This document shows positions 1-63,677 of a stretch of 63,677 bases of DNA, in pieces (the stretch's first letter is position 1; every line of letters starts with the position of its first letter). The stretch lies in NCBI GenBank assembly GCA_040901445.1, contig JBBDYQ010000017.1, positions 51,756-115,432 of the forward strand, in the 5' to 3' direction. The position numbers were made by a program, and so were the translations under genes. This DNA is from Thermoleophilaceae bacterium (GTDB lineage Bacteria; Actinomycetota; Thermoleophilia; Solirubrobacterales; Thermoleophilaceae). The notes below the pieces were generated by a model. It was not told the origin of the DNA. It ran no database searches and was given only the letters and a program-made list of their open reading frames with translations.

Positions 1-35
<35 letters not shown>

Positions 36-75
36 ACATTTGCTGCGCACAATCCCCAGGGGCGGCGCGGAGAGG

Positions 76-100
76 TAAGGCCTCCGGAGGGCCTTATCCT
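76..100 (+). promoter_or_regulatory. inverted repeat and -10 element before the LysR gene
   Basis: TAAGGCC and GGCCTTA flank a TCCGGAG core at 76-96, forming a near-perfect palindrome with one bulged G. The right arm runs into a TATCCT hexamer at 95-100, six bases before the ATG. This arrangement suits an autoregulated, nearly leaderless promoter. LysR proteins normally bind interrupted dyads near their own promoters, so the palindrome is a candidate operator. A terminator of an upstream gene cannot be excluded. Confidence 0.45.
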
Positions 101-106
101 CCGGTT

Positions 107-1015
107 ATGGCCGGTCTCGTCCGCTCCGTCGATCTCGCGGAGCTGCGCGCGTTCTGCGCAGCGGTCGATCTCGGCAGCCTCGGACGCGCGGCACGGCTGC
201 TGCGCGTGAGCCAGCCGGCGCTCTCGAAGCGCATGCGCGCGCTCGAGGCGCTGGCGGGGGCGCCGCTCCTGGAACGCTCGCCGCGGGGCATCACCCCCAC
301 GGGGGCCGGCGAGCGCCTGTACGTCGAGGCGCGGCGCCTGCTGCAGCAGGCGGATTCCGTCGAGGAGCTGCTGGCCGGCCTGGGCGACGACGCGCCGGTG
401 CGGCTGGCCGTGAGCCACACGATCGCCGAGTTCGTGCTGCCGGGTCCGCTCGTGGAGTTCGAGCTCCAGCGGCGGCGGCACCTGTCGGTGGAGCTGCTGA
501 TCGCCAACTCGATCGTGGTGCGCGAGCTCGTCAGCGACGGAAGGGCGGAGTTCGGCATCGCAGCGGCGGAGAAGGGAGGCCCGGGGCCCCTGCACGAGGA
601 GGCATTCTGCGACGACGAGGTGATCGTCGCGGTGCCCGAGGGCCACCCCTGGCGCGAGCGCCGCGAGATCCCGTTGCGCGAGCTCGTGCGCATGCCGATG
701 GTCATGCGCGACCCGAGCGCCAACACGCGCCGGGTGGTGGAGGCGGAGCTCGCCGAGCGCGGGCTCGAGCTGGCGCCGCCGCTCGCCGAGGTGGGCTCCA
801 CGAGCGCGGCCAAGGAGGCCGCGCTGTCGGAGGGCGCGCCCGCCCTGCTGTCGCGGCTCGCGATCGGCCGCGACGATGCCGCGCTGGCCATCCGCCGGCC
901 GCGCGGTCTGCGCTTCACCCGGAGCTTCGTGCTGCTGCTCGGGGCAGAGGAGACGCTGGCCCCGCCGGCCCGCGCGCTCCTGGACCATCTCCGCCGGGTC
1001 ATAACCCAGGGTTAG
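107..1015 (+). CDS. LysR-family transcriptional regulator
   Basis: A 302-residue LysR-type regulator of normal family length. The N-terminal winged helix-turn-helix lies at about residues 10-60, with the recognition stretch SLGRAARLLRVSQPALSKRM at 24-43. The effector-binding PBP-like domain covers roughly 95-295. The ATG start is preceded by a TATCCT hexamer and no strong Shine-Dalgarno sequence. It is transcribed towards the sigma factor and polysaccharide genes but is separated from them by about 60 bases, so a regulatory link is only possible. The effector and targets cannot be read from the sequence. LysR proteins are usually cytoplasmic tetramers activating a nearby gene. Confidence 0.9.
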   Translation: MAGLVRSVDLAELRAFCAAVDLGSLGRAARLLRVSQPALSKRMRALEALAGAPLLERSPRGITPTGAGERLYVEARRLLQQADSVEELLAGLGDDAPVRLAVSHTIAEFVLPGPLVEFELQRRRHLSVELLIANSIVVRELVSDGRAEFGIAAAEKGGPGPLHEEAFCDDEVIVAVPEGHPWRERREIPLRELVRMPMVMRDPSANTRRVVEAELAERGLELAPPLAEVGSTSAAKEAALSEGAPALLSRLAIGRDDAALAIRRPRGLRFTRSFVLLLGAEETLAPPARALLDHLRRVITQG

Positions 1016-1074
1016 GACCGGCAGGACCGATCGGGGCCTACCGGCCGCGCGCGCGCACGCGTAGCTTGCTGAGC

Positions 1075-1596
1075 GTGGACCAGACCCTGCGCGACCCCGA
1101 CGCCTTCGGCGATGCCTACCGCCACCACATCCGTCGCGCCGTCCTGGCCGCCCGCCGCGTCCTCGGTGACGACCCCCGCGCCGAGGACGCGGCGCAGGAC
1201 GCCTTCCTGCGCCTGTGGCGCAATCCCGGAGGCTACGACGCCACACGCGGCGACCTCGGCGCGTACGTGTCGCTGATGGCACGCAGCCGGGCCATCGACC
1301 TCTGGCGCTCCGAGCGCTCGCTCGAGCGGGCCACCGAGCGGCTCGGGACCATCTCGTCCCGCGACAGCGAGCCGCCCGATCCGGAGGAGAGTGCGCTGCG
1401 CGACCACCGCAACCTCGCGCTGCGCGACGCCATGAGGAGGCTGCCGGAGCCCCAGCGCGAGGCGCTGCTCCTGGCCCACTGGGGCGGCCTCACGATGGCC
1501 GAGATCGCGGCCCACACCCATGTGCCGCTCGGCACCGTGAAGGGCCGCCTGCGCCTGGGGCTCGAGAAGCTCGCGGCCACGTTCGCCGCCGCATAG
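1075..1596 (+). CDS. ECF-like sigma-70 family RNA polymerase sigma factor
   Basis: A 173-residue sigma factor with only regions 2 and 4. Region 2 covers about residues 14-85, including the motif EDAAQDAFLRLWRN, and region 4 covers about 115-168, with PEPQREALLLAHWGGLTMAE and the recognition helix motif LGTVKGRLRLGLEKL. A GTG start is chosen because a TAGCTT hexamer ends seven bases upstream, fitting a leaderless transcript; a TTG nine bases earlier would add three residues. No separate anti-sigma gene adjoins it. It is followed after 11 bases by the glycosyltransferase, so it may control or be co-transcribed with the polysaccharide module. Its target promoters are unknown. Confidence 0.88.
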   Translation: MDQTLRDPDAFGDAYRHHIRRAVLAARRVLGDDPRAEDAAQDAFLRLWRNPGGYDATRGDLGAYVSLMARSRAIDLWRSERSLERATERLGTISSRDSEPPDPEESALRDHRNLALRDAMRRLPEPQREALLLAHWGGLTMAEIAAHTHVPLGTVKGRLRLGLEKLAATFAAA

Positions 1597-1599
1597 CAT
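1594..1599 (+). promoter_or_regulatory. candidate -10 hexamer for the glycosyltransferase
   Basis: TAGCAT overlaps the stop codon of the sigma factor and lies eight bases before the GTG start of the glycosyltransferase. The same TAnnnT-to-start spacing recurs at many genes in this window, suggesting an internal leaderless promoter in addition to read-through. Confidence 0.4.
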
Positions 1600-1607
1600 C
1601 CCCGGCC

Positions 1608-2717
1608 GTGCTCGCGGTCGAGATCCTCTTCTGGGCATCCGCCGGGCTGCTCGTCTACACGCACGCGGGCTACCCGCTGGCGCTGTGGCTGGTGGCGCGG
1701 CGGTCCGTGAGCTGGCCGGAGGGAGAGCTGCCGCGGGTCTCGCTCGTCGTCGCCGCCTATGACGAGGAGGCGGTCATCGCGCGCAAGGTCGAGAACATGC
1801 GCGCGCTCGACTACCCGGCCGGCAGCCTGGAGCTGATCGTCGCGTCCGACGGCTCCACGGACCGGACGGCGGAGCTCGCGCGCGAGGCCGGCGCGCAGCT
1901 CGTCCTCGACCTCACGCGCGGCGGCAAGATCCGCGCTCAGGACCAGGCCGTGGAGCGCGCTAGCGGGGACATCGTGGCCTTCAGCGACGCCAACAGCTTC
2001 TGGGAGCCGGATGCGCTGCGCGAGCTGGTCAAGCCGTTCGGCGACCCCGAGGTGGGCTACGTCTGCGGCCAGGTCCGGTTCGTGAACGAGGCCGGCTCGA
2101 ACCAGGAGGGCGCGTACTGGCGCTACGAGATGGCGGTGCGCACGCTGGAATCGCGGCTGGGCGGCGTGACCGGTGGCAACGGCGCGATCTACGCCACGCG
2201 CCGCGACGCCTACATCGTGGTCGACCCGCGCATGGGCCACGACCTCTCCTTCCCCTTCAACATGGTCAAGCGGGGCTGGCGGCCGGTGTATGCGCCGGCG
2301 GCGCGCGCCACCGAGCGGATGGTGCCCAGCATCGAGGGCGAGTTCGCCCGCAAGCGGCGGATGATGAGCCACGCCTGGCCGATCGTGCTCAGGGGCGGGC
2401 TGCTCTCGCCCCGCGGGTACGGGCCGGCGTACGCGTGGGAGATCGTCTCGCACCGGGTGCTGCGCTATGCCTCGCCGTTCCTGCACCTGATCGCACTCGG
2501 CACGAATCTGGCGCTGCTCGGCGGCGTCTACTGGGTCACTCTGTCGTTGCAGGGAGCCTTGATTGCGGCGGCGGCGCTGGGCCCATTCGTCCCGGCTCGG
2601 CTCTTTCGGCTGCCCTACTACTACGTGCTCGTCACCGCCTCGATCGCGGCCGGGCTCTGGGATTGGGTTCGCACGGGAACGGCCGCGGGCTGGGAGAAGG
2701 CGGAGGGCACGCGGTGA
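1608..2717 (+). CDS. family 2 glycosyltransferase, membrane-anchored
   Basis: A 369-residue inverting GT2 enzyme that probably adds a sugar to a lipid-linked or surface polysaccharide. A hydrophobic N-terminal segment (about 6-30) precedes the GT-A domain. Visible motifs are LPRVSLVVAAYDEE at 41-54, the nucleotide-binding ASDGSTDRT near 79-87, the acceptor-side FSDANSFW near 125-132, GGNGAIYA, and RRMMSHAW in the position of the usual Q/RxxRW. At least two further membrane segments close the protein, with catalysis expected on the cytoplasmic face. The GTG start at the end of the intergenic gap avoids a long unlikely N-terminal extension. Its stop overlaps the next GTG as GTGA, so translation is coupled to the sugar transferase. 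Confidence 0.9.
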   Translation: MLAVEILFWASAGLLVYTHAGYPLALWLVARRSVSWPEGELPRVSLVVAAYDEEAVIARKVENMRALDYPAGSLELIVASDGSTDRTAELAREAGAQLVLDLTRGGKIRAQDQAVERASGDIVAFSDANSFWEPDALRELVKPFGDPEVGYVCGQVRFVNEAGSNQEGAYWRYEMAVRTLESRLGGVTGGNGAIYATRRDAYIVVDPRMGHDLSFPFNMVKRGWRPVYAPAARATERMVPSIEGEFARKRRMMSHAWPIVLRGGLLSPRGYGPAYAWEIVSHRVLRYASPFLHLIALGTNLALLGGVYWVTLSLQGALIAAAALGPFVPARLFRLPYYYVLVTASIAAGLWDWVRTGTAAGWEKAEGTR

Positions 2718-3292
2718 ACCGCGCGCTCGCCGTCATCGGCCTCGTCCTCGCGTCGCCCGTGCTCGCCATCGCGACCATCGCCATCAAGCTCGGCTCCCGT
2801 GGCCCCGTCCTCTACCGGCAGCGGCGCGTGGGCAAGGACGGCGAGCCGTTCGAGATGCTCAAGCTGCGCACGATGGTGAGCGGCGCGGAGCACATCGGCC
2901 CGGGCCTGGCGGTGAACGAGGGAGACGCGCGCATCACCCGCGCCGGCGCGCTGCTGCGCCGCTTCTCGCTCGACGAGCTGCCCAACCTCGTGAACGTGGT
3001 AAGGGGGGAGATGGCGATCGTGGGGCCGCGCCCCACGATCCAGGCGCAGGTCGATCAGTACACCGACCGCCAGCGGCGGCGGCTGGAGGTCCGGCCGGGC
3101 ATCACCGGCTGGGCCCAGGTGAACGGCCGCGCGTCGCTGCCCTGGAGCGAGCGCATCGAGCTGGACGTCTGGTACGTGGACCACCGCTCTGCGGCGCTGG
3201 ACGCGAAGATAATCGTCCGGACGCTGCGCATGCTCGTCACGGGACACGGCCTCTACAAGGGAGACACGGGCGGATGGACGCAGTCCTCCTGA
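2714..3292 (+). CDS. sugar-phosphate transferase (WcaJ/WbaP C-terminal type)
   Basis: A 192-residue polyprenyl-phosphate sugar phosphotransferase of the short bacterial type, which starts polysaccharide repeat units by moving a sugar-1-phosphate onto undecaprenyl phosphate. An N-terminal hydrophobic segment (about 4-25) is followed by the family signature: GPVLYRQRRVGKDG, FEMLKLRTM, FSLDELPNLVNVVRGEM, VGPRP and RPGITGWAQVNGR. This is the catalytic domain only, without the multi-spanning N-terminal half of WcaJ. It overlaps both neighbours (4 bases upstream, 19 downstream), which points to one operon for a surface glycan. Confidence 0.9.
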   Translation: MNRALAVIGLVLASPVLAIATIAIKLGSRGPVLYRQRRVGKDGEPFEMLKLRTMVSGAEHIGPGLAVNEGDARITRAGALLRRFSLDELPNLVNVVRGEMAIVGPRPTIQAQVDQYTDRQRRRLEVRPGITGWAQVNGRASLPWSERIELDVWYVDHRSAALDAKIIVRTLRMLVTGHGLYKGDTGGWTQSS

Positions 3293-4224
3293 CGGGCACC
3301 GGCAAGCGCTACGACATCGTGAGCGCCTTCGCGCGGCACGCGAAGGTGATCGCCGCGGACCCCAACCCGCTCGCCCCTGCCCAGTACGCCGCGCACGTGC
3401 GCGTGGCGCCGCCGCTCATCGACGACCCCGGCTACGTGCCGTTCCTGCAGGACGTGTGCGCCGAGCACGGAGTGACGGCCGTCGTGCCGCTCACCGACCT
3501 CGACATCGAGGTGCTGGCCCGAGCGGACCTGCCGGCGTTCGTGCCGGAGGCCGAGGTCTGCCGCGCCACCTACGACAAGTACGAGACGCACGAGCTGCTG
3601 CTGCGCCACGGGCTGCCCAGCCCGCCTACGGTGCTCGGTGGCGAGGAGCCGGAGTCCTATCCGGTGATGGTCAAGCCCCGCCGCGGCTCCGGCGCCCGCT
3701 CCATCCACCCGGCCGCCGACCGCGAGCAGGCGGAGTTCTTCACCCGCTACGTGAAGGAGCCGGTGATGGTTCAGAAGCTCATGGACGGCCCCGAGTTCTC
3801 CATCGACCTGCTCTGCGACCTCGACGGCCGCTGCCTCAACGCCATCCCGCGCACGATGATCGAGTCGCGCGGCGGCGAGTCGATCAAGGGCACCGTCATC
3901 CACGACGAGGAGCTGATCGGGCTCGGCCGGGCGGTGGGGGAGGCGCTGCCCGTGCGCGGGCCGTGCACGGTGCAGGCGTTCCGCGACGCCGACATCGGCC
4001 TGGGCATCACCGACGTCAACACGCGCTTCGGCGGCGCCTTCCCGGCGCCGATGTACGCCGCGCGGGAGGGGCGCACCTATCCGGAGCTGATCGTAAAGAT
4101 GGCGCGTGGGGAGAAGGTGGAGCCGCACGTGGGCGACTTCCGCCACGGCCACACGTTCACGCGCTGGTTCTGGCAGCTCGAGCTGGACGGGGAGCTGCGG
4201 CCCACCGGCCGCGAGATGGTCTAG
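3274..4224 (+). CDS. ATP-grasp domain protein in a polysaccharide operon
   Basis: A 316-residue carbamoyl-phosphate-synthase-like ATP-grasp protein. The N-terminal pre-ATP-grasp Rossmann part begins MDAVLLTGTGKRYDIV. The ATP-binding part includes the MVKPRRGSGARS lysine/glycine loop near 129-140, and the metal-binding end is DVNTRFGGAFPAP near 247-259. Such proteins are common in polysaccharide clusters and are thought to ligate an amino acid or other carboxylate, but the substrate cannot be read here. The ATG lies inside the sugar-transferase gene, so translation is coupled. It ends convergently with the acyl-CoA dehydrogenase, the two stop codons sharing a CTAG. Confidence 0.85.
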   Translation: MDAVLLTGTGKRYDIVSAFARHAKVIAADPNPLAPAQYAAHVRVAPPLIDDPGYVPFLQDVCAEHGVTAVVPLTDLDIEVLARADLPAFVPEAEVCRATYDKYETHELLLRHGLPSPPTVLGGEEPESYPVMVKPRRGSGARSIHPAADREQAEFFTRYVKEPVMVQKLMDGPEFSIDLLCDLDGRCLNAIPRTMIESRGGESIKGTVIHDEELIGLGRAVGEALPVRGPCTVQAFRDADIGLGITDVNTRFGGAFPAPMYAAREGRTYPELIVKMARGEKVEPHVGDFRHGHTFTRWFWQLELDGELRPTGREMV

Positions 4225-5408
4225 CGCAGGTCGGCGGAGGTCTTGCCCAGCAGCAGCCGCGCAACGATCAGCAGCTGGATCTGCTGGGTGCCCTCGAAGA
4301 TGTCGAGGATCTTCGCGTCGCGCGCCCACTTCTCCAGCAGCTCCCCCTCGCCGTAGCCGACGCTGCCGCACAGCTCGACGCAGCGCAGCGCGATGTCCAC
4401 GCAGCCGCGCCCGGCCTTCGCCTTCGCCATCGACGCCTGCAGCGAGTTGGGCTTGCCGTTGTCGGCCATCCAGGCCGCCTCGAGCGTGAGCAGCCGCGCC
4501 GCCTCGTAGTCGGCCTCGAGCGCCAGCAGCTCGGCAGCCGCCGCGTGCTGCGTGAACGCCGGCCTGTCGTAGTCGATCTCGGGCAGGTGCTCCCGCGTGG
4601 CCTCCAGGCACGCGCGCGCGAGCCCCACGGCCATGGCGGCTACGAGCGGCCGCGTGTTGTCGAAGGTCTTCATCGCACCCGCAAAGCCCTTGTCCACCTC
4701 CGGGCTGCCGAGCAGGTTCTCCTTCGGCACGCGGCAGTCGGTGAGCACGAAGTTCGCGGTGTCGGACGCGCGGATGCCCAGCTTGTGCTCGAGCCGGTCG
4801 AGCTTGAGCCCCGGATTGTCGCGCTCGACGACGAACGACTTGATGGCCTCGCGCCCCTTCGAGGGGTCGAGCGTGGCCCACACCACCACCAGCTCGGCAC
4901 GTTCGCCGGCGGTCACGAAGATCTTCTCCCCGTTGAGCACGTACTCGTCGCCGTCGAGCACGGCGGTGGTGCGGATGGCGGCGGAGTCCGAGCCCGCGGC
5001 GGGCTCGGTGATCGCCATGGCCGCCCAGCGCCCGTCGAAGAGCTCGTGCTGGTGCTCGTCGGCCACCGAGGCGATGGCGGAGTTGCCGAGCCCCTGCCGC
5101 GGCAACGAGAGCAGGAGCCCGACGTCGCCCCAGCACATCTCCATGATGCTCAGCGTCGTGGACATGTTGCTGCCGTTGCGGTTGCCGTCGTCGTCGTCGC
5201 CGGACGGGCTCCGGACGCCGCCCGCGCCGGTGCCCGCGAGCGCGTCCTCCATCCCGTCGATGGCGGCGGCGAGCATGTCGAGCTCCTTCGGGTACTCGTG
5301 CTCGGCGCGGTCGTACTTGCGCGAGATGGGTCGCAGCACCTCGGCGGCCACCTGATGCGCCTGGGCGACCAGCGGCTTGAGCTTGCGCGGCACCTCGAGG
5401 TTGATCAT
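4221..5408 (-). CDS. acyl-CoA dehydrogenase
   Basis: A 395-residue flavin-dependent acyl-CoA dehydrogenase catalysing alpha,beta-desaturation of an acyl-CoA. Family signatures are present: AITEPAAGSDSAAIRT in the middle FAD-binding beta-domain, and the C-terminal FEGTQQIQLLIVARLLLGK, where the Glu of FEGT matches the catalytic base of medium-chain enzymes. The ATG overlaps the preceding gene's stop as TGATG, so it is the last gene of a five-gene operon. Together with the adjacent dehydrogenase it may form a heteromeric enzyme, as known for several actinobacterial FadE pairs; that pairing is inferred from adjacency only. Confidence 0.92.
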   Translation of the reverse strand: MINLEVPRKLKPLVAQAHQVAAEVLRPISRKYDRAEHEYPKELDMLAAAIDGMEDALAGTGAGGVRSPSGDDDDGNRNGSNMSTTLSIMEMCWGDVGLLLSLPRQGLGNSAIASVADEHQHELFDGRWAAMAITEPAAGSDSAAIRTTAVLDGDEYVLNGEKIFVTAGERAELVVVWATLDPSKGREAIKSFVVERDNPGLKLDRLEHKLGIRASDTANFVLTDCRVPKENLLGSPEVDKGFAGAMKTFDNTRPLVAAMAVGLARACLEATREHLPEIDYDRPAFTQHAAAAELLALEADYEAARLLTLEAAWMADNGKPNSLQASMAKAKAGRGCVDIALRCVELCGSVGYGEGELLEKWARDAKILDIFEGTQQIQLLIVARLLLGKTSADLR

Positions 5409-6715
5409 CAGACGAGCACCGCACCCTCCATCAGCCCGGCGGCCCGCAGGTCGCGGTACCAGCGCTCCACCGGGTGCTCGGTCACGAACCCGTGCCCGCC
5501 GAGCAGCTGCACGCCCTGCGAGCCGATCTGCATCCCCTTCTCCGAGCACAGCCGGCGCGCCACCGCGGTCTCGCGCGCGAACTCCCTGCCGCTGTCGGCG
5601 CGCGCCGCCGCGCGCCAGGTGGTCAGGCGCATGCCCTCGAGCTCGATGGCCATGTCCGCCACGGCGAAGGCCACGGCCTGGCGGTTGGAGATGGGCTCGC
5701 CGAAGGCCTCGCGCTCGTTCACGTACGGGATCACGTAGTCGAGCACGGCCTGGGCCGTGCCCACAGCGAGCGTGCACCAGCCCAGCCGGGCGCGGCGCAC
5801 GCACTCGCCGTACACCTCCGGGGCGCCCTCGGCGATCAGCGCGGCGGCATCGACGCGCACGTCGTCCAGCACGAGGCGGCCCGTGGCGGCCGCGCGGAGC
5901 CCCATCGCGGGCTCCGGCTCGGTGAGGACGCCCTTGGTTGACGACTCGACGAGGAACAGCGCGGGCCCGCGGCCCTCGAGCTGCGCCCCCACCAGCAGCA
6001 GCTCAGCGTCGGCGGCGCGCGGCACCAGCGACTTCGTCCCCTCGAGGGAGAAGCCCCCGTTCACACGCCGCGCCCGGGTGGCGGGCTCCAGGGGGTCGAA
6101 CAGCGGCCGTGGCTCCAGCAGCGCGAGCGCGGCGGCCGGCGGGTCGTCGCCGGCGAACGCGGGCAGGTAGCGCGACTGCTGGTCCGCGTCGCCCCAGAGC
6201 CCCAGCGCGCTGCTCACCGCCGCCGGAGCGAGCGCCGCCACCGTGAGGCCCATGTCCCCGTGCGCGAGCGCCTCGGCCGCGAGCACGGAGGTCACCGTGG
6301 CGCGCTCCGCCAGCGGCCCGTCCAGCTCCTCGGGCACGCCGAGCATGGCGATCCCGAGCTCGGCCGCCTGGGCCAGCAGCTCGGGCGGCGCGGCGGAGTC
6401 CGCGTCGGCCTGCTGGGCGGCCGGGCGAATCCGTTCGGCGGCGAAGCTGCCGAAGGACTCCCGGATCATCGCCTGCTCGTCGTCGGGGGTGAGGTCGAAG
6501 AGGTCGCCGGCCGGGCGCGGCGCCTGGCGGGCGGGCCGGCTGAGCCTGCGGGTGCCGGCGGCGAAGGTCCGGCTGGCGGCGCCGGCCGCCATCGTGCCGC
6601 GGTAGAGCAGCCGCTCGGCGGGCTTGCGCAGGCCCACCCGGTCGATCACGTCGAGCCCGGCGAACCGGTTCAGCGCGCGCAGGCCCAGCCCCATGGCGCG
6701 GTCGGCCGCGCTCAC
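5408..6715 (-). CDS. acyl-CoA dehydrogenase with shortened C-terminus
   Basis: A 435-residue acyl-CoA dehydrogenase relative. About 70 extra N-terminal residues precede the helical domain, which starts near DLFDLTPDDEQAMIRESF. The C-terminal part has the usual QLLGGHGFVTEHPVERWYRD, but the protein stops at LMEGAVLV, just where the catalytic Glu-Gly-Thr would be followed by a last helix. The Glu is thus present but the terminal helix is missing. Such truncated partners occur in heteromeric FadE pairs, where one subunit may lack part of the active site. It overlaps the hydratase gene as ATGA and the next dehydrogenase as TGATG. Confidence 0.88.
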   Translation of the reverse strand: MSAADRAMGLGLRALNRFAGLDVIDRVGLRKPAERLLYRGTMAAGAASRTFAAGTRRLSRPARQAPRPAGDLFDLTPDDEQAMIRESFGSFAAERIRPAAQQADADSAAPPELLAQAAELGIAMLGVPEELDGPLAERATVTSVLAAEALAHGDMGLTVAALAPAAVSSALGLWGDADQQSRYLPAFAGDDPPAAALALLEPRPLFDPLEPATRARRVNGGFSLEGTKSLVPRAADAELLLVGAQLEGRGPALFLVESSTKGVLTEPEPAMGLRAAATGRLVLDDVRVDAAALIAEGAPEVYGECVRRARLGWCTLAVGTAQAVLDYVIPYVNEREAFGEPISNRQAVAFAVADMAIELEGMRLTTWRAAARADSGREFARETAVARRLCSEKGMQIGSQGVQLLGGHGFVTEHPVERWYRDLRAAGLMEGAVLV

Positions 6716-7530
6716 GAGACCGTCCCCGTCAGATGAGGCCCGAGCGCGAAGGAGCGCCCGTCGAAGCCGAACTCGGCGGTTCCCGGGATCAGGAGGGGCT
6801 TGCGGAACTCCACCTCAACGGTGAAGCCGTCGCCGACCGCCCCCTCGAGTGCCGCCAGGCAGCGCGCCTTCATCCACATCCCGTGGGCGATCGCGCGCGG
6901 GAAGCCGAACAGCTTTGCCGTGAGGGAGTGCAGGTGGATGGGGTTGCGGTCGCCCGAGACCTCCGCGTAGCGGCGGCCCACGTCGCCGGGCACCTTCCAG
7001 ACGGCCTTCGTCTCGGGCGGCTCCGGCGGGCGTGGCTCATGCCCGCTCTCGCCCTCGTCCTCACCCTCGCCGGACGAGCCCTCCCGGCGCAGGTAGGTGC
7101 TTCGCCCCACCCAGGCCGGCTCGCCGCCGGCGCCCGCCTCCGCCACCACGTCGAGCTGGCGCCCGCGCCGGTGGGGTCGCAGGTCCTCCGCCCACACCCG
7201 CAGGTCGAGCGGCTCGGCCGCGTCCAGCGGCCGGCGCTGCTCGATCCGGTTGCCCACGTGCACCAGGCCGAGCAGCGGGAAGGGGAACGAGCGCTCTGTC
7301 ATCAGCGCCATGGCGAGCGGGAAGGCAAGCACGTGCGGATAGGTGGCGGGCAGGCGGTCGGACAGGCGGAAGCCGCAGACGCGGTCGTAGGCGGCGAGCT
7401 GCTCGCGGCGGACCTCCACGCCCTCGAGCGTGCGCTCGGCCTCCGGAAGGTTGTCGCCGCCACCGCCCGGCAGCACCGCGCCGGCGAGCGCCTTCCCGTA
7501 CGACGGCAGCAGGCTCGGCGGTGAGGCCAT
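6712..7530 (-). CDS. MaoC-like (R)-3-hydroxyacyl hydratase, HtdX-like
   Basis: A 272-residue double-hotdog protein predicted to hydrate enoyl-thioesters or dehydrate (R)-3-hydroxyacyl-thioesters. The C-terminal hotdog carries the hydratase-2 signature YAEVSGDRNPIHLHS followed by GFPRAIAHGMW, with the Asp and His expected to act in catalysis. The N-terminal half is a second, degenerate hotdog. It sits directly after a FabG4-type reductase and a thiolase, the same order as the mycobacterial fadA2-fabG4-htdX genes, recalled from knowledge of that locus. Start and stop codons overlap both neighbours, indicating one translationally coupled transcript. Confidence 0.88.
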   Translation of the reverse strand: MASPPSLLPSYGKALAGAVLPGGGGDNLPEAERTLEGVEVRREQLAAYDRVCGFRLSDRLPATYPHVLAFPLAMALMTERSFPFPLLGLVHVGNRIEQRRPLDAAEPLDLRVWAEDLRPHRRGRQLDVVAEAGAGGEPAWVGRSTYLRREGSSGEGEDEGESGHEPRPPEPPETKAVWKVPGDVGRRYAEVSGDRNPIHLHSLTAKLFGFPRAIAHGMWMKARCLAALEGAVGDGFTVEVEFRKPLLIPGTAEFGFDGRSFALGPHLTGTVS

Positions 7531-8810
7531 CAGGCGCCGAGCAGGTTCTGTCCGCAGACGCGGATCGCGTTGCCGTTCACGCCCCGCGAGGCGGGCGCGG
7601 CGAGCCACGCGATCGTCTCCGCCACGTCCACGGGCAGGCCGCCCTGGGCGAGGCTGCTCATGCGCCGGCCCGCCTCGCGCGTGGCCAGCGGCATCTGCGC
7701 CGTCATCGCGGTCTCGATGAACCCGGGCGCCACCGCGTTGATCGTCCCGCCGCGCTCCCTCAGCACGGGGGCCATCGACTCGGCCCTCCCGATCACGCCC
7801 GCCTTGCTCGTGGCGTAGTTGGACTGCCCGCGATTGCCGGCGATGCCGCTCATCGAGGAGACCCCGACGATGCTCCCGCCGGAGCGCAGCACGTCGCCGC
7901 CGAGCAGGGCGTCGTCGATCCGCTCCTGGCTGCTCAGGTTCACGTCGAGCAGCACGTCCCACTCCTCGGGGGTCATCCGCCCGAGCGTGCGGTCGCGCGT
8001 GATGCCGGCGTTGTGGACCACCGCGTCGACGCCGCCGTGGCGCTCGCGCAGGTACGTGGCCAGCCGCTCGGGCGCATCGGCGGCCGTCACGTCGAGCGCC
8101 AGCGCTGCGCCGCCCACACGGTTGGCGACCTCGGCGAGCGCCTCGCCCTGCGCGGGAACGTCCGCGCACACCACGTGGGCGCCGTCGCGCGCCAGCGTCT
8201 CGGCGATGGCCTCACCGATCCCCCGCGCCGCTCCGGTGACAACCGCCACCTTCCCGTCGAGGGACCCGCCGGGCTCCGCCGACTCGACGCGCACGACCTG
8301 TCCCGACACGTACGCCGAGCGGCCGGAGAGGAAGAATCGAAGCGTCGACTCCAGCGGCGCGCCCTCGGCCGCGTAGACGAGATTCGCGGTCGAGCCCTTG
8401 CCGACCTCCTTGCCCAGCGACCGGACGAAGCCTTCGAGCGCGCGCTGGGCGGTGGCCTGGCGGGGGCGCTCCGGCGGGGCGCCGAGCACGATCACGCGCC
8501 CGCAGGGTCGGAGGCTGCGGATGACGGGGTGGAAGAAGTCGTAGAGACCGCGCAGCCCGGTGCTGTCCTCGATCCCGCTCGCGTCGAAAACGAGCGCTCC
8601 GCAGCCGTCGGCGCCGGCCCCGGCGAGCTCCGCGCCCGCGTCGCGCAGCACCTGCGCCAGCGGCTCCGCCAGGCGGCCGTCGCCGCCGAGCAGCACCGGC
8701 GCACGCAGGGACGCGCCGCGGTCCAGCTCGACCGGCCGCGGCAGCCCCAGCCGCGAGACCACCTGCGAGCCGACGGGCGCGTTGGCGATGCGCGTGAAGA
8801 GGTCGCTCAT
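7530..8810 (-). CDS. fabG4: 3-oxoacyl reductase, high-molecular-weight FabG4 type
   Basis: A 426-residue SDR much longer than ordinary FabG (about 245). The first 190 or so residues form an extra N-terminal domain resembling the flavodoxin-like domain of mycobacterial FabG4. The ketoreductase follows: TGAARGIGEAIAE cofactor loop, HNAGITRD, VSSMSGIAGN, and the catalytic SNYATSKAG with Tyr and Lys. The ending ASRGVNGNAIRVCGQNLLGA also matches the FabG4 C-terminus. It should reduce 3-oxoacyl-CoA or -ACP using NAD(P)H, or run in reverse. Its position between the thiolase and the hydratase supports a lipid elongation or degradation role. The symbol is by similarity only. Confidence 0.88.
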   Translation of the reverse strand: MSDLFTRIANAPVGSQVVSRLGLPRPVELDRGASLRAPVLLGGDGRLAEPLAQVLRDAGAELAGAGADGCGALVFDASGIEDSTGLRGLYDFFHPVIRSLRPCGRVIVLGAPPERPRQATAQRALEGFVRSLGKEVGKGSTANLVYAAEGAPLESTLRFFLSGRSAYVSGQVVRVESAEPGGSLDGKVAVVTGAARGIGEAIAETLARDGAHVVCADVPAQGEALAEVANRVGGAALALDVTAADAPERLATYLRERHGGVDAVVHNAGITRDRTLGRMTPEEWDVLLDVNLSSQERIDDALLGGDVLRSGGSIVGVSSMSGIAGNRGQSNYATSKAGVIGRAESMAPVLRERGGTINAVAPGFIETAMTAQMPLATREAGRRMSSLAQGGLPVDVAETIAWLAAPASRGVNGNAIRVCGQNLLGA

Positions 8811-10081
8811 GCGTTCTTCTCGAGGATGGCCACCACGCCCTGTCCGCCGGCGGCGCAGATCGAGATGAGGCCGCGGCCCGAGCCGCGCTCGTCGAGCAGC
8901 TTGGCGAGCGTGGCCACGATCCGGCCGCCCGTGGCCGCGAACGGATGGCCGGCCGCCAGTGACGAGCCGTTGACGTTGAGCCTGGCCCGGTCGATCGTGC
9001 CGGTGCCGTTCTCCTCCCACGCCTTCAGCGTCATCAGCACCTGCGACGCGAACGCCTCGTGGATCTCGTAGAAGTCGAAGTCGCCGAGGGTGAGCCCGTT
9101 GCGCTCGAGCAGCCGCGGGACCGTGTGGATGGGCGCCGCCAGCAGGCCGTCCTCGCCGTGCACGAAGTCCACGGCCCCGGTCTCGGCGTCGACCACGTGC
9201 GCGAGCACGGGCAGCGACCGCTGCGCCGCCCACTCGTCGCTCGCCAGCAGCACCGCCGAGGCGCCGTCCGACAGCGGCGTGGAGTTGCCCGCCGTCATCG
9301 TGGCGTCGTCCCCCTTGCCGAACACGGGCTTGAGCTTGGCCAGCTTCTCGGCCGAGGAGTCGGGCCGCAGGTTCTGGTCGCGCTCGAGGCCGAGGTAGGG
9401 GGTGACGAGGTCGTCGAAGAAGCCGCGGTCATAGGCGGCGGCCAGCCGGCGGTGGCTCTCGGCGGCCAGCTCGTCCTGCTCCGCGCGGCCGATCCCCCAG
9501 CGCTCGGCGGAGAGCGCCTGGTGCTCGCCCATGGACAGCCCGGTGCGCGGCTCCTCGTTGCGCGGGATGCGCGGCACGACCTGGCCGGGGCGCAGGCCGG
9601 CCAGCAGCTGGAGGCGACCCGCCGTGGAGCGCGTGCGGTTGAGCTCCAGCAGCAGCCGGCGCAGGTCGTCGTTGACCTCGATGGGAGCGTCGCTCACGGT
9701 GTCCACGCCCCCGGCCACGCCCACCTCGACCTGGCCGAGCGCGATCTTGTTCGCCACGTGCACCGCCGTCTCGAGCCCCGTGCCGCACGCCTGCTGCACG
9801 TCGTAGGCCGGCGTGTCGCTGGCCAGCGCGCTCCCCATCACGCACTCGCGCGTGAGGTTGAAGTCGTGGCTGTGCTTGAGCACGGCGCCGGCGGCCACCT
9901 CCCCGAGGCGCTCGCCACCGAGGCCGAAGCGGCCGGCGAGCCCGTCCAGCACCGCGGTGAGCATGTCCTGGTTGGAGGCCTGCGCGTATGGCCCGTCGGC
10001 GCGGGCGAAGGGGATGCGGTTGCCGCCGAGGACCGCTGCGCGGCGGCGTGCGCCGTTTCTCGCCATCGCGCGATGGTACAT
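8807..10081 (-). CDS. acetyl-CoA acyltransferase (thiolase, FadI/FadA2-like)
   Basis: A 424-residue degradative-type thiolase that cleaves 3-oxoacyl-CoA or condenses acyl-CoAs. The nucleophilic Cys is in VQQACGTGLE. The C-terminal signatures are NVNGSSLAAGHPFAATGG, with its active-site His, and SICAAGGQG, with the second Cys. It is the first gene of the minus-strand operon, leading by a 4-base ATGA overlap into the FabG4-like gene. The start is taken at MYHRAM; an ATG five codons later is also possible. A palindrome seven bases upstream is a candidate operator. Confidence 0.92.
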   Translation of the reverse strand: MYHRAMARNGARRRAAVLGGNRIPFARADGPYAQASNQDMLTAVLDGLAGRFGLGGERLGEVAAGAVLKHSHDFNLTRECVMGSALASDTPAYDVQQACGTGLETAVHVANKIALGQVEVGVAGGVDTVSDAPIEVNDDLRRLLLELNRTRSTAGRLQLLAGLRPGQVVPRIPRNEEPRTGLSMGEHQALSAERWGIGRAEQDELAAESHRRLAAAYDRGFFDDLVTPYLGLERDQNLRPDSSAEKLAKLKPVFGKGDDATMTAGNSTPLSDGASAVLLASDEWAAQRSLPVLAHVVDAETGAVDFVHGEDGLLAAPIHTVPRLLERNGLTLGDFDFYEIHEAFASQVLMTLKAWEENGTGTIDRARLNVNGSSLAAGHPFAATGGRIVATLAKLLDERGSGRGLISICAAGGQGVVAILEKNA

Positions 10082-10087
10082 GGATCG

Positions 10088-10111
10088 GTGACAACGTCAC
10101 GGGGTGACCCC
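10088..10111. promoter_or_regulatory. palindromic operator candidate upstream of the thiolase operon
   Basis: GTGAC-AAC-GTCAC at 10088-10100 is a perfect 5+5 palindrome just before the thiolase start. It is followed by a second small hairpin, GGGG-TGA-CCCC, at 101-111 of the same stretch. The first fits a TetR-type acyl-CoA-responsive repressor site; the second may help terminate transcription or be coincidental in this base composition. No regulator is encoded immediately next to it. Confidence 0.45.
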
Positions 10112-10120
10112 TACACGGGG

Positions 10121-11896
10121 CTACTCGGCCGCTGCGCCGCCGCCGCTGCCGGCGGGAACCACGCGGATGTAGAACGGCGTGGAGGTGGCGCCGAGGTTCT
10201 TGCTGTCCGCGCGGAAGCGCACGTAGAAGCGGTAGAGGCCGGCGCGCTTCACGCGCACTCCCTTGCGGAAGCGCCCGCCGCGCGCGCGCAGGGCCGTCTT
10301 GGAGATCGTGACGTTGCGCCGCCCGACCCGCCGCTGCACCACGAGCTCCAGCTTGGCCCGTCGCGGCTGGATCCTCCCGGCCACGATCGGGGTCTGGCCC
10401 ACCCGCGCCCGGCTCACGGAGCGGCCCGCGGTCACGCGCGGCCGCACCCGCACCAGCGTGCGTCGCGAGACCACGGGCCGCAGTGACGCCCCGCCCGGGT
10501 AGCGCACCCGCAGCGTGTTGCTGCCGCCGGGGTTGATCTCAGTTGCGAAGCTGCCGTCCGACCCCGTGTTGGCCGCCTTGACGGTCCGCCAGGCCTGACC
10601 GCGGAGCGCCTGCACCTGGACGGGGGCGTCCCCCACGGGCCCGCCGCTGCCGAGCGTCAGCCGCCCGCTGAAGCGCACCGCCTGGGGGAAGCGCACCACC
10701 CGCGGCCCGATCCTCGCGCTGATCCGGGTGCGTGCAGCGCGCGGCTCCACCCCGCCCACGCGGGCGCGGATGGTGGGGAGCTGGTCGTAGAGCTGCTCGC
10801 CCGGGCACGCGGTCCTGCCGGCGTCGCGGTGGCCGGAGATGCGCTCGAACTCGACCTCGGCGCCGCGCGGGTGGCGGTTGGCGCTGCCGCCCGCGGATGT
10901 GAGGAGCACGGTGCCCGCGGTGGGCTGGCCATGCACGGGCAGCTTCCAGCGGATGAGGCGCGATACCGCGTCGATGGTGGCCCCGGTGGGCGGGGCCGCG
11001 CTCGCCACGGTGTCGTGGCGGCCGATGCTGGCGATGCCGGTGGTCTGGGCGTTGAAACCCTGGGCCTGCGCCCCGATCACCGGACGGTCGATCCCGCCGG
11101 CGCGACCCTCGTAGATCGTGCCGTACTGGTCGACGAGGAAGTTGTAGCCGATGTCGCTCCAGCCGTTTGAGTTGCGGTGGTAGCGGCAGATGCCGAGCAC
11201 CACGCTCGGCGCCTCCTCGCGCGTGTACGTGTTCGTGGAGACGGTGTGGTGCACCAGCGCGGCCCGCACCTCGCCGTAGTCGGGGCCCGAGCGCGGCGGG
11301 CAGCTGTCGGCGCCCCAGTCCGCGCGCGCGACCATCCCGGGCTGCGCGTCCTGGGCGCGGGCGCTGAAGAGCCCGGCAAGCGCCACGGCGCCGCGGCTGG
11401 CCGCGCCGCGCAGCGCCGTCTTGGCGCGCGCCGCCGCCGTGGCCGTGCCGGTGGAGTTCACGAAGTGCAGGCGCAGCCCGCGAACCGGCGCGGACATGCG
11501 GTACTGGATCCAGTCGGCCCCACCCACCCACACCGGGTCGGTGGCCCCGGGCGGCGAGCGCTCGGCACCCGGATCGGGCCCGTGGTCGTGAGCGCCGTGG
11601 AGCGTGGACCAGCGCGTCCAGCGGCCGCCGTCGGTGCGCGTGCGGATGGCGATGGACGGCTCGCCGCGGCCGCTCCAGCGAAAGCCCACGAGGTTGAAGC
11701 GCTTTGGTGTGCGCAGCGCGGGAGCCACGAGCCCGCGGCCGCGTACCGCACCCGCGGCGGCAGCGTTGCCGGCGTCCGGCGCCAGCTCGAAGTCCACGGC
11801 GTCGGGCACCCACTGGCGCGTGGAGAGGGCGGGCGCGGCAAGCACGCCAAGGGTCGCGATCACGGCCGCGAGGGCGAGGAGGACGAGTCGCTTCAC
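10121..11896 (-). CDS. secreted N-acetylmuramoyl-L-alanine amidase (PGRP type)
   Basis: A 591-residue exported peptidoglycan amidase. A signal peptide (about 1-26) with MKRLVLLALAAVIATLGVLA leads to a roughly 165-residue N-terminal region. An amidase-2/PGRP domain follows at about 190-365, opening with VARADWGADSC. Zinc-ligand motifs are visible: ALVHHTVSTN and ISGHRDAGRTACPG, with YNFLVDQYGTIYEGRAGG between them. The C-terminal 220 residues look like Ig-type repeats (RFSGRLTLGSGGPV...). It would cut the lactyl-alanine bond in the cell wall, its own or that of other bacteria. It faces the thiolase operon across 39 bases. Confidence 0.9.
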   Translation of the reverse strand: MKRLVLLALAAVIATLGVLAAPALSTRQWVPDAVDFELAPDAGNAAAAGAVRGRGLVAPALRTPKRFNLVGFRWSGRGEPSIAIRTRTDGGRWTRWSTLHGAHDHGPDPGAERSPPGATDPVWVGGADWIQYRMSAPVRGLRLHFVNSTGTATAAARAKTALRGAASRGAVALAGLFSARAQDAQPGMVARADWGADSCPPRSGPDYGEVRAALVHHTVSTNTYTREEAPSVVLGICRYHRNSNGWSDIGYNFLVDQYGTIYEGRAGGIDRPVIGAQAQGFNAQTTGIASIGRHDTVASAAPPTGATIDAVSRLIRWKLPVHGQPTAGTVLLTSAGGSANRHPRGAEVEFERISGHRDAGRTACPGEQLYDQLPTIRARVGGVEPRAARTRISARIGPRVVRFPQAVRFSGRLTLGSGGPVGDAPVQVQALRGQAWRTVKAANTGSDGSFATEINPGGSNTLRVRYPGGASLRPVVSRRTLVRVRPRVTAGRSVSRARVGQTPIVAGRIQPRRAKLELVVQRRVGRRNVTISKTALRARGGRFRKGVRVKRAGLYRFYVRFRADSKNLGATSTPFYIRVVPAGSGGGAAAE

Positions 11897-11964
11897 GACG
11901 TTGCCTCAACACCCTGGCAGCAGCGGCGATGCGGTGCCGCAAGCGGCGTTGCAGCCTCAGCCGG

Positions 11965-12675
11965 CTACGGAACGAATTCCGGCCCCTGATCCCGGTACTG
12001 GTCCTTGAACGCGCGGATGGCGTCGAACACCTGCGGATTGAACTCCTCGCACAGCAGCGCGTGGTCCCAGGTGGTGGCGGCCACCTGGTACGGCATGTCC
12101 GTGCCGTTGGGGTAGAGCAGCAAGTGGTAGCTGTCCTCGTCGAAGAGCGCCTTGAGCTGGTCGATCTGCTGCTGGGGCAGGTCCGGCGAGAACTGGATGT
12201 TGATGCGGCCGTGCTCGAGCGAGTGGACGGTGTTCTCGGTCTTCGGCGTGGAGGTGTAGGCGCCGTCCTCGGTGGGGACCGGGTGATGGTTGCCCGAGGT
12301 GGGCGGGTTGGCCTGGTACTCCACGTCGGTCTCCACGTGGTCGGCGCCCTCGTTCGCCGGGTCCTCGAGCTGGCAGCCCGCCGCCTCGGCGGCGGCCTCG
12401 AGGTCGAACTCGCTGGCCGGCGGGATGTCCGGCGGGTCCTCGGCATAGGTGACGGTGGGGGCGCCGGCCGCGGCGTTGTCGGGCGCCTGCGCGCCGTCGT
12501 CGTCCCCGCCGCCCGCGGTGAGCGCGACCACGACGGCCACGAGCGCCCCCAGGGCCAGCACCGCGGCAGCCGCGTAGCCCACGAGCTTCTTGCGCTGTGC
12601 GGCGCTGTCGGCGGCCTGCTGCTTGGCCAGGCGCTCCTCGCGCAGCTGCTCCTTCTGCTCCTTGCGGCTGGACAT
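11965..12675 (-). CDS. DUF3105 membrane-anchored protein
   Basis: A 236-residue protein. A charged N-terminus rich in Lys, Glu and Gln (1-30) is followed by one membrane segment (about 31-53), an acidic linker and a DUF3105 domain. Family hallmarks are NPPTSGNHHPVP, VHSLEHGRINIQF and the pair HALLCEE near the end. The conserved His residues suggest metal binding, but the family has no established function. The domain should lie outside the cytoplasmic membrane. It follows the alpha/beta hydrolase gene by 12 bases and is probably co-transcribed with it. Confidence 0.85.
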   Translation of the reverse strand: MSSRKEQKEQLREERLAKQQAADSAAQRKKLVGYAAAAVLALGALVAVVVALTAGGGDDDGAQAPDNAAAGAPTVTYAEDPPDIPPASEFDLEAAAEAAGCQLEDPANEGADHVETDVEYQANPPTSGNHHPVPTEDGAYTSTPKTENTVHSLEHGRINIQFSPDLPQQQIDQLKALFDEDSYHLLLYPNGTDMPYQVAATTWDHALLCEEFNPQVFDAIRAFKDQYRDQGPEFVP

Positions 12676-12687
12676 CGACGAAGAAGA

Positions 12688-13545
12688 CTAGCCAGCGGCA
12701 CGACGCGCCCGCGCACGTCGCTTGGCCGAGGGCTTCCAGCAGCTGTCGAGGAAGTCGGCGATCTCTCCGGTCAGGCGCTCGGGCTGCAGCCTGAGCTCGA
12801 GGATCGAGCTGGCCTCGACCAGGGTGCCGTCGCGAAGCTCGTCCACGAGCATGCCGGAGTCCGAGAACGGGTGGATCGGGTCGCGCGTGTGACCGATGAT
12901 GAGGGCGGGCGCCTCGATCGTGGCGCGCTCCGAGCGCGGCGGCGCGGTCCGCCCGAAGAACAGGCCCTGGAGCACGGCCGCGGACGGGCCCGGGTCCTGG
13001 CTGATCCAGTCGAGGCCCATGTCGCCGAGGCGCGTGAGCCCGCGCGGGACGCGCCGGGCGCCGGTGGCGGCGAGCCGCGCCAGCGGCTCGCCGAACGTGA
13101 GCGCAACGAGCAACGGCGAGAACGCCAGCGCGCAGGCCAGCAGCGCGTTGTCGAGCACGGGCATCTCGATCATGAGCCCGCGCACGCGGGCGGGATCGCG
13201 CACCGCGGTCTCGAGCGCGACGTTGGCCCCGAGCGAGGTGCCGCCCACCACGGCCTCGTCCAGCTCGAGGTGGTCCAGCAGGCCGCAGACCTGTTCGGCG
13301 AAGATCGGCATGGAGTAGCGCCACATGTCGCGCGGGCGCTCCGAGTCCCCGTGCCCGAGGAGGTCCGGCACGATCACGCGGATGCCTCGATCGGCCAGCG
13401 CGGCGGCCAGCGGCGCGTGCATCCTGCGCGACAGGAGCAGCCCGTGGATGAGGACGAAGGTGCGCGCCCCGGACCCGTACTCGTCGAATACGAGCCGGTG
13501 GCCGTCGTGCTCGAAGGCCCGCGTGGTGACGGCGGGGTCATTCAT
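12688..13545 (-). CDS. alpha/beta-hydrolase fold protein lacking the usual catalytic His
   Basis: A 285-residue alpha/beta hydrolase. The oxyanion motif VLIHGLLLS, the nucleophile elbow GGTSLGANVAL and the acid-loop GHTRDPIHP are all present. The late strand-helix, which normally carries GHxxxxExP, reads ASSILELRLQPERL, so an Ile stands where the catalytic His is expected. Either another His (for example in DPIHP) substitutes or the enzyme is inactive or altered. The C-terminus is Arg-rich. The ATG start follows a short gap from the divergent sigma factor; the DUF3105 gene comes next in the same direction. Confidence 0.8.
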   Translation of the reverse strand: MNDPAVTTRAFEHDGHRLVFDEYGSGARTFVLIHGLLLSRRMHAPLAAALADRGIRVIVPDLLGHGDSERPRDMWRYSMPIFAEQVCGLLDHLELDEAVVGGTSLGANVALETAVRDPARVRGLMIEMPVLDNALLACALAFSPLLVALTFGEPLARLAATGARRVPRGLTRLGDMGLDWISQDPGPSAAVLQGLFFGRTAPPRSERATIEAPALIIGHTRDPIHPFSDSGMLVDELRDGTLVEASSILELRLQPERLTGEIADFLDSCWKPSAKRRARARRAAG

Positions 13546-13596
13546 CGGCCGCGCAGCATAACCGCCCAACTCCGCAACTTTCGGCGCGTTCGTACC

Positions 13597-13602
13597 GATA
13601 AT
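13597..13602 (+). promoter_or_regulatory. candidate -10 element of the sigma factor gene
   Basis: GATAAT lies six bases before the ATG of the long sigma factor gene, in a short AT-richer gap between divergent genes. The spacing implies a leaderless or nearly leaderless transcript. No convincing -35 of the ECF type was found. Confidence 0.35.
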
Positions 13603-13608
13603 GGCTGT

Positions 13609-15138
13609 ATGGAGGCGACATCGCTGCCGCGTGGGCGCGCGCTCGCGCTGCCCCGCCGCGTGCTCGCGACGCTGGACGACGAGCGACTCGTGCGCCATCT
13701 GCGGCGCGGGAACGTCGTGGCGTTCGAGGTCATCTACGACCGTCACCACCGCGGCATCCTCGGCTACGCGAGGCACCTGCTCGGCTCGCGCGAGGAGGCT
13801 GAGGACGCGGTTCAGCACACCTTCGCCTCGGCATATGACGCGCTCGTGGGCGGGGACACCGAGATCAAGCTCAAGGCCTGGCTCTACACCATCGCCCGCA
13901 ACCGCTGCCTCAGCGTCCTGCGTGCCCGCCGCGAGCAGCCCGCCGAGCTCGGGGAGCTCTCGACCGCCGGGCTGGCCGACGAGGTTCAGCAGCGCGACGA
14001 CCTGCGCGCGTTGCTCGCCGACCTCCGCGAGCTGCCCGAGCACCAGCGCGCCGCGCTCGTGCTCGCCGAGGTCGCCGGCCTCGGCCATGCCGACATCGCC
14101 CAGGTCCTGGAGTGCGACGTGGCCAAGGTGAAGTCGCTCGTCTTCCAGGCCCGCTCCGGCCTCATCGAGCGCCGCCAGGCGCGCGACACGCCGTGCGAGG
14201 ACATCCGCGAGCAGCTGGCGGTGCTCACCGGCGGCTCGCTGCGGCGCGGGCCGCTGCGACGCCACCTCAAGGCCTGTCCGGGCTGCGCGTCCTACCGCGA
14301 CGAGGTCAAGCGCCAGCGTCGGATGCTCGCCCTCGCGCTGCCGGTGATTCCCACGGTCGGCCTCAAGGAGAGCGCGCTCGCGGCGGTTGGCATCGGCGGC
14401 GGCGCGGCCGGAGTGGGCGGAGCCACCGCTGCGGGTGGCGGGATGGCCGCCGCTGGAGGAGCCGCGCTCGGTTCGGCTGGAGTGGGGGCATCGGGCGGGC
14501 TGGCCGGCGCCGCGGCCTCGCTGGCCGCCAAGGCCGGGCTGGCCAAGGTGGCCGTCGCCGTGGTGGCCGGCGGCGCTGCCGTGGGCGGCGGCACGTACGC
14601 GATCACGACGGATGCCGGCGCGCCCGCGACGGGGGGCGAGCGTCCCGTCGCGCCCGCGTCCGGCAACGCCCCGGCCGCCGAGGGCGCCGCCCCACAGGGC
14701 GGTCCGCCGGCGGTCGTGCCGGACATGGGCGAGCAGCGCTCGGAGCGAGCCCGCGAGCGCCGCTCGGAGCAGCGCCGCGAGGCCGCCCGCGAGCGCCGCG
14801 CAGCACGCCGGCGCGCTGCCGAAGGGCGCCGTGACGAGGGACGTGCCCGCGGTCGCGACGACGCCCGCCGCCCCGAGGGACGGCCGGGCGGCGGCGAGCC
14901 CGGCGGGAGCCGCCGCGGGGCAGAGCGCCGCCGGGCCAAGCCGGAGCCGCCCGCGCGCGAGCGCGGGCGCAGCACGCCGCCCCGGGGCCGTCCCGAGCGG
15001 CCGGACACGCCGCAGCGGCCGGCGCCGCAGTCCTCGCCGCGGCCCGCCCCCGACACCGCCCCGGCGCCCGACGCCACCCCGACTCCCGGGCCCCAGGGCG
15101 GCGGCGTCAGGCCCGAGACGCCGCGGCTTCCTCGCTGA
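13609..15138 (+). CDS. ECF sigma factor fused to zinc anti-sigma-like domain and long basic tail
   Basis: A 509-residue protein, against about 200 for a usual ECF sigma. Regions 2 and 4 occupy about 20-180; motifs include AEDAVQHTFASAYDAL, TIARNRCLSVLRAR and HQRAALVLAEVAGLGHADIA. There follows an anti-sigma-type zinc motif HLKACPGC (His219, Cys223, Cys226) with an upstream Cys in TPCEDIREQL, then Gly/Ala-rich sequence with one probable membrane segment at about 306-326. The last 150 residues are Arg-, Pro- and Glu-rich and probably disordered. The layout suggests a membrane-tethered sigma factor kept inactive by its own zinc module. The 3' end overlaps the opposing MMPL gene by 32 bases. Confidence 0.85.
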   Translation: MEATSLPRGRALALPRRVLATLDDERLVRHLRRGNVVAFEVIYDRHHRGILGYARHLLGSREEAEDAVQHTFASAYDALVGGDTEIKLKAWLYTIARNRCLSVLRARREQPAELGELSTAGLADEVQQRDDLRALLADLRELPEHQRAALVLAEVAGLGHADIAQVLECDVAKVKSLVFQARSGLIERRQARDTPCEDIREQLAVLTGGSLRRGPLRRHLKACPGCASYRDEVKRQRRMLALALPVIPTVGLKESALAAVGIGGGAAGVGGATAAGGGMAAAGGAALGSAGVGASGGLAGAAASLAAKAGLAKVAVAVVAGGAAVGGGTYAITTDAGAPATGGERPVAPASGNAPAAEGAAPQGGPPAVVPDMGEQRSERARERRSEQRREAARERRAARRRAAEGRRDEGRARGRDDARRPEGRPGGGEPGGSRRGAERRRAKPEPPARERGRSTPPRGRPERPDTPQRPAPQSSPRPAPDTAPAPDATPTPGPQGGGVRPETPRLPR

Positions 15139-17191
15139 GCCCGATCCGGGCGTGCAGCCGCCGAAGCGGGCGCGGTGACCACCAGTTCCAGCGGCCGAGC
15201 AGCTCCATCAGCGACGGCACGAGCAGCGCCCGCACGATCGTCGCGTCGATGAGCACCGCGACCGCCGTGCCCAGGCCCACCTGCTTGATGAAGATGATCT
15301 CCGAGGTCACGAACGCGCCGATTGCCACGCTGAACAGCAGCGCCGCCGCGGTCACGATCCGGCCCGTGCGCTCGAGACCCACGGCCACCGACTCCGAGTC
15401 GCTCACCCCGCGGTCGCGTGCCTCCTTGATGCGTGAGAGCAGGAACACCGCGTAGTCGGTGGAGAGCCCGAACGCCACGACGAACAGCAGCAGCGGCTGG
15501 GTGGACTCCAGGCCGCCCTGGCTCGTGTAGTCCAGCAGCCCCTCGAGCCGGCCGTCCTGAAAGATCAGCACGAGCACGCCGAACGCGGCGGAGATCGTCA
15601 GCAGGTTCATCAGCGCCGCCTTCACCGGAAGCACCACCGAGCCCGTCATGAGGAAGAGCACGACGAACGTGGCTGCGAACACGATGAGGACCGCCAGCGG
15701 CAGGTGGTCGCCCAGGCTCGCCTTCTGGTCCACGAACTCCGCACTGCGGCCGCCGACCAGCACCTCGAACGGCGGCTGGAGCCCTCGCACGTCGTGCACG
15801 AGCTGCTCGGCAGCCGCGCTGATGGCATCCGGCTCGGGCACCGCCCGGACGAGCGCGGCGCCCTGTCCGAGGGACTCCGCGGGCGCAACCGCCGCCACCC
15901 CGTCCAGGGCCTCGACCCGCTCGGCGTAGGCCGCGAGCTCGGCGTCCGACGCGCCGGACGCCAGCAGCTCGAGCGGCTCCGTGCGGTTGGGCGGGAACTC
16001 GCTCGCGAGCCGCTGGTCCACCAGCCGCGGCTCCGAGCCCGCGGGCAGGATCGACGGGTCCACCGACACCCAGTTGACGCCGAGGAAAGGGATGCCGAGC
16101 GCGATGAGGAAGGCGGCGCTCGCGGTGGCGATGCGGCCCGGGCGTCGCATCACGAAGCGCGACAGCCGGTACCAGACCCCGTCGGCGGCGGGCCGGGCAT
16201 CGCGGCCGGCGGCGCGCTGAAGGCGCTTGGGCGCCAGCGCGTTCACCCGCTCCCCGAGCAGCGCGAGCACGGCGGGCAGCACGATCAGCGCGATCGCGGC
16301 CGCGATCAGAGCCACGCTCATCCCGCCGAGCCCCATCGAGTAGAGGAAGCGCTGGGGGAAGGTGAGCAGCGCGGCCAGGGCGGCCGCCACCGTCAGCGAG
16401 CTGAACAGCACGGTTCGGCCCGCGGTGGCCATCGTGGTGCGCAGGGCCTCGCGGCCCGGCCCGACGCGGGCGATCTCCTCCCGGTAGCGCGAGACGATGA
16501 AGAGGCTGTAGTCGATGGCCAGGCCGAGACCGAGGCCCGTGGTGAGGTTGAGGGCGAAGATCGAGATGTCCCAGGCCTCGCTCGCGGCCCGCAGCACGAG
16601 GAAGGTGCCGACGATGGCGAGGCCGCCCACGAGCAGCGGCAGCAGCGCCGCCACGACGCTGCGGAAGAACAGCAGCGACAGCAGGAAGAGCAGGGGGAAG
16701 GCCAGCAGCTCGGCACGGGTCAGGTCGCGCTCGACCGTCTCACCGACCTCGGCCTGGGCCACGACGGCGCCGCCGATGGCCACGCCCGGGCGCTCCTCGA
16801 GGGCGGCGACGAGCTCGTCGGCCGCCTCCTCCTCGTCGGCGCCGGCGCGGAACTGGGCCACGGCGTAGGCGCTGCGGCCGTCCTCGGAGTCGGTGACGGT
16901 GCGCACCGCGCCCACGGCCGGGTGGGCGCGCAGCTCGCGCTCCACCGCGGCGAGGCGTTCGCCCCCGCCATCCACGAGCGCCACGAGCCCCGCCTCGGGC
17001 TGCAGGCCCGTGATCTCCTCGAGCCGCTCGCCGGCGCGGATGCTCTCGGACGCCGGATCGTCTGCCCCGTAGGGCTCCAGCCGGTCCGCCACCGAGCCGC
17101 CGAGGGCGCCGGCGACGAGGGCGATGACGAAGGCCACGGCAACCACGCGTCGCGGGCGGTCATGGGCGAGGTCAGCAAGCCTGCGCAGCAT
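15107..17191 (-). CDS. MMPL/RND-family membrane transporter
   Basis: A 694-residue MMPL-type transporter of typical length. A single N-terminal membrane segment, a periplasm-side domain (about 35-165) and a block of five segments are followed by a second, similar half. The conserved proton-relay and helix motif GLGLGLAIDYSLFIVSRYREE is in the first half and AFGLSTDYAVFLLSRIKEA in the second. MMPL proteins export lipids or drugs using the proton gradient. Its ATG lies 20 bases inside the PadR gene, so translation is probably coupled and expression PadR-controlled. The cargo is unknown; a lipid or a hydrophobic toxicant is plausible. Confidence 0.93.
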   Translation of the reverse strand: MLRRLADLAHDRPRRVVAVAFVIALVAGALGGSVADRLEPYGADDPASESIRAGERLEEITGLQPEAGLVALVDGGGERLAAVERELRAHPAVGAVRTVTDSEDGRSAYAVAQFRAGADEEEAADELVAALEERPGVAIGGAVVAQAEVGETVERDLTRAELLAFPLLFLLSLLFFRSVVAALLPLLVGGLAIVGTFLVLRAASEAWDISIFALNLTTGLGLGLAIDYSLFIVSRYREEIARVGPGREALRTTMATAGRTVLFSSLTVAAALAALLTFPQRFLYSMGLGGMSVALIAAAIALIVLPAVLALLGERVNALAPKRLQRAAGRDARPAADGVWYRLSRFVMRRPGRIATASAAFLIALGIPFLGVNWVSVDPSILPAGSEPRLVDQRLASEFPPNRTEPLELLASGASDAELAAYAERVEALDGVAAVAPAESLGQGAALVRAVPEPDAISAAAEQLVHDVRGLQPPFEVLVGGRSAEFVDQKASLGDHLPLAVLIVFAATFVVLFLMTGSVVLPVKAALMNLLTISAAFGVLVLIFQDGRLEGLLDYTSQGGLESTQPLLLFVVAFGLSTDYAVFLLSRIKEARDRGVSDSESVAVGLERTGRIVTAAALLFSVAIGAFVTSEIIFIKQVGLGTAVAVLIDATIVRALLVPSLMELLGRWNWWSPRPLRRLHARIGLSEEAAASRA

Positions 17192-17738
17192 CGGGGCGCT
17201 CCTCTCGTTCGGTCATGAGGTCCTGCATGCGCCGGCACCAGCCGGCCGTGAACTCGTGGATCTCGATGCCGCCGCGCAGCGTGAGATAGCCGAAGCTCGG
17301 CTGCTCGCCCTCCGCCGGTGCGACGAAGGGCTCGAGCTCGCGCAGGCTCGCCACGATGCCCTCGTGCTTGGCCGCCATGGCGTCGAGCTGCTCGCGCAGC
17401 TCGCCCGGCGAGACGGCAGAGCCGAAGAAGAACTTGAGCAGGCCCTCGTCGCGCAGCTCGTAGGTGAGCTCGGCGGTCGAGGTGATCCAGTCGCGCAGCG
17501 CCTGCTCCCCCGCGGCCGTGAGCTCGTACTCGGTGCGGCGGCGGCCGCCCTCCGGCGCGGACGCGCGGATCAGCCCATCGGCCTCCAGGCGCTTGAGCTC
17601 GGGATAGATCTGTCCGTAGCTCGCGGCCCAGAAGAAGCGGGTGGACCGGTCCACCAAGGCTTTGATGTCATAACCGGTCCGCTTCCCCTTGTGGATCATC
17701 CCGAGGATCACTCGTGCGGTGGGGCTCAGATCTGCCAT
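17172..17738 (-). CDS. PadR-family transcriptional regulator
   Basis: A 188-residue PadR regulator with N-terminal winged helix (about 5-85), containing GYDIKALVDRSTRFFWAASY, GQIYPELKRLEADGLI and the wing EGGRRRTEYELTAAG, and a C-terminal helical dimerisation domain of the Vir-C type (about 95-180). PadR proteins usually repress an adjacent efflux or detoxification gene until a small ligand binds. Here the gene overlaps the MMPL exporter start and is divergent from a thioesterase across an AT-rich double palindrome, so both are likely targets. Confidence 0.92.
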   Translation of the reverse strand: MADLSPTARVILGMIHKGKRTGYDIKALVDRSTRFFWAASYGQIYPELKRLEADGLIRASAPEGGRRRTEYELTAAGEQALRDWITSTAELTYELRDEGLLKFFFGSAVSPGELREQLDAMAAKHEGIVASLRELEPFVAPAEGEQPSFGYLTLRGGIEIHEFTAGWCRRMQDLMTEREERPDAAQAC

Positions 17739-17766
17739 GTATCGATAAGATATATCATTGAGATAG
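17739..17766. promoter_or_regulatory. divergent promoters and PadR operator candidate
   Basis: This 28-base AT-rich island separates padR and the thioesterase gene. It contains TATCGATA (17740-17747) and GATATATC (17749-17756), two perfect 8-base palindromes side by side. A minus-strand TATCTT (17752-17747) sits eight bases from the padR ATG, and a plus-strand TATCAT (17753-17758) eight bases from the thioesterase ATG, so two leaderless promoters are back to back. A protein bound to the palindromes would block both. Confidence 0.6.
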
Positions 17767-18579
17767 ATGAGGCAAGCAACGGTGGAATTCGACGGTGCGA
17801 CGGCGGTGGAGCCGCTGGGCGATGGCGCCTACCGCGCGGCGATGGACGTGGGCTGGTGGGTCGTGCGCGGCCCCAACGGGGGCTACGTGGCCGCGATCCT
17901 GCTGCGGGCGCTGGCCGCCGAGGCCGGCGACGCGGGGCGCGCTCCCCGCTCGCTCACGGTGCACTACGCGGCGCCGCCCGCGGAGGGCGAGGTGCTCATC
18001 GAGGTGAGCGTGGAGCGGGCCGGACGCTCGCTCTCCACGCTGTCCGCGCGCATGACCCAGGACGGCCGGCTGCTGGCGCTCGCCCTCGCGGCGTTCTCCG
18101 CGCCGTGGCCCGAGCACCACGACTTCACCGATCTCGAGCCGCCGGACATGGGCCCGCCGGGGAGCGGAGTCGCGCCGCCCCGCGAGGGAGACATGCTCCC
18201 GCCGATCGCGCGGCGCTGGGAGTTCCGCGGCGCCCTCGGGGGCGCGCCCTTCTCCGGCGCCCCCGAGGCGGTCACGGGCGGCTGGCTGCGGCTCTCGGAG
18301 CCGTGCGTGGCCGATGCCTACGTCGTGGCCGCGATGACCGACGCCTGGTTCCCGGCGGCCTTCGCCCGCCTCAGTGAGCCCGCGGCGCTGCCCACCATCG
18401 ACCTCACGATCCACTTCCGCGCGCCACTGCCGCTCGCCGGTGCGGACCCCGACGGCTGGACGCTCGCCCGCTTCAGCTCACGCTGGGCCCATCAGGGCTT
18501 CGTGGAGGAGGACGGCGAGCTCTGGAGCCCGGGCGGGGTGCTGCTCGCGCAGTCGCGCCAGCTCGCGCTGATGGTGTAG
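17767..18579 (+). CDS. acyl-CoA thioesterase, double-hotdog
   Basis: A 270-residue thioesterase-family protein with two hotdog halves. The N-terminal half has VVRGPNGGYVAAILLRAL, with the central helix, and LTVHYAAPPAEGEV. The C-terminal half ends SSRWAHQGFVEEDGELWSPG, with GVLLAQSRQLALM typical of TesB-like actinobacterial thioesterases. It would hydrolyse an acyl-CoA in the cytoplasm, with chain length unknown. It is divergent from padR, sharing its short operator region, which suggests induction together with the MMPL exporter. The ATG has no Shine-Dalgarno sequence, but a -10-like TATCAT lies eight bases before it. Confidence 0.85.
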   Translation: MRQATVEFDGATAVEPLGDGAYRAAMDVGWWVVRGPNGGYVAAILLRALAAEAGDAGRAPRSLTVHYAAPPAEGEVLIEVSVERAGRSLSTLSARMTQDGRLLALALAAFSAPWPEHHDFTDLEPPDMGPPGSGVAPPREGDMLPPIARRWEFRGALGGAPFSGAPEAVTGGWLRLSEPCVADAYVVAAMTDAWFPAAFARLSEPAALPTIDLTIHFRAPLPLAGADPDGWTLARFSSRWAHQGFVEEDGELWSPGGVLLAQSRQLALMV

Positions 18580-18596
18580 GTCCCGATTGCCTGCCG

Positions 18597-19241
18597 CTAG
18601 GTGAGCACCTCGGCGAGCCACTCGCGCAGGTCGTCCACGAACGCCGGATCCACGGCGTGCGGCATCGGCGACTCGCGCCAGAGCACCTCGGCGCCGGCGG
18701 CCTGCAGGCGGTCGCGAGCCTCGTGGCCCCACTCCACGCCGATCACGGGGTCGTGGCTGCCGTGGCCGAGCGCGGCGGGGAAGGCGCCGCGGCCGTCGAG
18801 GTCGAGCTCGAAGCCGTCCACGCGGGGAATGAAGCCGCTCAACCCGATCAGCCCGGCGGGTGCCGGCCGGCCGGGTCCGAGCGCCAGGGCGTAGGACATC
18901 ACGGCGCCCTGGGAGAAGCCGCCGAGCACCAGCCGCCCCGCGGGGAAGCCCAGGGCGTCCGGCAGGCCGTCGATCCACCCGCCCAGCAGCTCGCGGCTCT
19001 CGTGGAAGGTCTCGGGGTTGGGGTAGCCCACGCGCAGCACCGGCCCGTACCAGTGCGCCCCGCCCGGCGGCAGCGTGAACGGCGCCCTCGGGGTGACGCC
19101 CACGAGCCGCGCGTCCGGGTCCAGCGCGTCGAGCAGCGGGAACAGGTCGTGCTCGCTGGTGCCGCGGCCGTGCAGCAGCACGAGCCCACCGGCGGGGTCG
19201 CCCGCCGCGGGACGGACGAGGTGCTGGAGGGAGGCGCCCAC
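18597..19241 (-). CDS. phospholipase/carboxylesterase-type alpha/beta hydrolase
   Basis: A 214-residue hydrolase of the YpfH/carboxylesterase type. The strand-turn VLLHGRGTSEHDLFPLL supplies the oxyanion hole; VLGGFSQGAVMSYAL holds the nucleophilic Ser; GHGSHDPVIGVE holds the acid; and ESPMPHAVDP the His. It should be a cytoplasmic esterase for short or lysophospholipid esters. The GTG start is chosen because upstream residues would run into the divergent MarR gene and its operator. Regulation by that MarR protein is likely. Confidence 0.82.
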   Translation of the reverse strand: MGASLQHLVRPAAGDPAGGLVLLHGRGTSEHDLFPLLDALDPDARLVGVTPRAPFTLPPGGAHWYGPVLRVGYPNPETFHESRELLGGWIDGLPDALGFPAGRLVLGGFSQGAVMSYALALGPGRPAPAGLIGLSGFIPRVDGFELDLDGRGAFPAALGHGSHDPVIGVEWGHEARDRLQAAGAEVLWRESPMPHAVDPAFVDDLREWLAEVLT

Positions 19242-19246
19242 GCGGC

Positions 19247-19269
19247 TAGAATGATTGCAGATGCAATCA
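19247..19269. promoter_or_regulatory. MarR operator overlapping a leaderless promoter
   Basis: TGATTGCA-GA-TGCAATCA at 19252-19269 is a perfect 8+8 palindrome with a two-base spacer. It covers the ATG of the MarR gene (19261) and abuts TAGAAT at 19247-19252, a -10-like hexamer eight bases before that ATG. The site also lies 11 bases before the divergent esterase start. MarR dimers bind exactly this kind of compact dyad, so autoregulation and control of the esterase are strongly suggested. Confidence 0.75.
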
Positions 19270-19719
19270 ACTCGCCTCGATCCGGTGGAGCTCGGCGCCT
19301 GGCGCGGCTTCCTGCGCGCGCACGCCGCCCTGATCAAGGAGCTCGACGCCGAGCTTCAGGCCGAGCACGGGCTGCCGCTCAGCTCCTACGAGGTGCTCCT
19401 CACCCTGGCCTCGGCCGAAGAAGACAAGCTGCGGATGTCGGAGATCGCCGACTCGGTGCTCCTCAGCCGCAGCGGCTTGACGCGCCTGTGCGACCGCCTC
19501 GAGCGCGACGGCCTGATCGAGCGCAGCGAGTGCTCCACCGATCGCCGCGGGGCCTACGCCCGTTTGACCGGCGAAGGGCGCCGCCGCTTCGCCGCAGCCC
19601 AGGAGACCCACCTCGCCGGTGTGCGCCGCGCCTTCCTCGAGCGGCTCACGGAGAAGGACCTGCGCCGCCTGGCCGACGTCTGGGAGACGGTGAGCCCGGG
19701 CGCGGCCAACGCCGGCTAG
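19261..19719 (+). CDS. MarR-family transcriptional regulator
   Basis: A 152-residue MarR regulator. The winged helix spans about 40-115, with MSEIADSVLLSRSGLTRLCD, LERDGLIERSECSTDRRG and the wing AYARLTGEGRR. Flanking helices form the dimer interface. It starts at the ATG embedded in the palindrome; a TTG two codons earlier is less likely. The preceding gene on the other strand is an esterase and the following opposite gene a MocR regulator, whose stop codon overlaps its own. The ligand is unknown; repression lifted by an aromatic or lipid-like compound would be typical. Confidence 0.92.
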   Translation: MQSTRLDPVELGAWRGFLRAHAALIKELDAELQAEHGLPLSSYEVLLTLASAEEDKLRMSEIADSVLLSRSGLTRLCDRLERDGLIERSECSTDRRGAYARLTGEGRRRFAAAQETHLAGVRRAFLERLTEKDLRRLADVWETVSPGAANAG

Positions 19720-21230
19720 GAGACCGGCAGCGTCGCCCGGGCCCCGCCCGCGCGCCCCAGCCGGTCGCGGCGGCGCAGCTCGCGGATCGCCCTCGCCAGG
19801 CGCTTGACCCCCTCGTCGACCTCCTCGGGAGAGAGCAGCGAGAACGAGAGGCGGAAGGTGGTGTGCGCGGGCCGCTCCACCGTGACAACGCCGCCCGGCG
19901 TGAAGGTGACGCCGTGGCGGAGCGCCTCGGTGTAGAGCTCGCGCTCGTTCACCGGGCGATCGAGCGTGACCCAGACGTGATGGCCGCCGGTCGGCAGCAC
20001 CGCCCGGTACTCGCCGGACAGGTGGCGCTCCAGGGCCTCCATGAGCGCGTCGCGCCGCTCGCGGTAGAAGGGGACGCTGGCCTTGATCTGGCGGTCGTAG
20101 CCCCCGGAGGCCAGGAAGCGCGCGGCCATGTGCTGCACCAGCGTGGCGGTGTGGAAGTCGGTCTCGAGCTTGAGCGCGGCGAGCCGCTCGAACACCGGCC
20201 CCTGGGCGGCGATCCAGCCCACGCGCAGCCCGCCCCCGACCGTCTTCGACAGCGAGTTGGCATAGATCACGTGGCTCGGCGCGAGCTCCCGGATCGAGCG
20301 CACCGGCTCGCCCTCGTAGCGCATGTCGGCGTACACGCGGTCCTCCAGGATGAAGAAGTTGCGCTCGATGGCCAGCTCCGCCAGCCGCTGCCGCCGCTCG
20401 GGCGAGAGGTCGCGGCCGGTGGGGTTCTGACATGCGGTCTGGAGGCCGAGCAGCTTGACCTCGTGCCGCGCCAGCACCTGCTCGAGCGCGTCCACGTCCA
20501 GGCCGTGCTCGTCCACCGGGATGCCGATCACGCGGGCGCCCGTGGAGCGCAGGGACGACAGCAGGCCGATGAAGCTGGGGCTCTCCACAACCACGACGTC
20601 GCCCGGCTCGAGCAGCTCGCGCGCCACGAGGTCGATCGACTGGCGCGCGCCCGAGGTCACGAGGATCTCCTCCGGCTCGCGCGCGTAGCCGAAGCGGCGG
20701 CCGCGCTCGGCGATCTGCTCGCGCAGCTCCCACAGCCCTTCGACGGTGATGTAGGAGATGGCCGCGCCGCCCTCGTCGCGGAACACGTCGGCTGTGATCT
20801 GCGCCAGCTCCTCGGTGGGGTAGAGCTCCGCAGAGGGGTGGCCGGTGGAGAGGGAGATCATGCCCGGCTCGCCGGCCAGCCGGAACGCGTCGCCGAGCAC
20901 CTGCTCGGCGTAGGTGATCGGGCGGTCGGGCAGCACGTACACCTGCCACTCGTCGCCGGTCTCGCCCGCCGCCGGGGTGAGCGAGCGCACGAACGTGCCG
21001 CGCCCGACCGTGGCGGTGACGTAGCCCAGCTCGGCCAGGCGCCGGTACGCCCGCGCCGCCGTGAGGTGGTTCACGCCCGCCTCGGTGGCGAGTGCCCGCG
21101 TGGTGGGCAGCTTCTCGCCGGGGCCGAGGTCGGCGGCCTCGATGGCCGTCACGAGGCGGTCCACGAGCTGCTGGGTCAGCGAGACCTTGCTGTCGCGATC
21201 CAGCTCAGACAAGTCGATCTTGTACGACAT
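19716..21230 (-). CDS. MocR-type regulator: GntR HTH fused to aminotransferase domain
   Basis: A 504-residue MocR/PdxR-family protein. The GntR winged helix occupies about 10-80 (LGPGEKLPTTRALATEAGVN, TVGRGTFVRS). A fold-type I aminotransferase-like domain covers about 115-490, with TSGARQSIDL, CQNPTGRDLSP, the aspartate region FILEDRVYADMRY and the PLP lysine in YANSLSKTVGGGLRVGW. The PLP-binding residues look intact. Such proteins sense PLP or an amino compound and often control pyridoxal or amino-acid genes; no such gene adjoins it. It is convergent with the MarR gene and divergent from a small hypothetical protein. Confidence 0.92.
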   Translation of the reverse strand: MSYKIDLSELDRDSKVSLTQQLVDRLVTAIEAADLGPGEKLPTTRALATEAGVNHLTAARAYRRLAELGYVTATVGRGTFVRSLTPAAGETGDEWQVYVLPDRPITYAEQVLGDAFRLAGEPGMISLSTGHPSAELYPTEELAQITADVFRDEGGAAISYITVEGLWELREQIAERGRRFGYAREPEEILVTSGARQSIDLVARELLEPGDVVVVESPSFIGLLSSLRSTGARVIGIPVDEHGLDVDALEQVLARHEVKLLGLQTACQNPTGRDLSPERRQRLAELAIERNFFILEDRVYADMRYEGEPVRSIRELAPSHVIYANSLSKTVGGGLRVGWIAAQGPVFERLAALKLETDFHTATLVQHMAARFLASGGYDRQIKASVPFYRERRDALMEALERHLSGEYRAVLPTGGHHVWVTLDRPVNERELYTEALRHGVTFTPGGVVTVERPAHTTFRLSFSLLSPEEVDEGVKRLARAIRELRRRDRLGRAGGARATLPVS

Positions 21231-21259
21231 GAAATGGCCCTTCCTGGTGGCTACGCTGT

Positions 21260-21299
21260 GATTGTAGTACCACAGAGCGGCGATTGTAAGACCGGAGGA
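21260..21299. promoter_or_regulatory. direct repeats in the MocR intergenic region
   Basis: GATTGTA occurs at 21260-21266 and again at 21282-21288, two turns apart, between the divergent MocR and small hypothetical genes. MocR proteins commonly bind direct repeats with roughly two-turn spacing, so this is a candidate autoregulatory site. A good ribosome binding site, GGAGGA at 21294-21299, serves the downstream ATG. Confidence 0.4.
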
Positions 21300-21303
21300 T
21301 CAA

Positions 21304-21687
21304 ATGTTTCCCTCACATCTCATGGGCCATGACATGAGCCGGTCGAGTCTCCCGGGCTCGACCCGGAGCCCCGTCCCGTCCACGCCGGTCACGATCCGGC
21401 GCTCCGCCCCCGCGGACACGAGGGCGGTCGAGCGGTTGGCTGCGCTCGACAGCGCCGGGACGCCAGAGGGCGAGCTGGTCCTCGCGGAGATCGGCGGCTA
21501 CCTGGTGGCCGCGGTGCCGCTGGACGGCGGCCGCGCCGTGGCCGACCCGTTCCGCCCCACCCTGGAGATCGTGCGCCTGCTCGAGCTGCGCGCCGCCCAG
21601 CTCCGCGAGGGGCGGGAGCGGGCCGTCAAGGGGCGCGCGAGCCGCCGCTCCGCCCTCATGCGCCCCCTTCGCGCGCTCGCGCGCTGA
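21304..21687 (+). CDS. small protein of unknown function
   Basis: A 127-residue protein I do not recognise as a characterised family. Residues 28-100 (VTIRRSAPADTRAVERLAAL, LAEIGGYLVAAVPLDGG, VADPFRPTLEIVRLLELRAA) resemble the first strands of GNAT acetyltransferases without the acetyl-CoA-binding part. The C-terminus is strongly basic. A clear GGAGGA ribosome site stands four bases before the ATG, and a strong terminator follows, so it is a monocistronic real gene. It is divergent from the MocR regulator, which may control it. Confidence 0.7.
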   Translation: MFPSHLMGHDMSRSSLPGSTRSPVPSTPVTIRRSAPADTRAVERLAALDSAGTPEGELVLAEIGGYLVAAVPLDGGRAVADPFRPTLEIVRLLELRAAQLREGRERAVKGRASRRSALMRPLRALAR

Positions 21688-21712
21688 GTCTCTCCTCCGA
21701 GAGAGCGAACAA

Positions 21713-21750
21713 GGTGAAGGCCCCGCCCGCGTGCGGGGCCTTCGCCGTTT
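21713..21750 (+). terminator. intrinsic-type terminator
   Basis: GAAGGCCCCGC (21716-21726), a CCGCGT loop and GCGGGGCCTTC (21733-21743) form a perfect 11-bp stem, extendable to 14 pairs with one G-T. It is followed by GCCGTTT, a short T run. It ends the small hypothetical gene and insulates the DUF35-aldolase pair. Confidence 0.75.
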
Positions 21751-21764
21751 AGATTTGCGCGCCG

Positions 21765-22130
21765 ATGCCCGCCGAGCTCTCGCCAGCCCAGGTCTTCGCC
21801 GAGTACTGCGAGCGAGGTGTGCTCGCCTATCAGGCCGGCCCGTCGGGCGAGCCCTTCTTCTACCCGCGCCTGGTGGCGCCGGGCGGCGGCGAGCCGGAGT
21901 GGCGCGAGAGCGCGGGCCGCGGGACGGTGCACGCCACCACCACGGTGCGCCGCCGCGGTCAGGAGCCCCACGACATCTCGATCGTCGAGCTCGACGAGGG
22001 CTTCCGGATGATGAGCCGCGTCGATGGCGTGGACCCGGCAGGCGTGCGCATCGGCATGCGCGTGCAGGTCCGCTTCGAGACGCGCGAGGACGGGCCGCCG
22101 ATCCCGGTGTTCGTGCCGGAGGGCGCGTGA
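21765..22130 (+). CDS. DUF35 OB-fold protein, partner of the adjacent thiolase-like gene
   Basis: A 121-residue DUF35-type protein. The N-terminal helix with the hallmark AGPSGEPFFYPRL leads to an OB fold starting WRESAGRGTVHATTTV and ending VRFETREDG. The zinc-ribbon cysteines found in many relatives are absent (YPRLVAPGG replaces CxxC). DUF35 proteins, such as the ChsH2 C-terminal domain, bind thiolase-fold Ltp2-type enzymes and are needed for their activity. The stop overlaps the next gene's GTG, consistent with a 1:1 complex. A TAGATT hexamer nine bases before the ATG suggests a leaderless promoter. Confidence 0.85.
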   Translation: MPAELSPAQVFAEYCERGVLAYQAGPSGEPFFYPRLVAPGGGEPEWRESAGRGTVHATTTVRRRGQEPHDISIVELDEGFRMMSRVDGVDPAGVRIGMRVQVRFETREDGPPIPVFVPEGA

Positions 22131-23266
22131 CCCCGGCGGCGATCGCGGGCGTGGCCGAGTCCGACCTGGGCGAGGTGGCCCCGGGCATGACGCCGGTGGA
22201 CCTGATGGCACAGGCCTCGCGACGCGCGCTCGAGGAGTGCGGGCTCGAGCCGGGCGACGTGGACGGGCTGTTCGCCGCCACCACCCAGCTCCCGATGGCC
22301 ACGCTCAACCTCGGCGAGTACCTCGGCATCGCCCCGCGCTACAGCGACTCCACCCAGGTGGGCGGCTCGTCGTTCATCGCCCACCTCCAGCACGCCCAGG
22401 CGGCCATCGCGGCGGGCCTGTGCGACGTGGCGCTTATCGCCTACGGCAGCACCCAGCGGTCGGTGGGCCGCTCCAGCGCGTCGGTGCAGGAGATCAGCCC
22501 GTGGGAGGCGCCCTACCGTCCCATGCTGCCGGTCAGCGGCTACGCGCTCGCCGCCTCCCGCCACTTCCACGAGTTCGGCACCACGCGCGAGCAGCTGGCC
22601 GAGGTGGCCGTGGCCGCTCGCGCCTGGGCGGCGCTCAACCCCAAGGCCTGGAGCCGCGATCCGCTCACGCTGGACGACGTGCTCGCCTCCCCGCTGGTCT
22701 GCGACCCGCTGTCGGTCCGCGACTGCTGCCTTGTGACCGACGGGGGCGCCGCCGCGGTGGTCACCACGGCGGAGCGCGCGGCGTCGCTGCGCACCGCGCC
22801 GGTGCGGATCCTCGGCGCCGGCGAGGCCCAGTCCCACCGCCACATCTCGAGCATGCCCGACCTCACCACCACCTGCGCTGTCGAGTCCGGCCGGCGCGCC
22901 TTCGACGCCGCCGGGCTGAAGCCCGAGGACGTGGACGTGGCCGAGCTCTACGACGCCTTCACCATCACGCCGGTCGTGTTCCTCGAGGACCTTGGCTTCT
23001 GCGCGAAGGGAGAGGGCGGCGCCTTCGTCGAGGGCGGGCGGATCGCGCCGGGCGGCGACTTCCCGCTCAACACCAACGGCGGCGGCCTGTCCTACTGCCA
23101 CCCGGGGATGTACGGGCTGCTGCTGGTGGTGGAGGCGGTGCGGCAGCTGCGCGGCGAGTGCGGCGAGCGCCAGGTGGACGGCTGCGAGGTGGCGCTGGTG
23201 CACGGCAACGGCGGCGTGTTCTCGAGCCAGTGCGCCGCCCTGCTCGGCGGCCCGGCCACGGGCTGA
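22127..23266 (+). CDS. thiolase-fold lipid-transfer protein/aldolase (Ltp2-like)
   Basis: A 379-residue SCP-x-type thiolase homologue. The position of the nucleophilic Cys reads VGGSSF (Ser81/Ser82), and the late motif reads NTNGGGLSYCHPGMYG, so normal thiolase chemistry is unlikely. Tyr275 in AELYDAF and Tyr323 in LSYCHPGM align with the two tyrosines proposed as acid/base residues in steroid side-chain aldolase Ltp2, as I recall that family. With the overlapping DUF35 gene this suggests retro-aldol cleavage of a hydroxyacyl-CoA to a ketone or aldehyde plus a shorter acyl-CoA. A plain acyltransferase with altered active site is the alternative. Confidence 0.8.
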   Translation: MTPAAIAGVAESDLGEVAPGMTPVDLMAQASRRALEECGLEPGDVDGLFAATTQLPMATLNLGEYLGIAPRYSDSTQVGGSSFIAHLQHAQAAIAAGLCDVALIAYGSTQRSVGRSSASVQEISPWEAPYRPMLPVSGYALAASRHFHEFGTTREQLAEVAVAARAWAALNPKAWSRDPLTLDDVLASPLVCDPLSVRDCCLVTDGGAAAVVTTAERAASLRTAPVRILGAGEAQSHRHISSMPDLTTTCAVESGRRAFDAAGLKPEDVDVAELYDAFTITPVVFLEDLGFCAKGEGGAFVEGGRIAPGGDFPLNTNGGGLSYCHPGMYGLLLVVEAVRQLRGECGERQVDGCEVALVHGNGGVFSSQCAALLGGPATG

Positions 23267-23275
23267 GCCCGCGCT

Positions 23276-24190
23276 CTAGTTCGAGCCCGGAATCTTGAAC
23301 AGCCCGGCCAGCTGGGCCGCGAACATCAGGTCGCCGTGCACCCGCAGCTTGCCCTTCATGAACGTCATCGTGGGATTGGAGTTGCCGGTCACGAGCTTGA
23401 GGAAGTCGTGGCCGTCCATCGAGATCGTGGTGCGCGCCTCCGCGTCGCCGTCCCTCTCCGCGCGGCAGCTTCCGTCATCGATGAAGACCAGCCAGCGATC
23501 GGACTCGCCGTCGGCGCGGCCGCCGACCTTGAACTTGACCACCGCATGCAGGCCCTTGGTCCTCTCCGTGTGCATGTACTCGGGGAAGCGGCGGAAGATC
23601 TCGCCGAGAACGAGGTCCCGGAAGGGGCTGCGCATGCCCTCCTTGAGCGCGGCGTCGTCGGCGCCGCCGATGATCCGGGCCATCGCCTCGGCGTCCACGG
23701 CCGAGGGATCCACCGCGGGGCCGTCTCCCTCCCCGCCTCCGGGGATTCGGAAGAAGCTCGCGACGTTCATGGCCAGCTCGCTGTCGCCGCTCACCTTCAG
23801 CCGGCCGGTGATGAACATGGCGGCCGGGTTGCCGCTGCCCGTGACCAGCCGCAGGAAGTCCACCGCATCGAGCTCGAGGGTGAGGCTCGGTTCGTCCTCG
23901 AGGTCGCGGCCGGCGCGGCATTCCCCATGGTCGAGCACCACGAGGAAGCGGTCCTCGGCCTTCCCCGGCCCGCCGATGGTCCATTCGATCGCCGCCTCCA
24001 CGTCCTTCGTCCGCGCGGGGTCAACGAACTCGGGGAAGCGGCGGAAGACCTCGTCCAGGGCCGCGGCACGCAGCTCGCTGGTCATCACCTCGCCGAGCTG
24101 CTCGTCGCTCATCCCGCCGACGGCCTCCGCCATCTCGGCGGCGTCGAGGCCGGACAGGTCGATGGCTGGGGCTGCGCTGTCGTCGGTCAT
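23276..24190 (-). CDS. tandem SCP2 sterol-carrier domain protein
   Basis: A 304-residue cytoplasmic protein made of two SCP2-like domains, about 25-150 and 165-300. Each contains the FRRFPE(F/Y) start and a NP(A/T)M(F/T)F(I/M)xGxLxVxGD ending, so it arose by internal duplication. SCP2 domains bind sterols, fatty acyl chains or acyl-CoAs in a hydrophobic tunnel. It is convergent with the Ltp2-like gene and divergent from a TetR gene, which may regulate it. A lipid-shuttling role for the neighbouring lipid enzymes is plausible but inferred. Confidence 0.85.
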   Translation of the reverse strand: MTDDSAAPAIDLSGLDAAEMAEAVGGMSDEQLGEVMTSELRAAALDEVFRRFPEFVDPARTKDVEAAIEWTIGGPGKAEDRFLVVLDHGECRAGRDLEDEPSLTLELDAVDFLRLVTGSGNPAAMFITGRLKVSGDSELAMNVASFFRIPGGGEGDGPAVDPSAVDAEAMARIIGGADDAALKEGMRSPFRDLVLGEIFRRFPEYMHTERTKGLHAVVKFKVGGRADGESDRWLVFIDDGSCRAERDGDAEARTTISMDGHDFLKLVTGNSNPTMTFMKGKLRVHGDLMFAAQLAGLFKIPGSN

Positions 24191-24204
24191 GGTGGCGAAT
24201 ATTC

Positions 24205-24221
24205 CTACTAAGCGGTAGATT
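24205..24221. promoter_or_regulatory. divergent promoter with CTAC/GTAG dyad
   Basis: The AT-richer gap between the SCP2 gene and the TetR gene contains CTAC (24205-24208) and GTAG (24215-24218) as an inverted repeat around TAAGCG. It runs into TAGATT (24216-24221), eight bases before a TTG start. It is a candidate TetR operator and leaderless promoter. Confidence 0.45.
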
Positions 24222-24229
24222 CGTCAAGC

Positions 24230-24880
24230 TTGAGCGCGCAGATGTCCACCCGGCCCGCCCCCGCGCCCCGCCGCCGCGCCGCGCACCTCGGTCCCGAGCG
24301 CCGGCGCCCGCTGGTGCTCGACGCCGCCTTGGCGCTGTTCGCCGAGCGCGGCTACCGGGGGACGTCGATGGAGGCGATCGCGGCGGCGGCCGGCGTCACC
24401 AAGCCGGTGGTGTACGAGTGCTTCGATGGCAAGGAGCCGCTGTTCCGCGCGCTGCTCGACCGCGAGGAGGAGCGCCTGCTCGAGGCCGTGGCCGCCGCCA
24501 TGCCGCGAGCCCCGAGCTTCGACGAAGTCGAGGGCCTGCTGCACGCCGGCCTGGCCGCCCTGCTCTCAGCCGCGGCCTCCGCGCCGGACTCGTGGCGGGT
24601 GATCTTCGAGCCCGCCCACGCCGGCGAGCCCGCCGTGGCCGAGCGCGTGCGCCGCGGCCGGGAGGGCGTGAACGCCCGGCTGCGCGAGCTGATCGAGCCC
24701 ATGCTGGCCGCGGCGGGCGCGGAGCGGGCCGATCGCAAGGCGCCGGTGCTGGCCGAGGTCGTGACCTCGGTCGGGGAGGGAACGGTGCGGGTCCTGCTGC
24801 GAGGCGATGGCGGCTGGACGCCGGACGAGCTCGCCGGGCTCGTGGCGCGCGTAGCGGTCCGCGGGCCGGCGGCGGCGTGA
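24230..24880 (+). CDS. TetR-family transcriptional regulator
   Basis: A 216-residue TetR regulator. The HTH spans about 30-75 (LALFAERGYRGTSMEAIAAA, AGVTKPVVYECFDGKEPLF) and is followed by a variable helical ligand domain. The TTG at 24230 is preferred because a TAGATT hexamer ends eight bases upstream; an ATG four codons later is possible. It overlaps the fatty acyl-CoA reductase start by 4 bases (GTGA), so it probably regulates that gene and the divergent SCP2 protein. An acyl-CoA-type ligand would fit. Confidence 0.9.
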   Translation: MSAQMSTRPAPAPRRRAAHLGPERRRPLVLDAALALFAERGYRGTSMEAIAAAAGVTKPVVYECFDGKEPLFRALLDREEERLLEAVAAAMPRAPSFDEVEGLLHAGLAALLSAAASAPDSWRVIFEPAHAGEPAVAERVRRGREGVNARLRELIEPMLAAAGAERADRKAPVLAEVVTSVGEGTVRVLLRGDGGWTPDELAGLVARVAVRGPAAA

Positions 24881-25860
24881 GCGTGACGCGGCGCATCCGG
24901 CGCACGGCGCGCATCGCCTCGCAGCAGGTGCCCGACGAGCTGCTGCGCATCGCGCGCAGCGCCAGCGGGCGAGCGTCGCTGGAGGGCGCCGTGGACGGCC
25001 GGGTGGTGCTGGTCACCGGCGCGTCGTCGGGCATCGGCCGCGCCGCCGCGCTGCAGCTCGGGCGGGCGGGCGCCGTGGTCGTGCTCGTGGCCCGCCGCCG
25101 GGAGGCGCTCGAGGAGGTGCGCGACGAGATTGAGGCGAGCGGCGGCAGCGCGCACGTGCATCCCGCCGACCTGGCCGAGCCCGACGACGTCGAGCGCATG
25201 GCCGCCGAGGTGCTCGCCGCCCACGGCCACGTGGACGTGCTCGTGAACAACGCGGGTCGCTCCATCCGCCGCTCGCTCGCGCTCTCCCACGACCGCTTCC
25301 ACGACTTCGAGCGCACGATCCAGCTCAACTACCTCGGGGCCGTGCGGCTCATCCTCGCGCTGCTGCCCTCGATGCGCGAGCGCCGCCGCGGGCACGTCGT
25401 GAACGTCTCCACGATGGGGGTGCAGACCAACACGCCGCGGTTCTCCGCCTACATCGCCTCGAAGGCCGCGCTCGACGCGTTCTCGCGCTGCGCCGCCGCC
25501 GAGCTGCTCGATGACCGGATCACGATCACCACCATCCACATGCCGCTCGTGCGCACGCCGATGATCGAGCCCACCACGATGTACCGCTCGTTCCCGAGCA
25601 TCTCGCCCGAGCGCGCGGCGGGCATGGTGTGCGATGCGATCGTGCACCGGCCCAAGCGGATCGCCACGCCGCTCGGGCACCTGGGCGAGCTGGCCTACAC
25701 CGTGCACCCGAAGTCCGTCGACGCCGTGATGGGCACGGGCTTCCGGCTGTTCCCCGACTCGGCCGCGGCCAAGGGGCGCCAGCCGCGCCCGGCCGAGGCC
25801 GAGCGCCCCACGCGCGCGGCGCTCGCCTTCGCCCGCCTGCTGCGCGGCATCCACTGGTGA
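24877..25860 (+). CDS. SDR fatty acyl-CoA reductase (Acr1-like)
   Basis: A 327-residue short-chain dehydrogenase. It has TGASSGIGRAAALQL, a NAGRSIRRSL stretch followed by DRFHDFERTIQLNYLGAVRL, catalytic SAYIASKAALDAFSRC, HMPLVRTPMI, and an ending ALAFARLLRGIHW. These stretches match Acinetobacter Acr1 as I remember it, an enzyme reducing long-chain acyl-CoA to the fatty aldehyde with NADPH for wax-ester formation. About 45 extra N-terminal residues precede the Rossmann fold. It is coupled to a TetR gene. A general SDR with another substrate remains possible, but the extended motif match is unusual. Confidence 0.85.
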   Translation: MSVTRRIRRTARIASQQVPDELLRIARSASGRASLEGAVDGRVVLVTGASSGIGRAAALQLGRAGAVVVLVARRREALEEVRDEIEASGGSAHVHPADLAEPDDVERMAAEVLAAHGHVDVLVNNAGRSIRRSLALSHDRFHDFERTIQLNYLGAVRLILALLPSMRERRRGHVVNVSTMGVQTNTPRFSAYIASKAALDAFSRCAAAELLDDRITITTIHMPLVRTPMIEPTTMYRSFPSISPERAAGMVCDAIVHRPKRIATPLGHLGELAYTVHPKSVDAVMGTGFRLFPDSAAAKGRQPRPAEAERPTRAALAFARLLRGIHW

Positions 25861-25931
25861 GCGCCTCGGCGGCCGGCGGGCTCGCGCGCTCGCGGGGGGC
25901 GGGGGGCGAAATCCGGGGCGCTGTTCCGCTT

Positions 25932-26016
25932 TGACCCGAGTATGTCGGGTCAGAACGACACAGAGAAAGGCACACTCGCGGGCCAAAGCCCGCCCGCCAG
26001 ATGCGGAACCCGCATC
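25932..26016. terminator. three successive hairpins between convergent genes
   Basis: TGACCCGA-GTATG-TCGGGTCA (25932-25952), GCGGGC-CAAA-GCCCGC (25978-25993) and GATGCGG-AAC-CCGCATC (26000-26016) are all perfect stems. The third covers the stop codon of the hydrolase. They lie between the convergent reductase and hydrolase genes and probably terminate transcription from both sides. None has a long T tract, as usual in this base composition. Confidence 0.55.
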
Positions 26017-26971
26017 AGCCCCCCCGGGCGGCGGTCGTTGCCCGCGCGCCGGTGCGACCGCCCGACAGGGCCAGATGGCGGCGCAGGAAGTGGAGCTGGT
26101 CGGCCACCGCTCGCTCGAACGGGTCGCCCGTGTAGACGTCGAAGTGGCCGATCGGGTAGCGGCGCACCTCGGCGCGGCCGGTGGCCTTCCACGCGGCCTT
26201 CATCACGGCGCCCGGCGGCGCCACCGTGTCGCGGTCGGCGACCTGGAACAGGGTCGGGCAGGGCACGTCACCCGCGTGCTTGACGGGCCGGTTCAGCGCC
26301 GCGCCGAGCACGGCCCGCGCGCAGAACTCGTTCCGGAAGCTGGGACCTTCGATTGCCTGTGAGCCGGGCTGGGCGTCCGGCGACGTCAAGGCCGCCACGC
26401 TGCCGGGCGGGCCCACGATCGGCATGAGCAAGGGCCTGCGGCCCAGCAGCGCGCCCACGGCGTCGCGCGCCCCCACGGCCGTGGTGCGCAGCAGCGCCAG
26501 CGGCCCCGCGTAGCGCCCGATCTCGAGCACGGCGGCCAGCCCGTCCATGGCGGGCACCTGCGACACCACCGCGGCCACGCGGCCGTCGTCGGCCGCGACA
26601 CAGATCACGTGGCCGCCGGCGTAGGAGGAGCCCCACAGCGCCACGCGGTCCGGGTCCACGCCGCCGAGCGTGCGGGCGAAGTCCACAGCCGCCCGGTAGT
26701 CCTCGCGATGGCGGCGCCAGTCCACGAGCTGGCGCGGCTCGCCCGTGGAGTCGCCGAAGCTGCGGTAGTCGAACAGCAGCACGTCGAGCCCGGCCGCCGC
26801 GAAACGCTCGGCGTAGGGCTCCAGCCCGCTGTCGCGCGTGTACCCGAAGCCGTGGGCCATCACCACGCACGGTCGCCCGCGCTCGCCGGCGAAGTCGCCG
26901 TCCTCCCCCGCCCAGTGCCACGCGGCGCAGCGCTCGCCGCCGCTGTCGAAGGTCAGGTCCGCTCGCGTCAT
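26015..26971 (-). CDS. alpha/beta hydrolase (serine esterase/peptidase type)
   Basis: A 318-residue hydrolase with intact triad motifs: CVVMAHGFGYTRDSG, LLFDYRSFGDSTGEPRQ, the nucleophile in VALWGSSYAGGHV, the acid in FQVADRDTVAPPG, and the His in RYPIGHFDVYTGDPF. This pattern belongs to the dienelactone hydrolase/Xaa-Pro peptidase-like group that often accompanies flavin monooxygenases. It is the last gene of a minus-strand operon and its ATG overlaps the monooxygenase stop as ATGA. Hydrolysis of an ester or lactone made by the monooxygenase is a reasonable guess. Confidence 0.85.
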   Translation of the reverse strand: MTRADLTFDSGGERCAAWHWAGEDGDFAGERGRPCVVMAHGFGYTRDSGLEPYAERFAAAGLDVLLFDYRSFGDSTGEPRQLVDWRRHREDYRAAVDFARTLGGVDPDRVALWGSSYAGGHVICVAADDGRVAAVVSQVPAMDGLAAVLEIGRYAGPLALLRTTAVGARDAVGALLGRRPLLMPIVGPPGSVAALTSPDAQPGSQAIEGPSFRNEFCARAVLGAALNRPVKHAGDVPCPTLFQVADRDTVAPPGAVMKAAWKATGRAEVRRYPIGHFDVYTGDPFERAVADQLHFLRRHLALSGGRTGARATTAARGG

Positions 26972-28284
26972 CGCTCCCCCTCGACCCGCTCGCGGCCGGC
27001 GGGGAGCACCTGCGTGCGCAGCTCGTGCTCGTAGACGTAGAAGTCGTGCTGCATGGTGTGGCGCGCACGCTGCGAGTAGTGGCCCGTGAAGCGGCGGTCG
27101 TCCTCGGCGATCTCGCGCTCCATCTCCTCCGGCGAGGGCAGCGCCCACTCGCCCGACAGCCAGCGCACGAGGAACTGCGACTGGCACTCGCTGAACGGGA
27201 AGATCGTCGGGATGGCCTGGGCCAGCCCGACGAACGCGAGGTCGTCGATCCCCGGCTTGAACATGCGCTTGTAGAGCCGCAGCACGTTGCCCGGCGCCGA
27301 GACCAGGTCCTCGTCGAGGAACGGGAAGCTGATCCGGTAGCCCGTGGCGTACACGATCGCGTCCACCTCCTCCACGCCGCCGTCCTCGAAGCGCACGCGG
27401 TCCCCGGCCAGCTCGGCCACGTTGGGCTTGGCCACCGCGTCGCCCGACCCCAGGCGCAGCAGCAGCTCGCTGGAGACCGTGGGGTGCGCCTCCATGAACT
27501 TGTGGTTGGGCGTGGGCAGGCCGAAGTCCTCCATCCGCCCCGACACCAACCGCGGCAGGATGCGCCCGATCCGGCGCTGCAGCTTCAGCGAGATGCGCGG
27601 GTTGGTCTTGACCACCTGGTCGGCCGGGCGGCCGAAGATGTACTTGGGGATGACCCAGGCGCCGCTGCGGGTGGAGATGACCGTGCGCTCGGCCACGCCC
27701 TTGCGGGCGAGCTCGCTGGCGATGTCCACCGCGCTGTTGCCGATGCCCACCACCAGCACCCGCTTGCCGCGCAGGTCGTGCGGGTCGGTGGGGTCGATGT
27801 AGTGGTGGGAGTGCAGCTCGACTCCGTCGAAGCTGCCGGGGAAATCCGGGTAGGAGGGGTCCCAGTGGTGGCCGTTGCACACGAGCAGCACGTCGAAGCG
27901 CTGCTCGTCACCCGACTCGAGCCGGATGCTCCAGCCGCCGTCCTCGAGCCGCTCGGCCCGGTCGACCGTGGTGTTGAAGCGGATGCCCTCGCGCAGGCCG
28001 AACGCGTCGGCGTAGGAGTGCAGGTACTCGAGGATCTCGGCATGGTGCGGGTAGTCGGGATAGCGGTCCGGCATCGGGAAGTCGCGGAACGAGATCGACG
28101 GCTTGCTGATGTCGATGTGCAGCGACCGGTACGCGGACGAGCGCTGGTTGGGGTTCTTGAAGTACCAGTTGCCCCCGATGTCGTCGCTGGCCTCGAAGCA
28201 GGTGTAGGGAATGCCCCAGTCGCCCAGCGCCTTGCCGGCGGTGAGCCCGCTGACGCCCGCACCGATGATGCACACGCGCGGCAT
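26968..28284 (-). CDS. flavin-containing monooxygenase
   Basis: A 438-residue class B flavoprotein monooxygenase. It has an FAD-binding VCIIGAGVSGLTAGKAL near residue 4, a second NADPH-binding VLVVGIGNSAVDIASEL, and between them the fingerprint FDGVELHSHHY, which fits FxGxxxHxxxY of FMO-type rather than Baeyer-Villiger enzymes. The C-terminal YATGYRISFPFL is also typical. It would use NADPH and O2 to oxidise a soft nucleophile or carbonyl compound in the cytoplasm. It is coupled to an upstream small ORF (TGATG) and the downstream hydrolase (ATGA). Confidence 0.9.
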   Translation of the reverse strand: MPRVCIIGAGVSGLTAGKALGDWGIPYTCFEASDDIGGNWYFKNPNQRSSAYRSLHIDISKPSISFRDFPMPDRYPDYPHHAEILEYLHSYADAFGLREGIRFNTTVDRAERLEDGGWSIRLESGDEQRFDVLLVCNGHHWDPSYPDFPGSFDGVELHSHHYIDPTDPHDLRGKRVLVVGIGNSAVDIASELARKGVAERTVISTRSGAWVIPKYIFGRPADQVVKTNPRISLKLQRRIGRILPRLVSGRMEDFGLPTPNHKFMEAHPTVSSELLLRLGSGDAVAKPNVAELAGDRVRFEDGGVEEVDAIVYATGYRISFPFLDEDLVSAPGNVLRLYKRMFKPGIDDLAFVGLAQAIPTIFPFSECQSQFLVRWLSGEWALPSPEEMEREIAEDDRRFTGHYSQRARHTMQHDFYVYEHELRTQVLPAGRERVEGER

Positions 28285-28391
28285 CAGCCCGGCGGCTCCA
28301 GGCCGGCGGCGGCATGGGCATCCTCGATCCAGCCCTCGAAGCCGGAGAACCGCCGGCGCCTCGCGGCTGAGCTGGATCTTGTCGGGGGCAC
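28284..28391 (-). CDS. candidate small ORF of 35 residues between coupled genes
   Basis: A GTG-initiated ORF begins three bases after the enoyl-CoA hydratase stop and ends in a TGA that overlaps the monooxygenase ATG as TGATG, the same coupling used throughout this operon. Its peptide has a basic first half (AARRRRF) and an amphipathic second half, SGFEGWIEDAHAAAGLEPPG. It fills an otherwise unexplained 110-base gap in a very compact operon. I recognise no family. It could encode a real small protein that couples translation, or be a decayed remnant. Confidence 0.45.
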   Translation of the reverse strand: MPPTRSSSAARRRRFSGFEGWIEDAHAAAGLEPPG

Positions 28392-28394
28392 GCG

Positions 28395-29198
28395 CTAATC
28401 CCTGAACTCGGCCGGCCGCTTCTCCAGGAAGGCGGCGATCGCCTCCGGCGGCGCCTGGCCGAACGTGCTCATGATCTGCTGGCGGTCCTCGTACTCCACG
28501 GCCGCGCGCTGCGAGGGGATCTCGAGCGCCGTCCACATGCCCTCCTTGGTCAGGCGCACGGCCCACGGCGCCAGCGCGGTGATCTGCCCGGCGCCCTCGA
28601 GCGCGCGGGCGGCCAGCCCGCCGCCGTCCACCACATCCGCCACCAGGCCGATGCGCAGCGCCTCCTCCGCGTCCACCCGCCGGCCCGTGAGCATCAGCTC
28701 GTGCGAGCGCGAGGCGCCGATCAGGCGCGGCAGCAGCCAGCTCGTGCCCATGTCGCAGTTCGACACCCCGATGTTGATGAAGGCGGCACGGAAGACGGCT
28801 TCGCGGCTCGCGTAGCGGATGTCGCTCGCCAGCGCCAGCGCGAGCCCGAAGCCGGCGGCCGCCCCGTTCACCGCGGCGATGACGGGCTGTGGCAGGGCTC
28901 GCAGCTCGACGATCAGCGACGACATGTGCTGCTGGTTGCCGAGGCGGTCGCGCGCGGCGTCGCTGCCGTCGTTGCCCGGCGCCTCGCCGTAGCCCCGCAG
29001 GTCCAGGCCGGCGCAGAACCCGCGCCCCGCGCCGGTGACGATCACCACGCGGCACGAGCGGTCCGCCCGGATGGCCGAGAGCTCGGCGTGCAGCGCCTCG
29101 CACAGCTCCGCCGTCATCGCGTTGAGCTGGTCGGGGCGGTCGAGGGTGAGCCGCCGGACGTGCGGCGCAGGCTCGTCGACGAGCAGCGGCGAGGTCAC
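28395..29198 (-). CDS. enoyl-CoA hydratase/isomerase
   Basis: A 267-residue crotonase-family protein. Oxyanion-hole motifs are VTGAGRGFCAGLDLRGYG and AAVNGAAAGFGLALALASDI. The region that carries the second catalytic Glu in classical hydratases reads GVSNCDMGTSWLLPRLIG, with Asp in its vicinity, so hydratase, isomerase or another crotonase reaction are all possible. It follows the NTF2-like gene with a 4-base GTGA overlap and precedes the small ORF, all within one minus-strand operon. GTG start. Confidence 0.88.
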   Translation of the reverse strand: MTSPLLVDEPAPHVRRLTLDRPDQLNAMTAELCEALHAELSAIRADRSCRVVIVTGAGRGFCAGLDLRGYGEAPGNDGSDAARDRLGNQQHMSSLIVELRALPQPVIAAVNGAAAGFGLALALASDIRYASREAVFRAAFINIGVSNCDMGTSWLLPRLIGASRSHELMLTGRRVDAEEALRIGLVADVVDGGGLAARALEGAGQITALAPWAVRLTKEGMWTALEIPSQRAAVEYEDRQQIMSTFGQAPPEAIAAFLEKRPAEFRD

Positions 29199-29650
29199 GC
29201 GCGGAGGAACGCTTCGAGGTCTCCGCGCGCCTTGCGCCGCACCACCCCGCGGAGTGGCGGCACGACCGTCATCGCGATCCCCATCGGTCCGAGCGCCTGG
29301 CGCGCCCAGCGGCCGAAATCGAACCGGTCCACGTGCTCGGCGATCAATCCGTCCTCGAAGCCGAACGTGGCCTGGATGTCGTTCACCACCGGCCGCCCGG
29401 TGGAGAACGTGTAGCGGGCGATCCAGTGGGCGCGGCCGGTCCGCTCGTCGCCGTCGTGCTCGTGCAGCTCCACCCTCAGATCGGTGGCGCGCCCGGTGAG
29501 CATCCGCCACATCCCGCCGACCTGATCCCCGCGCAGCTCGCCGAAGGCGGGATCCTCGAAGCGCGCACCGGGCGCGTAGCACGCCGCCATCGCCTCCCCG
29601 TCATGGGCGTCGAAGGCCTCGTAGAAGCGGCGGATGACGGCGGCGCTCAT
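29195..29650 (-). CDS. SnoaL/NTF2-like protein
   Basis: A 151-residue alpha+beta cone-fold protein of the NTF2/SnoaL group. It has an N-terminal helix VIRRFYEAFDAHDGEAMAAC, YAPGARFEDPAFGELRG and later sheet strands RAHWIARYTFSTGRPVVND and IAEHVDRFDFGRWARQAL. Members act as small isomerases, cyclases or hydrolases, or simply as binding proteins. It heads the operon with enoyl-CoA hydratase, monooxygenase and hydrolase. A GTG four codons upstream is an alternative start. The catalytic residues cannot be assigned. Confidence 0.82.
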   Translation of the reverse strand: MSAAVIRRFYEAFDAHDGEAMAACYAPGARFEDPAFGELRGDQVGGMWRMLTGRATDLRVELHEHDGDERTGRAHWIARYTFSTGRPVVNDIQATFGFEDGLIAEHVDRFDFGRWARQALGPMGIAMTVVPPLRGVVRRKARGDLEAFLRA

Positions 29651-30054
29651 CGCGGTGGCCACTCTAGACCGCCGAGCCGGGCGCTGACCGGGACGGCCGT
29701 GTAACGGTCGGGCAGCGTCTCTAACGAGGAGCGCTCGACGTGAGCCGCCCGACGGCACTGCGCCTGTTGCGACAGCTCGACGAGCGCGGAGTGCTGACCG
29801 AGGCGAGCCCGGGCGCGCGTGGGCAACGGCGCTACGTTGCTCGCGAGCTGATGGCTGCCGTTGCGGATGAAGGAGCGAGGAGGGGCCCGGCCGCTGGGCG
29901 AGTGGCAGGAAGTGGCCCTTGGTGAGCTTGTCGACGTCCCCGAGCATGAGGCGATCGACGATGCCGAGCGCCGCAACGGGTCAGGGCCCGGTCGAGCACG
30001 GCCCGCCCGTCGGCGATCTGCGCCGTGTTCCGGTTCGCCGTCCAGCCGGCGGGA
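29651..30054. other. gene-poor stretch with decayed coding remnants
   Basis: Apart from the Fic-like fragment described separately, this 400-base stretch holds no intact gene. On the minus strand, short stretches in different frames look protein-like (VAALGIVDRLMLGDVDKLTK near 29930-29990 and RNTAQIADGRAVLDRAL near 30005-30055). They are broken by stops and frame changes. They are probably remnants of a decayed gene I cannot identify. The stretch ends at the tRNA. Confidence 0.4.
29740..29877 (+). pseudogene. fragment resembling the C-terminal winged helix of a Fic-family protein
   Basis: A stop-bounded stretch reads VSRPTALRLLRQLDERGVLT then GARGQRRYVARELMAA, which looks like the small winged-helix domain at the C-terminus of many bacterial Fic/Doc proteins. 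No Fic catalytic motif (HPFxxGNGR) precedes it; an in-frame stop lies just upstream. I read it as the remnant of a deleted gene. It could instead be the HTH of a small regulator that has lost its partner. Confidence 0.45.
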
Positions 30055-30127
30055 TGGAGCTAGGGGGACTCGAACCCCCGACCTCCTGGGTGCGATCCAG
30101 GCGCTCTCCCAACTGAGCTATAGCCCC
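30055..30127 (-). tRNA. tRNA-Ala (anticodon CGC)
   Basis: The minus strand folds into a complete 73-base tRNA. The acceptor stem GGGGCTA/TAGCTCC contains the G3:U70 wobble pair that identifies alanine tRNAs. The D arm is GCTCAGTTGGGAGAGC, the anticodon stem CCTGG/CCAGG has loop ATCGCAC with anticodon CGC, and the T arm has GGTTCGAGTCC. The discriminator is A and the 3' CCA is not encoded. A TACCAT hexamer at 30168-30163 on the same strand is a possible -10 element, matching the hexamer before the other tRNA-Ala. Confidence 0.95.
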
Positions 30128-30276
30128 GTGAGGGTGCGCCGCGGGGGCGGCGCAGGCGACTCATGGTAGCGGCGAGCGCGGCCTTCCGGCCACCGCGCGG
30201 TTAGCCTTGCAGGCGCGGCTTTTCGCTTGCGAAACCGCGGGGGGCGGCCGATAGGACCTATGGGGATCTTCCGTCC

Positions 30277-32229
30277 ATGAGCTTCCGCAGCCGGCTCCGC
30301 GTGTTCTTCACGATCATCGTCGTCGTCCCGATGGCGGCGGTGGCGCTCGTCCTGTTCTCGCTCACGGAGGACAGCGAGACGGGCAAGGCCGACGCCCGCC
30401 TGGCGGGGGGCCTGCGCACGGCGTTCGCCCTCTACGACGAGGCGGGCGAGAACGCCCGGCGCCAGCTCGACCGCGTGGTCAACGACCGCGAGCTGCAGCG
30501 CGCGCTCACGGCCGGCCGCACGGCTGCGATCGAACGGCGCTTGCGCGAGCTCGTGGCCGCCAATCTCGGGATCCGCTCGGCCGCCTTCCATGACCCCGGT
30601 GGTGAGCTGGTGGCGCGCGCGGGCGAGGCCGAGGCGGTCTCATCCGCGACGGCCGCCCCCACCACCCGCGCCGGCGAGCGGCTCGGCACGATCGCGGTAT
30701 CGGTCACGCCGGCGCAGGAGTTCGCGACGGACGTCGCGCGCTTCACCGGGCTGGAGGTCCGCCTCTTCAGGGACGGCCGGCGCCTGGCCTCCACCCTCGA
30801 GCGCGACGACGGCAGTCAGGGCTCGGGCGACGTCGAGATCGGCGGCCGTGAGTTCCGCGGGCGCTTCCAGGAGATGCGCGACGCCGTGGGGGCGCCGCTG
30901 CGGATCGGCCTCTACGAGGATGCGGACGAGGTTCGGAGCTCCATCAACGAGGGCCGTCTGGCCATCGGCGGCATCCTGGCGCTGTTCCTGGTGCTCGCGC
31001 TCGGGTCGTCGGTCTTCGTGGTCCGCTCGCTGCACGGCCAGGTCGAGCAGTTCCTGGCGGCGGCGCGCCGGCTGGGGCGAGGCGACTTCACGATCCGCGT
31101 GCCCGCGACGGGCAGGGACGAGTTCGCCCAGCTCGGCCGCGAGTTCAACCGGATGTCGGAGCAGCTCGCGTCGCAGATCGACGAGGTCGAGCGCAAACGG
31201 CGCCAGCTCGAGGAGACGATCCGCCGGGTGGGCGAGGCGTTCGCCACCGGCCTCGACCGCCAGGGTGTGGTGGACCTCGCCGTGCGCACCTCCATGGAGG
31301 CGTGCTCCGCCCAGGCCGGTCGTGCAGTGGCGCTGGACGCGAACAAGATGCCGTCCGCCGCCGTGGGCACCGACGACGCACGGCTCGCCGCGGCGCTGGA
31401 GGCGGCCGAGCGCAAGGCGTTCACGGTGGACGCGGAGATCGGGGCCGAGCTGATCGCCACGCTGGAGCCGTCGCTCGACGCGCCCGAGATGCGGCGTCTC
31501 TCGGCGGTCGAGGTGGACGGGGCGCACGCCCTCGCGCTCCCGCTGCGCGCGCATCTCGGCGCGGGCAGTGACGTCCAGTACGTCGGTGTGGTGGCGATCG
31601 CGCGCGAGGGCGAGCCCTTCAGCGACGCCGAACACGACCTGTTCGGCTACCTGGCGGGCCAGGCGGTGGTGTCGATCGAGAACGTGGACCTGCACGAGAC
31701 CGTCCAGCGCCAGGCGGTCACGGACGAGCTCACGAGCCTCTACAACGTCCGCCACTTCCACGACTGGCTCGACGTCGAGATCGAGCGCAGCAAGCGCTTC
31801 GCCACCCCGATCGGGCTCGTGATGCTCGACATCGACGATTTCAAGCTGGTGAACGACACCTACGGCCACCAGCAGGGCGACCTCGTCCTGATGGAGGTCG
31901 CCCGCGCCGTGCGCGAGCTGTCGCGCGACGTGGACGAGCCCGCCCGCTACGGGGGCGAGGAGATCGCCGTGGTCCTGCCCCAGACCGACATCGAGGGCAC
32001 CGCGCTCGCCGCCGAGCGCGTCCGCACCGCCATCGAGGCGCTCGAGATCCCGCGGGTGGACGGCAAGGGCGTCCTGCGGGTGACCGCAAGCTGCGGCGTC
32101 GCAGCCCTGCCCGGGTCAGCGCCGGCCAAGGACTCGCTGATCGCGGCGGCGGACGCCGCGCTCTACCGGGCCAAGCGCGCCGGCAAGAACCGTGTCGAGC
32201 GCGCCGACGCCGCCGCGGCGCGCAGCTGA
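30277..32229 (+). CDS. membrane diguanylate cyclase: sensor, HAMP, GAF, GGDEF
   Basis: A 650-residue diguanylate cyclase that makes c-di-GMP from two GTP. Order: membrane segment at about 9-29, extracytoplasmic sensor (30-225), second membrane segment (about 229-251), HAMP, short coiled coil (about 285-312, DEVERKRRQLEETIRR), GAF-like domain (about 320-480) and GGDEF (485-645). The active site is GGEEI at 559-563. The inhibitory RxxD site is intact as Arg550-Asp553, five residues before it, so product feedback is expected. DIDDFKLVNDTYGHQQGD is also canonical. The input ligand is unknown. It is monocistronic, with the tRNA upstream. Confidence 0.94.
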   Translation: MSFRSRLRVFFTIIVVVPMAAVALVLFSLTEDSETGKADARLAGGLRTAFALYDEAGENARRQLDRVVNDRELQRALTAGRTAAIERRLRELVAANLGIRSAAFHDPGGELVARAGEAEAVSSATAAPTTRAGERLGTIAVSVTPAQEFATDVARFTGLEVRLFRDGRRLASTLERDDGSQGSGDVEIGGREFRGRFQEMRDAVGAPLRIGLYEDADEVRSSINEGRLAIGGILALFLVLALGSSVFVVRSLHGQVEQFLAAARRLGRGDFTIRVPATGRDEFAQLGREFNRMSEQLASQIDEVERKRRQLEETIRRVGEAFATGLDRQGVVDLAVRTSMEACSAQAGRAVALDANKMPSAAVGTDDARLAAALEAAERKAFTVDAEIGAELIATLEPSLDAPEMRRLSAVEVDGAHALALPLRAHLGAGSDVQYVGVVAIAREGEPFSDAEHDLFGYLAGQAVVSIENVDLHETVQRQAVTDELTSLYNVRHFHDWLDVEIERSKRFATPIGLVMLDIDDFKLVNDTYGHQQGDLVLMEVARAVRELSRDVDEPARYGGEEIAVVLPQTDIEGTALAAERVRTAIEALEIPRVDGKGVLRVTASCGVAALPGSAPAKDSLIAAADAALYRAKRAGKNRVERADAAAARS

Positions 32230-32260
32230 ACCGGGTCCTCCACTACGCTACGCCACCGAG

Positions 32261-32992
32261 ATGGGCCTGCTCGACGACGCCATCCGCCAGCACCTCGAGC
32301 TCAAGCGGGCGCACGGCGCCAGCTCCGAGGAGCTCGCCGACAAGGAGGCCGAGGCGTTCGGCCCCGCCCGCCGCGAGCGGGTCGAGGCGGAGCCTTCCGA
32401 GGAGCTGTCGGCCGAGGCCGCGTCAGGGGAGGAGCCGATTGCCGAGGAGCCGATTGCCGAGGAGCCGATTGCCGAGGAGCCGGTCGCCGAGGAGCCGGTC
32501 GCCGAGGAGCCGGTCGCGGACGAGCCGGCCGAGCCCGTGGGCGACGAGATCACGCGGCTGCTGGAGCCGGAGCCGGCCGAGGGGGAGCCCGAGCCGCACG
32601 CCGCCGTCGCGGCCGAGCCGGAGCTGGAGCCGGAGCCGGCCGAGGAGGAGCCCGAGCCGCACGCCGCCGAAGCGGCGGCCGCCGCGCCGGAGGCGGACCT
32701 GCTCGAGCCCGTGGCCGACGCTCCTCGCGCACCCGAGGCCGAGCCCGTCGAGCCCGAGCCCGCCGCCGAGGCGCCGCCCCGCCGGGGTGACACGCCGCCC
32801 CACGGGGCCCCCGCCGTGGAGCGCGATCCGGCCGACGAGATCTTCGAGGAGGAGCCGGCCGAGCCCGAGTCCGACGAGGAGGACGAGGACGTCCTGGAGG
32901 AGACGCCGGAGTTCCTCCAGGAGACGCCCGAGCACGACCGGCTCTGGTTCGAGCAGAAGCCTCCGCGCGACTTCGACTTCGACGACGACTGA
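32261..32992 (+). CDS. acidic repeat protein with conserved ends, unknown function
   Basis: A 243-residue, extremely acidic protein. A conserved N-terminal helix (MGLLDDAIRQHLELKRAHG) and a conserved C-terminal stretch (ETPEFLQETPEHDRLWFEQK then PPRDFDFDDD) flank a low-complexity middle. From residue 57 there are six perfect-length copies of EEP(I/V)A, then Glu/Pro/Ala-rich sequence. Similar proteins with the same ends are, to my knowledge, widespread in actinobacteria but uncharacterised. It has no signal peptide or membrane segment. The middle is probably disordered and variable between strains. Confidence 0.8.
   Translation: MGLLDDAIRQHLELKRAHGASSEELADKEAEAFGPARRERVEAEPSEELSAEAASGEEPIAEEPIAEEPIAEEPVAEEPVAEEPVADEPAEPVGDEITRLLEPEPAEGEPEPHAAVAAEPELEPEPAEEEPEPHAAEAAAAAPEADLLEPVADAPRAPEAEPVEPEPAAEAPPRRGDTPPHGAPAVERDPADEIFEEEPAEPESDEEDEDVLEETPEFLQETPEHDRLWFEQKPPRDFDFDDD
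32429..32518 (+). repeat. six tandem 15-bp coding repeats
   Basis: Six head-to-tail 15-base units encode EEPIA three times and then EEPVA three times. The copies within each group are identical except for the last base of the final unit. This near-identity indicates recent expansion by slippage or unequal exchange, and the copy number is likely to vary. Confidence 0.9.
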
Positions 32993-32993
32993 C

Positions 32994-33758
32994 CTAGGCG
33001 CCGGTCGCCTCCAGCACCACGCGCGCGACCTGCTCGGGGTCGTCGTATGTGGGCACGTGCCCGCAGTCCACCAGCACGACCGTCCGCACACCAGTCGGAT
33101 CCCTCCGCGGCCGGGTCACGAGGCGGTCGTGCTCGCCCCAGGCGAGCGTGACGGGGGCGCTGATCCCGTCCAGCCCGGAGAAGACGCCGTTGCGCATGGC
33201 CAGGTTGGCGTCCACGAACCCGGGCGCCTTCGCGTAGGCGCGCACGAGGGCGTAGGCGGCGTCGGCGGGCACGCGCTCCGGGTGGGCCACGGCTCCCGAC
33301 AGCGCGGCGCGCCGCCCGCGGCGCGTTGCCAGCAGCGGGCGCAGCGCAGGCAGCAGGACGCGGGCCGCGGTGCGTGCGCGCTCCGGCCGCGGCCCCAGCG
33401 GCTCGCGCCAGAAGCCCGCGGGGCAGAGCGCCGCCACCGAGCTCGCGCCGCCGGCCTTGGCCAGCTCGAGCGCCACCCACGCGCCCAGCGAGATCCCGGC
33501 AACGTGCGGGCGCTCCACGCCGAGCCCGGCGGCGAAGCCGGCGATCGCGCGCGCCAGCGCCTCGGGAGTGGGCGCGGCACCGCCGGGAAGCAGGCCGGAC
33601 TCGCCGAACCCCGGCATGTCCACCGCGATCACGTCGCGCTCGGCGGTCAGGCGCTCCCACACGGGTCGCCAGACCTGGCGGTCGCCGCCGAGCGGGTGCA
33701 GCAGCAGCAGCGGCTCGCCGCTCCCGCCGCGGTCGTAGGAGAGTCCCATCGCGGACAT
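32994..33758 (-). CDS. alpha/beta hydrolase
   Basis: A 254-residue hydrolase with a full triad. It has LLLLHPLGGDRQVW for the oxyanion hole, VDMPGFGESG, the nucleophile elbow HVAGISLGAWVALEL, the acid in LAWGEHDRLVTRP and the His in VDCGHVPTYDDPEQV. It resembles 3-oxoadipate enol-lactonase-like or haloperoxidase-like enzymes, but there is no pathway context. It is convergent with the acidic repeat protein gene (one base apart) and divergent from an SDR gene. An ATG three codons later is an alternative start. Confidence 0.87.
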   Translation of the reverse strand: MSAMGLSYDRGGSGEPLLLLHPLGGDRQVWRPVWERLTAERDVIAVDMPGFGESGLLPGGAAPTPEALARAIAGFAAGLGVERPHVAGISLGAWVALELAKAGGASSVAALCPAGFWREPLGPRPERARTAARVLLPALRPLLATRRGRRAALSGAVAHPERVPADAAYALVRAYAKAPGFVDANLAMRNGVFSGLDGISAPVTLAWGEHDRLVTRPRRDPTGVRTVVLVDCGHVPTYDDPEQVARVVLEATGA

Positions 33759-33821
33759 CGTGACGGCATACGTGCCGGAGAGCGGGCCCGATCACACTGA
33801 TCTGAGGCTCTTCCCGCCGCG

Positions 33822-33827
33822 TAGGGT
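33822..33827 (+). promoter_or_regulatory. candidate -10 hexamer of the SDR gene
   Basis: TAGGGT lies six bases before the ATG of the SDR gene, with no Shine-Dalgarno sequence between them, again suggesting a leaderless transcript. Confidence 0.35.
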
Positions 33828-33833
33828 CTCCCG

Positions 33834-34613
33834 ATGGAACTGACCGGCGCCACCGCCCTCGTCACGGGCGCCAACCGCGGGATCGGGCGCGCCATCGCCG
33901 AGGCGCTCGCCGCCCGTCCGATCGCCCGCGTGCTCGCCGGCGTGCGACAGCCCGAGGACTTCGAGCCGATCGCGGGCCCGGTCGAGCCGGTGCGGATGGA
34001 CCTCTCCTCACGCGACTCCATCGACGCCTCGTGCGCTGCGCTCGGCGGCCGCCTGGGCGAGATCGACCTGCTGGTGAACAACGCCGGTCGCATGACCGGC
34101 GGCCTGCTGGAGGAGCAGGACCTCGCCGAGGTCTACGCGATGCTGCAGGTCAACCTCGTGGCGGTCACCCACCTCACCCACGCCGTGCTGCCCGGCATGC
34201 TCGAGCGCGGCCGCGGCAAGGTGGTGAACAACGCCAGCATCAGCGGCTACGCGTTCTTCCCGGCGGCGAGCACGTACGCGGCGTCCAAGGCGGGCGTGGT
34301 GGCGTTCAGCGAGTCGCTGCGGCGCGAGCTGCGCGGCACCGGCGTGGGCGTGCTCCACCTCGTCACGCCGGGGGTGGACACGGACATGATGGGCGCGACC
34401 GAGGACGCCTACGGCCGGCACATGGACACCTCTGGCTGGACCAAGCAGCCCGCGGAAGACTGGGCCGGGCGGGTGGTCAGGGCGATCGAGCGCGACGAGC
34501 ACGTGCTCGGCCCGGGCGACCGCATGGCGCTGGCCAAGCTCGCCTCGCGCGGCCCGGCGTTCCTCCTCGACGCGATCGCCGCGCGCGGCTTCAGCCGGAC
34601 GCCGCGAGGCTGA
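33834..34613 (+). CDS. SDR-family oxidoreductase
   Basis: A 259-residue classical short-chain dehydrogenase. It has the cofactor loop TGANRGIGRAIAEAL, VNNAGRMTGG, VVNNASISGYAFFP and the catalytic STYAASKAGVVAFSE with Tyr and Lys. NADP(H) preference is suggested by the Arg in GANRGIG but is not certain. The substrate is unknown. Its 3' end overlaps the convergent methyltransferase gene by 23 bases. Given that neighbourhood it may act on a lipid-derived carbonyl, but this is only positional inference. Confidence 0.88.
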   Translation: MELTGATALVTGANRGIGRAIAEALAARPIARVLAGVRQPEDFEPIAGPVEPVRMDLSSRDSIDASCAALGGRLGEIDLLVNNAGRMTGGLLEEQDLAEVYAMLQVNLVAVTHLTHAVLPGMLERGRGKVVNNASISGYAFFPAASTYAASKAGVVAFSESLRRELRGTGVGVLHLVTPGVDTDMMGATEDAYGRHMDTSGWTKQPAEDWAGRVVRAIERDEHVLGPGDRMALAKLASRGPAFLLDAIAARGFSRTPRG

Positions 34614-35808
34614 GCGCGGGCGCCTCCTGCTCGGCGCGCGTGCCCAGCCTGCCGGGCTTGGCCAGCAGCAGCTGCACGTCGCCGATGCGGCCCTCGCGGA
34701 AGCCGGCTTCCGTGTAGGCGAGGTAGAGGCGCCAGAGGCGCCGGAAGCGGTCGTCGTAGCCGAGCTCGGCGGCCTGTGCCGCGTTGCTCTCGAAGCGCTC
34801 GGCCCAGTGGGCGATCGTCTCGGCGTAGTCGGGCCCGATGTCCTCGAGCCAGGTCATGCGAAGGTCGGTGCCCGCCACCGAGCGCGCCAGCGCCTCCACC
34901 GACGGCAGGCAGCCGCCCGGGAAGACCATCGTGTTGGCGAAGCTGCGCGAGGCCTTCTCCACGTGGAACGCGCGGTCGTCGATCGTGATGGCCTGGAGCA
35001 GCATCAGCCCGTCGGGGGTGAGCAGTCCACTGCAGTGCTCGAAGTAGGCGTCGAGGTACTGCCAGCCCACGGCCTCGATCATCTCGATCGAGACGAGCTT
35101 GTCGTAGCGCCCGTCGATGTCGCGGTAGTCCTCCAGCAGCAGCTCGATCCGGTCCTCCAGGCCGGCAGCGCGAACCCGTGCGCGGGCGAAGTCGTGCTGC
35201 TCGCGAGAGATGGTGGTGGTGGTCACGCGGCAGCCCGTGGTGCGCGCGGCGTGGATGGCCAGGCCGCCCCAGCCGGTGCCGATCTCCAGCAGGTGGTCGT
35301 CAGGCCCGAGCTCCAGGCGCTCGCAGATGCGGTCGAGCTTGGCCCGCTGCGCCTGCTCGAGCGTCATGCCCGGCGCCTCGAACACGGCGCACGAGTAGGT
35401 CATGGTCTCGTCGAGGAAGAGCGAGAAGAGGTCGTTGCCGAGGTCGTAGTGGGCGGCGATGTTGCGGCGGCTGCCGCGCCGCGTGTTGCGGGGAACGAGG
35501 CGCTGGCCGGGGCGCAGCAGCCAGGCGAAGCGCTCGCGCAGCCGGTCGAGGCCGCGCACGTTACGGGCGGCGATGCGGATGAGGGCGAGCACGTCGTCGC
35601 AGTCCCAGCGGCCCGCGGCATACGACTCCGCGAGGCCGGTGCTGCCGCGCAGCACCGATCTCCAGACGCCGCGGTCGTGCACGTGCACGGTGGCGCGCAG
35701 GTCGGCGCCCGGGTCGCCGAAGGACTCTCGCCGCCCGTCCTCCACCACCACGATCTCGCCCCGGCGAACCCGTCGCAGCAGCGCGGTGACGATCCTGCGC
35801 GCGCTCAT
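34591..35808 (-). CDS. cyclopropane-fatty-acid synthase-like methyltransferase
   Basis: A 405-residue SAM-dependent methyltransferase of the CFA synthase/mycolic acid cyclopropane synthase family. It has the phospholipid-side motif HYDLGNDLFSLFLDETMTYS followed by CAVF, the SAM-binding loop LEIGTGWGGLAIHAA, TTISREQHDFA, and EMIEAVGWQYLDAYF. It would methylate or cyclopropanate a double bond of membrane phospholipid acyl chains. It is the last gene of the four-gene operon membrane protein-FAD oxidoreductase-DUF1365-methyltransferase. That partner set suggests a more complex acyl modification than plain cyclopropanation. Confidence 0.92.
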   Translation of the reverse strand: MSARRIVTALLRRVRRGEIVVVEDGRRESFGDPGADLRATVHVHDRGVWRSVLRGSTGLAESYAAGRWDCDDVLALIRIAARNVRGLDRLRERFAWLLRPGQRLVPRNTRRGSRRNIAAHYDLGNDLFSLFLDETMTYSCAVFEAPGMTLEQAQRAKLDRICERLELGPDDHLLEIGTGWGGLAIHAARTTGCRVTTTTISREQHDFARARVRAAGLEDRIELLLEDYRDIDGRYDKLVSIEMIEAVGWQYLDAYFEHCSGLLTPDGLMLLQAITIDDRAFHVEKASRSFANTMVFPGGCLPSVEALARSVAGTDLRMTWLEDIGPDYAETIAHWAERFESNAAQAAELGYDDRFRRLWRLYLAYTEAGFREGRIGDVQLLLAKPGRLGTRAEQEAPALSLAASG

Positions 35809-36554
35809 GTGGACCGCTCCGGGTGGGGGTGATAGGTCGCGCCCTTGCGCTTGAGGCGAAGGGCGTTGAGGTAGATCCGCGCGGGCACGGCGAGCGACAT
35901 CGGCGGATAGCGCACCAGCACGCGGGTGAGCGCGGCCCGGTCCAGCTCGCGCCGGTGCAGCGACAGCGTGGCATCGAACACGGCCTCGTCCTTGTGGCGG
36001 TTCTCGATGTTCACCACGAGCTGGTCGCCGGGCTCGGTCACGCGCCACTCGTAGCGCTGGTCCATGCCGAGAAAGGGCGACACGTGGAAGGCCTTGTCCA
36101 TCTCGTCGCGCAGCACGCGCCCGCCACCCGCGCTGCGATCGAGCACGTAGGCGTGGCGCTCACCCCAGGGGGTGTTGGTGACCTCCGCCACCACGGCGTC
36201 CACGCGCTCTTCCTCGTCGAAGCAGAAGTAGAAGCTCACCGGGTTGAAGGACAGGCCGAGGTAGCGCACCTGGGTGAGCAGGCGCACCGGCCCGCCGGGG
36301 CGCCGGCCGAGATCGCCCTGCACGGCGTCGCGCGCGGCGTCGGCCAGGGGCACGGACGCGTCGCCGAGGTAGTCCGAGCGGCGAAAACAGGCGGGGGCCG
36401 GGCGGCGCGCGGACCACAGCGGATGGCGGTCCAGCAGCCCTGGCAGCTCGCCGAGGTCGAGGTAGAGCATGAAGGTGCGGTAGCGGAAGGCGTGGTCCAC
36501 CGGCGCGTGGCGGCGGTGGCGCACCCAGCCCTCGTAGATCGCGGACTCGCTCAT
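35805..36554 (-). CDS. DUF1365 protein
   Basis: A 249-residue DUF1365 member. It starts IYEGWVRHRRHAPVDHAFRY, followed by YLGLSFNPVSFYFCFDEEE, TNTPWGERHAYVLD, KAFHVSPFLGMDQRYEWR and a C-terminal RYPPMSLAVPARIYLNALRL. The family has no firmly established chemistry, but it nearly always sits between an FAD-dependent oxidoreductase and a CFA-synthase-like methyltransferase, as here. Overlaps of 4 bases on both sides show translational coupling. Conserved His and Asn residues could bind a metal. A role in acyl-chain modification is inferred from context. Confidence 0.9.
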   Translation of the reverse strand: MSESAIYEGWVRHRRHAPVDHAFRYRTFMLYLDLGELPGLLDRHPLWSARRPAPACFRRSDYLGDASVPLADAARDAVQGDLGRRPGGPVRLLTQVRYLGLSFNPVSFYFCFDEEERVDAVVAEVTNTPWGERHAYVLDRSAGGGRVLRDEMDKAFHVSPFLGMDQRYEWRVTEPGDQLVVNIENRHKDEAVFDATLSLHRRELDRAALTRVLVRYPPMSLAVPARIYLNALRLKRKGATYHPHPERST

Positions 36555-37804
36555 GCCCCTGTCCCCCGAGGTGCGTCCAGCAGCTCGCAGGCGCGGTGGG
36601 CGCTGCGTACGCCGTCCTCGTGAAAGCCGAAGCCCCAGTACGCGCCGCAATAGTGGGTGCGGTTCACGCCGCTGATCTCGTGCCAGCGGCCCTGCGCCGC
36701 GATCCCCTCGGGAGTGAAGACGGGGTGGGCGTAGGGGATGCGCCGGATCATGCGCTCGGGGTCGATCAGGTCGGTCCGATTGAGCGTCACGCAGTAGTCG
36801 TCGCCGGAGTCGAGCGACTGCAGTCGGTTCATGTGGTAGGTGACCGCGGTGCGCCCGGGTGCGTGCTCGCCCAGATGGAAGTTCCAGCTCGCCCACGCTC
36901 GCCGCCGCCGCGGGAGCTGGGAGCGGTCGGTGTGGAGCACGGCCTCGTTCGGCACGTAGGGGATCGCGCCCAGCAGCTCGTGCTCGGCCGGCGACGGGTC
37001 GGCGAGCATGGCGAGCGCCTGGTCGGCGTGCACGGCCAGGACGACCTCGTCGTAGCGCTCCGGGCCGGCCCCGTCCACGGTCACGTCCACCCCGCCGTCC
37101 ACGCGCTCGATTCTGCGCACGGGCGCGTTCAGGCGGATGCGGTCGCGGAAGGGGGCGGTGAGCGCCTCCACGTAGCGGGCGGAGCCGCCGCTCACCGTGC
37201 GCCAGCGTGGGCGCCCCCTCAACTCGAACATGCCGTGGTTGTCGAAGAACTCGGCGAGGAAGCTCGCGGGGAAGGCCCAGGCCTGCTCGGGGTCCGCGGA
37301 CCAGACGGCCGACATCTGCGGGACGATCAGCCTCTCGGCGAACTGGGGCGAGTAGCCACCCTCCTCCAGGAAGGCACCGAGCGACGGGCCGCCGCCGTTG
37401 GTGCCCACGAGCGCGCGGGCCTCGCGGTTGAAGCGCACCAGGTCGCGGATCATCCGGTGGAAGGCCGGCGACACGAGGTGGCGGCGGCGTGCGAAGAGCC
37501 CGTTGGGCGACGAGCCGCTGTACTCGAAGCCGTTGCCGTTGCTGACGGAGAAGCTCATCTCCGACGGCTGGCCGGCCACGCCCAGCTCCTCGAGCAGCCG
37601 CTCGAAGCGGGGATAGTTGCGGTCGTTGAAGACGATGAATCCGGTGTCCACGTGGTGCGTGGCGTCGGCCGTGTCCACGCGAATCGTGTTGGTGTGGCCG
37701 CCGGGGTAGGAGCCTGCCTCGTAGACCGTCACCTCGTGGCGCTCGCGCAGGGTGTGGGCCGCGACGAGGCCCGACACCCCGGCGCCCACGATCGCGACCC
37801 TCAT
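36551..37804 (-). CDS. FAD-dependent oxidoreductase (amine-oxidase fold) of the lipid-modification operon
   Basis: A 417-residue flavoprotein. It opens with the dinucleotide-binding VAIVGAGVSGLVAAHTL and YEAGSYPGGHTNTI, followed by DTGFIVFNDRNYPRFERLL. It ends with GVNRTHYCGAYWGFGFHEDG and VRSAHRACELL, hallmarks of the flavoproteins found beside DUF1365 and CFA-like genes. It probably oxidises or desaturates an acyl chain before or after methylation; the direction of the reaction is unknown. It overlaps the small membrane protein gene (ATGA) and the DUF1365 gene. Confidence 0.9.
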   Translation of the reverse strand: MRVAIVGAGVSGLVAAHTLRERHEVTVYEAGSYPGGHTNTIRVDTADATHHVDTGFIVFNDRNYPRFERLLEELGVAGQPSEMSFSVSNGNGFEYSGSSPNGLFARRRHLVSPAFHRMIRDLVRFNREARALVGTNGGGPSLGAFLEEGGYSPQFAERLIVPQMSAVWSADPEQAWAFPASFLAEFFDNHGMFELRGRPRWRTVSGGSARYVEALTAPFRDRIRLNAPVRRIERVDGGVDVTVDGAGPERYDEVVLAVHADQALAMLADPSPAEHELLGAIPYVPNEAVLHTDRSQLPRRRRAWASWNFHLGEHAPGRTAVTYHMNRLQSLDSGDDYCVTLNRTDLIDPERMIRRIPYAHPVFTPEGIAAQGRWHEISGVNRTHYCGAYWGFGFHEDGVRSAHRACELLDAPRGTGA

Positions 37805-38175
37805 GTCTCGGTGGTGGCGGCCAGGCCGATGCCCGTCGCGGCGGCCGCTCCGGCCAGCGCGACGGTGCCGGGGGCGGCGCGATCGGGAAGGGACTTGCGG
37901 GCGGCGAGGGTGGCCGCGATATCGGCGAGGTCGCAGGCCGCGCACGCGATCAGCCAGGGCCGGAGCGCCTCGCCGTCGGAGCGTGCGGCGAGCGTGCCCG
38001 CCGACAGCGCGATGTCACGCGCGCCGAGGCCGCGCACCGCCAGCTGGGTGGGCCGGCGGTCGGCGTCCCCGCCGATCCAGGCGGCCGCCGCGCGGCGTGG
38101 AGCGGCGATCAGCGCGACGCCGTAGGCGATGCGTGCCAGGGCGAACGCGATGGTGAGCTGGCGCGACGATGGCAT
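37801..38175 (-). CDS. small membrane protein heading the lipid-modification operon
   Basis: A 124-residue hydrophobic protein with about four membrane segments (near 7-25, 45-63, 72-90 and 102-120) and short charged loops, including RRPTQLAVRGLGARDIALSA. It resembles the DUF4267-like group of small integral membrane proteins, without known activity. Its stop overlaps the FAD oxidoreductase start, so it belongs to the operon and may anchor the soluble enzymes at the membrane. ATCGA-AAA-TCGAT, a palindrome at 38174-38186, overlaps its ATG. Confidence 0.7.
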   Translation of the reverse strand: MPSSRQLTIAFALARIAYGVALIAAPRRAAAAWIGGDADRRPTQLAVRGLGARDIALSAGTLAARSDGEALRPWLIACAACDLADIAATLAARKSLPDRAAPGTVALAGAAAATGIGLAATTET

Positions 38176-38192
38176 CGAAAATCGATACGCGA
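38174..38192 (-). promoter_or_regulatory. promoter/operator candidate of the lipid-modification operon
   Basis: On the minus strand, TATCGA lies six bases before the ATG, inside a palindrome formed by ATCGA and TCGAT. This resembles the TATCGATA element of the padR promoter region. The 180 bases between this gene and glutamate dehydrogenase contain no gene, only the hairpins annotated next. Confidence 0.4.
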
Positions 38193-38287
38193 AGCACCGA
38201 GAAGCCGATCACTCGCCACTCAAGTTCTGGGGCGGTGTGCCGACAGAGGGGGTACGACGGCAATGAGGGTTCCCGTCGTTCGGATCA

Positions 38288-38347
38288 GCGGCGCTTGCGC
38301 CGCACCTGCTGCAGCTGGATGAGGGCCGCCGGGTGGGCGGCCCTCAT
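38288..38347 (-). terminator. terminator hairpins downstream of glutamate dehydrogenase
   Basis: ATGAGGGCCGCC (38319-38330), loop GGGTG, and GGCGGCCCTCAT (38336-38347) form a perfect 12-bp stem 18 bases after the glutamate dehydrogenase stop. A second perfect stem, GCGGCGC-TT-GCGCCGC, lies at 38288-38303. Together they probably end the minus-strand transcript before the next operon. Confidence 0.7.
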
Positions 38348-38364
38348 CACGTCCCCGGGCCCGC

Positions 38365-39717
38365 TCAGCCGTCGGCGATGTAGCCGCGCGTGCGCGCCGC
38401 GGCCAGCACGCGCTCGATGCCCTGCTCGTAGGCGGCCACCCGCAGCGACACCTTCTCCTGCCCCGCCCGCTCTGAGACCTCGCGGAAGGCGGTGCGCATT
38501 ATCTTGCCGAGCTTGTCGTTGACCTCCCGCTCGTCCCAGCGGAAGTGCTGGAGGTTCTGCACCCATTCGAAGTAGGAGACCGCTACGCCGCCGGCGTTGG
38601 CCAGCACGTCGGGTACGACGTAGACGCCCTTCTCCGTGAGGATGTCGTCGGCCGCGGGGGTGGTGGGGCTGTTGGCCCCCTCGATGATCATCCGGCAGTC
38701 GAGGAGATGGGCGTTGCCCTGGTGGATCATGCCCCCGAGCGCCGCGGGGACGAACACCTCGCACTCGATCGCGAGGAGCTCGTCGGCCGTGATGGGCTCC
38801 ACCCCGGCGAACTCGTCCAGCGCGCCGCCCTGAGCCAGGTGCGCGTGCAGCGAGTGGGCGTCGATGCCGCCGGGCGCCCGGATGGCGCCGGTGGCGTCGG
38901 ACACGCCCACGATCGTGCAGCCCAGATCCTGAAAGATACGTGCCGCCCACGAGCCCACGTTGCCGAAGCCCTGGAGCACCACGCGCGTGGCGTCCGGGGT
39001 GAGATCGAGCTTGGGGGCGGCCTCGCGGTAGCAGAACACCACGCCGCGCCCGGTGGCCGCCTCGCGGCCGTAGGAGCCCTCGAGCTCGAGGGGCTTGCCC
39101 GTGACGATGGCCGGCGTGTGCCCGTGCAGCTTGCCGTACTCGTCCATCAGCCAGGCCATGGTCTGGGCGTTGGTGTTCACGTCGGGCGCCGCGATGTCGC
39201 GCGTGGGCCCCAGCACCTTCTCGATCTTGGCCATGAAGGAGCGCGTGATCTTCTGCAGCTCGTCGCTGTCGAGGTCCCCCGCCGGGCAGTTGATCCCGCC
39301 CTTCGCGCCGCCGAAGGGGATTCCCACCAGCGCCGTCTTCCACGTCATCAGCGTGGCGAGAGCGCGCACCTCGTCGAGGTCGACCTCGGGATGGAAGCGG
39401 ATGCCGCCCTTGTACGGCCCGCGCGCGCCGTTGTGCTGCACGCGATAGCCCGAGAAGACGTGGATCCTGCCGTCGCTCAGCTTGACCGGGATCTGGACCT
39501 GCACCTCGCGGTAGGAGGACCGCAGCACCGCCGCCACGTCGTCGCGCAGGTCCAGTCGCTCCTTGGCGATGTCGAAGTAGTGGTTGACGATCTCGTAGTT
39601 CGAGACCTCCGCCCGCCGCGGGCGCGCCGCGATGTTCGACGGCCGCGGCGACTTGTCGGGGTCCCCGTGCCCGTCCTCGTGCAGCTCCTCCTTCGAGACA
39701 CCCGTCTCCTCGGCCAT
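38365..39717 (-). CDS. glutamate dehydrogenase family protein
   Basis: A 450-residue Glu/Leu/Phe/Val dehydrogenase interconverting glutamate and 2-oxoglutarate plus ammonia. The catalytic region has GPYKGGIRFHPEVDLDEVRA and GIPFGGAKGGINC, with the active-site Lys; APDVNTN and the nucleotide-binding VVLQGFGNVGSWAARI follow, then EGANSPTTPAADD. An N-terminal extension of about 40 residues precedes the core. The start is fixed by a strong GGAGGAG ribosome site five bases before the ATG. Coenzyme preference is not decided. It is monocistronic with a good terminator. Confidence 0.93.
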   Translation of the reverse strand: MAEETGVSKEELHEDGHGDPDKSPRPSNIAARPRRAEVSNYEIVNHYFDIAKERLDLRDDVAAVLRSSYREVQVQIPVKLSDGRIHVFSGYRVQHNGARGPYKGGIRFHPEVDLDEVRALATLMTWKTALVGIPFGGAKGGINCPAGDLDSDELQKITRSFMAKIEKVLGPTRDIAAPDVNTNAQTMAWLMDEYGKLHGHTPAIVTGKPLELEGSYGREAATGRGVVFCYREAAPKLDLTPDATRVVLQGFGNVGSWAARIFQDLGCTIVGVSDATGAIRAPGGIDAHSLHAHLAQGGALDEFAGVEPITADELLAIECEVFVPAALGGMIHQGNAHLLDCRMIIEGANSPTTPAADDILTEKGVYVVPDVLANAGGVAVSYFEWVQNLQHFRWDEREVNDKLGKIMRTAFREVSERAGQEKVSLRVAAYEQGIERVLAAARTRGYIADG

Positions 39718-39805
39718 CGCGCTCCTCCAATCGCGGACTCGTCCGATCGTCCCACCGCCGGTGGACGGCGGCAAGCGCCTACCCGTCAGGCGCGCGCGGC
39801 TCACC

Positions 39806-39811
39806 TACCAT
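39806..39811 (+). promoter_or_regulatory. candidate -10 element of tRNA-Ala(UGC)
   Basis: TACCAT lies ten bases before the first tRNA nucleotide, and the same hexamer precedes the other tRNA-Ala in the window. Confidence 0.45.
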
Positions 39812-39821
39812 TGGCCGCCGA

Positions 39822-39894
39822 GGGGCCATAGCTCAGTTGGGAGAGCGCCTGCTTTGCAAGCAGGAGGTCGCCGGTTCGAGCCCGGCTGGCTCCA
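39822..39894 (+). tRNA. tRNA-Ala (anticodon UGC)
   Basis: A complete 73-base cloverleaf. Acceptor GGGGCCA/TGGCTCC has the alanine-specific G3:U70 pair. The anticodon stem CCTGC/GCAGG encloses TTTGCAA with anticodon TGC, and the T arm is GGTTCGAGCCC. The discriminator is A; CCA is not encoded. Body sequences in the D arm are identical to the CGC-reading tRNA-Ala about 9.7 kb away. Confidence 0.97.
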
Positions 39895-39965
39895 TCAACC
39901 GGTGCCATCCTGCCCTGGGCCGCTCTTCGCGGCCTCGAGCAGGACGGTGCGTGCATCATGAGGCG

Positions 39966-40472
39966 ATGCCGACTCTCGCCACGATCGGCGTCTACGGCTT
40001 CACCGCCGGAACGTTCCTCCAGGCGCTGCAAGACGCGGACGTGCGCCTCCTCCTCGACGTGCGCCAGCGCCGCGGAGTGCGCGGCAGCGAGTACGCGTGG
40101 GCCAACTCCGCCCGTCTTCAGCGGGCGCTGGCCGAGGCCGGCATCGCGTACACCCACCACAGGGAGCTGGCTCCCACCACCGCGCTGCGCCGGCTGCAGT
40201 ACTCCGAGGACGCGCGCCAGGGCGTGGGCAAGCGATCCCGCGAGGAGCTCGCGCCGGAGTACGTGCGCCGCTACACCGCCGAGATCCTCGACCCCGTGGA
40301 CCTGGGCGAGCTGGCGGCCGGCCTGCCCGGCGTGGGTGCGGCCGCGCTGCTGTGCGTGGAGCGCGACCCCGAGGCCTGCCACCGCTCGCTGATCGCCGCC
40401 CGCCTCGCCGCCGAGCACGGTGCGCGGGTGGTCCACCTCCTCCCCCGAACAACAACGAACGTCGCGCGCTGA
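39966..40472 (+). CDS. DUF488 family protein
   Basis: A 168-residue DUF488 protein. It starts TIGVYGFTAGTFLQAL, has LLLDVRQRRGVRGSEYAWAN and closes with the family signature CVERDPEACHRSLIA, where Cys and His may form an active or metal site. No function is established; some members are DNA-damage-linked or nucleotidyl-type proteins, but this is weak. It lies directly after tRNA-Ala. Its stop codon is inside the left arm of a 12-bp inverted repeat, so the 3' end of its mRNA is structured. Confidence 0.85.
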   Translation: MPTLATIGVYGFTAGTFLQALQDADVRLLLDVRQRRGVRGSEYAWANSARLQRALAEAGIAYTHHRELAPTTALRRLQYSEDARQGVGKRSREELAPEYVRRYTAEILDPVDLGELAAGLPGVGAAALLCVERDPEACHRSLIAARLAAEHGARVVHLLPRTTTNVAR

Positions 40473-40500
40473 CCCCTATGGGGAGTAACGCGCGACGTTC
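40457..40500. terminator. bidirectional terminator, 12-bp inverted repeat with nested hairpin
   Basis: GAACGTCGCGCG (40457-40468) and CGCGCGACGTTC (40489-40500) are perfect inverse complements. The 20-base loop contains a second hairpin, CCCC-TAT-GGGG (40473-40483). It overlaps the DUF488 stop on one side and reaches the carboxypeptidase stop on the other, so it can terminate both convergent genes. The nearly symmetric layout is similar to the larger element at 61589-61656. Confidence 0.65.
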
Positions 40501-41512
40501 ATCGCCCACGGCCGCTGTGGAACCCCTTGTTCAGCAGCTTGCGCGCCTGGCGGCCCGGGTCGGGCGAGTCCAGCAGCGCCACGCCCAGCGTGCGCCCGCT
40601 TCGCCGCGCCACGCCCACCAGGCAGCGGCCGGCGCGGCGGGTGTATCCCGTCTTCAGGCCGATCGCTCCCGGGTAGTCGCCGCGCAGCAGTGGGTTCGTG
40701 CTGGTGAGGAAGAGCCGGCCGCCGCGGATTGGGAAGCGCAGCGCGGCCCGCTCCTTGCGCACCACCCGCCGGATCCGGAACTCGCGCATGTCGAGCCGCG
40801 CGAGCTCGGCCAGGTCCGCCGCGCACGAGCGGTTGCCCGCCTCGAGCCCGTGTGAGGAGACGAAGCGGGTGCAATCGAGCCCCAACTCGCGCGCGCGCCG
40901 GTTCATCGCGTCCACGAAGTCGTCCTCGTCACCCGACACGTGCACGGCCAGCGCGATGGCGGCGTCGTTGCCCGAGGGCAGGAGCAGACCGTGCAGCAGC
41001 GCCTCGATCGGCACCCGCCGGCCACGAGGCAGCCGGCCCACGCCCGAGCCGCGGTAGGCGAGCGCCGCGCGCGTGATCCGCACGCGCTCGCGCGGCTGCG
41101 TGCGCTCGGCCACCAGCAGCGCCGTCATGATCTTCGTGAGGCTGGCCATCGGCAGCCGGCTCTCGGGGTTCAGGCGCCAGAGCACCTCGCCCGTGTCGAG
41201 GTCGAACACGAGTCCCGCGCGCGGGGCGTGCCTGAAGCGCAGGTGGAAGGCGTCGACGGAGTCGAGGTCCACGGCGGCGTCGTCCGCCGCGGGCGCCGCC
41301 TCCCCCGACGACGCGGCCGGCGGCGACGCCGTGGCCACCGGCGACGCCGTGGCCACCGGCACGCTCGTGGGCGACGTCGCGTCGTCGTCGAGCGCCACCC
41401 AGACCGCCGCGCCGACCCCGGCCACGGGGGCGGCCAGGGCGAGCGCCAGCGCCAGCGCGCCGCCGGCGCGCCGCCGGCGCCGCCCGCCCTGCAGGACGCT
41501 GCGCCTAGTCAT
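40499..41512 (-). CDS. D-alanyl-D-alanine carboxypeptidase (serine type)
   Basis: A 337-residue peptidase S11 enzyme trimming peptidoglycan stem pentapeptides outside the membrane. A basic N-terminus leads to a signal-anchor segment (about 17-40) and a Ser/Pro/Ala-rich linker containing a short VATASP repeat. Active-site motifs are intact: SLTK (Ser124, Lys127), SGN (180-182) and KTG (287-289). It ends soon after the catalytic domain, without the long C-terminal beta-domain of PBP5. Its ATG overlaps the end of the preceding small membrane protein gene by eight bases, part of a rhomboid-small protein-carboxypeptidase operon. Confidence 0.93.
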   Translation of the reverse strand: MTRRSVLQGGRRRRRAGGALALALALAAPVAGVGAAVWVALDDDATSPTSVPVATASPVATASPPAASSGEAAPAADDAAVDLDSVDAFHLRFRHAPRAGLVFDLDTGEVLWRLNPESRLPMASLTKIMTALLVAERTQPRERVRITRAALAYRGSGVGRLPRGRRVPIEALLHGLLLPSGNDAAIALAVHVSGDEDDFVDAMNRRARELGLDCTRFVSSHGLEAGNRSCAADLAELARLDMREFRIRRVVRKERAALRFPIRGGRLFLTSTNPLLRGDYPGAIGLKTGYTRRAGRCLVGVARRSGRTLGVALLDSPDPGRQARKLLNKGFHSGRGR

Positions 41513-41681
41513 CGGGCGGGGTCGTGAGGGCGCCGAGCACGCCGAAGCCGAGCAGCGCGAGCACGAACAGCGACACGACGACCAGTATGTCCACGCCCTC
41601 CTCGATCGCCACCCGGATCGTCAGGAAGGCGAGCAGCCCGATCAGCGACAGGGCCGCGGCGAGCACGAGGTTGCGGGTCAT
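41505..41681 (-). CDS. 58-residue membrane protein
   Basis: A very small protein with two membrane segments (about 4-22 and 30-52: NLVLAAALSLIGLLAFLTI and ILVVVSLFVLALLGFGVLGA) and an acidic tail, TTPPDD. It matches no family I can name. Coding is supported by stop/start overlap with the rhomboid gene (TGATG) and an eight-base overlap with the carboxypeptidase start. It may assist membrane assembly of either neighbour. Confidence 0.75.
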   Translation of the reverse strand: MTRNLVLAAALSLIGLLAFLTIRVAIEEGVDILVVVSLFVLALLGFGVLGALTTPPDD

Positions 41682-42466
41682 CAGTAGACGGGGATGCGGT
41701 TGGAGCGGTCGTAGTCGTCCTGTTGCCTGTCGGCAAACAGCTTGATGAGCAGGAGGCCGAACACGAAGCCGCCGATGTGGGCGAAGTACGCCACTCCTCC
41801 GCCACCCACGGGCTGCGCGAGGTCCGCCGCTCCGTAGAAGACCTGGAGCAGGAACCACAGTCCGAGCACGACGAGCGCGCTCAGCTCGATCACCGTGAAG
41901 AAGATCACGATGAAGATGAGCGTGAGCACGCGCGCGCGTGGATAGAGCAGCGCATAGCCGCCGAGCACCGCGGCCACCGCTCCGCTCGCCCCGATGGTCG
42001 GTATGGCCGCGTCGGGGTCGATGGCAGTCTGAGCCGCCACCGCCGCGATCCCCCCGAGCAGGTAGAAGGCGACGAACTTCGCGCGGCCCATGGAGTCCTC
42101 GACGTTGTTGCCGAAGATCCACAGGAAGAGCATGTTGCCGATGATGTGCAGAAGCCCGCCGTGCATGAACATCGACGTGAAGAGGGTGACCCAGAACGGC
42201 GCCTGCTCGGGTGCGGACCCGGACACTCCGGGCTGCCCCTCGCACGCCACCTGGCCGTCGGGCGTCACCCCGCACTCGTCGCCGGGGTTGGTGAGCTCGT
42301 AGGGGATCACCCCGTACTCGACCACCTTCTGGTCGTCCACGGACGCCCCGGACAGCGACAGCGTGGCCTCCTGGAAGCCGAAGAACACGAGCACGTTGAG
42401 CACGATGATCGCCACGGTGATCACCGGGAACCGGCGCGTGGGGATGTTGTCCTTGAGGGGAAACAT
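41681..42466 (-). CDS. rhomboid intramembrane serine protease
   Basis: A 261-residue rhomboid with about seven membrane segments. The catalytic Ser161 lies in TIGASGAVAAVLGGYALL and His230 in YFAHIGGFVFGLLLIKLF. The oxyanion-region motif GGLLHIIGNMLFLWIFGNN is intact. An extended outer loop after the first segment (about 50-90) contains two Cys (65 and 75) that could form a disulfide. It cuts transmembrane substrates, which are unknown. It heads the operon with the small membrane protein and the carboxypeptidase. Confidence 0.93.
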   Translation of the reverse strand: MFPLKDNIPTRRFPVITVAIIVLNVLVFFGFQEATLSLSGASVDDQKVVEYGVIPYELTNPGDECGVTPDGQVACEGQPGVSGSAPEQAPFWVTLFTSMFMHGGLLHIIGNMLFLWIFGNNVEDSMGRAKFVAFYLLGGIAAVAAQTAIDPDAAIPTIGASGAVAAVLGGYALLYPRARVLTLIFIVIFFTVIELSALVVLGLWFLLQVFYGAADLAQPVGGGGVAYFAHIGGFVFGLLLIKLFADRQQDDYDRSNRIPVY

Positions 42467-42489
42467 GCGTTGCTACGCTCGCCGGGCCG

Positions 42490-43221
42490 ATGCAGGTCCG
42501 TACCGCCCATCCCTACGATGACACCGACGTCATCGACTCGCGGGCGCCCCGCACGAACCAGGCATTCATCGGTTCGCTCGCGCTCCTCGCGTTCCTCTTC
42601 TCATTCGCCTGGCTGCCGGCGCTGCTGGCGCTGCAGCTCGCGGGCGGGCTGACGTTCGGCCGCCGCTACTGTGCCCCCTGCCTCTTCTACTTCGAGGTGC
42701 TCCAGCCGCGCTTCGGCGAGGGCCGCCTCGAGGACGCCCGGCCGCCCCGCTTCGCCAACTTCGTGGGCCTCGTCTTCCTGAGCGCCGCCACCCTGGCCTT
42801 CGTGCTCGGCGCGAGCACGGTCGGCTGGGTCCTCACGCTGGTCGTGGCCGCCCTCGCGCTGCTCGCCGCGAGCACCGGCGTGTGCGCCGGCTGCGAGCTC
42901 TACGTGCGCCTGGCCCGCCTGCGCGGGCTGTGGGTGAAGCCCGCCGACGCCGGCCTGGACGGCAGCGGCATCGGGGTGATCGGCTTCTCCGGCCCCTACT
43001 GCCTGGCCTGCCGGCACTGGGAGGATGCGCTCGCGGGCGCGGGCATCGAGTTCGCCAAGGTGGACGTGGCCGAGCGCCCCGACCTGGCCCGCCGCTACCG
43101 CGTCAAGCACACCCCGCTCGTGCTCGCCGTCCGGCTGCCGGAGGGCGCCGTGGTGGAGCGCTACGACGACGAGCCGCAGGCCGGGCAGGTCGAGCGCCTG
43201 GCCGCACTCACCGCGGCCTGA
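42490..43221 (+). CDS. DUF4395 membrane domain fused to a thioredoxin-like domain
   Basis: A 243-residue protein. The N-terminal DUF4395 part begins VIDSRAPRTNQAFIG and has about four membrane segments. The C-terminal 85 residues are a thioredoxin-like domain (GIGVIGFSGPYCLACRHWED ... KHTPLVLAV). There are three CxxC motifs: Cys61/64 and Cys132/135 in the membrane part and Cys171/174 in the thioredoxin part. The layout suggests electrons passed between cytoplasm and outside through Cys pairs, or thiol-based quinone reduction. This is inference; DUF4395 has no proven function. It is divergent from the rhomboid gene. Confidence 0.82.
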   Translation: MQVRTAHPYDDTDVIDSRAPRTNQAFIGSLALLAFLFSFAWLPALLALQLAGGLTFGRRYCAPCLFYFEVLQPRFGEGRLEDARPPRFANFVGLVFLSAATLAFVLGASTVGWVLTLVVAALALLAASTGVCAGCELYVRLARLRGLWVKPADAGLDGSGIGVIGFSGPYCLACRHWEDALAGAGIEFAKVDVAERPDLARRYRVKHTPLVLAVRLPEGAVVERYDDEPQAGQVERLAALTAA

Positions 43222-43235
43222 GCGCCGCGCGGGCT

Positions 43236-44195
43236 CTACGCCCCCGCCGCCTCCGCCACGACCTCGCCCCGCTTGGCCTCCTTCAGCGTCTGCTCGGCGT
43301 GGTAGCTGGAGCGCACCAGCGGCCCCGCGGCCACGGACTCGAAGCCCATCGCGTACGCCTCGCGCTCGAGCTCGGCGAACTCGTCGGGGTGCCAGTAGCG
43401 CACCACCGGCAGGTGGTTCTCGGTGGGGCGCAGGTACTGCCCGACGGTGAGCACCTGCACGTCGTGCTCGCGCAGGACGCCGAAGGCCTCGAGCAGCTCC
43501 TCCTTCGTCTCGCCGAGGCCGGTCATCAGGCCGGACTTCGTGACCACCTCGTCGCCGCCCATGGCCTTGGCGTTGCGCAGCACACGGCAGGAGCGCGGGA
43601 ACTTGGAGCCGCGGCGGGCCAGCGGGTAGAGGCGCGGCACGGTCTCCACGTTGTGGTTGAAGACGTCGGGGCGCTCGGCCACCACCCGCGCCAGCGGCAT
43701 CTCCTGGCCGCGGAAGTCGGGGGTGAGCACCTCGACCCTGCAGCCGGTCGCCTGCCGGCGGATGGACCGGATGACCCCGACGAACGCGCTCGAGCCGAGG
43801 TCGGGGAGGTCGTCGCGGTCCACGCTGGTGATGACCGCGTGTCGCAGCCCCATGCGCGCGACCTGCCGCGCCACCTTGGCCGGCTCGAGCGGGTCGTTGA
43901 AGGTGGGCCTGCCGGTCTTGACGTTGCAGAAGCCGCAGCGGCGCGTGCACGTGTCGCCGAGGATCATGAACGTGGCGGTGCCCGACTCCCAGCATTCCCC
44001 GATGTTGGGGCAGGCGGCCTCCTGGCAGACGGTGTGCAAACCATCATTCTCGATGCGGTCGTGCAGCTCGCGGTAGCGCTTGCCGCCGGGGGCCGGCACC
44101 TTGAACCAGGGCGGCTTGCGCTCGCGGAAGGGTCGCACCTCGCCCATGTCGAGGACGCGGGCGCCGCCGGGATTCGCGCGCGAGCGGGTACTCAT
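43236..44195 (-). CDS. lipA: lipoyl synthase
   Basis: A 319-residue radical-SAM enzyme inserting two sulfurs into protein-bound octanoate to make lipoate. The auxiliary cluster motif is CQEAACPNIGEC (Cys57, Cys62, Cys68) and the radical-SAM cluster motif CTRRCGFC (Cys83, Cys87, Cys90). The C-terminal VRSSYHAE supplies the Ser ligand of the auxiliary cluster. Its length is normal. The ATG overlaps the lipB stop as ATGA, giving the classical lipB-lipA order, so the two steps of lipoate assembly are co-translated. Confidence 0.97.
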   Translation of the reverse strand: MSTRSRANPGGARVLDMGEVRPFRERKPPWFKVPAPGGKRYRELHDRIENDGLHTVCQEAACPNIGECWESGTATFMILGDTCTRRCGFCNVKTGRPTFNDPLEPAKVARQVARMGLRHAVITSVDRDDLPDLGSSAFVGVIRSIRRQATGCRVEVLTPDFRGQEMPLARVVAERPDVFNHNVETVPRLYPLARRGSKFPRSCRVLRNAKAMGGDEVVTKSGLMTGLGETKEELLEAFGVLREHDVQVLTVGQYLRPTENHLPVVRYWHPDEFAELEREAYAMGFESVAAGPLVRSSYHAEQTLKEAKRGEVVAEAAGA

Positions 44196-44881
44196 GCGGC
44201 GATCGACTCTACCGGTGCCAACCGCTCGCCCGACACCAGCCGCTGCCGCAGCCCGTGCGCCTCCGCGAAGCGGTGCGCCACGCGCCTGCGGAAGCAGCGC
44301 ATGGCGTCCGGCCGGCCGGTCTCCGTGTACACGGATGTCATGCGCACGCCCTGGATCCCGCAGGGCACGACCCACTCGAACGGCTGCAGGTCGTTGTCCA
44401 CGTTGATGGCGAAGCCGTGCGTGGTCACGCCGCGCGACACGTGGACCCCGATCGAGCCGATCTTGCGCTCCTCCACCCACACGCCGGTGAGGCCCTCGCG
44501 CACCTCCGCGTCGATGCCCTCGTCGGCCAGCGCCGCGATGATCGCGCCCTCCATCGTGCGCACGTAGGCGAGCACGTCCGTAATCCGCATGATGGGGTAC
44601 CCGACCAGCTGCCCGGGCCCGTGGTAGGTCACCCGACCGCCGCGATCGCTGGGCCGAACCTGGATGCCCTGGCTCTCGTACCACTCCTCGCCCATGGGCA
44701 GCTCGCCCGGCGCGGCGCGGCGCCCCTTGGTGTAGACGGGCGAGTGCTCGAGCAGCAGCAGCGAGTCCGTGACCTCGTCCGCCTGGCGCCGTGCCCGGAT
44801 CCGCTCCTGCAGGACCAGTCCGTCGTCGTATTCGACGCGTCCGAGGTTGGCTACCCACAGCTCCGGCATGGCTTCCACCAA
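44192..44881 (-). CDS. lipB: octanoyl-[acyl-carrier-protein]:protein octanoyltransferase
   Basis: A 229-residue LipB moving octanoate from acyl carrier protein onto lipoyl domains. Signature stretches are SDRGGRVTYHGPGQLVGYP, the catalytic Lys in ERKIGSIGVHVSRG, THGFAINVDNDL and the catalytic Cys in FEWVVPCGIQGV. The first four residues may not be translated: an internal ATG (MPELWV) is an equally good start. It is followed immediately by lipA and is divergent from a small membrane protein gene. Confidence 0.96.
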   Translation of the reverse strand: MVEAMPELWVANLGRVEYDDGLVLQERIRARRQADEVTDSLLLLEHSPVYTKGRRAAPGELPMGEEWYESQGIQVRPSDRGGRVTYHGPGQLVGYPIMRITDVLAYVRTMEGAIIAALADEGIDAEVREGLTGVWVEERKIGSIGVHVSRGVTTHGFAINVDNDLQPFEWVVPCGIQGVRMTSVYTETGRPDAMRCFRRRVAHRFAEAHGLRQRLVSGERLAPVESIAA

Positions 44882-44894
44882 GGCTACCGCGGGC

Positions 44895-44900
44895 TACTCT
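44895..44900 (+). promoter_or_regulatory. candidate -10 hexamer
   Basis: TACTCT lies seven bases before the GTG start of the membrane protein gene, with no ribosome binding site between, again fitting a leaderless transcript. Confidence 0.35.
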
Positions 44901-44907
44901 CGCCCCC

Positions 44908-45501
44908 GTGACGACGAAGGAGCGCTTCTGGACGCACCGGCTGCTCTGGCGCCTGCGCGGCGGCCTGGTCTGGCCGGCGTTCTTCGCGCTCACGCTGGCC
45001 GACGCCCTCATCCTCACCCGCCTCCCGCCGGTCCGCACGGGCGTGGACTTCGTGCCCGGCCTCATCCTGGCCTCGTTCGCCAACCTCTTCCTGATCGGCC
45101 TCGTGGGGCCGTGGCTGGCGCGCCGCCTGCACCGCCGCGACCCCCAGGGCCCCCCGCTCGAGGTGCTGGCGGACCGCGCCGGCAGCATCCTGCTGGCCAT
45201 CGCCACGGTGGGCATCGTCGCCGCGGGCCTGGCCACCCGGCCGCTCGTGGTGTCCGAGACCGAGGACACCGAGGCCGCCGCGGGAGCCGTGCAGGCCCAC
45301 ATCGAGGAGAACGCGAACGCCGAGGTGCGCCGCAACCTCGACACCGCCAACACCATCCGCCTGGAGGAGGACCTCTTCCGCATCTGCGTCGCGCTGGACG
45401 ACCGCACGCGCGCGTCCTGCTACTTCGTGGACACGAGCGGCCGGCCGCCGCGGGTCACCGAGGACGGCGACGCGCGACCGAACGCTCTCTACCGGCCGTA
45501 G
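44908..45501 (+). CDS. membrane protein of unknown function
   Basis: A 197-residue protein with about three membrane segments (near 18-38, 48-70 and 91-113) and a soluble C-terminal domain of about 85 residues. That domain contains ENANAEVRRNLDTANTIRLE and two Cys (ICVALDDRTRASCYFVD) that may pair outside the membrane. I recognise no family. The GTG start follows a -10-like TACTCT. It precedes the copper locus in the same direction, but a 140-base regulatory gap separates them. Confidence 0.72.
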   Translation: MTTKERFWTHRLLWRLRGGLVWPAFFALTLADALILTRLPPVRTGVDFVPGLILASFANLFLIGLVGPWLARRLHRRDPQGPPLEVLADRAGSILLAIATVGIVAAGLATRPLVVSETEDTEAAAGAVQAHIEENANAEVRRNLDTANTIRLEEDLFRICVALDDRTRASCYFVDTSGRPPRVTEDGDARPNALYRP

Positions 45502-45535
45502 ACGCCGATCGGAGCAGCACCGCGGGGCGTCGAGT

Positions 45536-45592
45536 TTGACACGCGCCGCGGAGGGGTAGTACCGTCGCGTACCACTCTGTACTGCGGCGTAC
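45536..45592 (+). promoter_or_regulatory. promoter region with four GTAC motifs at 10-bp intervals
   Basis: A perfect -35 TTGACA at 45536-45541 is followed by GTAC at 45559, 45569, 45579 and 45589, exactly 10 bp apart, so all four lie on one face of the helix. The first overlaps a weak -10-like TAGTAC. Each is part of GTACC or GTACT. The array lies 50-80 bases upstream of the first gene of the copper-protein locus and is a strong candidate for cooperative binding of a regulator. Which protein binds is unknown; the TetR gene at the end of the locus is one candidate. Confidence 0.55.
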
Positions 45593-45641
45593 CAGACCGC
45601 GCCGCGGGCGGGCCCAAATGCTTCTTCGGGAGGGGAATCAA

Positions 45642-47432
45642 TTGCGTGCCTTCACGTCTGTCGTGGCGATCGCGATCGCCGGCTTGGCCGTGCCCACGAG
45701 CGCGCTGGCCCAGAACGAGCAGCCTCCGGCGACGCCGGACCCGAACTTCGCGGCCACGATCATCCCGAAGCCGTGCAAGTTCGAGGGCAACGATCTGGTC
45801 GAGCGGAAGTCCTACGAGATCGAGGGCTGGGACCCGGCCAACGACTACGAGCGCTATCCGGGCTCGTGCCAGCGCATGCGCTTCGCCTACGGGCCCATCG
45901 TGGTCAAGCCCGGCCAGAACGACGTGCTCATCGGCCCGGTCACGATCGAGAAGCCCCTCCAGGACGGCTACATCACGCGCTTCAAGCCGAACCTCACCCG
46001 GATCGACGGCACCGTCCCGCCGGTCCACGAGGTGCACCTGCACCACGGCACCTGGCTGAACCTCACCGACGAGTACGGCAGCGGGCCCTTCTTCGCCTCC
46101 GGCGAGGAGAAGACGATCGCGCCGTTCCCGCGCGGCTACGGCATGCCGATCAAGGCCACCGACCAGTGGCAGCTGCTGTACATGGTCCACTCGGCCGTGC
46201 AGCAGCCGATGGAGGTCTACGTCACCTACGAGATCGACTTCGTGCCGCAGAGCAAGCCGGCCGCGGCCAGCATCAAGCCCGCCTATCCCCTGTGGCTGGA
46301 CGTGCGCCCCTCCGGCTACCCGGTCTTCAACGTCCAGCGGCCGTTCGGCGGCGCTGACGGCGAGTGCACCTGGCCGAAGGAGGAGTGCGCCGACTTCAAC
46401 TCCTGGGGCGAGACCGAGGTCGGCCAGGGTCAGCCGGGCAACGGCGTGGGCGAGGACCACCAGCTCCCGAGCGCGGGCGAGTCGTTCGGGAGGCACGACA
46501 ACTTCACCGGCGGGACGATCATCGGCCTGGGCGGCCACCTGCACCCGGGTGGCCTGCGCAACGAGGTCGACCTGATCCGGGGCGACCAGGAACAGCGGAT
46601 CTACACGAGCGATCCGACCTACTGGGACCCCGACGACAAGACGAAGGGAGGCGGCCCGCCCGACTCCTGGGACTTCTCGATGAGGGTCAACGGCCTGCCG
46701 CTCTACGGCGTCCATGTGGAGCCGGATGACGTGCTGCGCTCGAACGCGGTCTACGACACCACGATCCAGTCGACCTACGAGAACATGGGCATCGTGGTCT
46801 CGCTGCTCGTTCCCGAGGACGAGAACGGCGACAAGCAGGCACCGGGAGTGAACCCGTTCGAGGTGCCGGTGGACAGCACCCGCGACTGCGAGTCGGGCGG
46901 CGTCACGGCGACCCCTCCGACACTGTGCCCCAACGGCATGCTCGAGACGCATGGCCACTACAAGGAGAACGCCTACCGCGGCGGCCCCAGCGGCACGTGG
47001 ATGGCTGCCCCGAACGGCCCCCTCGCAGGCGAGACCGAGGAAGTCGGCATCGCGGACTTCCTGTATCTCCCGGGCGACCTCAGCACGGCGGGCACGCTCG
47101 GCGTGCCGAAGGTGCCGCTCGGGACCGACCTGCGCTTCACGAACATCGAGGGCGCCGGCATCCTGCACACGATCACCAGCTGCAAGTACCCGTGCCTCGG
47201 CCCGACGGGGGCCGCTTTCCCGATCAGCGACGGCGAGAGCAGCGCCGGGCGCCCGGTCGAGATCGACTCCGGCCAGCTCGGCTTCTCGGTGCCGGAGATC
47301 AGCGGGGCCAAGAACGAGCTCTCCTGGAGCATCCCGGTGACGGAGGAGGAGGGCTACCGGTCCGGCGAGACCGTCACCTACTTCTGCCGCATCCACCCGT
47401 CGATGCGCGGTGCGTTCGAGGTGAGCGAGTAG
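45642..47432 (+). CDS. secreted copper protein: PHM-like His clusters plus C-terminal cupredoxin
   Basis: A 596-residue exported protein. A TTG start six bases after GGGAGGGG gives a clean signal peptide (MRAFTSVVAIAIAGLAVPTS then ALAQ). The body has His clusters reminiscent of the two-copper monooxygenases PHM/DBH: VHEVHLHHGTW (His129, 132, 134, 135), MVHSAVQQPM (His183), GGHLHPGG (His299, 301) and METHGHYKENAYRG-like LETHGHY (His437, 439). The last 110 residues form a cupredoxin with type-1 copper ligands His509, Cys582, His585 and Met588 (FCRIHPSM). A copper oxidase or hydroxylase is inferred; the overall family is not one I can name. Confidence 0.75.
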   Translation: MRAFTSVVAIAIAGLAVPTSALAQNEQPPATPDPNFAATIIPKPCKFEGNDLVERKSYEIEGWDPANDYERYPGSCQRMRFAYGPIVVKPGQNDVLIGPVTIEKPLQDGYITRFKPNLTRIDGTVPPVHEVHLHHGTWLNLTDEYGSGPFFASGEEKTIAPFPRGYGMPIKATDQWQLLYMVHSAVQQPMEVYVTYEIDFVPQSKPAAASIKPAYPLWLDVRPSGYPVFNVQRPFGGADGECTWPKEECADFNSWGETEVGQGQPGNGVGEDHQLPSAGESFGRHDNFTGGTIIGLGGHLHPGGLRNEVDLIRGDQEQRIYTSDPTYWDPDDKTKGGGPPDSWDFSMRVNGLPLYGVHVEPDDVLRSNAVYDTTIQSTYENMGIVVSLLVPEDENGDKQAPGVNPFEVPVDSTRDCESGGVTATPPTLCPNGMLETHGHYKENAYRGGPSGTWMAAPNGPLAGETEEVGIADFLYLPGDLSTAGTLGVPKVPLGTDLRFTNIEGAGILHTITSCKYPCLGPTGAAFPISDGESSAGRPVEIDSGQLGFSVPEISGAKNELSWSIPVTEEEGYRSGETVTYFCRIHPSMRGAFEVSE

Positions 47433-47459
47433 ATGCGGCCGCGAAGGGAGGGACCGCCC

Positions 47460-49268
47460 ATGATCAGGTGGAGCCGGTCGTGGCCTCAGCAGTGGGAGGG
47501 ACTCCCGGTCGACGTCCTGCCGTGCTCCAACGACGAGTTCCTGCCGTTCCCGCCGACCGCGAGGCAGATCGCGGTGATGGACCTCCAGAACCGCGAGGTG
47601 GAGCGCTGGCGACGGCGCTTCGGCATGAGCCGTCGCCGCTTCGTGCGCACGTCCGCGGCCATGGCGATCGGCTTCTGGGCCATCGACACCGTGATGGCCG
47701 GGAGGTGGGGCAGCTACGCCTCGGCGCACAACACGCCGACGGTGGACGCATGTGACCTCGAATGGGCGGGCCGGGAGGGCCTCGAGACGCTCGAGAACCT
47801 GCCCGGGGAGTTCATCTTCGACATCCAGTCCCACCACGTGGACCCGGAGGGCGACTGGCGGGCCACCAACCCGGCGATCATGGCCTTCTTCGCGGCCGTG
47901 TGGCCGCAGGCGTCGGCGGCCACCGGCGGGCGGCCCGCGCTGCGCGAGGACCAGAGCATCCGCGGCGGCGGCGCGGGCGAGATCGACCCGATCGAGAACC
48001 TCTCCCGCTTCCACTACATGAAGGAGCTGTACCTCGACTCGGCCACCACGATGACGGTGCTCTCGTGCGTGCCCACCTCGCCGGACACGAACAACCCGCT
48101 GCCGCTGGCCGAGGCCGCCGCGACCGTCTACACCGCGAACGAGCTGGCGAACTCCCAGCGCGCGGTCATGCATGCGTTCGTGATGCCCAATCGCGGCTCG
48201 GCCGGCATGACGGGGAGTGACCCGACCGACCCCCTCAACCAGCGCAAGCCGACCAGCGAGCCCTGGCCCGACGGCCAGGCGCCGCGCCCGCTCTATCTCG
48301 ACGACGAGCTCGAGCTGATGGAAGTCCGCGCCCACCAGTACGAGGACATCCTGCGCGGCTGGAAGACCTACTGCGCGTGGGGCGACGTCCCGCACGCGTC
48401 GGGCTGGCAGCTCGACTCCGACGTCGGCCTGGAGTTCCTGGCGAAGGTCGCCGAGGTCAGCGGGAAATATCCGAAGGTCCCGCCTCTGATCGCCACGCAC
48501 AAGGGGTTCGCGCTGCCCGGCTTCGACCAGCGCGGCGCCGCGCCGCGCGACGTCGGGCCGGCCGCCAAGCAGAACCCGGGTGTGCGCTTCATGATCTACC
48601 ACTCCGGCCACGACCTCTTCGCCGGCTCGATGGAGGACTACGCCGGTGACGAGAAGGTCAGCTCCTCCGACCGCTCGGTCGACGCTTTCATCAAGAGCCT
48701 GCGGGAGAACGACTGGGACGCCTCCCACTTCAAGGACGCCGGCAAGGCGTTCGGCAACGTGCCCAACGTGTGGGCCGAGCTCGGGTCGGTGTGGCGCGAG
48801 ACCATGGGCGATCCCAACGACAGCGTGCACCTGCTCGGCAAGCTGATCAAGCACGTCGGGCCCAAGCGGATCGCCTGGGGCACCGACAGCCTCTGGTACG
48901 GGTCGCCGCAGTCCGAGATCATCGCCCTGCGCAAGCTCGAGTTCTCCGACGAGGCGAAGGAGCTCTACAACCTGCCCTATGGCCTCGATGGCGACGTGGA
49001 GGACCCGACGCAGCCGGCGCCCAACTCGGCGCGCACGATCCGCAACGGCATCCTCGGGCGCAACGCGGCCGACGCCTACAACATCGATCCGGACGCGCAG
49101 CGCCACGCCATCCAGTGCGACGCGGTCAACGGGCTGCGCAAGTCGGACTACCTGAAGGACATCGGCGACCCCAAGGAGACGGCGCCGCTCGCGTCCAACA
49201 AGGTCATCGGCGCACGCACGCGCCGCGAGATCCTGAAGGGCCTGGCGGAGAACCCGTGGGCGCCATGA
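47460..49268 (+). CDS. Tat-exported amidohydrolase-family protein
   Basis: A 602-residue amidohydrolase-2-like TIM-barrel protein. A long N-terminal region of about 56 residues precedes a Tat signal SRRRFVRTSAAMAIGFWAID. The barrel shows HHVDPEGDW, IATHKGFALPG, YHSGHDLFAG and the late-strand metal Asp in IAWGTDSLWYGSP. The family covers decarboxylases and hydrolases with one metal. The ATG at 47460 is preferred because of AAGGGAGGG just upstream; an ATG directly after the previous stop would add nine residues. Export of a folded metalloenzyme fits a shared extracytoplasmic pathway with the copper proteins. It overlaps the next gene as ATGA. Confidence 0.8.
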   Translation: MIRWSRSWPQQWEGLPVDVLPCSNDEFLPFPPTARQIAVMDLQNREVERWRRRFGMSRRRFVRTSAAMAIGFWAIDTVMAGRWGSYASAHNTPTVDACDLEWAGREGLETLENLPGEFIFDIQSHHVDPEGDWRATNPAIMAFFAAVWPQASAATGGRPALREDQSIRGGGAGEIDPIENLSRFHYMKELYLDSATTMTVLSCVPTSPDTNNPLPLAEAAATVYTANELANSQRAVMHAFVMPNRGSAGMTGSDPTDPLNQRKPTSEPWPDGQAPRPLYLDDELELMEVRAHQYEDILRGWKTYCAWGDVPHASGWQLDSDVGLEFLAKVAEVSGKYPKVPPLIATHKGFALPGFDQRGAAPRDVGPAAKQNPGVRFMIYHSGHDLFAGSMEDYAGDEKVSSSDRSVDAFIKSLRENDWDASHFKDAGKAFGNVPNVWAELGSVWRETMGDPNDSVHLLGKLIKHVGPKRIAWGTDSLWYGSPQSEIIALRKLEFSDEAKELYNLPYGLDGDVEDPTQPAPNSARTIRNGILGRNAADAYNIDPDAQRHAIQCDAVNGLRKSDYLKDIGDPKETAPLASNKVIGARTRREILKGLAENPWAP

Positions 49269-51112
49269 GGATCCGCGCGGCGATCGGCACAGCCGCAGCC
49301 GCGGCCGCGCTCCTCGCGCCGGGCGCCGCCTCCGCACAGGCGGCCACGTGCGCGCCGGCGGAGCACGCCGGCGGGGACTGGCCGTTCTACAGCGGCACGC
49401 TCGACGGACACCGAACGCAGCCCGCGGAGACCACGATCGGCACGGACAACGTCTCGGACCTCGGCCTCGCCTGGCAGCTCGAGACTCCGGACGGGGGCGT
49501 GATCCATTCGACCCCGACCGTCGCGGGCGGCTGCGTGTTCTTCGGGACCGACCTCGGAACGGTCACCGCCGCGAACGCAGACACCGGCGAGGTCGTGTGG
49601 ACCAGGAAGCTGAGCGAGAGCAGCGGAAGCTCCTACTTCGAGGGCGCGGGGATCGTGGGCGCCCCGGCGATCGCCGACGGGCTGGTCTACGTGGGCGCGA
49701 CGACCGACACGGCCTCGGTGCTGTCGGCGCTCGACCACGCCACCGGCGAGGTGGTGTGGGCCAGCGTCGTCGACGAGGACCCGGGTGGCGGCCTGGATTC
49801 GAGCCCGGTGCCGTTCAACGGCATGATCTTCCAGGCGTTCAAGGGCGACGAGTCGAGCAACCACTCCAACCCCGGGTTCGTGTTCGTGGACGCCTCGCGG
49901 GAGGGCGGGGGCGAGATCCTCGCCAAGACCCACGTCATCCCGGCGGCGGACTTCGACGCGGGCGACCGCGGCGGCTCGATCGTCAACACGCCGGCCGTGG
50001 ACCTCGAGCGCAAGCTGATCTTCGCCGGCACGGGCAACCCGGCCAGCCCGAGGCAGAACCCGCGGACGAACTCGTTGCTGAAGATCGACGCCGACCCCGT
50101 CTCGGCCACGTTCGGCGAGATCCTGGCGACCCATCGCGGCACGTCGGACAGCTATCCGGCTCCGCAGGACGTGGACTCGCCCGCGTGCATGAGCGACCTG
50201 CAGTGGCCGATCGGGCGCTACACGTGCGCGCAGTTCGACTTCAACTTCCTCGCCTCACCCGTCATCTGGGAGCACAGCGACGGGCGCCCGCTCTTCGGGG
50301 AGCTGCAGAAGTCGGGCGTGTTCACGACGGTTGACCGCGAGACGATGGAGCAGGTCTGGCAGGTCACGCTCGGCGTTCCCTGCTTCAGCTGCAACCTAAG
50401 CTCGAGTGCGGCCGACGAGAACGGGATCTACGTCGCGCTGACCGGTGGCAACCTCTACTCCCTGAACAGGGACACCGGCGCGATCCAGTGGGCGGCTCCG
50501 CTGACCGGCTCCCTCCACTACAACGGCGTCAGCGTCGCGAACGGCGTCGTCTACAACGTGAACGACCTCGGACTGCTCCAGGCATTCGACGCCTCCGACG
50601 GCACGCCGCTGCTGGCGCATCCGTTCGCGCAGGACACCGGGACGCCGATGGAGGACATCGGCAACTCGAGCGGGCTGTCGATCGCACGCAACAGCGTGTT
50701 CGTGACATCCCGGTCGGGCAGCACCAGCACGCTCTTCGCGTTCAAGCCGGGAGCGGACGGCGGTGGCGACCCACCTCCGGGCGGAGAGCCGGAGCCTCCC
50801 GGCGGTGGCGAGCTCCCGCCGCTCCAGGGAACGATCGCAACCGGCCCCGGTGCCACCTACTACGGCTACCTGACGCCCGTGATGGCCACCCAGGTGGGAG
50901 GTCCTTTGAGCTACACGAACGGCGACGCCGTCCGGCACGACGTGGTCGCGCGCGACAGAGACCCCGATGGGCAGCCGCTCTTCAAGAGCGAGCTGGCCTC
51001 GCTCGGCCAGACGGTGCCCGTGAACGGCCTCGACAGCGTCGAGTCCGGGACGACCTACGAGTTCTTCTGCAGCCTCCATCCGGGGATGCAGGGAGAGCTG
51101 ATCGTGCGATGA
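49265..51112 (+). CDS. secreted PQQ-type beta-propeller fused to cupredoxin (copy 1)
   Basis: A 615-residue exported protein. The signal peptide (about 1-25) ends SAQAA. A quinoprotein-like eight-blade propeller follows (about 30-490): GGDWPFYSGTLDGHRTQP, blade motifs such as ADTGEVVWTRKL and ATGEVVWASVV, and the conserved GVPCFSCNLSS. After a Pro/Gly-rich linker the last 105 residues form a cupredoxin with His558, Cys602, His605 and Met608 (CSLHPGM, the short amicyanin-like loop). It resembles polyvinyl-alcohol dehydrogenase, but with a copper domain in place of cytochrome c. The expected role is dehydrogenation of an alcohol with electron exit through copper; PQQ binding is not proven. Confidence 0.82.
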   Translation: MRIRAAIGTAAAAAALLAPGAASAQAATCAPAEHAGGDWPFYSGTLDGHRTQPAETTIGTDNVSDLGLAWQLETPDGGVIHSTPTVAGGCVFFGTDLGTVTAANADTGEVVWTRKLSESSGSSYFEGAGIVGAPAIADGLVYVGATTDTASVLSALDHATGEVVWASVVDEDPGGGLDSSPVPFNGMIFQAFKGDESSNHSNPGFVFVDASREGGGEILAKTHVIPAADFDAGDRGGSIVNTPAVDLERKLIFAGTGNPASPRQNPRTNSLLKIDADPVSATFGEILATHRGTSDSYPAPQDVDSPACMSDLQWPIGRYTCAQFDFNFLASPVIWEHSDGRPLFGELQKSGVFTTVDRETMEQVWQVTLGVPCFSCNLSSSAADENGIYVALTGGNLYSLNRDTGAIQWAAPLTGSLHYNGVSVANGVVYNVNDLGLLQAFDASDGTPLLAHPFAQDTGTPMEDIGNSSGLSIARNSVFVTSRSGSTSTLFAFKPGADGGGDPPPGGEPEPPGGGELPPLQGTIATGPGATYYGYLTPVMATQVGGPLSYTNGDAVRHDVVARDRDPDGQPLFKSELASLGQTVPVNGLDSVESGTTYEFFCSLHPGMQGELIVR

Positions 51113-52923
51113 GGAGGACGACGATCATCCCGGCCGCCGCCGCGGCGGCCCTGCTGCTCGCGGCTGCCGCGCCGGCATACGGCCAGGCGCCGCCGGCGTG
51201 CTCCGAGACGGACCACCCGGGGGGCGAGTGGCCGAGCTACGGCCATGACCTCTCCAACACCCGCTCGCAGCCGGAGATGGAGGCGGTCGGCGCGGCCGAG
51301 GTCGGATCGCTCGGCGCGGCGTGGGTCCACGAAGCCCCCGGCGCCATCAACAACACGCCGATCGTCACCGGCGGCTGCATCTTCGTCGCGTCGTCCGACG
51401 GCACTGTGTCGGCGCTCGACGCCGACGATGGCTCCGGCATCTGGTCGACCGAGCTCGATCCCGGGCAGGCGGCCTTTGGCGGCGGGCTCGTGGGCTCCCC
51501 GGCGGTCACCGCCGACTCGGTGCTGGTCGCGATCAACCGCGAGGGCTCGCCGTACGTCGCGAGCCTCGACCGCGCGACCGGCGAGGAGCGCTGGAGGACG
51601 GTGGTCGACGAGCAGCCGCAGTCGGGCATCAACGCCAGCGTCGTGGTCCACGACGGCCTGGCCTTCGTCGGCTTCTTCGGCAGCCCGGCGCCCGGCACGG
51701 AGCCGGAGCGCGGCGGCTACGTCCTCATCGAGGCCGCCACCGGCGCCATCGCCGCGAAGGGCCACGCGATCGACGACGAGTCCTTCGAGCAGGGCTACGC
51801 CGGCGCCGGGAGCTGGTCCACCCCCGCGATCGACCCCGAGGCGGGCTTCGCCTACGTCGGCACGTCGAACCCGCACAACCCCCAGCTCGAGCACCCGCGG
51901 GCCAACTCGCTGATCAAGGTCGACCTCAACCGCGACAGCGCGGACTTCGGCGAGATCGTGGCCTCCTACAAGGGCCGGCCGGACACCTACCTGCCCGGCC
52001 TGGCGGACCAGCCCGCCTGCGACACGGCGCCAGACGTGCACTACGTGCCGCCCTTCAGCCTCACCTGCCTGCAGATCGACCTCGACTTCGGCGCCTCGCC
52101 GACCCTGTTCACCGACGCCGCGGGCAAGCAGCGGCTCGGCGGGCTCCAGAAGTCGGGGGACTACCACGTCGTGGACCCGGCCGACATGAGCGAGGTCTGG
52201 CGGCAGACGGTGGGAATCCCGTGCCTCGGCTGCAACGCCGCCTCCCCCGCCGCCGCCGACGGGACGGTCTTCACCGCGGCCGGCCCGCCGGGCCAGTTCT
52301 TCGCGCTCGACGGCGCGTCGGGCTCGGTCAAGGGCGTGGGGCACCTGACAGGGCCCACGACCTACAACGCGGTGAGCGCATCGAACGGCCTCGTGTACGT
52401 CGTGGACTCCGCCGGGTTCCTCAACGTCTTCGATGCGAGCAACGGCGTGCAGCTCGTCAAGCGCCCGCTCACGAGTGACACCGGGACCCCGATGAGCACC
52501 GCCAGCAGCGCGAGCGGGGTGGCCATCGCGCGCGACACCGTGTTCGTCGCCGCCTCGGGCTACGTGATCGCGCTCAGGCCGGGCGAGGGGTCCTCACCCC
52601 TTCCGGGCCTTCCCGGGCTGCCCGCGCCCGGCTCGGGCTCGGCCATCCTCACCGGCCCCGGTGCGGCGGCCTACGGCTACCTCACGCCGGTGATGGTCGT
52701 CGAGCAGGGCGGCTCGCTCTCCTACACCAACGTCGACGCGGTGCAGCACGACGTCGTCGCGCGCGACAGGGCCCCCGACGGCCAGCCGGTCTTCAAGAGC
52801 AGGCTGGCGAGCCTGGGCGAGACGGTGCCGGTCGAGGGGCTCGAACGGACGGAGTCGGGCACGACGTATCCGTTCTTCTGCAGCCTTCACACCAACATGC
52901 AGGGACAGCTGATCGTGGAGTGA
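51109..52923 (+). CDS. secreted PQQ-type beta-propeller fused to cupredoxin (copy 2)
   Basis: A 604-residue paralogue of the preceding gene with the same plan: signal peptide (about 1-25), propeller with GGEWPSYGHDLSNTRSQP, blade motif ATGEERWRTVV, the shared GIPCLGCNAAS, a Pro/Gly linker and a cupredoxin with His547, Cys591, His594 and Met597 (CSLHTNM). The pair evidently arose by tandem duplication and has diverged moderately in the propeller and little in the copper domain. It overlaps copy 1 as ATGA, so both are made together and may form a heterodimer or act on different substrates. Confidence 0.82.
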   Translation: MRRTTIIPAAAAAALLLAAAAPAYGQAPPACSETDHPGGEWPSYGHDLSNTRSQPEMEAVGAAEVGSLGAAWVHEAPGAINNTPIVTGGCIFVASSDGTVSALDADDGSGIWSTELDPGQAAFGGGLVGSPAVTADSVLVAINREGSPYVASLDRATGEERWRTVVDEQPQSGINASVVVHDGLAFVGFFGSPAPGTEPERGGYVLIEAATGAIAAKGHAIDDESFEQGYAGAGSWSTPAIDPEAGFAYVGTSNPHNPQLEHPRANSLIKVDLNRDSADFGEIVASYKGRPDTYLPGLADQPACDTAPDVHYVPPFSLTCLQIDLDFGASPTLFTDAAGKQRLGGLQKSGDYHVVDPADMSEVWRQTVGIPCLGCNAASPAAADGTVFTAAGPPGQFFALDGASGSVKGVGHLTGPTTYNAVSASNGLVYVVDSAGFLNVFDASNGVQLVKRPLTSDTGTPMSTASSASGVAIARDTVFVAASGYVIALRPGEGSSPLPGLPGLPAPGSGSAILTGPGAAAYGYLTPVMVVEQGGSLSYTNVDAVQHDVVARDRAPDGQPVFKSRLASLGETVPVEGLERTESGTTYPFFCSLHTNMQGQLIVE

Positions 52924-52937
52924 AAAAGGGAGAGGCC

Positions 52938-53435
52938 ATGACGTTCAGGACAGTCGACGAGCTGCTCACCCGCCAGATGACCGGGGCTGCTGGCCCGCCC
53001 GCGGCGGAGCAGCTCGATCTGCGCCTCGTGCGGTTCGCGCGCGGCGTGGCGGTGTACGAGATGCCGCTTCGCGGCGAGGTGTGCGACCCGTCGGGCGCCG
53101 TGGCGAGCGGCGTGCTCACCACGCTGGCCGAGGCGGCGATGACGGCCGCCGCCACGACCACGGTCGCGGACGGCCGCGACGAGTCGCCGCTGGTGCTCGA
53201 GCTGTGCGCGCGCTTCGACCGCGTCGTGGAAGGGGACGAGTCGCCGTTGCTGCGGGCCGAGGCGGTCGTGATGCGCACCGACTCGCGGTCTGCCCGGGTC
53301 GAGGCGGAGGTGCATTGCAACGGTGTCCGCGTCGCCACCTTCGAGGCGACCTACACCCGGGAGCGCCGCACCCGCCCCCTCGACCCGCTGCCCGGCCTCG
53401 AGCCGGCCGGGGAGCGCTCGCTCGCCCACGCGTAG
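52938..53435 (+). CDS. PaaI-type thioesterase
   Basis: A 165-residue single-hotdog protein of the PaaI/YdiI type. It has FARGVAVYEMPLRGEVCDPS, GAVASGVLTTLAEAAMTAAA with the central helix and an Ala/Ser-rich nucleophile region, and a later RVEAEVHCNGVRVATFEATY. It would hydrolyse a small or aromatic acyl-CoA in the cytoplasm. The ATG is chosen for its AAGGGAG ribosome site; a GTG overlapping the previous stop would add six residues. It probably belongs to the copper-protein transcript and suggests that products of extracellular oxidation are later handled as CoA thioesters. Confidence 0.82.
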   Translation: MTFRTVDELLTRQMTGAAGPPAAEQLDLRLVRFARGVAVYEMPLRGEVCDPSGAVASGVLTTLAEAAMTAAATTTVADGRDESPLVLELCARFDRVVEGDESPLLRAEAVVMRTDSRSARVEAEVHCNGVRVATFEATYTRERRTRPLDPLPGLEPAGERSLAHA

Positions 53436-53478
53436 CCCAGCCCGCACCCGCGTGGCGCCCGGGCCTAAGCTCGCTGCC

Positions 53479-54165
53479 GTGGCGCCGCAGGTGAGCTCCC
53501 TCTTCCTCAACCCCCTCGAGCCGGTGCGGGGCGGCCCCAGTGAGGCCATGTCGGCGTCCCAGCGGGGGCGGATGCTCGACGCGGTGACCCGCGCCGTGGC
53601 GAAGAAGGGCTACGCGGACGTCACGGTTGCCGACGTCGTCCGCATCGCCGGCGTCTCGCGGAGGACCTTCTACGAGCGGTTCACCGACAAGCAGGACTGT
53701 TTCCTCGAGGCATACGAGGCCGGCACCAAGGCGCTGCTCGGCGGCATGGCCGCAGCCGTGCGCGACCTCGGTGAGGACCCTCACTGGCGGGACATCCTCG
53801 AGGTCGCGGTCGGCAACTATCTCGGCACGCTCGCCGAGCATCCGGACTTCGCGCGGACGTTCCTGATCGACGTGCTGGGCGCCGGGCCGGTGGCGGTGGA
53901 GCGGCGGCGGGGCGTGTACGGGCAGTTCGTGGACCAGTACCGGTTCCTCGCCGCGCGCACGGCCGAACAGGAGCCCGAGCTCGCCGAACTGCCCGACGTG
54001 TACCTGAAGGCACTCGTCGGCGGGATCAGCGAGCTCGTCCAGGGGCACATCCTCGAGCGCGGCGCCGCCAGCCTGATGGAGCTCGCCCCGGTCCTGATCC
54101 AGCTCGTCGTCGCGGTCCTCCAGGGCGCAGGGGGGCAGGCGCCCCCGCGAGGACGCCCGGCATGA
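53479..54165 (+). CDS. TetR-family transcriptional regulator
   Basis: A 228-residue TetR regulator. The HTH lies at about 35-85 (AVAKKGYADVTVADVVRIAG, VSRRTFYERFTDKQDCFLEA), followed by a TetR C-terminal helical domain. The GTG start lies seven bases after TAAGCT, so it may have its own leaderless promoter. As the only regulator at the end of the copper-protein gene run it is the best candidate for controlling that locus. It abuts the convergent hypothetical gene directly. Confidence 0.9.
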   Translation: MAPQVSSLFLNPLEPVRGGPSEAMSASQRGRMLDAVTRAVAKKGYADVTVADVVRIAGVSRRTFYERFTDKQDCFLEAYEAGTKALLGGMAAAVRDLGEDPHWRDILEVAVGNYLGTLAEHPDFARTFLIDVLGAGPVAVERRRGVYGQFVDQYRFLAARTAEQEPELAELPDVYLKALVGGISELVQGHILERGAASLMELAPVLIQLVVAVLQGAGGQAPPRGRPA

Positions 54166-54546
54166 TCACCCGGCGCGGCGCGACTCCACGTACTCGGTCA
54201 GCTTCTTCGCGCTCACGAGCAGGGCCAGCTGGAAGCTGGCCGCGCCCTCCTCGGGATGCCCGCGACGGGCGACCTTGAACTCGGCGAAGCTCTTGTCGAA
54301 CTCGACCTCGCCGAGCGGCATCTTCGTCACGACGCCCTTCACGGACTTGAAGCCGACCTGGCCCATCTCCAGCACGTAGAAGTTCGTCTCGGTCGCCGCG
54401 AGCGCGAAACGCTTGGTCCACACCGCATCGAGACCCAACCCGACCAGCTTCCCGCCGTTGACGACGATCGCCTCCTGAATCGATTCGCCGTCCTCCAGGA
54501 GGCCATGCTTTCGCGCGCCCTTCTCCACAGACTCCTTACGCCCCAT
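54166..54546 (-). CDS. small protein of unknown function, PH-like
   Basis: A 126-residue soluble protein. A helical, charged N-terminus (ESVEKGARKHGLLEDGESIQ) is followed by strands FALAATETNFYVLEMGQVG, TKMPLGEVEFDKSFAEFKV and a final amphipathic helix. The strand pattern resembles bacterial PH-like domains, but this is only a fold guess. There is no signal peptide. It ends directly against the TetR gene and has its own start after about 54 bases from the LVIVD gene. Confidence 0.7.
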   Translation of the reverse strand: MGRKESVEKGARKHGLLEDGESIQEAIVVNGGKLVGLGLDAVWTKRFALAATETNFYVLEMGQVGFKSVKGVVTKMPLGEVEFDKSFAEFKVARRGHPEEGAASFQLALLVSAKKLTEYVESRRAG

Positions 54547-54600
54547 CGCGCGTTCCTCTCGTGGCCGGCCGGCCGCTCGCTTCAGGCGACTCTACCGCGG

Positions 54601-55995
54601 TTATCGCGCCAGCAGGCAGGCCAGCTGCGGCGTGCCCACGGGCGCCCGCGGCAGCTGGGCCGACGCCTGCAGCGGTGACAACCACGTGCCGATGCTCTCC
54701 GACTCCGGCGCGCTCGCGTCGAAGCGGTAGATGTCCAGGCCGCGCGCCATGTCGTTGCCGTAGAGGTAGAACGAGCCGTCCTCCTCGATCCGCGGCGTCT
54801 TCGCCGACCACGTGTCCGCGTCGCCGTGGCGGTACGAGCCGACCTGCCGCAGGCCCTCGCCCTCGGCCAGGCCGGAGATGTCCACCACGCGCACGCCGCC
54901 GTCGTAGAACGCCACGTTCATGATGCCGGCGTCCTCGTGGATGTCGAAGACGTGTGCGGTGCAGGTGCTCGTCGGGTTGTTGGTGAGCCCCACCTCGTCG
55001 ATGTTCCAGTAGCCCACCTTCTCCGGGCTCTGCTCCTTGTCCCCGGTGATGTCGTAGATGTGGAAGCCGCCGCTGGGGCAGATCGGCCCGCCGGCGGCGC
55101 CGGCGAACTCGTCCTCCACGAACAGGTACTCGCTGTCGCCGACGGTCACCGGGTCCGACTGGTGCCAGACGTTGATCGCGGGGTCGAGGAAGCTCGTGAC
55201 GATCTCCGGATTGGCGGGATCGGTGCTGTCGATGATCACGCCCTGGGAGAGCGCGGCCGAGTACGCGCGCGCGCCGTCGTCGCTGAAGGTGATGTCGTGC
55301 GACTCCGTGCCCAGCCCGGGGCGCGTGGGCAGTGACAGCTCGCCCACGGTGTGCGGCGCGGACGGATCGCTGATGTCGATCACCTCGATCGCGGGCTGGA
55401 GCGACGTGATGAGGTCCGAGTTCGAGTTGTACATGTAGTTCCCGCTGGGGTGCACGGACTGGTTGTGCGAGCCCTGCGGCACCTCGGCGAACGAGACCGT
55501 CCGCGGGCTGGACGGGTCCGTGACCTCCACGATGAAGCTGCCGTTCTTGCCCTCCTCGCTGCCGTCGTCCTTCTGGACGTCGAATCCCAGCGCCTCGGCC
55601 TCGCGGTAGCAGGTGGAGTCGCCGTCGCCGAACGTGTCGGAGGTGTAGGTGGCGAACACCCGCCCCGGCTCGTCGTCCTGGCGGAACACCTGGACGTCGC
55701 CCTGGGTCACGCCGCAGTCGTAGATGCCGGCGACCTGCGCGTTCTGCGGGTCGGTTATGTCCACGATGTGGAGCCCGTTCTCGTACGAGCCGGCCAGCGC
55801 GTACTCGCGCCCGGAGATCGTGGCGAACTCGATGTCGGTGCCGAAGTTCGGCGTACCGTCAGCGTCTGCCGCCTCGTAGGGCAGGTTCTCGACGAAGCTC
55901 ATGTTGGGGCTGTGCTCACCCTCCTGCGCAGCCGCGGCGGCGCACGGCACGAGGCCGAGGGCGAGCGTCAGGCACACGACGGCGCGATGACGCAT
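54601..55995 (-). CDS. secreted LVIVD-repeat beta-propeller protein
   Basis: A 464-residue exported protein with signal peptide (about 1-23). Repeated LVIVD-type blades include YENGLHIVDITDPQNAQVAG, PAIEVIDISDPSAPHTVGEL, GVIIDSTDPANPEIVTSFL and GGVRVVDISGLAEGEGLRQV. Each blade ends in a V-D-I-(S/T)-D-P motif. Cys residues are scattered and likely form disulfides. LVIVD proteins are extracellular and mostly uncharacterised; binding or scaffold roles are assumed. A GGGAGGAA ribosome site precedes the ATG. It is near the copper locus but on the other strand. Confidence 0.85.
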   Translation of the reverse strand: MRHRAVVCLTLALGLVPCAAAAAQEGEHSPNMSFVENLPYEAADADGTPNFGTDIEFATISGREYALAGSYENGLHIVDITDPQNAQVAGIYDCGVTQGDVQVFRQDDEPGRVFATYTSDTFGDGDSTCYREAEALGFDVQKDDGSEEGKNGSFIVEVTDPSSPRTVSFAEVPQGSHNQSVHPSGNYMYNSNSDLITSLQPAIEVIDISDPSAPHTVGELSLPTRPGLGTESHDITFSDDGARAYSAALSQGVIIDSTDPANPEIVTSFLDPAINVWHQSDPVTVGDSEYLFVEDEFAGAAGGPICPSGGFHIYDITGDKEQSPEKVGYWNIDEVGLTNNPTSTCTAHVFDIHEDAGIMNVAFYDGGVRVVDISGLAEGEGLRQVGSYRHGDADTWSAKTPRIEEDGSFYLYGNDMARGLDIYRFDASAPESESIGTWLSPLQASAQLPRAPVGTPQLACLLAR

Positions 55996-56071
55996 CTAGG
56001 GGTTCCTCCCGGTAGGTCAGGTCTGGTGACCAATGGGGAAGGTTCCCGTCCGGGCGGGTCGCCAAACCCGA

Positions 56072-56530
56072 TCAGCCCTGGGCGAGCAGCCGCGCCCCCA
56101 GCTGCCGGGCGATGCCCTCGCCGCCGCGGCGCATGAGCACGTCGTGGTTCCAGACGAAGATGCGCCGCGCCGCGGGGGCGAGCAGGTTCATCCAGCGCTC
56201 CGTCGTCTCCACCTCGAGCTCGAACACCACGGCGGTGCCCCCCTCGGTCAGCTCCAGCAGCCGGCAGCGCCCGCGCCCGCGCAGCGCGCCGTCCTCCACC
56301 CTGCCCTCGATGAGCGCGGGCGCCTCGATCCGCTCGACGTGTGCGCGGAAGGACACCGCGTACGGCAGCCGGCTGCGCCAGCGCTGCTCCATCCCGCCGT
56401 TCCCGTCGAGCGTGACGTGCTCCACACCCTGCCACCACCCAGGCCAGCCCTCGAAGTCGCGCACGACTCCGAACACGCGCTCGCGGTCGGCGTCGAGCAG
56501 CCAGGTGGTGAGGAAGGCGTAGCGGGCCAC
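56072..56530 (-). CDS. SRPBCC/START-like protein
   Basis: A 152-residue helix-grip protein. It has an N-terminal strand FLTTWLLDADRERVFGVVRD, then WPGWWQGVEHVTLDG, a sheet region with LPYAVSFRAHVERIE and a long C-terminal helix. Members bind lipids or polyketides or act as cyclases and aromatases; no catalytic residues are evident. It follows the secreted hypothetical gene by 21 bases and could be co-transcribed with it. Function cannot be assigned further. Confidence 0.82.
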   Translation of the reverse strand: MARYAFLTTWLLDADRERVFGVVRDFEGWPGWWQGVEHVTLDGNGGMEQRWRSRLPYAVSFRAHVERIEAPALIEGRVEDGALRGRGRCRLLELTEGGTAVVFELEVETTERWMNLLAPAARRIFVWNHDVLMRRGGEGIARQLGARLLAQG

Positions 56531-56551
56531 GCGGCCGCCACGCTACCCCGC

Positions 56552-57334
56552 TCAGCGCTCGCAGACGTTGAAGCGGTAGACCACCCGGCGCGTGACCGCC
56601 TTGCGCCTGTTGGGCGAGCGCAGGCTCACGGTGGCGCGCAGGATGTGCGGACCGGGGGCGAGCCGGCTGGCGCTCACCGTGTTGCGGAACGGGCGGCGGC
56701 GGTCCGTGCGGGCCCTCCCGCCGTCGAGCGAGAAGCGCACGAGCCGCACCCGCGAGCGCGGGCTGACCAGGCGATCGCGCCCGCGGCGCGCGATCAGCAG
56801 GCTGAAGCCGTGGCGGCGCGTGGGCCGGACGCAGCCGATCCGGCGCAGGTCGGTGGCCCCGCGAACGCAGACCTCCTGCCCGCGCGCGCAGGCCTTGGTG
56901 CGATCCGGCGCCCGCTTCGCGCGCTCGAGCTGGATGCAGCTCGGACCGAACTCGGTGGGGGCGCCGTCGCGCGGGTCGTTCGAGCAGAAGTCGAGCACCT
57001 GGCGGTCCTGTTCCTCGCGCACGCGCCAGATCGTGGGACTGTTGGGCAGCTCCTGGCAGCTGCCCACGATGTAGCGGATGTGGGTGCCGCGGTAGACGCC
57101 GTCGGCGCCGCGCTCGAGCTTCCACATGAGCTGGCCGGCGGGGTGGACGCAGTCTGCGAATCGGGTGGCGCGCGTGACGGTTCCCGAGAACCTGTCCGGG
57201 CCGGTGGGCTCGACCTCAACCTGGCCGCCCTCGAAGAACCAGGTGCCTTCGATCGGATCGGCGGCGTGGGCGGGAGGCGCCGCGAAGGCGGCGGCGAGCA
57301 GCACGGCGGGAAGCGCGAGACGGCGTGGGTTCAC
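56552..57334 (-). CDS. secreted protein of unknown function
   Basis: A 260-residue exported protein with signal peptide (about 1-25, [19 protein letters not shown]). The mature part begins [18 protein letters not shown], a lipocalin- or avidin-like opening, and contains at least eight Cys likely paired in disulfides. The C-terminal 90 residues are basic with beta-rich stretches ([18 protein letters not shown]). I know no named family. A GAAGGAG ribosome site precedes the GTG start. It lies downstream of alanine dehydrogenase with a 125-base gap. Confidence 0.7.
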
Positions 57335-57392
57335 TGGGGCTCCTTCGGCATTGAACGCCGCAAGCGTGACGCGGAGGCGCCCCCGGCGCATC

Positions 57393-57416
57393 GGGGCTCC
57401 ACCCCAAGGTTTGGGT
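57393..57416. terminator. weak hairpin downstream of alanine dehydrogenase
   Basis: ACCCCAA-GG-TTTGGGT forms an imperfect seven-pair stem with one mismatch in the gap between alanine dehydrogenase and the secreted hypothetical gene, followed on the minus strand by C/G-rich sequence. It may end the operon transcript, but it is weak. Confidence 0.3.
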
Positions 57417-57459
57417 TGCGGGGGGATTACGGACGCGCGCCGGCGGCCGCCCTCCTGCG

Positions 57460-58587
57460 TCAGACCGCCTGCGGCCCGAGGATCTCCTCGACCGGCGTGT
57501 AGGGCAGCCCGACGCCCTCGGCCACGGCCGGATGGGTCACCTGGCCACCCGCGACGTTCACGCCCGGCCGCAGGCCGGGGTCCGCCGCGATGGCCCCGCG
57601 CGCGCCGTGCTCGGCGATCGCCAGGACGTAGGGGAGCGTGGCGTTGGTGAGCGCGTAGGTGGAGGTGATCGGCACCGCGCCCGGCATGTTGGTCACGCAG
57701 TAGTGGGTGACCTCGTCCACCTCGTAGGTGGGGTCGGAGTGCGTGGTGGGCCGCGAGGTCTCGAAGCAGCCGCCCTGGTCGATCGAGACGTCCACGAGCA
57801 CAGCGTGGCGCTTCATCAGCCCCAGGTGCTCGCGCGTGACCACGAACGGCGCGCGCGCGCCGTGCACCAGCACGGCGCCGATCACGAGGTCCGCCCGCGG
57901 CAGCAGCTCCTCCACCGCGACGGTGGACGAGTACACGGTGGAGCCGCGCCCGTTGAGCGCGATGTCGAGGCCGCGCAGCGTGTCGATGTCCTTGTCGAGC
58001 ACGAACACGTCGGCCTCCATGCCGAGCGCGATGAAGGCCGCGTTCATGCCCACCACGCCGCCGCCGATGATCACGACGGTGGCAGCCGCCACACCGGGCA
58101 CGCCGCCCAGCAGCACGCCGCGGCCGCCGAGTGGCTTCTCGAGCATGAAGGCGCCGGCCTGGGTGGCGATCTTGCCCGCCACCTCGCTCATCGGCGCGAG
58201 CAGCGGCAGGCGGCCGCGCTCGTCCTCGACGGTCTCGTAGGCGATGCAGATGGCGCCGGAGTCGCACAGCCCCTTGGTCAGGTCCGGCGCGGGCGCCAGG
58301 TGCAGATAGGTGAAGAGCGTGTGCTCGGGCCGCAGCCGCGCGACCTCCGCGGGCTGGGGCTCCTTTACCTTGAGCACCAGCTCGGCCTCGCCGAACACCG
58401 CGTCGGCGTCGGGGAGGATGCGCGCCCCCTGAGCCTCGTAGTCGGTGTCCGCGACCGCCGAGCCCTCGCCGGCGCCGTGCTGGATCACCACGTCGTGGCC
58501 GAGCTTGGTGAGCTCGCGCACGCCGGCCGGCGTGACCGCCACCCGGTACTCGTCCGGCTTGATCTCCGTCGGCACTCCGACCCTCAT
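57460..58587 (-). CDS. ald: alanine dehydrogenase
   Basis: A 375-residue NAD-dependent alanine dehydrogenase, reversibly converting L-alanine to pyruvate and ammonia. The N-terminal [20 protein letters not shown] and TYLHLAPAP carry substrate-binding Arg, Lys and His. The NAD fold shows [20 protein letters not shown], and the C-terminal [18 protein letters not shown] is family-typical. Its length is normal. It follows the PucR regulator by 22 bases and is preceded by a GAGAGAGGAG ribosome site. With the aminotransferase it forms an amine-to-pyruvate nitrogen route: the aminotransferase makes alanine and Ald recycles it. Confidence 0.95.
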
Positions 58588-58609
58588 CTGACTCCTCTCT
58601 CCTCTGGGT

Positions 58610-60055
58610 CTATGAGATCAGCTCCCGCCCCCGCAGTGCGAGCCAGAACTCGATCCGGTCGCGGGCGCGCGACAGGTCGCGGCCCGTGAGCTCCTCGACC
58701 CGCTTGATGCGGTAGCGCAGCGTGTGACGGTGGCAGGGCAGCTCGCGTGCGGCGCGCTCCCAGTGGCCGTTGCTCTCGATGAAGACCTCGAGCGAGCGCA
58801 CCAGCTCCTCGCCGTACTCGCCCTGACGCTCCTCCAGCGGGCCGAGCACGCTGTCGCAGTACAGCCGCAGCGCCTCGTCGTCCTGCAGCGACAGCAGCAG
58901 CTGGAACGCGCCCAGGTCCCGCCAGGTGGCCACCTCCGGCGCGTGCCCGTTGGCGAGCGCGGCGGCCTCGAGCGCGCAGCGCGCCTCGTGGAAGCTGCGC
59001 CGCAGCGCGGCGGCCGGGGCGGCGCGGCTGGCCGCCGCGCGCGGCGCGCCCAGAGCGGCGCGGGCGTGCGCCGCCAGCTCCTCGGGGGCGCCGGCGCCAC
59101 CGTCCACGACTGCGCACAGCAGCCGGTCACGGGGCGCCACCAGCGCGCGCACGCCGGCGTCGGCCAGCGCCCGTTCGAGGGCCGGCGCCGCGGCGCCGGG
59201 GTCGTCGGCGGCGAACACCAGCACCGCAGCCTGCGCGCCCACGCCGAACGGGCGCAGCCGCGTCTCCAGCTCGGCGGGGTCGAGCCGGCCGCCGATGGCC
59301 TCCGCCAGCACGTCCCCGGCCAGGCGCCGCTCGGTCTCGCTCATCACCCGGCGGCGCATCAGCTCGAGCGCCACCACGGTCACGGCCTGCTGGAGGATCA
59401 GCCGCTCGAAGTCGCCCAGCGCGCCGGCCTCGCGCCAGGCCACGAGCGAGGCCTGCGGGGTCGAGGCGCTGCGCGTGGCCACGGGCAGTCGCAGCGCCCC
59501 GGCGGGCGGCTCCAGCCCCGGGTCGCTCTCGGCCAGCAGCTCGTCGCGCGCGTCGAGCACCAGCGCCATGCCGCCGATGGCGCCCGCGAGGGCGCGAACG
59601 ACCTCCTCCAGCCCGCGCTCCTCCAGCACGATCCGCTCCAGCCGCTTGTGGATGGCGGTGCCGCGCTGCAGCGTCTCGTACTGCTCGTTCACCAACCGCG
59701 CGAACGCCTTCTCGGTGATCGCGATGAACGGCAGCTCGTAGGGCACTTCGAACAGCGGGAAGCCGAGCTTCTCCGCCTCGTCCACGAGCGCCGCGGGCAG
59801 CTCCGCGTGGTCGAAGCCGGTGGCGAACCCCAGCCCGGCCAGTCGGTGCTCGGCCAGCCGGCGCACGAACGCGCGCTGCTCGCGCGCATCGGGGAGCTGG
59901 ATGCCCGTGGTCAGGAGCAGCTCGCCGCCCGACAGCCACGGAGTGGGGTCTGGCAGCTCGGTGATGTGCACCCACCGGACGGGGGCGGACGCGGCCTCAT
60001 CGCCCGCGACCAGCCGCAGGTCGAGCTCCGCGCAGACGTCCCGGACGGTGAGCAT
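58610..60055 (-). CDS. PucR-family transcriptional regulator
   Basis: A 481-residue PucR-type regulator. The N-terminal purine-catabolism PucR domain (about 1-120) reads MLTVRDVCAELDLRLVAGDE and later ELLLTTGIQLPDA. There is a middle GAF- or GGDEF-like part and a C-terminal helix-turn-helix of the HTH_30 type (about 420-478: ELPCHRHTLRYRIKRVEELT). Such regulators activate nitrogen-compound catabolism. It sits between the aminotransferase and alanine dehydrogenase in one operon. A 7-bp dyad upstream of the aminotransferase is its likely site. Confidence 0.92.
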   Translation of the reverse strand: MLTVRDVCAELDLRLVAGDEAASAPVRWVHITELPDPTPWLSGGELLLTTGIQLPDAREQRAFVRRLAEHRLAGLGFATGFDHAELPAALVDEAEKLGFPLFEVPYELPFIAITEKAFARLVNEQYETLQRGTAIHKRLERIVLEERGLEEVVRALAGAIGGMALVLDARDELLAESDPGLEPPAGALRLPVATRSASTPQASLVAWREAGALGDFERLILQQAVTVVALELMRRRVMSETERRLAGDVLAEAIGGRLDPAELETRLRPFGVGAQAAVLVFAADDPGAAAPALERALADAGVRALVAPRDRLLCAVVDGGAGAPEELAAHARAALGAPRAAASRAAPAAALRRSFHEARCALEAAALANGHAPEVATWRDLGAFQLLLSLQDDEALRLYCDSVLGPLEERQGEYGEELVRSLEVFIESNGHWERAARELPCHRHTLRYRIKRVEELTGRDLSRARDRIEFWLALRGRELIS

Positions 60056-60065
60056 GGCGGGCGCG

Positions 60066-61466
60066 TCAGTGCCGGACGACGCGCTCCCAGGCCTCGGTGA
60101 GCACCTCGCGCAGCACCGTGTCGATGAAGCGGAACTCCTCCGTGTCCGCGGTCAGCGGCGGCGAGAACTGGATCACCGGCTCGCCGCGGTCGTCGGCGCG
60201 GCAGATGAGCCCGCGCTTGAACAGCTCCACCGACAGGAAGCCGCGCAGGAGCTGCTCGGACTCCTCGTCGCTGAAGGACTCCTTCGTCTCGGAGTCCTTC
60301 ACCAGCTCGATGGCGTGGAAGTAGCCGGCGCCGCGAACGTCGCCCACCATCGGCAGGTCCCGCAGCCCTTCGAGCATGCCCCGGAACTCGCCCTCCTTGG
60401 CCCGCACGTGGCCGTTGAGATCTTCGCGCTCGAAGAGCTCGATGTTCGCCAGCGCCACCGCCGACGACACGGGGTGGCCGCCGAAGGTGAAGCCGTGGAC
60501 GAACATCTGCCTGTCCTCGGCGAACGGCGCGAATACGCGGTCGCTCGCGATCACCGCGCCCATCGGCGCGTACGCCGAGGTGATGCCCTTGGCCGTGGTG
60601 ATCATGTCGGGCTGGTAGCCGTAGCGCTCGCAGCCGAACCAGTGGCCCAGCCGGCCCCAGGAGCAGATCACCTCGTCGGACACCAGCAGCACGCCGTGGC
60701 GGTCGCAGATCTCGCGCACGCGCTGGAAGTAGCCCTCCGGCGGGGTGAAGCAGCCGCCCGAGTTCTGCACCGGCTCGAGCACGACGCAGGCCACGGTCTC
60801 CGGGCCCTCGAACAGGATGCGTTCCTCGATGGCGTCGGCCGCCCAGAGCGGGTCGCGGCCGGGCGGCAGCCGGTAGCCGTTGGTGTTGGGCACGTGGCAG
60901 CCGCCGGGCACGAGCGGCTCGAAGGGCGTGCGCAGCGGCGTGATGCCCGTGACGGTGAGGGCGCCCATCGACGTGCCGTGGTACGCCGTGGCACGCGACA
61001 CGATCTTCGTTCGCGTGGGCTCGCCGTTGAGCTTGTGGAAGGCGCGCGCCAGCTTCACCGCCGACTCCACGGCCTCGGAGCCTCCCGACGTGAAGAACAC
61101 CCGGTTGAGGTCACCGGGGGTCAGCTCGGCGATCTTGGCCGCCAGCTCGATGGCACGCGGGTGGGCGAAGCTCCAGTTGGTGTAGAAGCCCAGCTCGGCG
61201 GCCTGCTTGGCGCCGGCCTCCGCCAGCTCGGCGCGGCCGTGGCCGGCGTTCACGCAGAAGAGGGCGGAGAGGGCGTCGAGGTAGCGGTTGCCGTGCTCGT
61301 CCCAGACGTAGCAGCCCTCGCCGCGCACGATGATCGGGATCTCGTGGCCTGGCGAGTAGGAGCCCATGCGCGTGAAGTGCATCCACAGGTGGCGCCGGGC
61401 CAGCTCCTGGAGGTCCGTCTGCGCCCGGGCATCCGGGGGCGTCGCGGTCTGCGGCGTGGTCGCCAT
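60066..61466 (-). CDS. class III aminotransferase (omega type)
   Basis: A 466-residue PLP-dependent class III transaminase. It has YLDALSALFCVNAGHGR, FFTSGGSEAVESAVKLARA, AYHGTSMGALTVTG, LLVSDEVICSWGRLGHWFG and the PLP Lys in TTAKGITSAYAPMGAVI. It would move an amino group from an omega-amine such as a polyamine, beta-alanine or taurine to pyruvate or 2-oxoglutarate. Pyruvate as acceptor is suggested by the alanine dehydrogenase in the operon. The start follows GAGGAGAGGAG. It is the first gene of the operon. Confidence 0.92.
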   Translation of the reverse strand: MATTPQTATPPDARAQTDLQELARRHLWMHFTRMGSYSPGHEIPIIVRGEGCYVWDEHGNRYLDALSALFCVNAGHGRAELAEAGAKQAAELGFYTNWSFAHPRAIELAAKIAELTPGDLNRVFFTSGGSEAVESAVKLARAFHKLNGEPTRTKIVSRATAYHGTSMGALTVTGITPLRTPFEPLVPGGCHVPNTNGYRLPPGRDPLWAADAIEERILFEGPETVACVVLEPVQNSGGCFTPPEGYFQRVREICDRHGVLLVSDEVICSWGRLGHWFGCERYGYQPDMITTAKGITSAYAPMGAVIASDRVFAPFAEDRQMFVHGFTFGGHPVSSAVALANIELFEREDLNGHVRAKEGEFRGMLEGLRDLPMVGDVRGAGYFHAIELVKDSETKESFSDEESEQLLRGFLSVELFKRGLICRADDRGEPVIQFSPPLTADTEEFRFIDTVLREVLTEAWERVVRH

Positions 61467-61557
61467 CCTGCCGTCTCCTCTCCTCGACGTTCCGTCCAAC
61501 GCTACTGCGGCATCGGACAGCTCACAAGGAGAGAAACGGCGAAACCACGAGCAGCCG

Positions 61558-61576
61558 GTTGTCCATTTCGGACAAC
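61558..61576. promoter_or_regulatory. operator candidate upstream of the aminotransferase operon
   Basis: GTTGTCC-ATTTC-GGACAAC is a perfect 7+7 inverted repeat about 90 bases before the aminotransferase start. Related half-sites (CGGACAG and CGTTGGAC-like) lie between it and the gene. PucR, encoded in the operon, is the likely ligand-responsive binder. Confidence 0.55.
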
Positions 61577-61588
61577 AACAGCGGTGAA

Positions 61589-61656
61589 GGGGGTAAGGGG
61601 ATGTCCTGCAACGGAACTCGACCGAAGGTCCCGGGGCAGGACATCCCCTTACCCCC
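61589..61656. terminator. 21-bp perfect stem-loop downstream of the ferritin gene
   Basis: GGGGGTAAGGGGATGTCCTGC (split here as GGGGGTAAGG and GGATGTCCTGC; 61589-61609) pairs perfectly with 61636-61656. The 26-base loop holds a second hairpin, GACC-GAA-GGTC (61620-61630). The element begins 20 bases after the ferritin stop on the minus strand and precedes the aminotransferase promoter. It most simply terminates the ferritin transcript, but its perfect length exceeds what termination needs, so a mobile REP-like or protein-binding element is an alternative. Confidence 0.6.
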
Positions 61657-61675
61657 AGGCACGGCAGAAAGCCCC

Positions 61676-62164
61676 TCAGTCGCCCGGCGCGTCCCGCGAA
61701 AGATGCTCCTCCAGCAGCGTGGGGATGTCGCGCGTGCGCTCCGCCACCTTCAGGAGATCCTCCATCTCGGACTCCTCCTCCACCTGCTCCTCCAGGAACC
61801 AGTGCAGGAACTGCTCGCTGGCGTAGTCGTTGGTCTCGCGCGCCACCTCGAACAGCCTGCCGATCTGGACCGTCACCTCGCGCTCCTGCTCGAGCGCGGC
61901 GGCGATGGGCTCCACGTGGTCGCCGAACGACCCGCGCGGCGCGGCGATCTCCCCGAAGTCCACCGGCGAGGCAGTGTCGAGCAGGTAGCGGACCATCTTC
62001 ATGGCGTGCCCGCGCTCTTCCTCGGCCTGCTCGTAGAAGAACGCCGCGATGCGCGGGAAGGCCTCCGCCTCGTACCAGGCGCCGATCGCCGTGTACTGGT
62101 GCGCGGCGGCGAACTCGCGGGCGATCTGGGTGTTGAGCTCGGCGACGAAACGTTCGGTGGGCAT
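61676..62164 (-). CDS. ferritin
   Basis: A 162-residue ferritin-like four-helix iron-storage protein. Helix motifs carry the ferroxidase ligands: REFAAAHQYTAIGAWYEAE, YEQAEEERGHAMKM (with Glu and His) and WFLEEQVEEESEMEDLL. The heme-binding Met of bacterioferritin is not evident, so classical ferritin is preferred. The ATG at 62164 is chosen because a TTGAGC/TACGGT promoter with 17-bp spacing ends seven bases before it; an upstream ATG would add 12 residues lying inside that promoter. An iron-box-like palindrome further upstream suggests IdeR/DtxR control. Confidence 0.92.
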   Translation of the reverse strand: MPTERFVAELNTQIAREFAAAHQYTAIGAWYEAEAFPRIAAFFYEQAEEERGHAMKMVRYLLDTASPVDFGEIAAPRGSFGDHVEPIAAALEQEREVTVQIGRLFEVARETNDYASEQFLHWFLEEQVEEESEMEDLLKVAERTRDIPTLLEEHLSRDAPGD

Positions 62165-62171
62165 GCCGGTG

Positions 62172-62200
62172 ACCGTAGCGCGCTGCTCGGCTGCGCTCAA
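62172..62200 (-). promoter_or_regulatory. ferritin promoter
   Basis: On the minus strand, TTGAGC (62200-62195), a 17-base spacer and TACGGT (62177-62172) form a good sigma-A-type promoter. Its -10 ends seven bases before the ferritin ATG, predicting a leaderless mRNA. Confidence 0.6.
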
Positions 62201-62230
62201 TGTGGCGCACCTAATGCGGGTCCCCTGATC

Positions 62231-62258
62231 TTAGGGAGCCCTAACACCGTGCTAACCT
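62231..62258. promoter_or_regulatory. iron-box-like palindrome between ferritin and the Cys-rich mini-protein
   Basis: TTAGGG-AG-CCCTAA (62231-62244) is a perfect 6+6 dyad that matches the outer TTAGG/CCTAA halves of DtxR/IdeR boxes. Another half-site, CCTAA, lies at 62210-62214 and CTAACCT follows at 62252-62258. It is about 30 bases upstream of the ferritin -35, a position suitable for activation, and overlaps the presumed promoter of the divergent mini-protein gene. Confidence 0.5.
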
Positions 62259-62269
62259 GCGCCGCCCCG

Positions 62270-62506
62270 GTGTCACGCCTTCCGAAGACCAACTGCTGCC
62301 TCTCCACCCCGCGCTGTGCCCGCTGTCCGGTGCGGCTGGCGCTCGAGGTGCAGGCGCGGGAGACGCTCGCGCCGCGCGCCGCCCTGGTGGACGAGGTGTT
62401 CCGCGGAACACCGGCCCAGCTTCCGCCGCCCGTGGCCGAGGCGCTGGCCGGGCTCGCGCTCGCCCGCGCCGAGGCCCGCCCCGGGCCCGCCAACTCGATC
62501 GTCTAG
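62270..62506 (+). CDS. Cys-rich mini-protein of unknown function
   Basis: A 78-residue protein starting VSRLPKTNCCLSTPRCARCP. The CC-x5-C-x2-C cluster near residues 9-18 looks like a metal- or cluster-binding knuckle. The rest is a helical, Ala-rich tail. Short proteins with the same CC...RCxRCP opening occur, to my knowledge, in many actinobacteria without assigned function. The GTG shown begins right at the Cys motif; a GTG seven codons earlier is possible. Being divergent from ferritin across an iron-box-like palindrome, it may be iron-regulated. Confidence 0.6.
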   Translation: MSRLPKTNCCLSTPRCARCPVRLALEVQARETLAPRAALVDEVFRGTPAQLPPPVAEALAGLALARAEARPGPANSIV

Positions 62507-62509
62507 TCT
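62504..62509 (+). promoter_or_regulatory. candidate -10 hexamer of the enolase-superfamily gene
   Basis: TAGTCT overlaps the stop codon of the mini-protein gene and lies eight bases before the GTG start of the next gene, as at other leaderless starts in the window. Confidence 0.4.
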
Positions 62510-62517
62510 CGGGCGCC

Positions 62518-63579
62518 GTGGGCACCTGGGACCTGCTGGCCGGCCTCCCCGTCGAGATCGAGGACTACGCGCTCGAGGGCCTCGAGCTCGAGGTGTCCTC
62601 CGCCTTCAGCCGCCTTAGCACCGTCATCCGGCTGCGCGGCGGCGGCGAGGAGGGCATCGGCGAGGACGTGACGTATGAGGGCCTCGACCAGATCGCGCTG
62701 CAGGACGCCGGCCCGGTGCAGCCGCTGGATGGCCGCTGGACGCTCGGCGATCTCTGCGAGCGGATCGGGCAGCTCGACCTCTTCCCGGCGCCCCCCGAGC
62801 GCGAGGTGTCGCGACGCTACCGCTGCTGGGCGTTCGAGAGCGCGGCGCTCGACCTGGCGCTGCGCCAGGCGGGCACCACGCTCGCCGCCGCGCTGGGGCG
62901 CGAGGCCAGGCCCCTGAGCTTCGTCGTCTCCATCCGGCTCGGCGACCCGTCCACCGTCGAGCCCGTCCGTAGCCGCCTCGACCACTACCCCGGGATGCGC
63001 TTCAAGCTCGATCCCGCAAACGACTGGGACGACGAGCTCATCGCCGCCCTCGCCGCCACGGGCGCGGTGGACACCGTGGACCTCAAGGGCTTCTACAAGG
63101 GCACCGTGGTGGAGGTCGAGACCGACGTCGAGCTCTACCGCAAGGTGGCGGAGGCCTTCCCGCAGGCATGGATAGAGGATCCCGACCTCAACGAGGCCAC
63201 GGACGAGGTCCTGCGCCCCCACCGCGACCGCATCACCTGGGACGCCCCGCTGCACGAGGTGGCCGACATCGAGGCGCTGCCCTTCCAGCCCAAGACGATC
63301 AACGTCAAGCCATCGCGCTTCGGCAGCGTGGCGGAGGTCATGGCCGTGTACGACCATTGCGAGGCCAACGGCATCGGCTGCTACGGCGGCGGCCAGTTCG
63401 AGCTGGGGCCGGGCCGCGGCCAGATCGAGTATCTGGCCTCGCTCTTCCACCCCGACACGCCCAACGACGTGTCTCCGGCCGCCTACCACACCGCCGCCTT
63501 GGGCGACGGCCTCCCGCAGAGCCCACTCGAGCCGCGGATCGCCGCCACGGGCTTCCGCTGGGAAGAGCACGGCGCCTGA
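62518..63579 (+). CDS. enolase-superfamily protein (muconate-cycloisomerase/racemase type)
   Basis: A 353-residue enolase-superfamily enzyme. A capping domain (about 1-125) is followed by a TIM barrel with YPGMRFKLDPAND (candidate catalytic Lys on the second strand), VDTVDLKGFYKG (first metal Asp), AWIEDPDLNEAT (metal Glu), RITWDAPL (third-ligand Asp) and INVKPSRFGSV (second Lys). These fit proton abstraction alpha to a carboxylate with Mg2+. The substrate (dipeptide, muconate or acyl succinate) cannot be told. The GTG start follows TAGTCT at eight bases. Confidence 0.85.
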   Translation: MGTWDLLAGLPVEIEDYALEGLELEVSSAFSRLSTVIRLRGGGEEGIGEDVTYEGLDQIALQDAGPVQPLDGRWTLGDLCERIGQLDLFPAPPEREVSRRYRCWAFESAALDLALRQAGTTLAAALGREARPLSFVVSIRLGDPSTVEPVRSRLDHYPGMRFKLDPANDWDDELIAALAATGAVDTVDLKGFYKGTVVEVETDVELYRKVAEAFPQAWIEDPDLNEATDEVLRPHRDRITWDAPLHEVADIEALPFQPKTINVKPSRFGSVAEVMAVYDHCEANGIGCYGGGQFELGPGRGQIEYLASLFHPDTPNDVSPAAYHTAALGDGLPQSPLEPRIAATGFRWEEHGA

Positions 63580-63677
63580 CGTCCGCCGGGCCGGATCGTC
63601 CTGCCCTGGGCTGCGCATGGCGGGGCGGTCTCCATTGGTCATCGCAACAGTGGTGCTGTTGAGATGACTGGAATGGA
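63580..63677. other. window end, intergenic with small hairpin
   Basis: After the enolase-family stop the last 98 bases contain no complete gene. CAACAG-TGGTG-CTGTTG (63645-63661) is a perfect 6-bp hairpin that could be an operator or terminator for whatever lies beyond the window. Confidence 0.4.

Follow-up and report, generated by a model that had tools for sequence, protein, structure and literature searches.

A recurring gene set for exported proteins around a PHM/DBH relative with its own blue-copper domain in Actinomycetota

Results

Layout of the locus

The window analyzed here, a 63,677-nucleotide stretch of DNA from a Thermoleophilaceae bacterium, was inspected for open reading frames, and a locus of six genes was found on the + strand at approximately the coordinates that an original prediction had given from the sequence. 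As that prediction had also claimed, four of the six encode exported proteins: the genes that we call MON, AMH, PQQ1 and PQQ2 are co-directional between 45618 and 52923, and all four products are predicted to be exported. The flanking genes are of housekeeping type, with lipA upstream. The features of the locus are as follows.

45559..45593, no strand assigned: four GTAC(C/T) boxes spaced exactly 10 bp apart, immediately 5' of MON, a possible operator
45618..47432, + strand: MON, with a signal peptide, PHM/DBH-fold domains at about residues 68-422 and a C-terminal cupredoxin at about residues 465-604
47460..49268, + strand: AMH, a Tat-exported protein of the Amidohydro_2 superfamily, with D-x-Q-x-H, WK, HKG, YHSG and WGTD metal-site motifs
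49265..51112, + strand: PQQ1, with a signal peptide, an 8-bladed quinoprotein-type beta-propeller, a linker and a cupredoxin (H558, C602, H605, M608)
51109..52923, + strand: PQQ2, a paralogue of PQQ1 (about 44% identical) with the same layout (H547, C591, H594, M597)
52938..53435, + strand: a hotdog (4HBT) thioesterase-like protein, close behind PQQ2
53549..54165, + strand: a TetR-family regulator, a possible local regulator

The starts of PQQ1 and PQQ2 both lie within ATGA overlaps. The best start for AMH is the ATG at 47460, preceded by GGGAGGG, and since this leaves 27 nt behind MON the two genes do not abut; the thioesterase best starts at the ATG at 52938, 14 nt past PQQ2, and the TetR gene at about 53549, after a gap of 113 nt. 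The three overlapping or nearly overlapping junctions first described thus become two true overlaps and two close junctions. The pattern GTAC-N6-GTAC has three overlapping matches upstream of MON and no others in the window, and conservation of the boxes was absent in relatives.

MON has the fold and copper-ligand plan of PHM and DBH

PHM and DBH are copper monooxygenases of animals that use ascorbate as their electron source. MON had been described as a PHM-like protein with a cupredoxin, and a signal peptide, a PHM/DBH fold and a C-terminal cupredoxin were indeed recovered from an AlphaFold2 model (pLDDT 78.7, pTM 0.81) and fold searches. Structure prediction, which had been suggested as a check, thus succeeded in giving MON a two-domain PHM-like fold. 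Among solved structures, DBH and PHM ranked first with both fold methods (Foldseek E 4e-8; VIA Z 15.7 for DBH, over 256 residues, and 15.6 for PHM, over 243 residues), well above the next fold, of PNGase F type (VIA Z about 8). From motif, residue order and profile alignment to DBH we assigned H142, H143 and H191 as predicted ligands of CuH and H307, H309 and M390 as those of CuM; in an alignment of 30 relatives H191 is conserved in at least 90% and the other five are invariant. A catalytic-region profile and DBH align in exact register over H-x-H-x-x-G and GDxLxxxxxYxT, although with an E of 1.7 this alignment is supporting only.

The MON family resembles PHM and DBH (PF01082/PF03712) in its two-domain fold, its HH...H / HxH...M ligand plan and its extracytoplasmic location, but differs in its low identity (about 12-16%), its cupredoxin fusion, its occurrence in bacteria and archaea, and its propeller and amidohydrolase partners. 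Profile searches with the window copy gave no Pfam or NCBIfam match. Cu2_monooxygen and Cu2_monoox_C did not match it, and one relative reached 14.3 bits against a cut-off of 23; a PF03712 search of the rest of the genome for a canonical copper monooxygenase gave no match, and its controls likewise gave none. With no Pfam match above cut-off, MON therefore represents a new branch outside the curated families.

The C-terminal domain of MON matches amicyanin by profile (E 8e-5) and NirK, plastocyanin and amicyanin by fold (Z 6.5-8.5), with H517, C590, H593 and M596 as predicted type-1 copper ligands. As originally noted, the His...Cys-x2-His-x2-Met layout is common to three of the four exported proteins, MON, PQQ1 and PQQ2. 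These cupredoxins share the layout with those of amicyanin/plastocyanin type, but are fused to a monooxygenase or propeller, or free-standing in some loci. In the MON family the domain does not always provide a functional copper site, because the closest relative (L002) has FSRLRRSKTG in place of FCRIHPSMRG and has lost the type-1 ligands; short MON relatives lack the cupredoxin entirely.

Two of these short relatives score above the cut-off (25 bits) of the plant SURNod19 family (PF07712), L032 with 33.7 bits and L058 with 27.8, and L031 reaches 22.2 bits. Cupredoxin-bearing MONs, the window copy included, fell below the cut-off or gave no match. The match spans only the second MON domain, including the HxH and Met of the predicted CuM site. 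On this sequence evidence, SURNod19, the stress-up-regulated nodulin 19 family, appears to be related to MON.

AMH is a Tat-exported member of the amidohydrolase superfamily

The assignment of AMH as a Tat amidohydrolase held up: its relatives keep the twin-arginine motif, preceded by a conserved leader of about 55 residues, and the metal-site motifs of PF04909 (Amidohydro_2) are conserved. The window protein itself scores 23.9 bits against a cut-off of 26.4, but all six close relatives match PF04909 (best 2.8e-9) and a distant relative matches it above cut-off over its full length (37.9 bits). In the alignment the Q/H, K, H, H and D metal motifs are conserved, and together with the profile matches they place the protein in the amidohydrolase superfamily. 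AMH differs from Amidohydro_2 proteins with like metal motifs in its Tat export with a long leader and in its HxH motif, whose first His is Gln in 20 of 20 aligned rows. Two distant AMH relatives have ordinary catabolic genes as neighbors, which do not indicate a substrate.

The propeller-cupredoxins have largely lost the PQQ pocket

PQQ1 and PQQ2 had been read as PQQ-propeller-cupredoxin fusions. A structure model and fold search confirmed an 8-bladed, W-motif propeller of quinoprotein/BamB type, which aligns with quinohemoprotein and lanthanide alcohol dehydrogenases over about 415 residues (2.4-2.6 A, Z about 36). Both proteins end in the motif FFCSLHxxMQG; the cupredoxin of the propeller model was predicted at lower confidence, and it is for MON that the fold search recovered a cupredoxin. 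The PQQ part of the reading did not stand. In an alignment of 11 propellers the vicinal Cys-Cys disulfide, Arg, Glu and catalytic Asp of the pocket were absent from all; Asn and Lys are kept in all 11 and the Trp floor in 10, window PQQ1 being the exception, and the catalytic Asp position is occupied by Glu, Gln or Lys, in most cases Glu. PQQ_enz_alc_DH (TIGR03075) and 'acido-empty-quinoprotein group A' (TIGR04528) matched all 11, but weakly and far below cut-off. These proteins are like quinoprotein alcohol dehydrogenases in their 8-bladed propeller but unlike them in the loss of most of the pocket and in carrying a C-terminal cupredoxin rather than cytochrome c.

PqqC was not found in the organism's own genome (G000) by a search that gave 330-341 bits in five control genomes, and none of 8 cluster-bearing genomes had a hit above cut-off; a search for PqqE returned nothing beyond a weak radical-SAM match. 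PQQ may be taken up from outside the cell.

The gene set recurs in other genomes

The gene set recurs in several families of Actinomycetota and partly in Chloroflexota, with gene order and strand shuffled, and it is therefore unlikely to reflect chance. For example, MON, AMH and propeller genes were found together again in five loci (L002, L004, L043, L045 and L053), and a propeller with AMH at a contig end in L084. The neighborhood search proposed with the original prediction thus found the families together in other genomes, and neither of the two outcomes named there as refuting was seen. In the sampled actinobacterial genomes a close AMH is always beside a propeller, and within a MON cluster unless a contig end intervenes. 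Four of the five genomes with a close AMH are among the MON-bearing genomes (23 of 396; P = 4e-5), and the genes are physically adjacent. In a Chloroflexota locus (L003) MON and the propeller-cupredoxin form a single frame of 1405 amino acids, joined by a Pro/Gly linker, and in several loci free-standing cupredoxins take the place of fused ones. The partner-bearing MONs form one clade of 10 in the tree (support 98/98), to which 13 MONs without partners are sister.

The remaining two genes behave differently. The thioesterase gene was not near MON, AMH or PQQ relatives in the loci compared and therefore probably lies outside the conserved system. The TetR gene did not recur as a cluster partner in these loci; the one full-length relative, in G621, is separated by about 6 kb from a MON that stands alone, and we did not take this as linkage. 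A plasmid search found no MON and only one distant amidohydrolase, PADLOC gave no defense link, and a literature search found no paper combining a copper monooxygenase, PQQ, an amidohydrolase and a cupredoxin. Polyvinyl-alcohol dehydrogenase and kendomycin clusters, in which a PQQ-like enzyme lies near a thioesterase, were considered as a match and rejected; in the one paper found, the PQQ-like gene is reported to be dispensable for kendomycin B, and no amidohydrolase or copper is mentioned (PMC8708025).

Discussion

The fold, the conserved ligand positions, the export signals, the return of the same gene set in other genomes and the fusion of MON to a propeller point to a conserved extracytoplasmic dicopper monooxygenase system with cupredoxin-fed electrons and a following metallohydrolase, a reading to which we give an even chance of being correct. 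MON would belong to the PHM/DBM-type dicopper monooxygenases and bring its own blue-copper domain. Once loaded with copper, CuM would activate O2 and hydroxylate the substrate while CuH relays electrons, and these would be carried, instead of by ascorbate, by the cupredoxin within MON and by those that are part of the propeller proteins or have genes next to theirs. The propeller-cupredoxin proteins would associate physically with MON and probably exchange electrons with it, and AMH, exported by Tat in a folded state, would hydrolyze or decarboxylate the MON product or a related molecule. Against this reading we count the loss of type-1 ligands in L002, the short relatives without a cupredoxin, the loss of most PQQ ligands from the propellers, the sister clade of MONs without partners, and one genome (G396) with MON and a propeller but no close AMH.

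In animals, PHM hydroxylates and PAL, a six-bladed zinc beta-propeller lyase, cleaves the hydroxylated intermediate. A PAM-like two-step set, with alpha-carbon hydroxylation by MON, cleavage of the intermediate by the propeller or AMH and a role for the cupredoxins in electron supply alone, would fit the physical joining of a PHM-fold enzyme to a propeller in Chloroflexota and the plausible metal site that AMH retains for a hydrolytic or lyase step; the propeller, however, is 8-bladed and of quinoprotein/BamB type, and we consider this explanation unlikely. We are similarly doubtful that MON and the propellers buffer copper outside the cell, for binding, storage or stress protection and with no catalysis. 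Many predicted copper sites do lie within one operon, and the plant relative, a target of miR398, is up-regulated when copper is in excess (PMC3882225). Yet the PHM/DBH ligands have been retained exactly, down to the Met of CuM, amid sequence divergence elsewhere, AMH belongs to an enzyme family and has a conserved metal site, and among the genes examined we recognized neither a copper exporter nor a copper sensor of known type.

The pathway originally proposed, copper monooxygenation and PQQ dehydrogenation with electrons leaving through cupredoxin, then hydrolysis and CoA-linked processing inside, now looks improbable. The propeller fold and the residues kept in its pocket (Asn, Lys, Trp in most and a Glu in place of Asp in most) speak for it, but quinoprotein dehydrogenation is unsupported because the pocket is mostly lost, in PQQ1 including the Trp, and PqqC is missing despite positive controls; the quinoprotein family matches are likewise far below cut-off. 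CoA-linked processing is unsupported because the clusters in other genomes have neither the thioesterase nor the TetR gene as a recurring member. Judged from sequence, electrons may either leave by way of copper or be passed to the monooxygenase. A chance operon of unrelated genes, despite the housekeeping-type flanks and the two non-conserved genes, is very hard to reconcile with recurrence across actinobacterial families in shuffled order and strand, the Chloroflexota fusion and the single MON clade of the partner-bearing loci.

More tentatively, we suggest an ascorbate-independent bacterial PHM/DBM-type system in which cupredoxins wire the dicopper center to a propeller and the conversion is finished by a metallohydrolase exported through Tat, SURNod19 being by descent a dicopper monooxygenase. 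If true, SURNod19 proteins would be copper monooxygenases, fitting the up-regulation of SURNod19 under copper excess in bean, where it is a validated miR398 target, and thus its control by miR398 and copper supply (PMC3882225). Soil actinobacteria carry a recurring, undescribed exported set around a PHM/DBH relative with its own blue-copper domain, and bacteria may therefore oxidize extracellular substrates without ascorbate. Such a large bacterial PHM/DBH relative with a blue-copper domain and conserved partners suggests another electron route to a dicopper center, and the MON family may be a source of enzymes that hydroxylate C-H bonds outside the cell.

Organization of the gene cluster

The source genome is 3.5 Mb in size and 100%-complete, and the window is a stretch of one of its contigs. 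Four co-directional genes occupy 45618-52923, followed by a thioesterase gene and a TetR gene; our re-reading agrees with the gene products of the original prediction, apart from corrections to starts and junctions.

45618..47432 (+), MON, exported protein with a PHM/DBH-type fold and a C-terminal cupredoxin
47460..49268 (+), AMH, amidohydrolase; best start ATG 47460, behind GGGAGGG, 27 nt past MON
49265..51112 (+), PQQ1, propeller-cupredoxin protein; true ATGA overlap with AMH
51109..52923 (+), PQQ2, propeller-cupredoxin protein; true ATGA overlap with PQQ1
52938, best start of the thioesterase
TetR gene, separated from the preceding gene by a 113 nt gap

Upstream of MON, at 45559-45593, four GTAC(C/T) boxes with exact 10-bp spacing, a spacing unique within the window, look like a putative helically phased operator. 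Two loci from other genomes (L002 and L005) carry TetR-type palindromes in the promoter region, at most ~130 bp upstream of MON (ACCGTTCGGT in L002 and a near copy, AACGATCGGT, in L005), and these palindromes are absent from the window. Converging on the cluster is the gene of a secreted LVIVD-repeat protein (54601-55995, minus strand), and locus L044 also has a distant relative (24%) in the vicinity of a MON.

MON as a new PHM/DBH superfamily branch

MON has no match in Pfam or NCBIfam. We collected its relatives from named genomes and from the same phylum, where 23 of 396 genomes contain one, and aligned 30. In both the full alignment and the trimmed catalytic region, H140, H142, H143, H191, H307, H309 and M390 either show no variation or reach at least 90% conservation, and these residues follow the ligand order of PHM, with His-His plus His for one copper site (CuH) and His-x-His plus Met for the other (CuM). 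Structure prediction, a check proposed with the original prediction, indeed yielded a PHM/DBH-type fold plus a cupredoxin (AlphaFold2, pLDDT 78.7, pTM 0.81, with most of the catalytic strands close to or over 90). Foldseek ranks 1-29 were PHM and DBH chains, and VIA aligned the model with DBH over 256 residues (Z 15.7, 3.6 A) and with PHM over 243 residues (Z 15.6, 3.8 A), followed by the PNGase F-type fold (Z near 8), a known structural cousin. A profile of the catalytic region found DBH as its sole sensible match in the PDB at a non-significant E of 1.7, in an alignment that pairs GHlHpGG with LHTHLTG and the strand GDvLxxnavYdT with GDVLITSCTYNT. Residues 465-604 form the cupredoxin (VIA: NirK domain Z 8.5, plastocyanin 7.8, amicyanin 6.5), with amicyanin also recovered by profile search. 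A short contig labelled Halobacteriales (L009, JAIVGT010000270.1) carries three tandem MON-like genes; this label, and the 'Bifidobacterium breve' label of L007, may be wrong.

The plant family SURNod19 (PF07712) matches 10 of 28 MON relatives, including short ones without a cupredoxin, two of which exceed the Pfam cut-off of 25 bits.

L032:1171-2208, 33.7 bits
L058:9082-10299, 27.8 bits
L031:1168-2157

The matched stretch of L032 (217-338) spans the predicted CuM ligands H261, H263 and M335. The match to such short bacterial MONs suggests that SURNod19 is a relative of dicopper monooxygenases, and we infer that it may have a dicopper function. In bean, the targeting of Nod19 by miR398 has been validated, and Nod19 goes down in copper deficiency and up in copper excess (PMC3882225); Arabidopsis NOD19, whose function is not known, is predicted to carry a signal peptide (PMC10326430).

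Recurrence of the gene set

Co-occurrence in other genomes, likewise proposed as a check, was observed: by tblastn across neighbourhoods, MON, AMH and propeller genes recur together in L002, L004, L043, L045 and L053, in differing orders, while L084 has AMH and propeller together on a contig that stops about 144 bp past AMH. Close AMH relatives occur in five of the 396 genomes, four of which also have MON, adjoining AMH (chance of at least four under independence, 4e-5); the source genome is among the four, and therefore the unbiased count is three of four. Among 350 Chloroflexota genomes, two have MON: one has a close AMH on a separate contig beside a cupredoxin end, and the other lacks AMH and encodes MON and the propeller-cupredoxin as a single 1405-aa frame, the two parts joined by a Pro/Gly linker. 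Several loci encode the cupredoxin separately, next to the propeller gene. Partner-bearing MONs form a clade of ten (support 98/98), whose sole member without partners in view, that of L044, is an additional copy, its genome also carrying the full cluster. The thioesterase has no relative in any MON/AMH/propeller neighbourhood examined, and TetR matches there are partial or positionally distant.

By its sequence, AMH is assigned to the amidohydrolase superfamily. The window protein is sub-threshold for PF04909, which all six close relatives match and a distant relative matches at full length above cut-off. Conserved motifs (D-x-Q-x-H, W-K, H-K-G, Y-H-S-G, W-G-T-D) correspond to the superfamily metal site, but Gln replaces the first His. 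Tat export is predicted because of a twin-arginine motif and conserved leader; in most distant relatives a lipobox-like ACT/GCL ends the leader segment. A widespread amidohydrolase family that does not neighbour MON (L085-L098) also has a twin-arginine leader, lipobox-like ACT/GCL, and QxH replacing HxH; no function was found for it.

The propellers and the proposed mechanism

The PQQ1 model (pLDDT 75.6) has eight propeller blades and can be superposed on quinohemoprotein and lanthanide alcohol dehydrogenases (402-426 residues, Z about 36), with BamB, tetrathionate hydrolase and designed propellers fitting just as well. When 11 cluster propellers were aligned with three authentic XoxF-like enzymes of the same phylum, all 11 lacked the vicinal cysteines, Arg and pocket Glu, and the catalytic Asp was replaced by Glu, Gln or Lys; Asn and Lys of the PQQ pocket are retained, as is the Trp floor in 10 of 11, the window PQQ1 being the one without it. 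One search found no PqqC in the source genome, 330-341 bits in five genomes with authentic XoxF-like enzymes, and nothing above cut-off in other cluster-bearing genomes. The pocket is mostly lost and the source genome has no detected PqqC, and therefore PQQ dehydrogenation is unsupported, although the propellers may use scavenged PQQ in an altered site. The originally predicted pathway, from copper monooxygenation through PQQ dehydrogenation and hydrolysis to CoA-linked processing inside the cell, is only partly supported: it holds for the PHM-type fold, export signals and co-occurrence, and its dehydrogenation and CoA-linked steps are unsupported.

The analysis shows the fold, the conserved ligand positions, the signals for export, the recurrent association and the MON-propeller fusion. 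For the mechanism, we propose that CuM would activate O2 and hydroxylate a substrate outside the membrane, that the fused cupredoxin would pass electrons to CuH, replacing ascorbate, that the propeller-partner cupredoxins would belong to the same relay, and that AMH would work on the MON product. The least secure part of this scheme is where the electrons come from, because the propellers resemble empty quinoproteins and because the closest MON relative (L002:6132-7919) keeps the dicopper ligands and has lost the type-1 copper Cys, His and Met (FSRLRRSKTG). In a PAM-like reading, the propeller may instead be a second-step enzyme. The literature searched, consisting of open-licence papers, held no earlier description of this gene set, and subscription journals could hold one. 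The gene set is real and recurs, and at its centre stands a new branch of the PHM/DBH superfamily.
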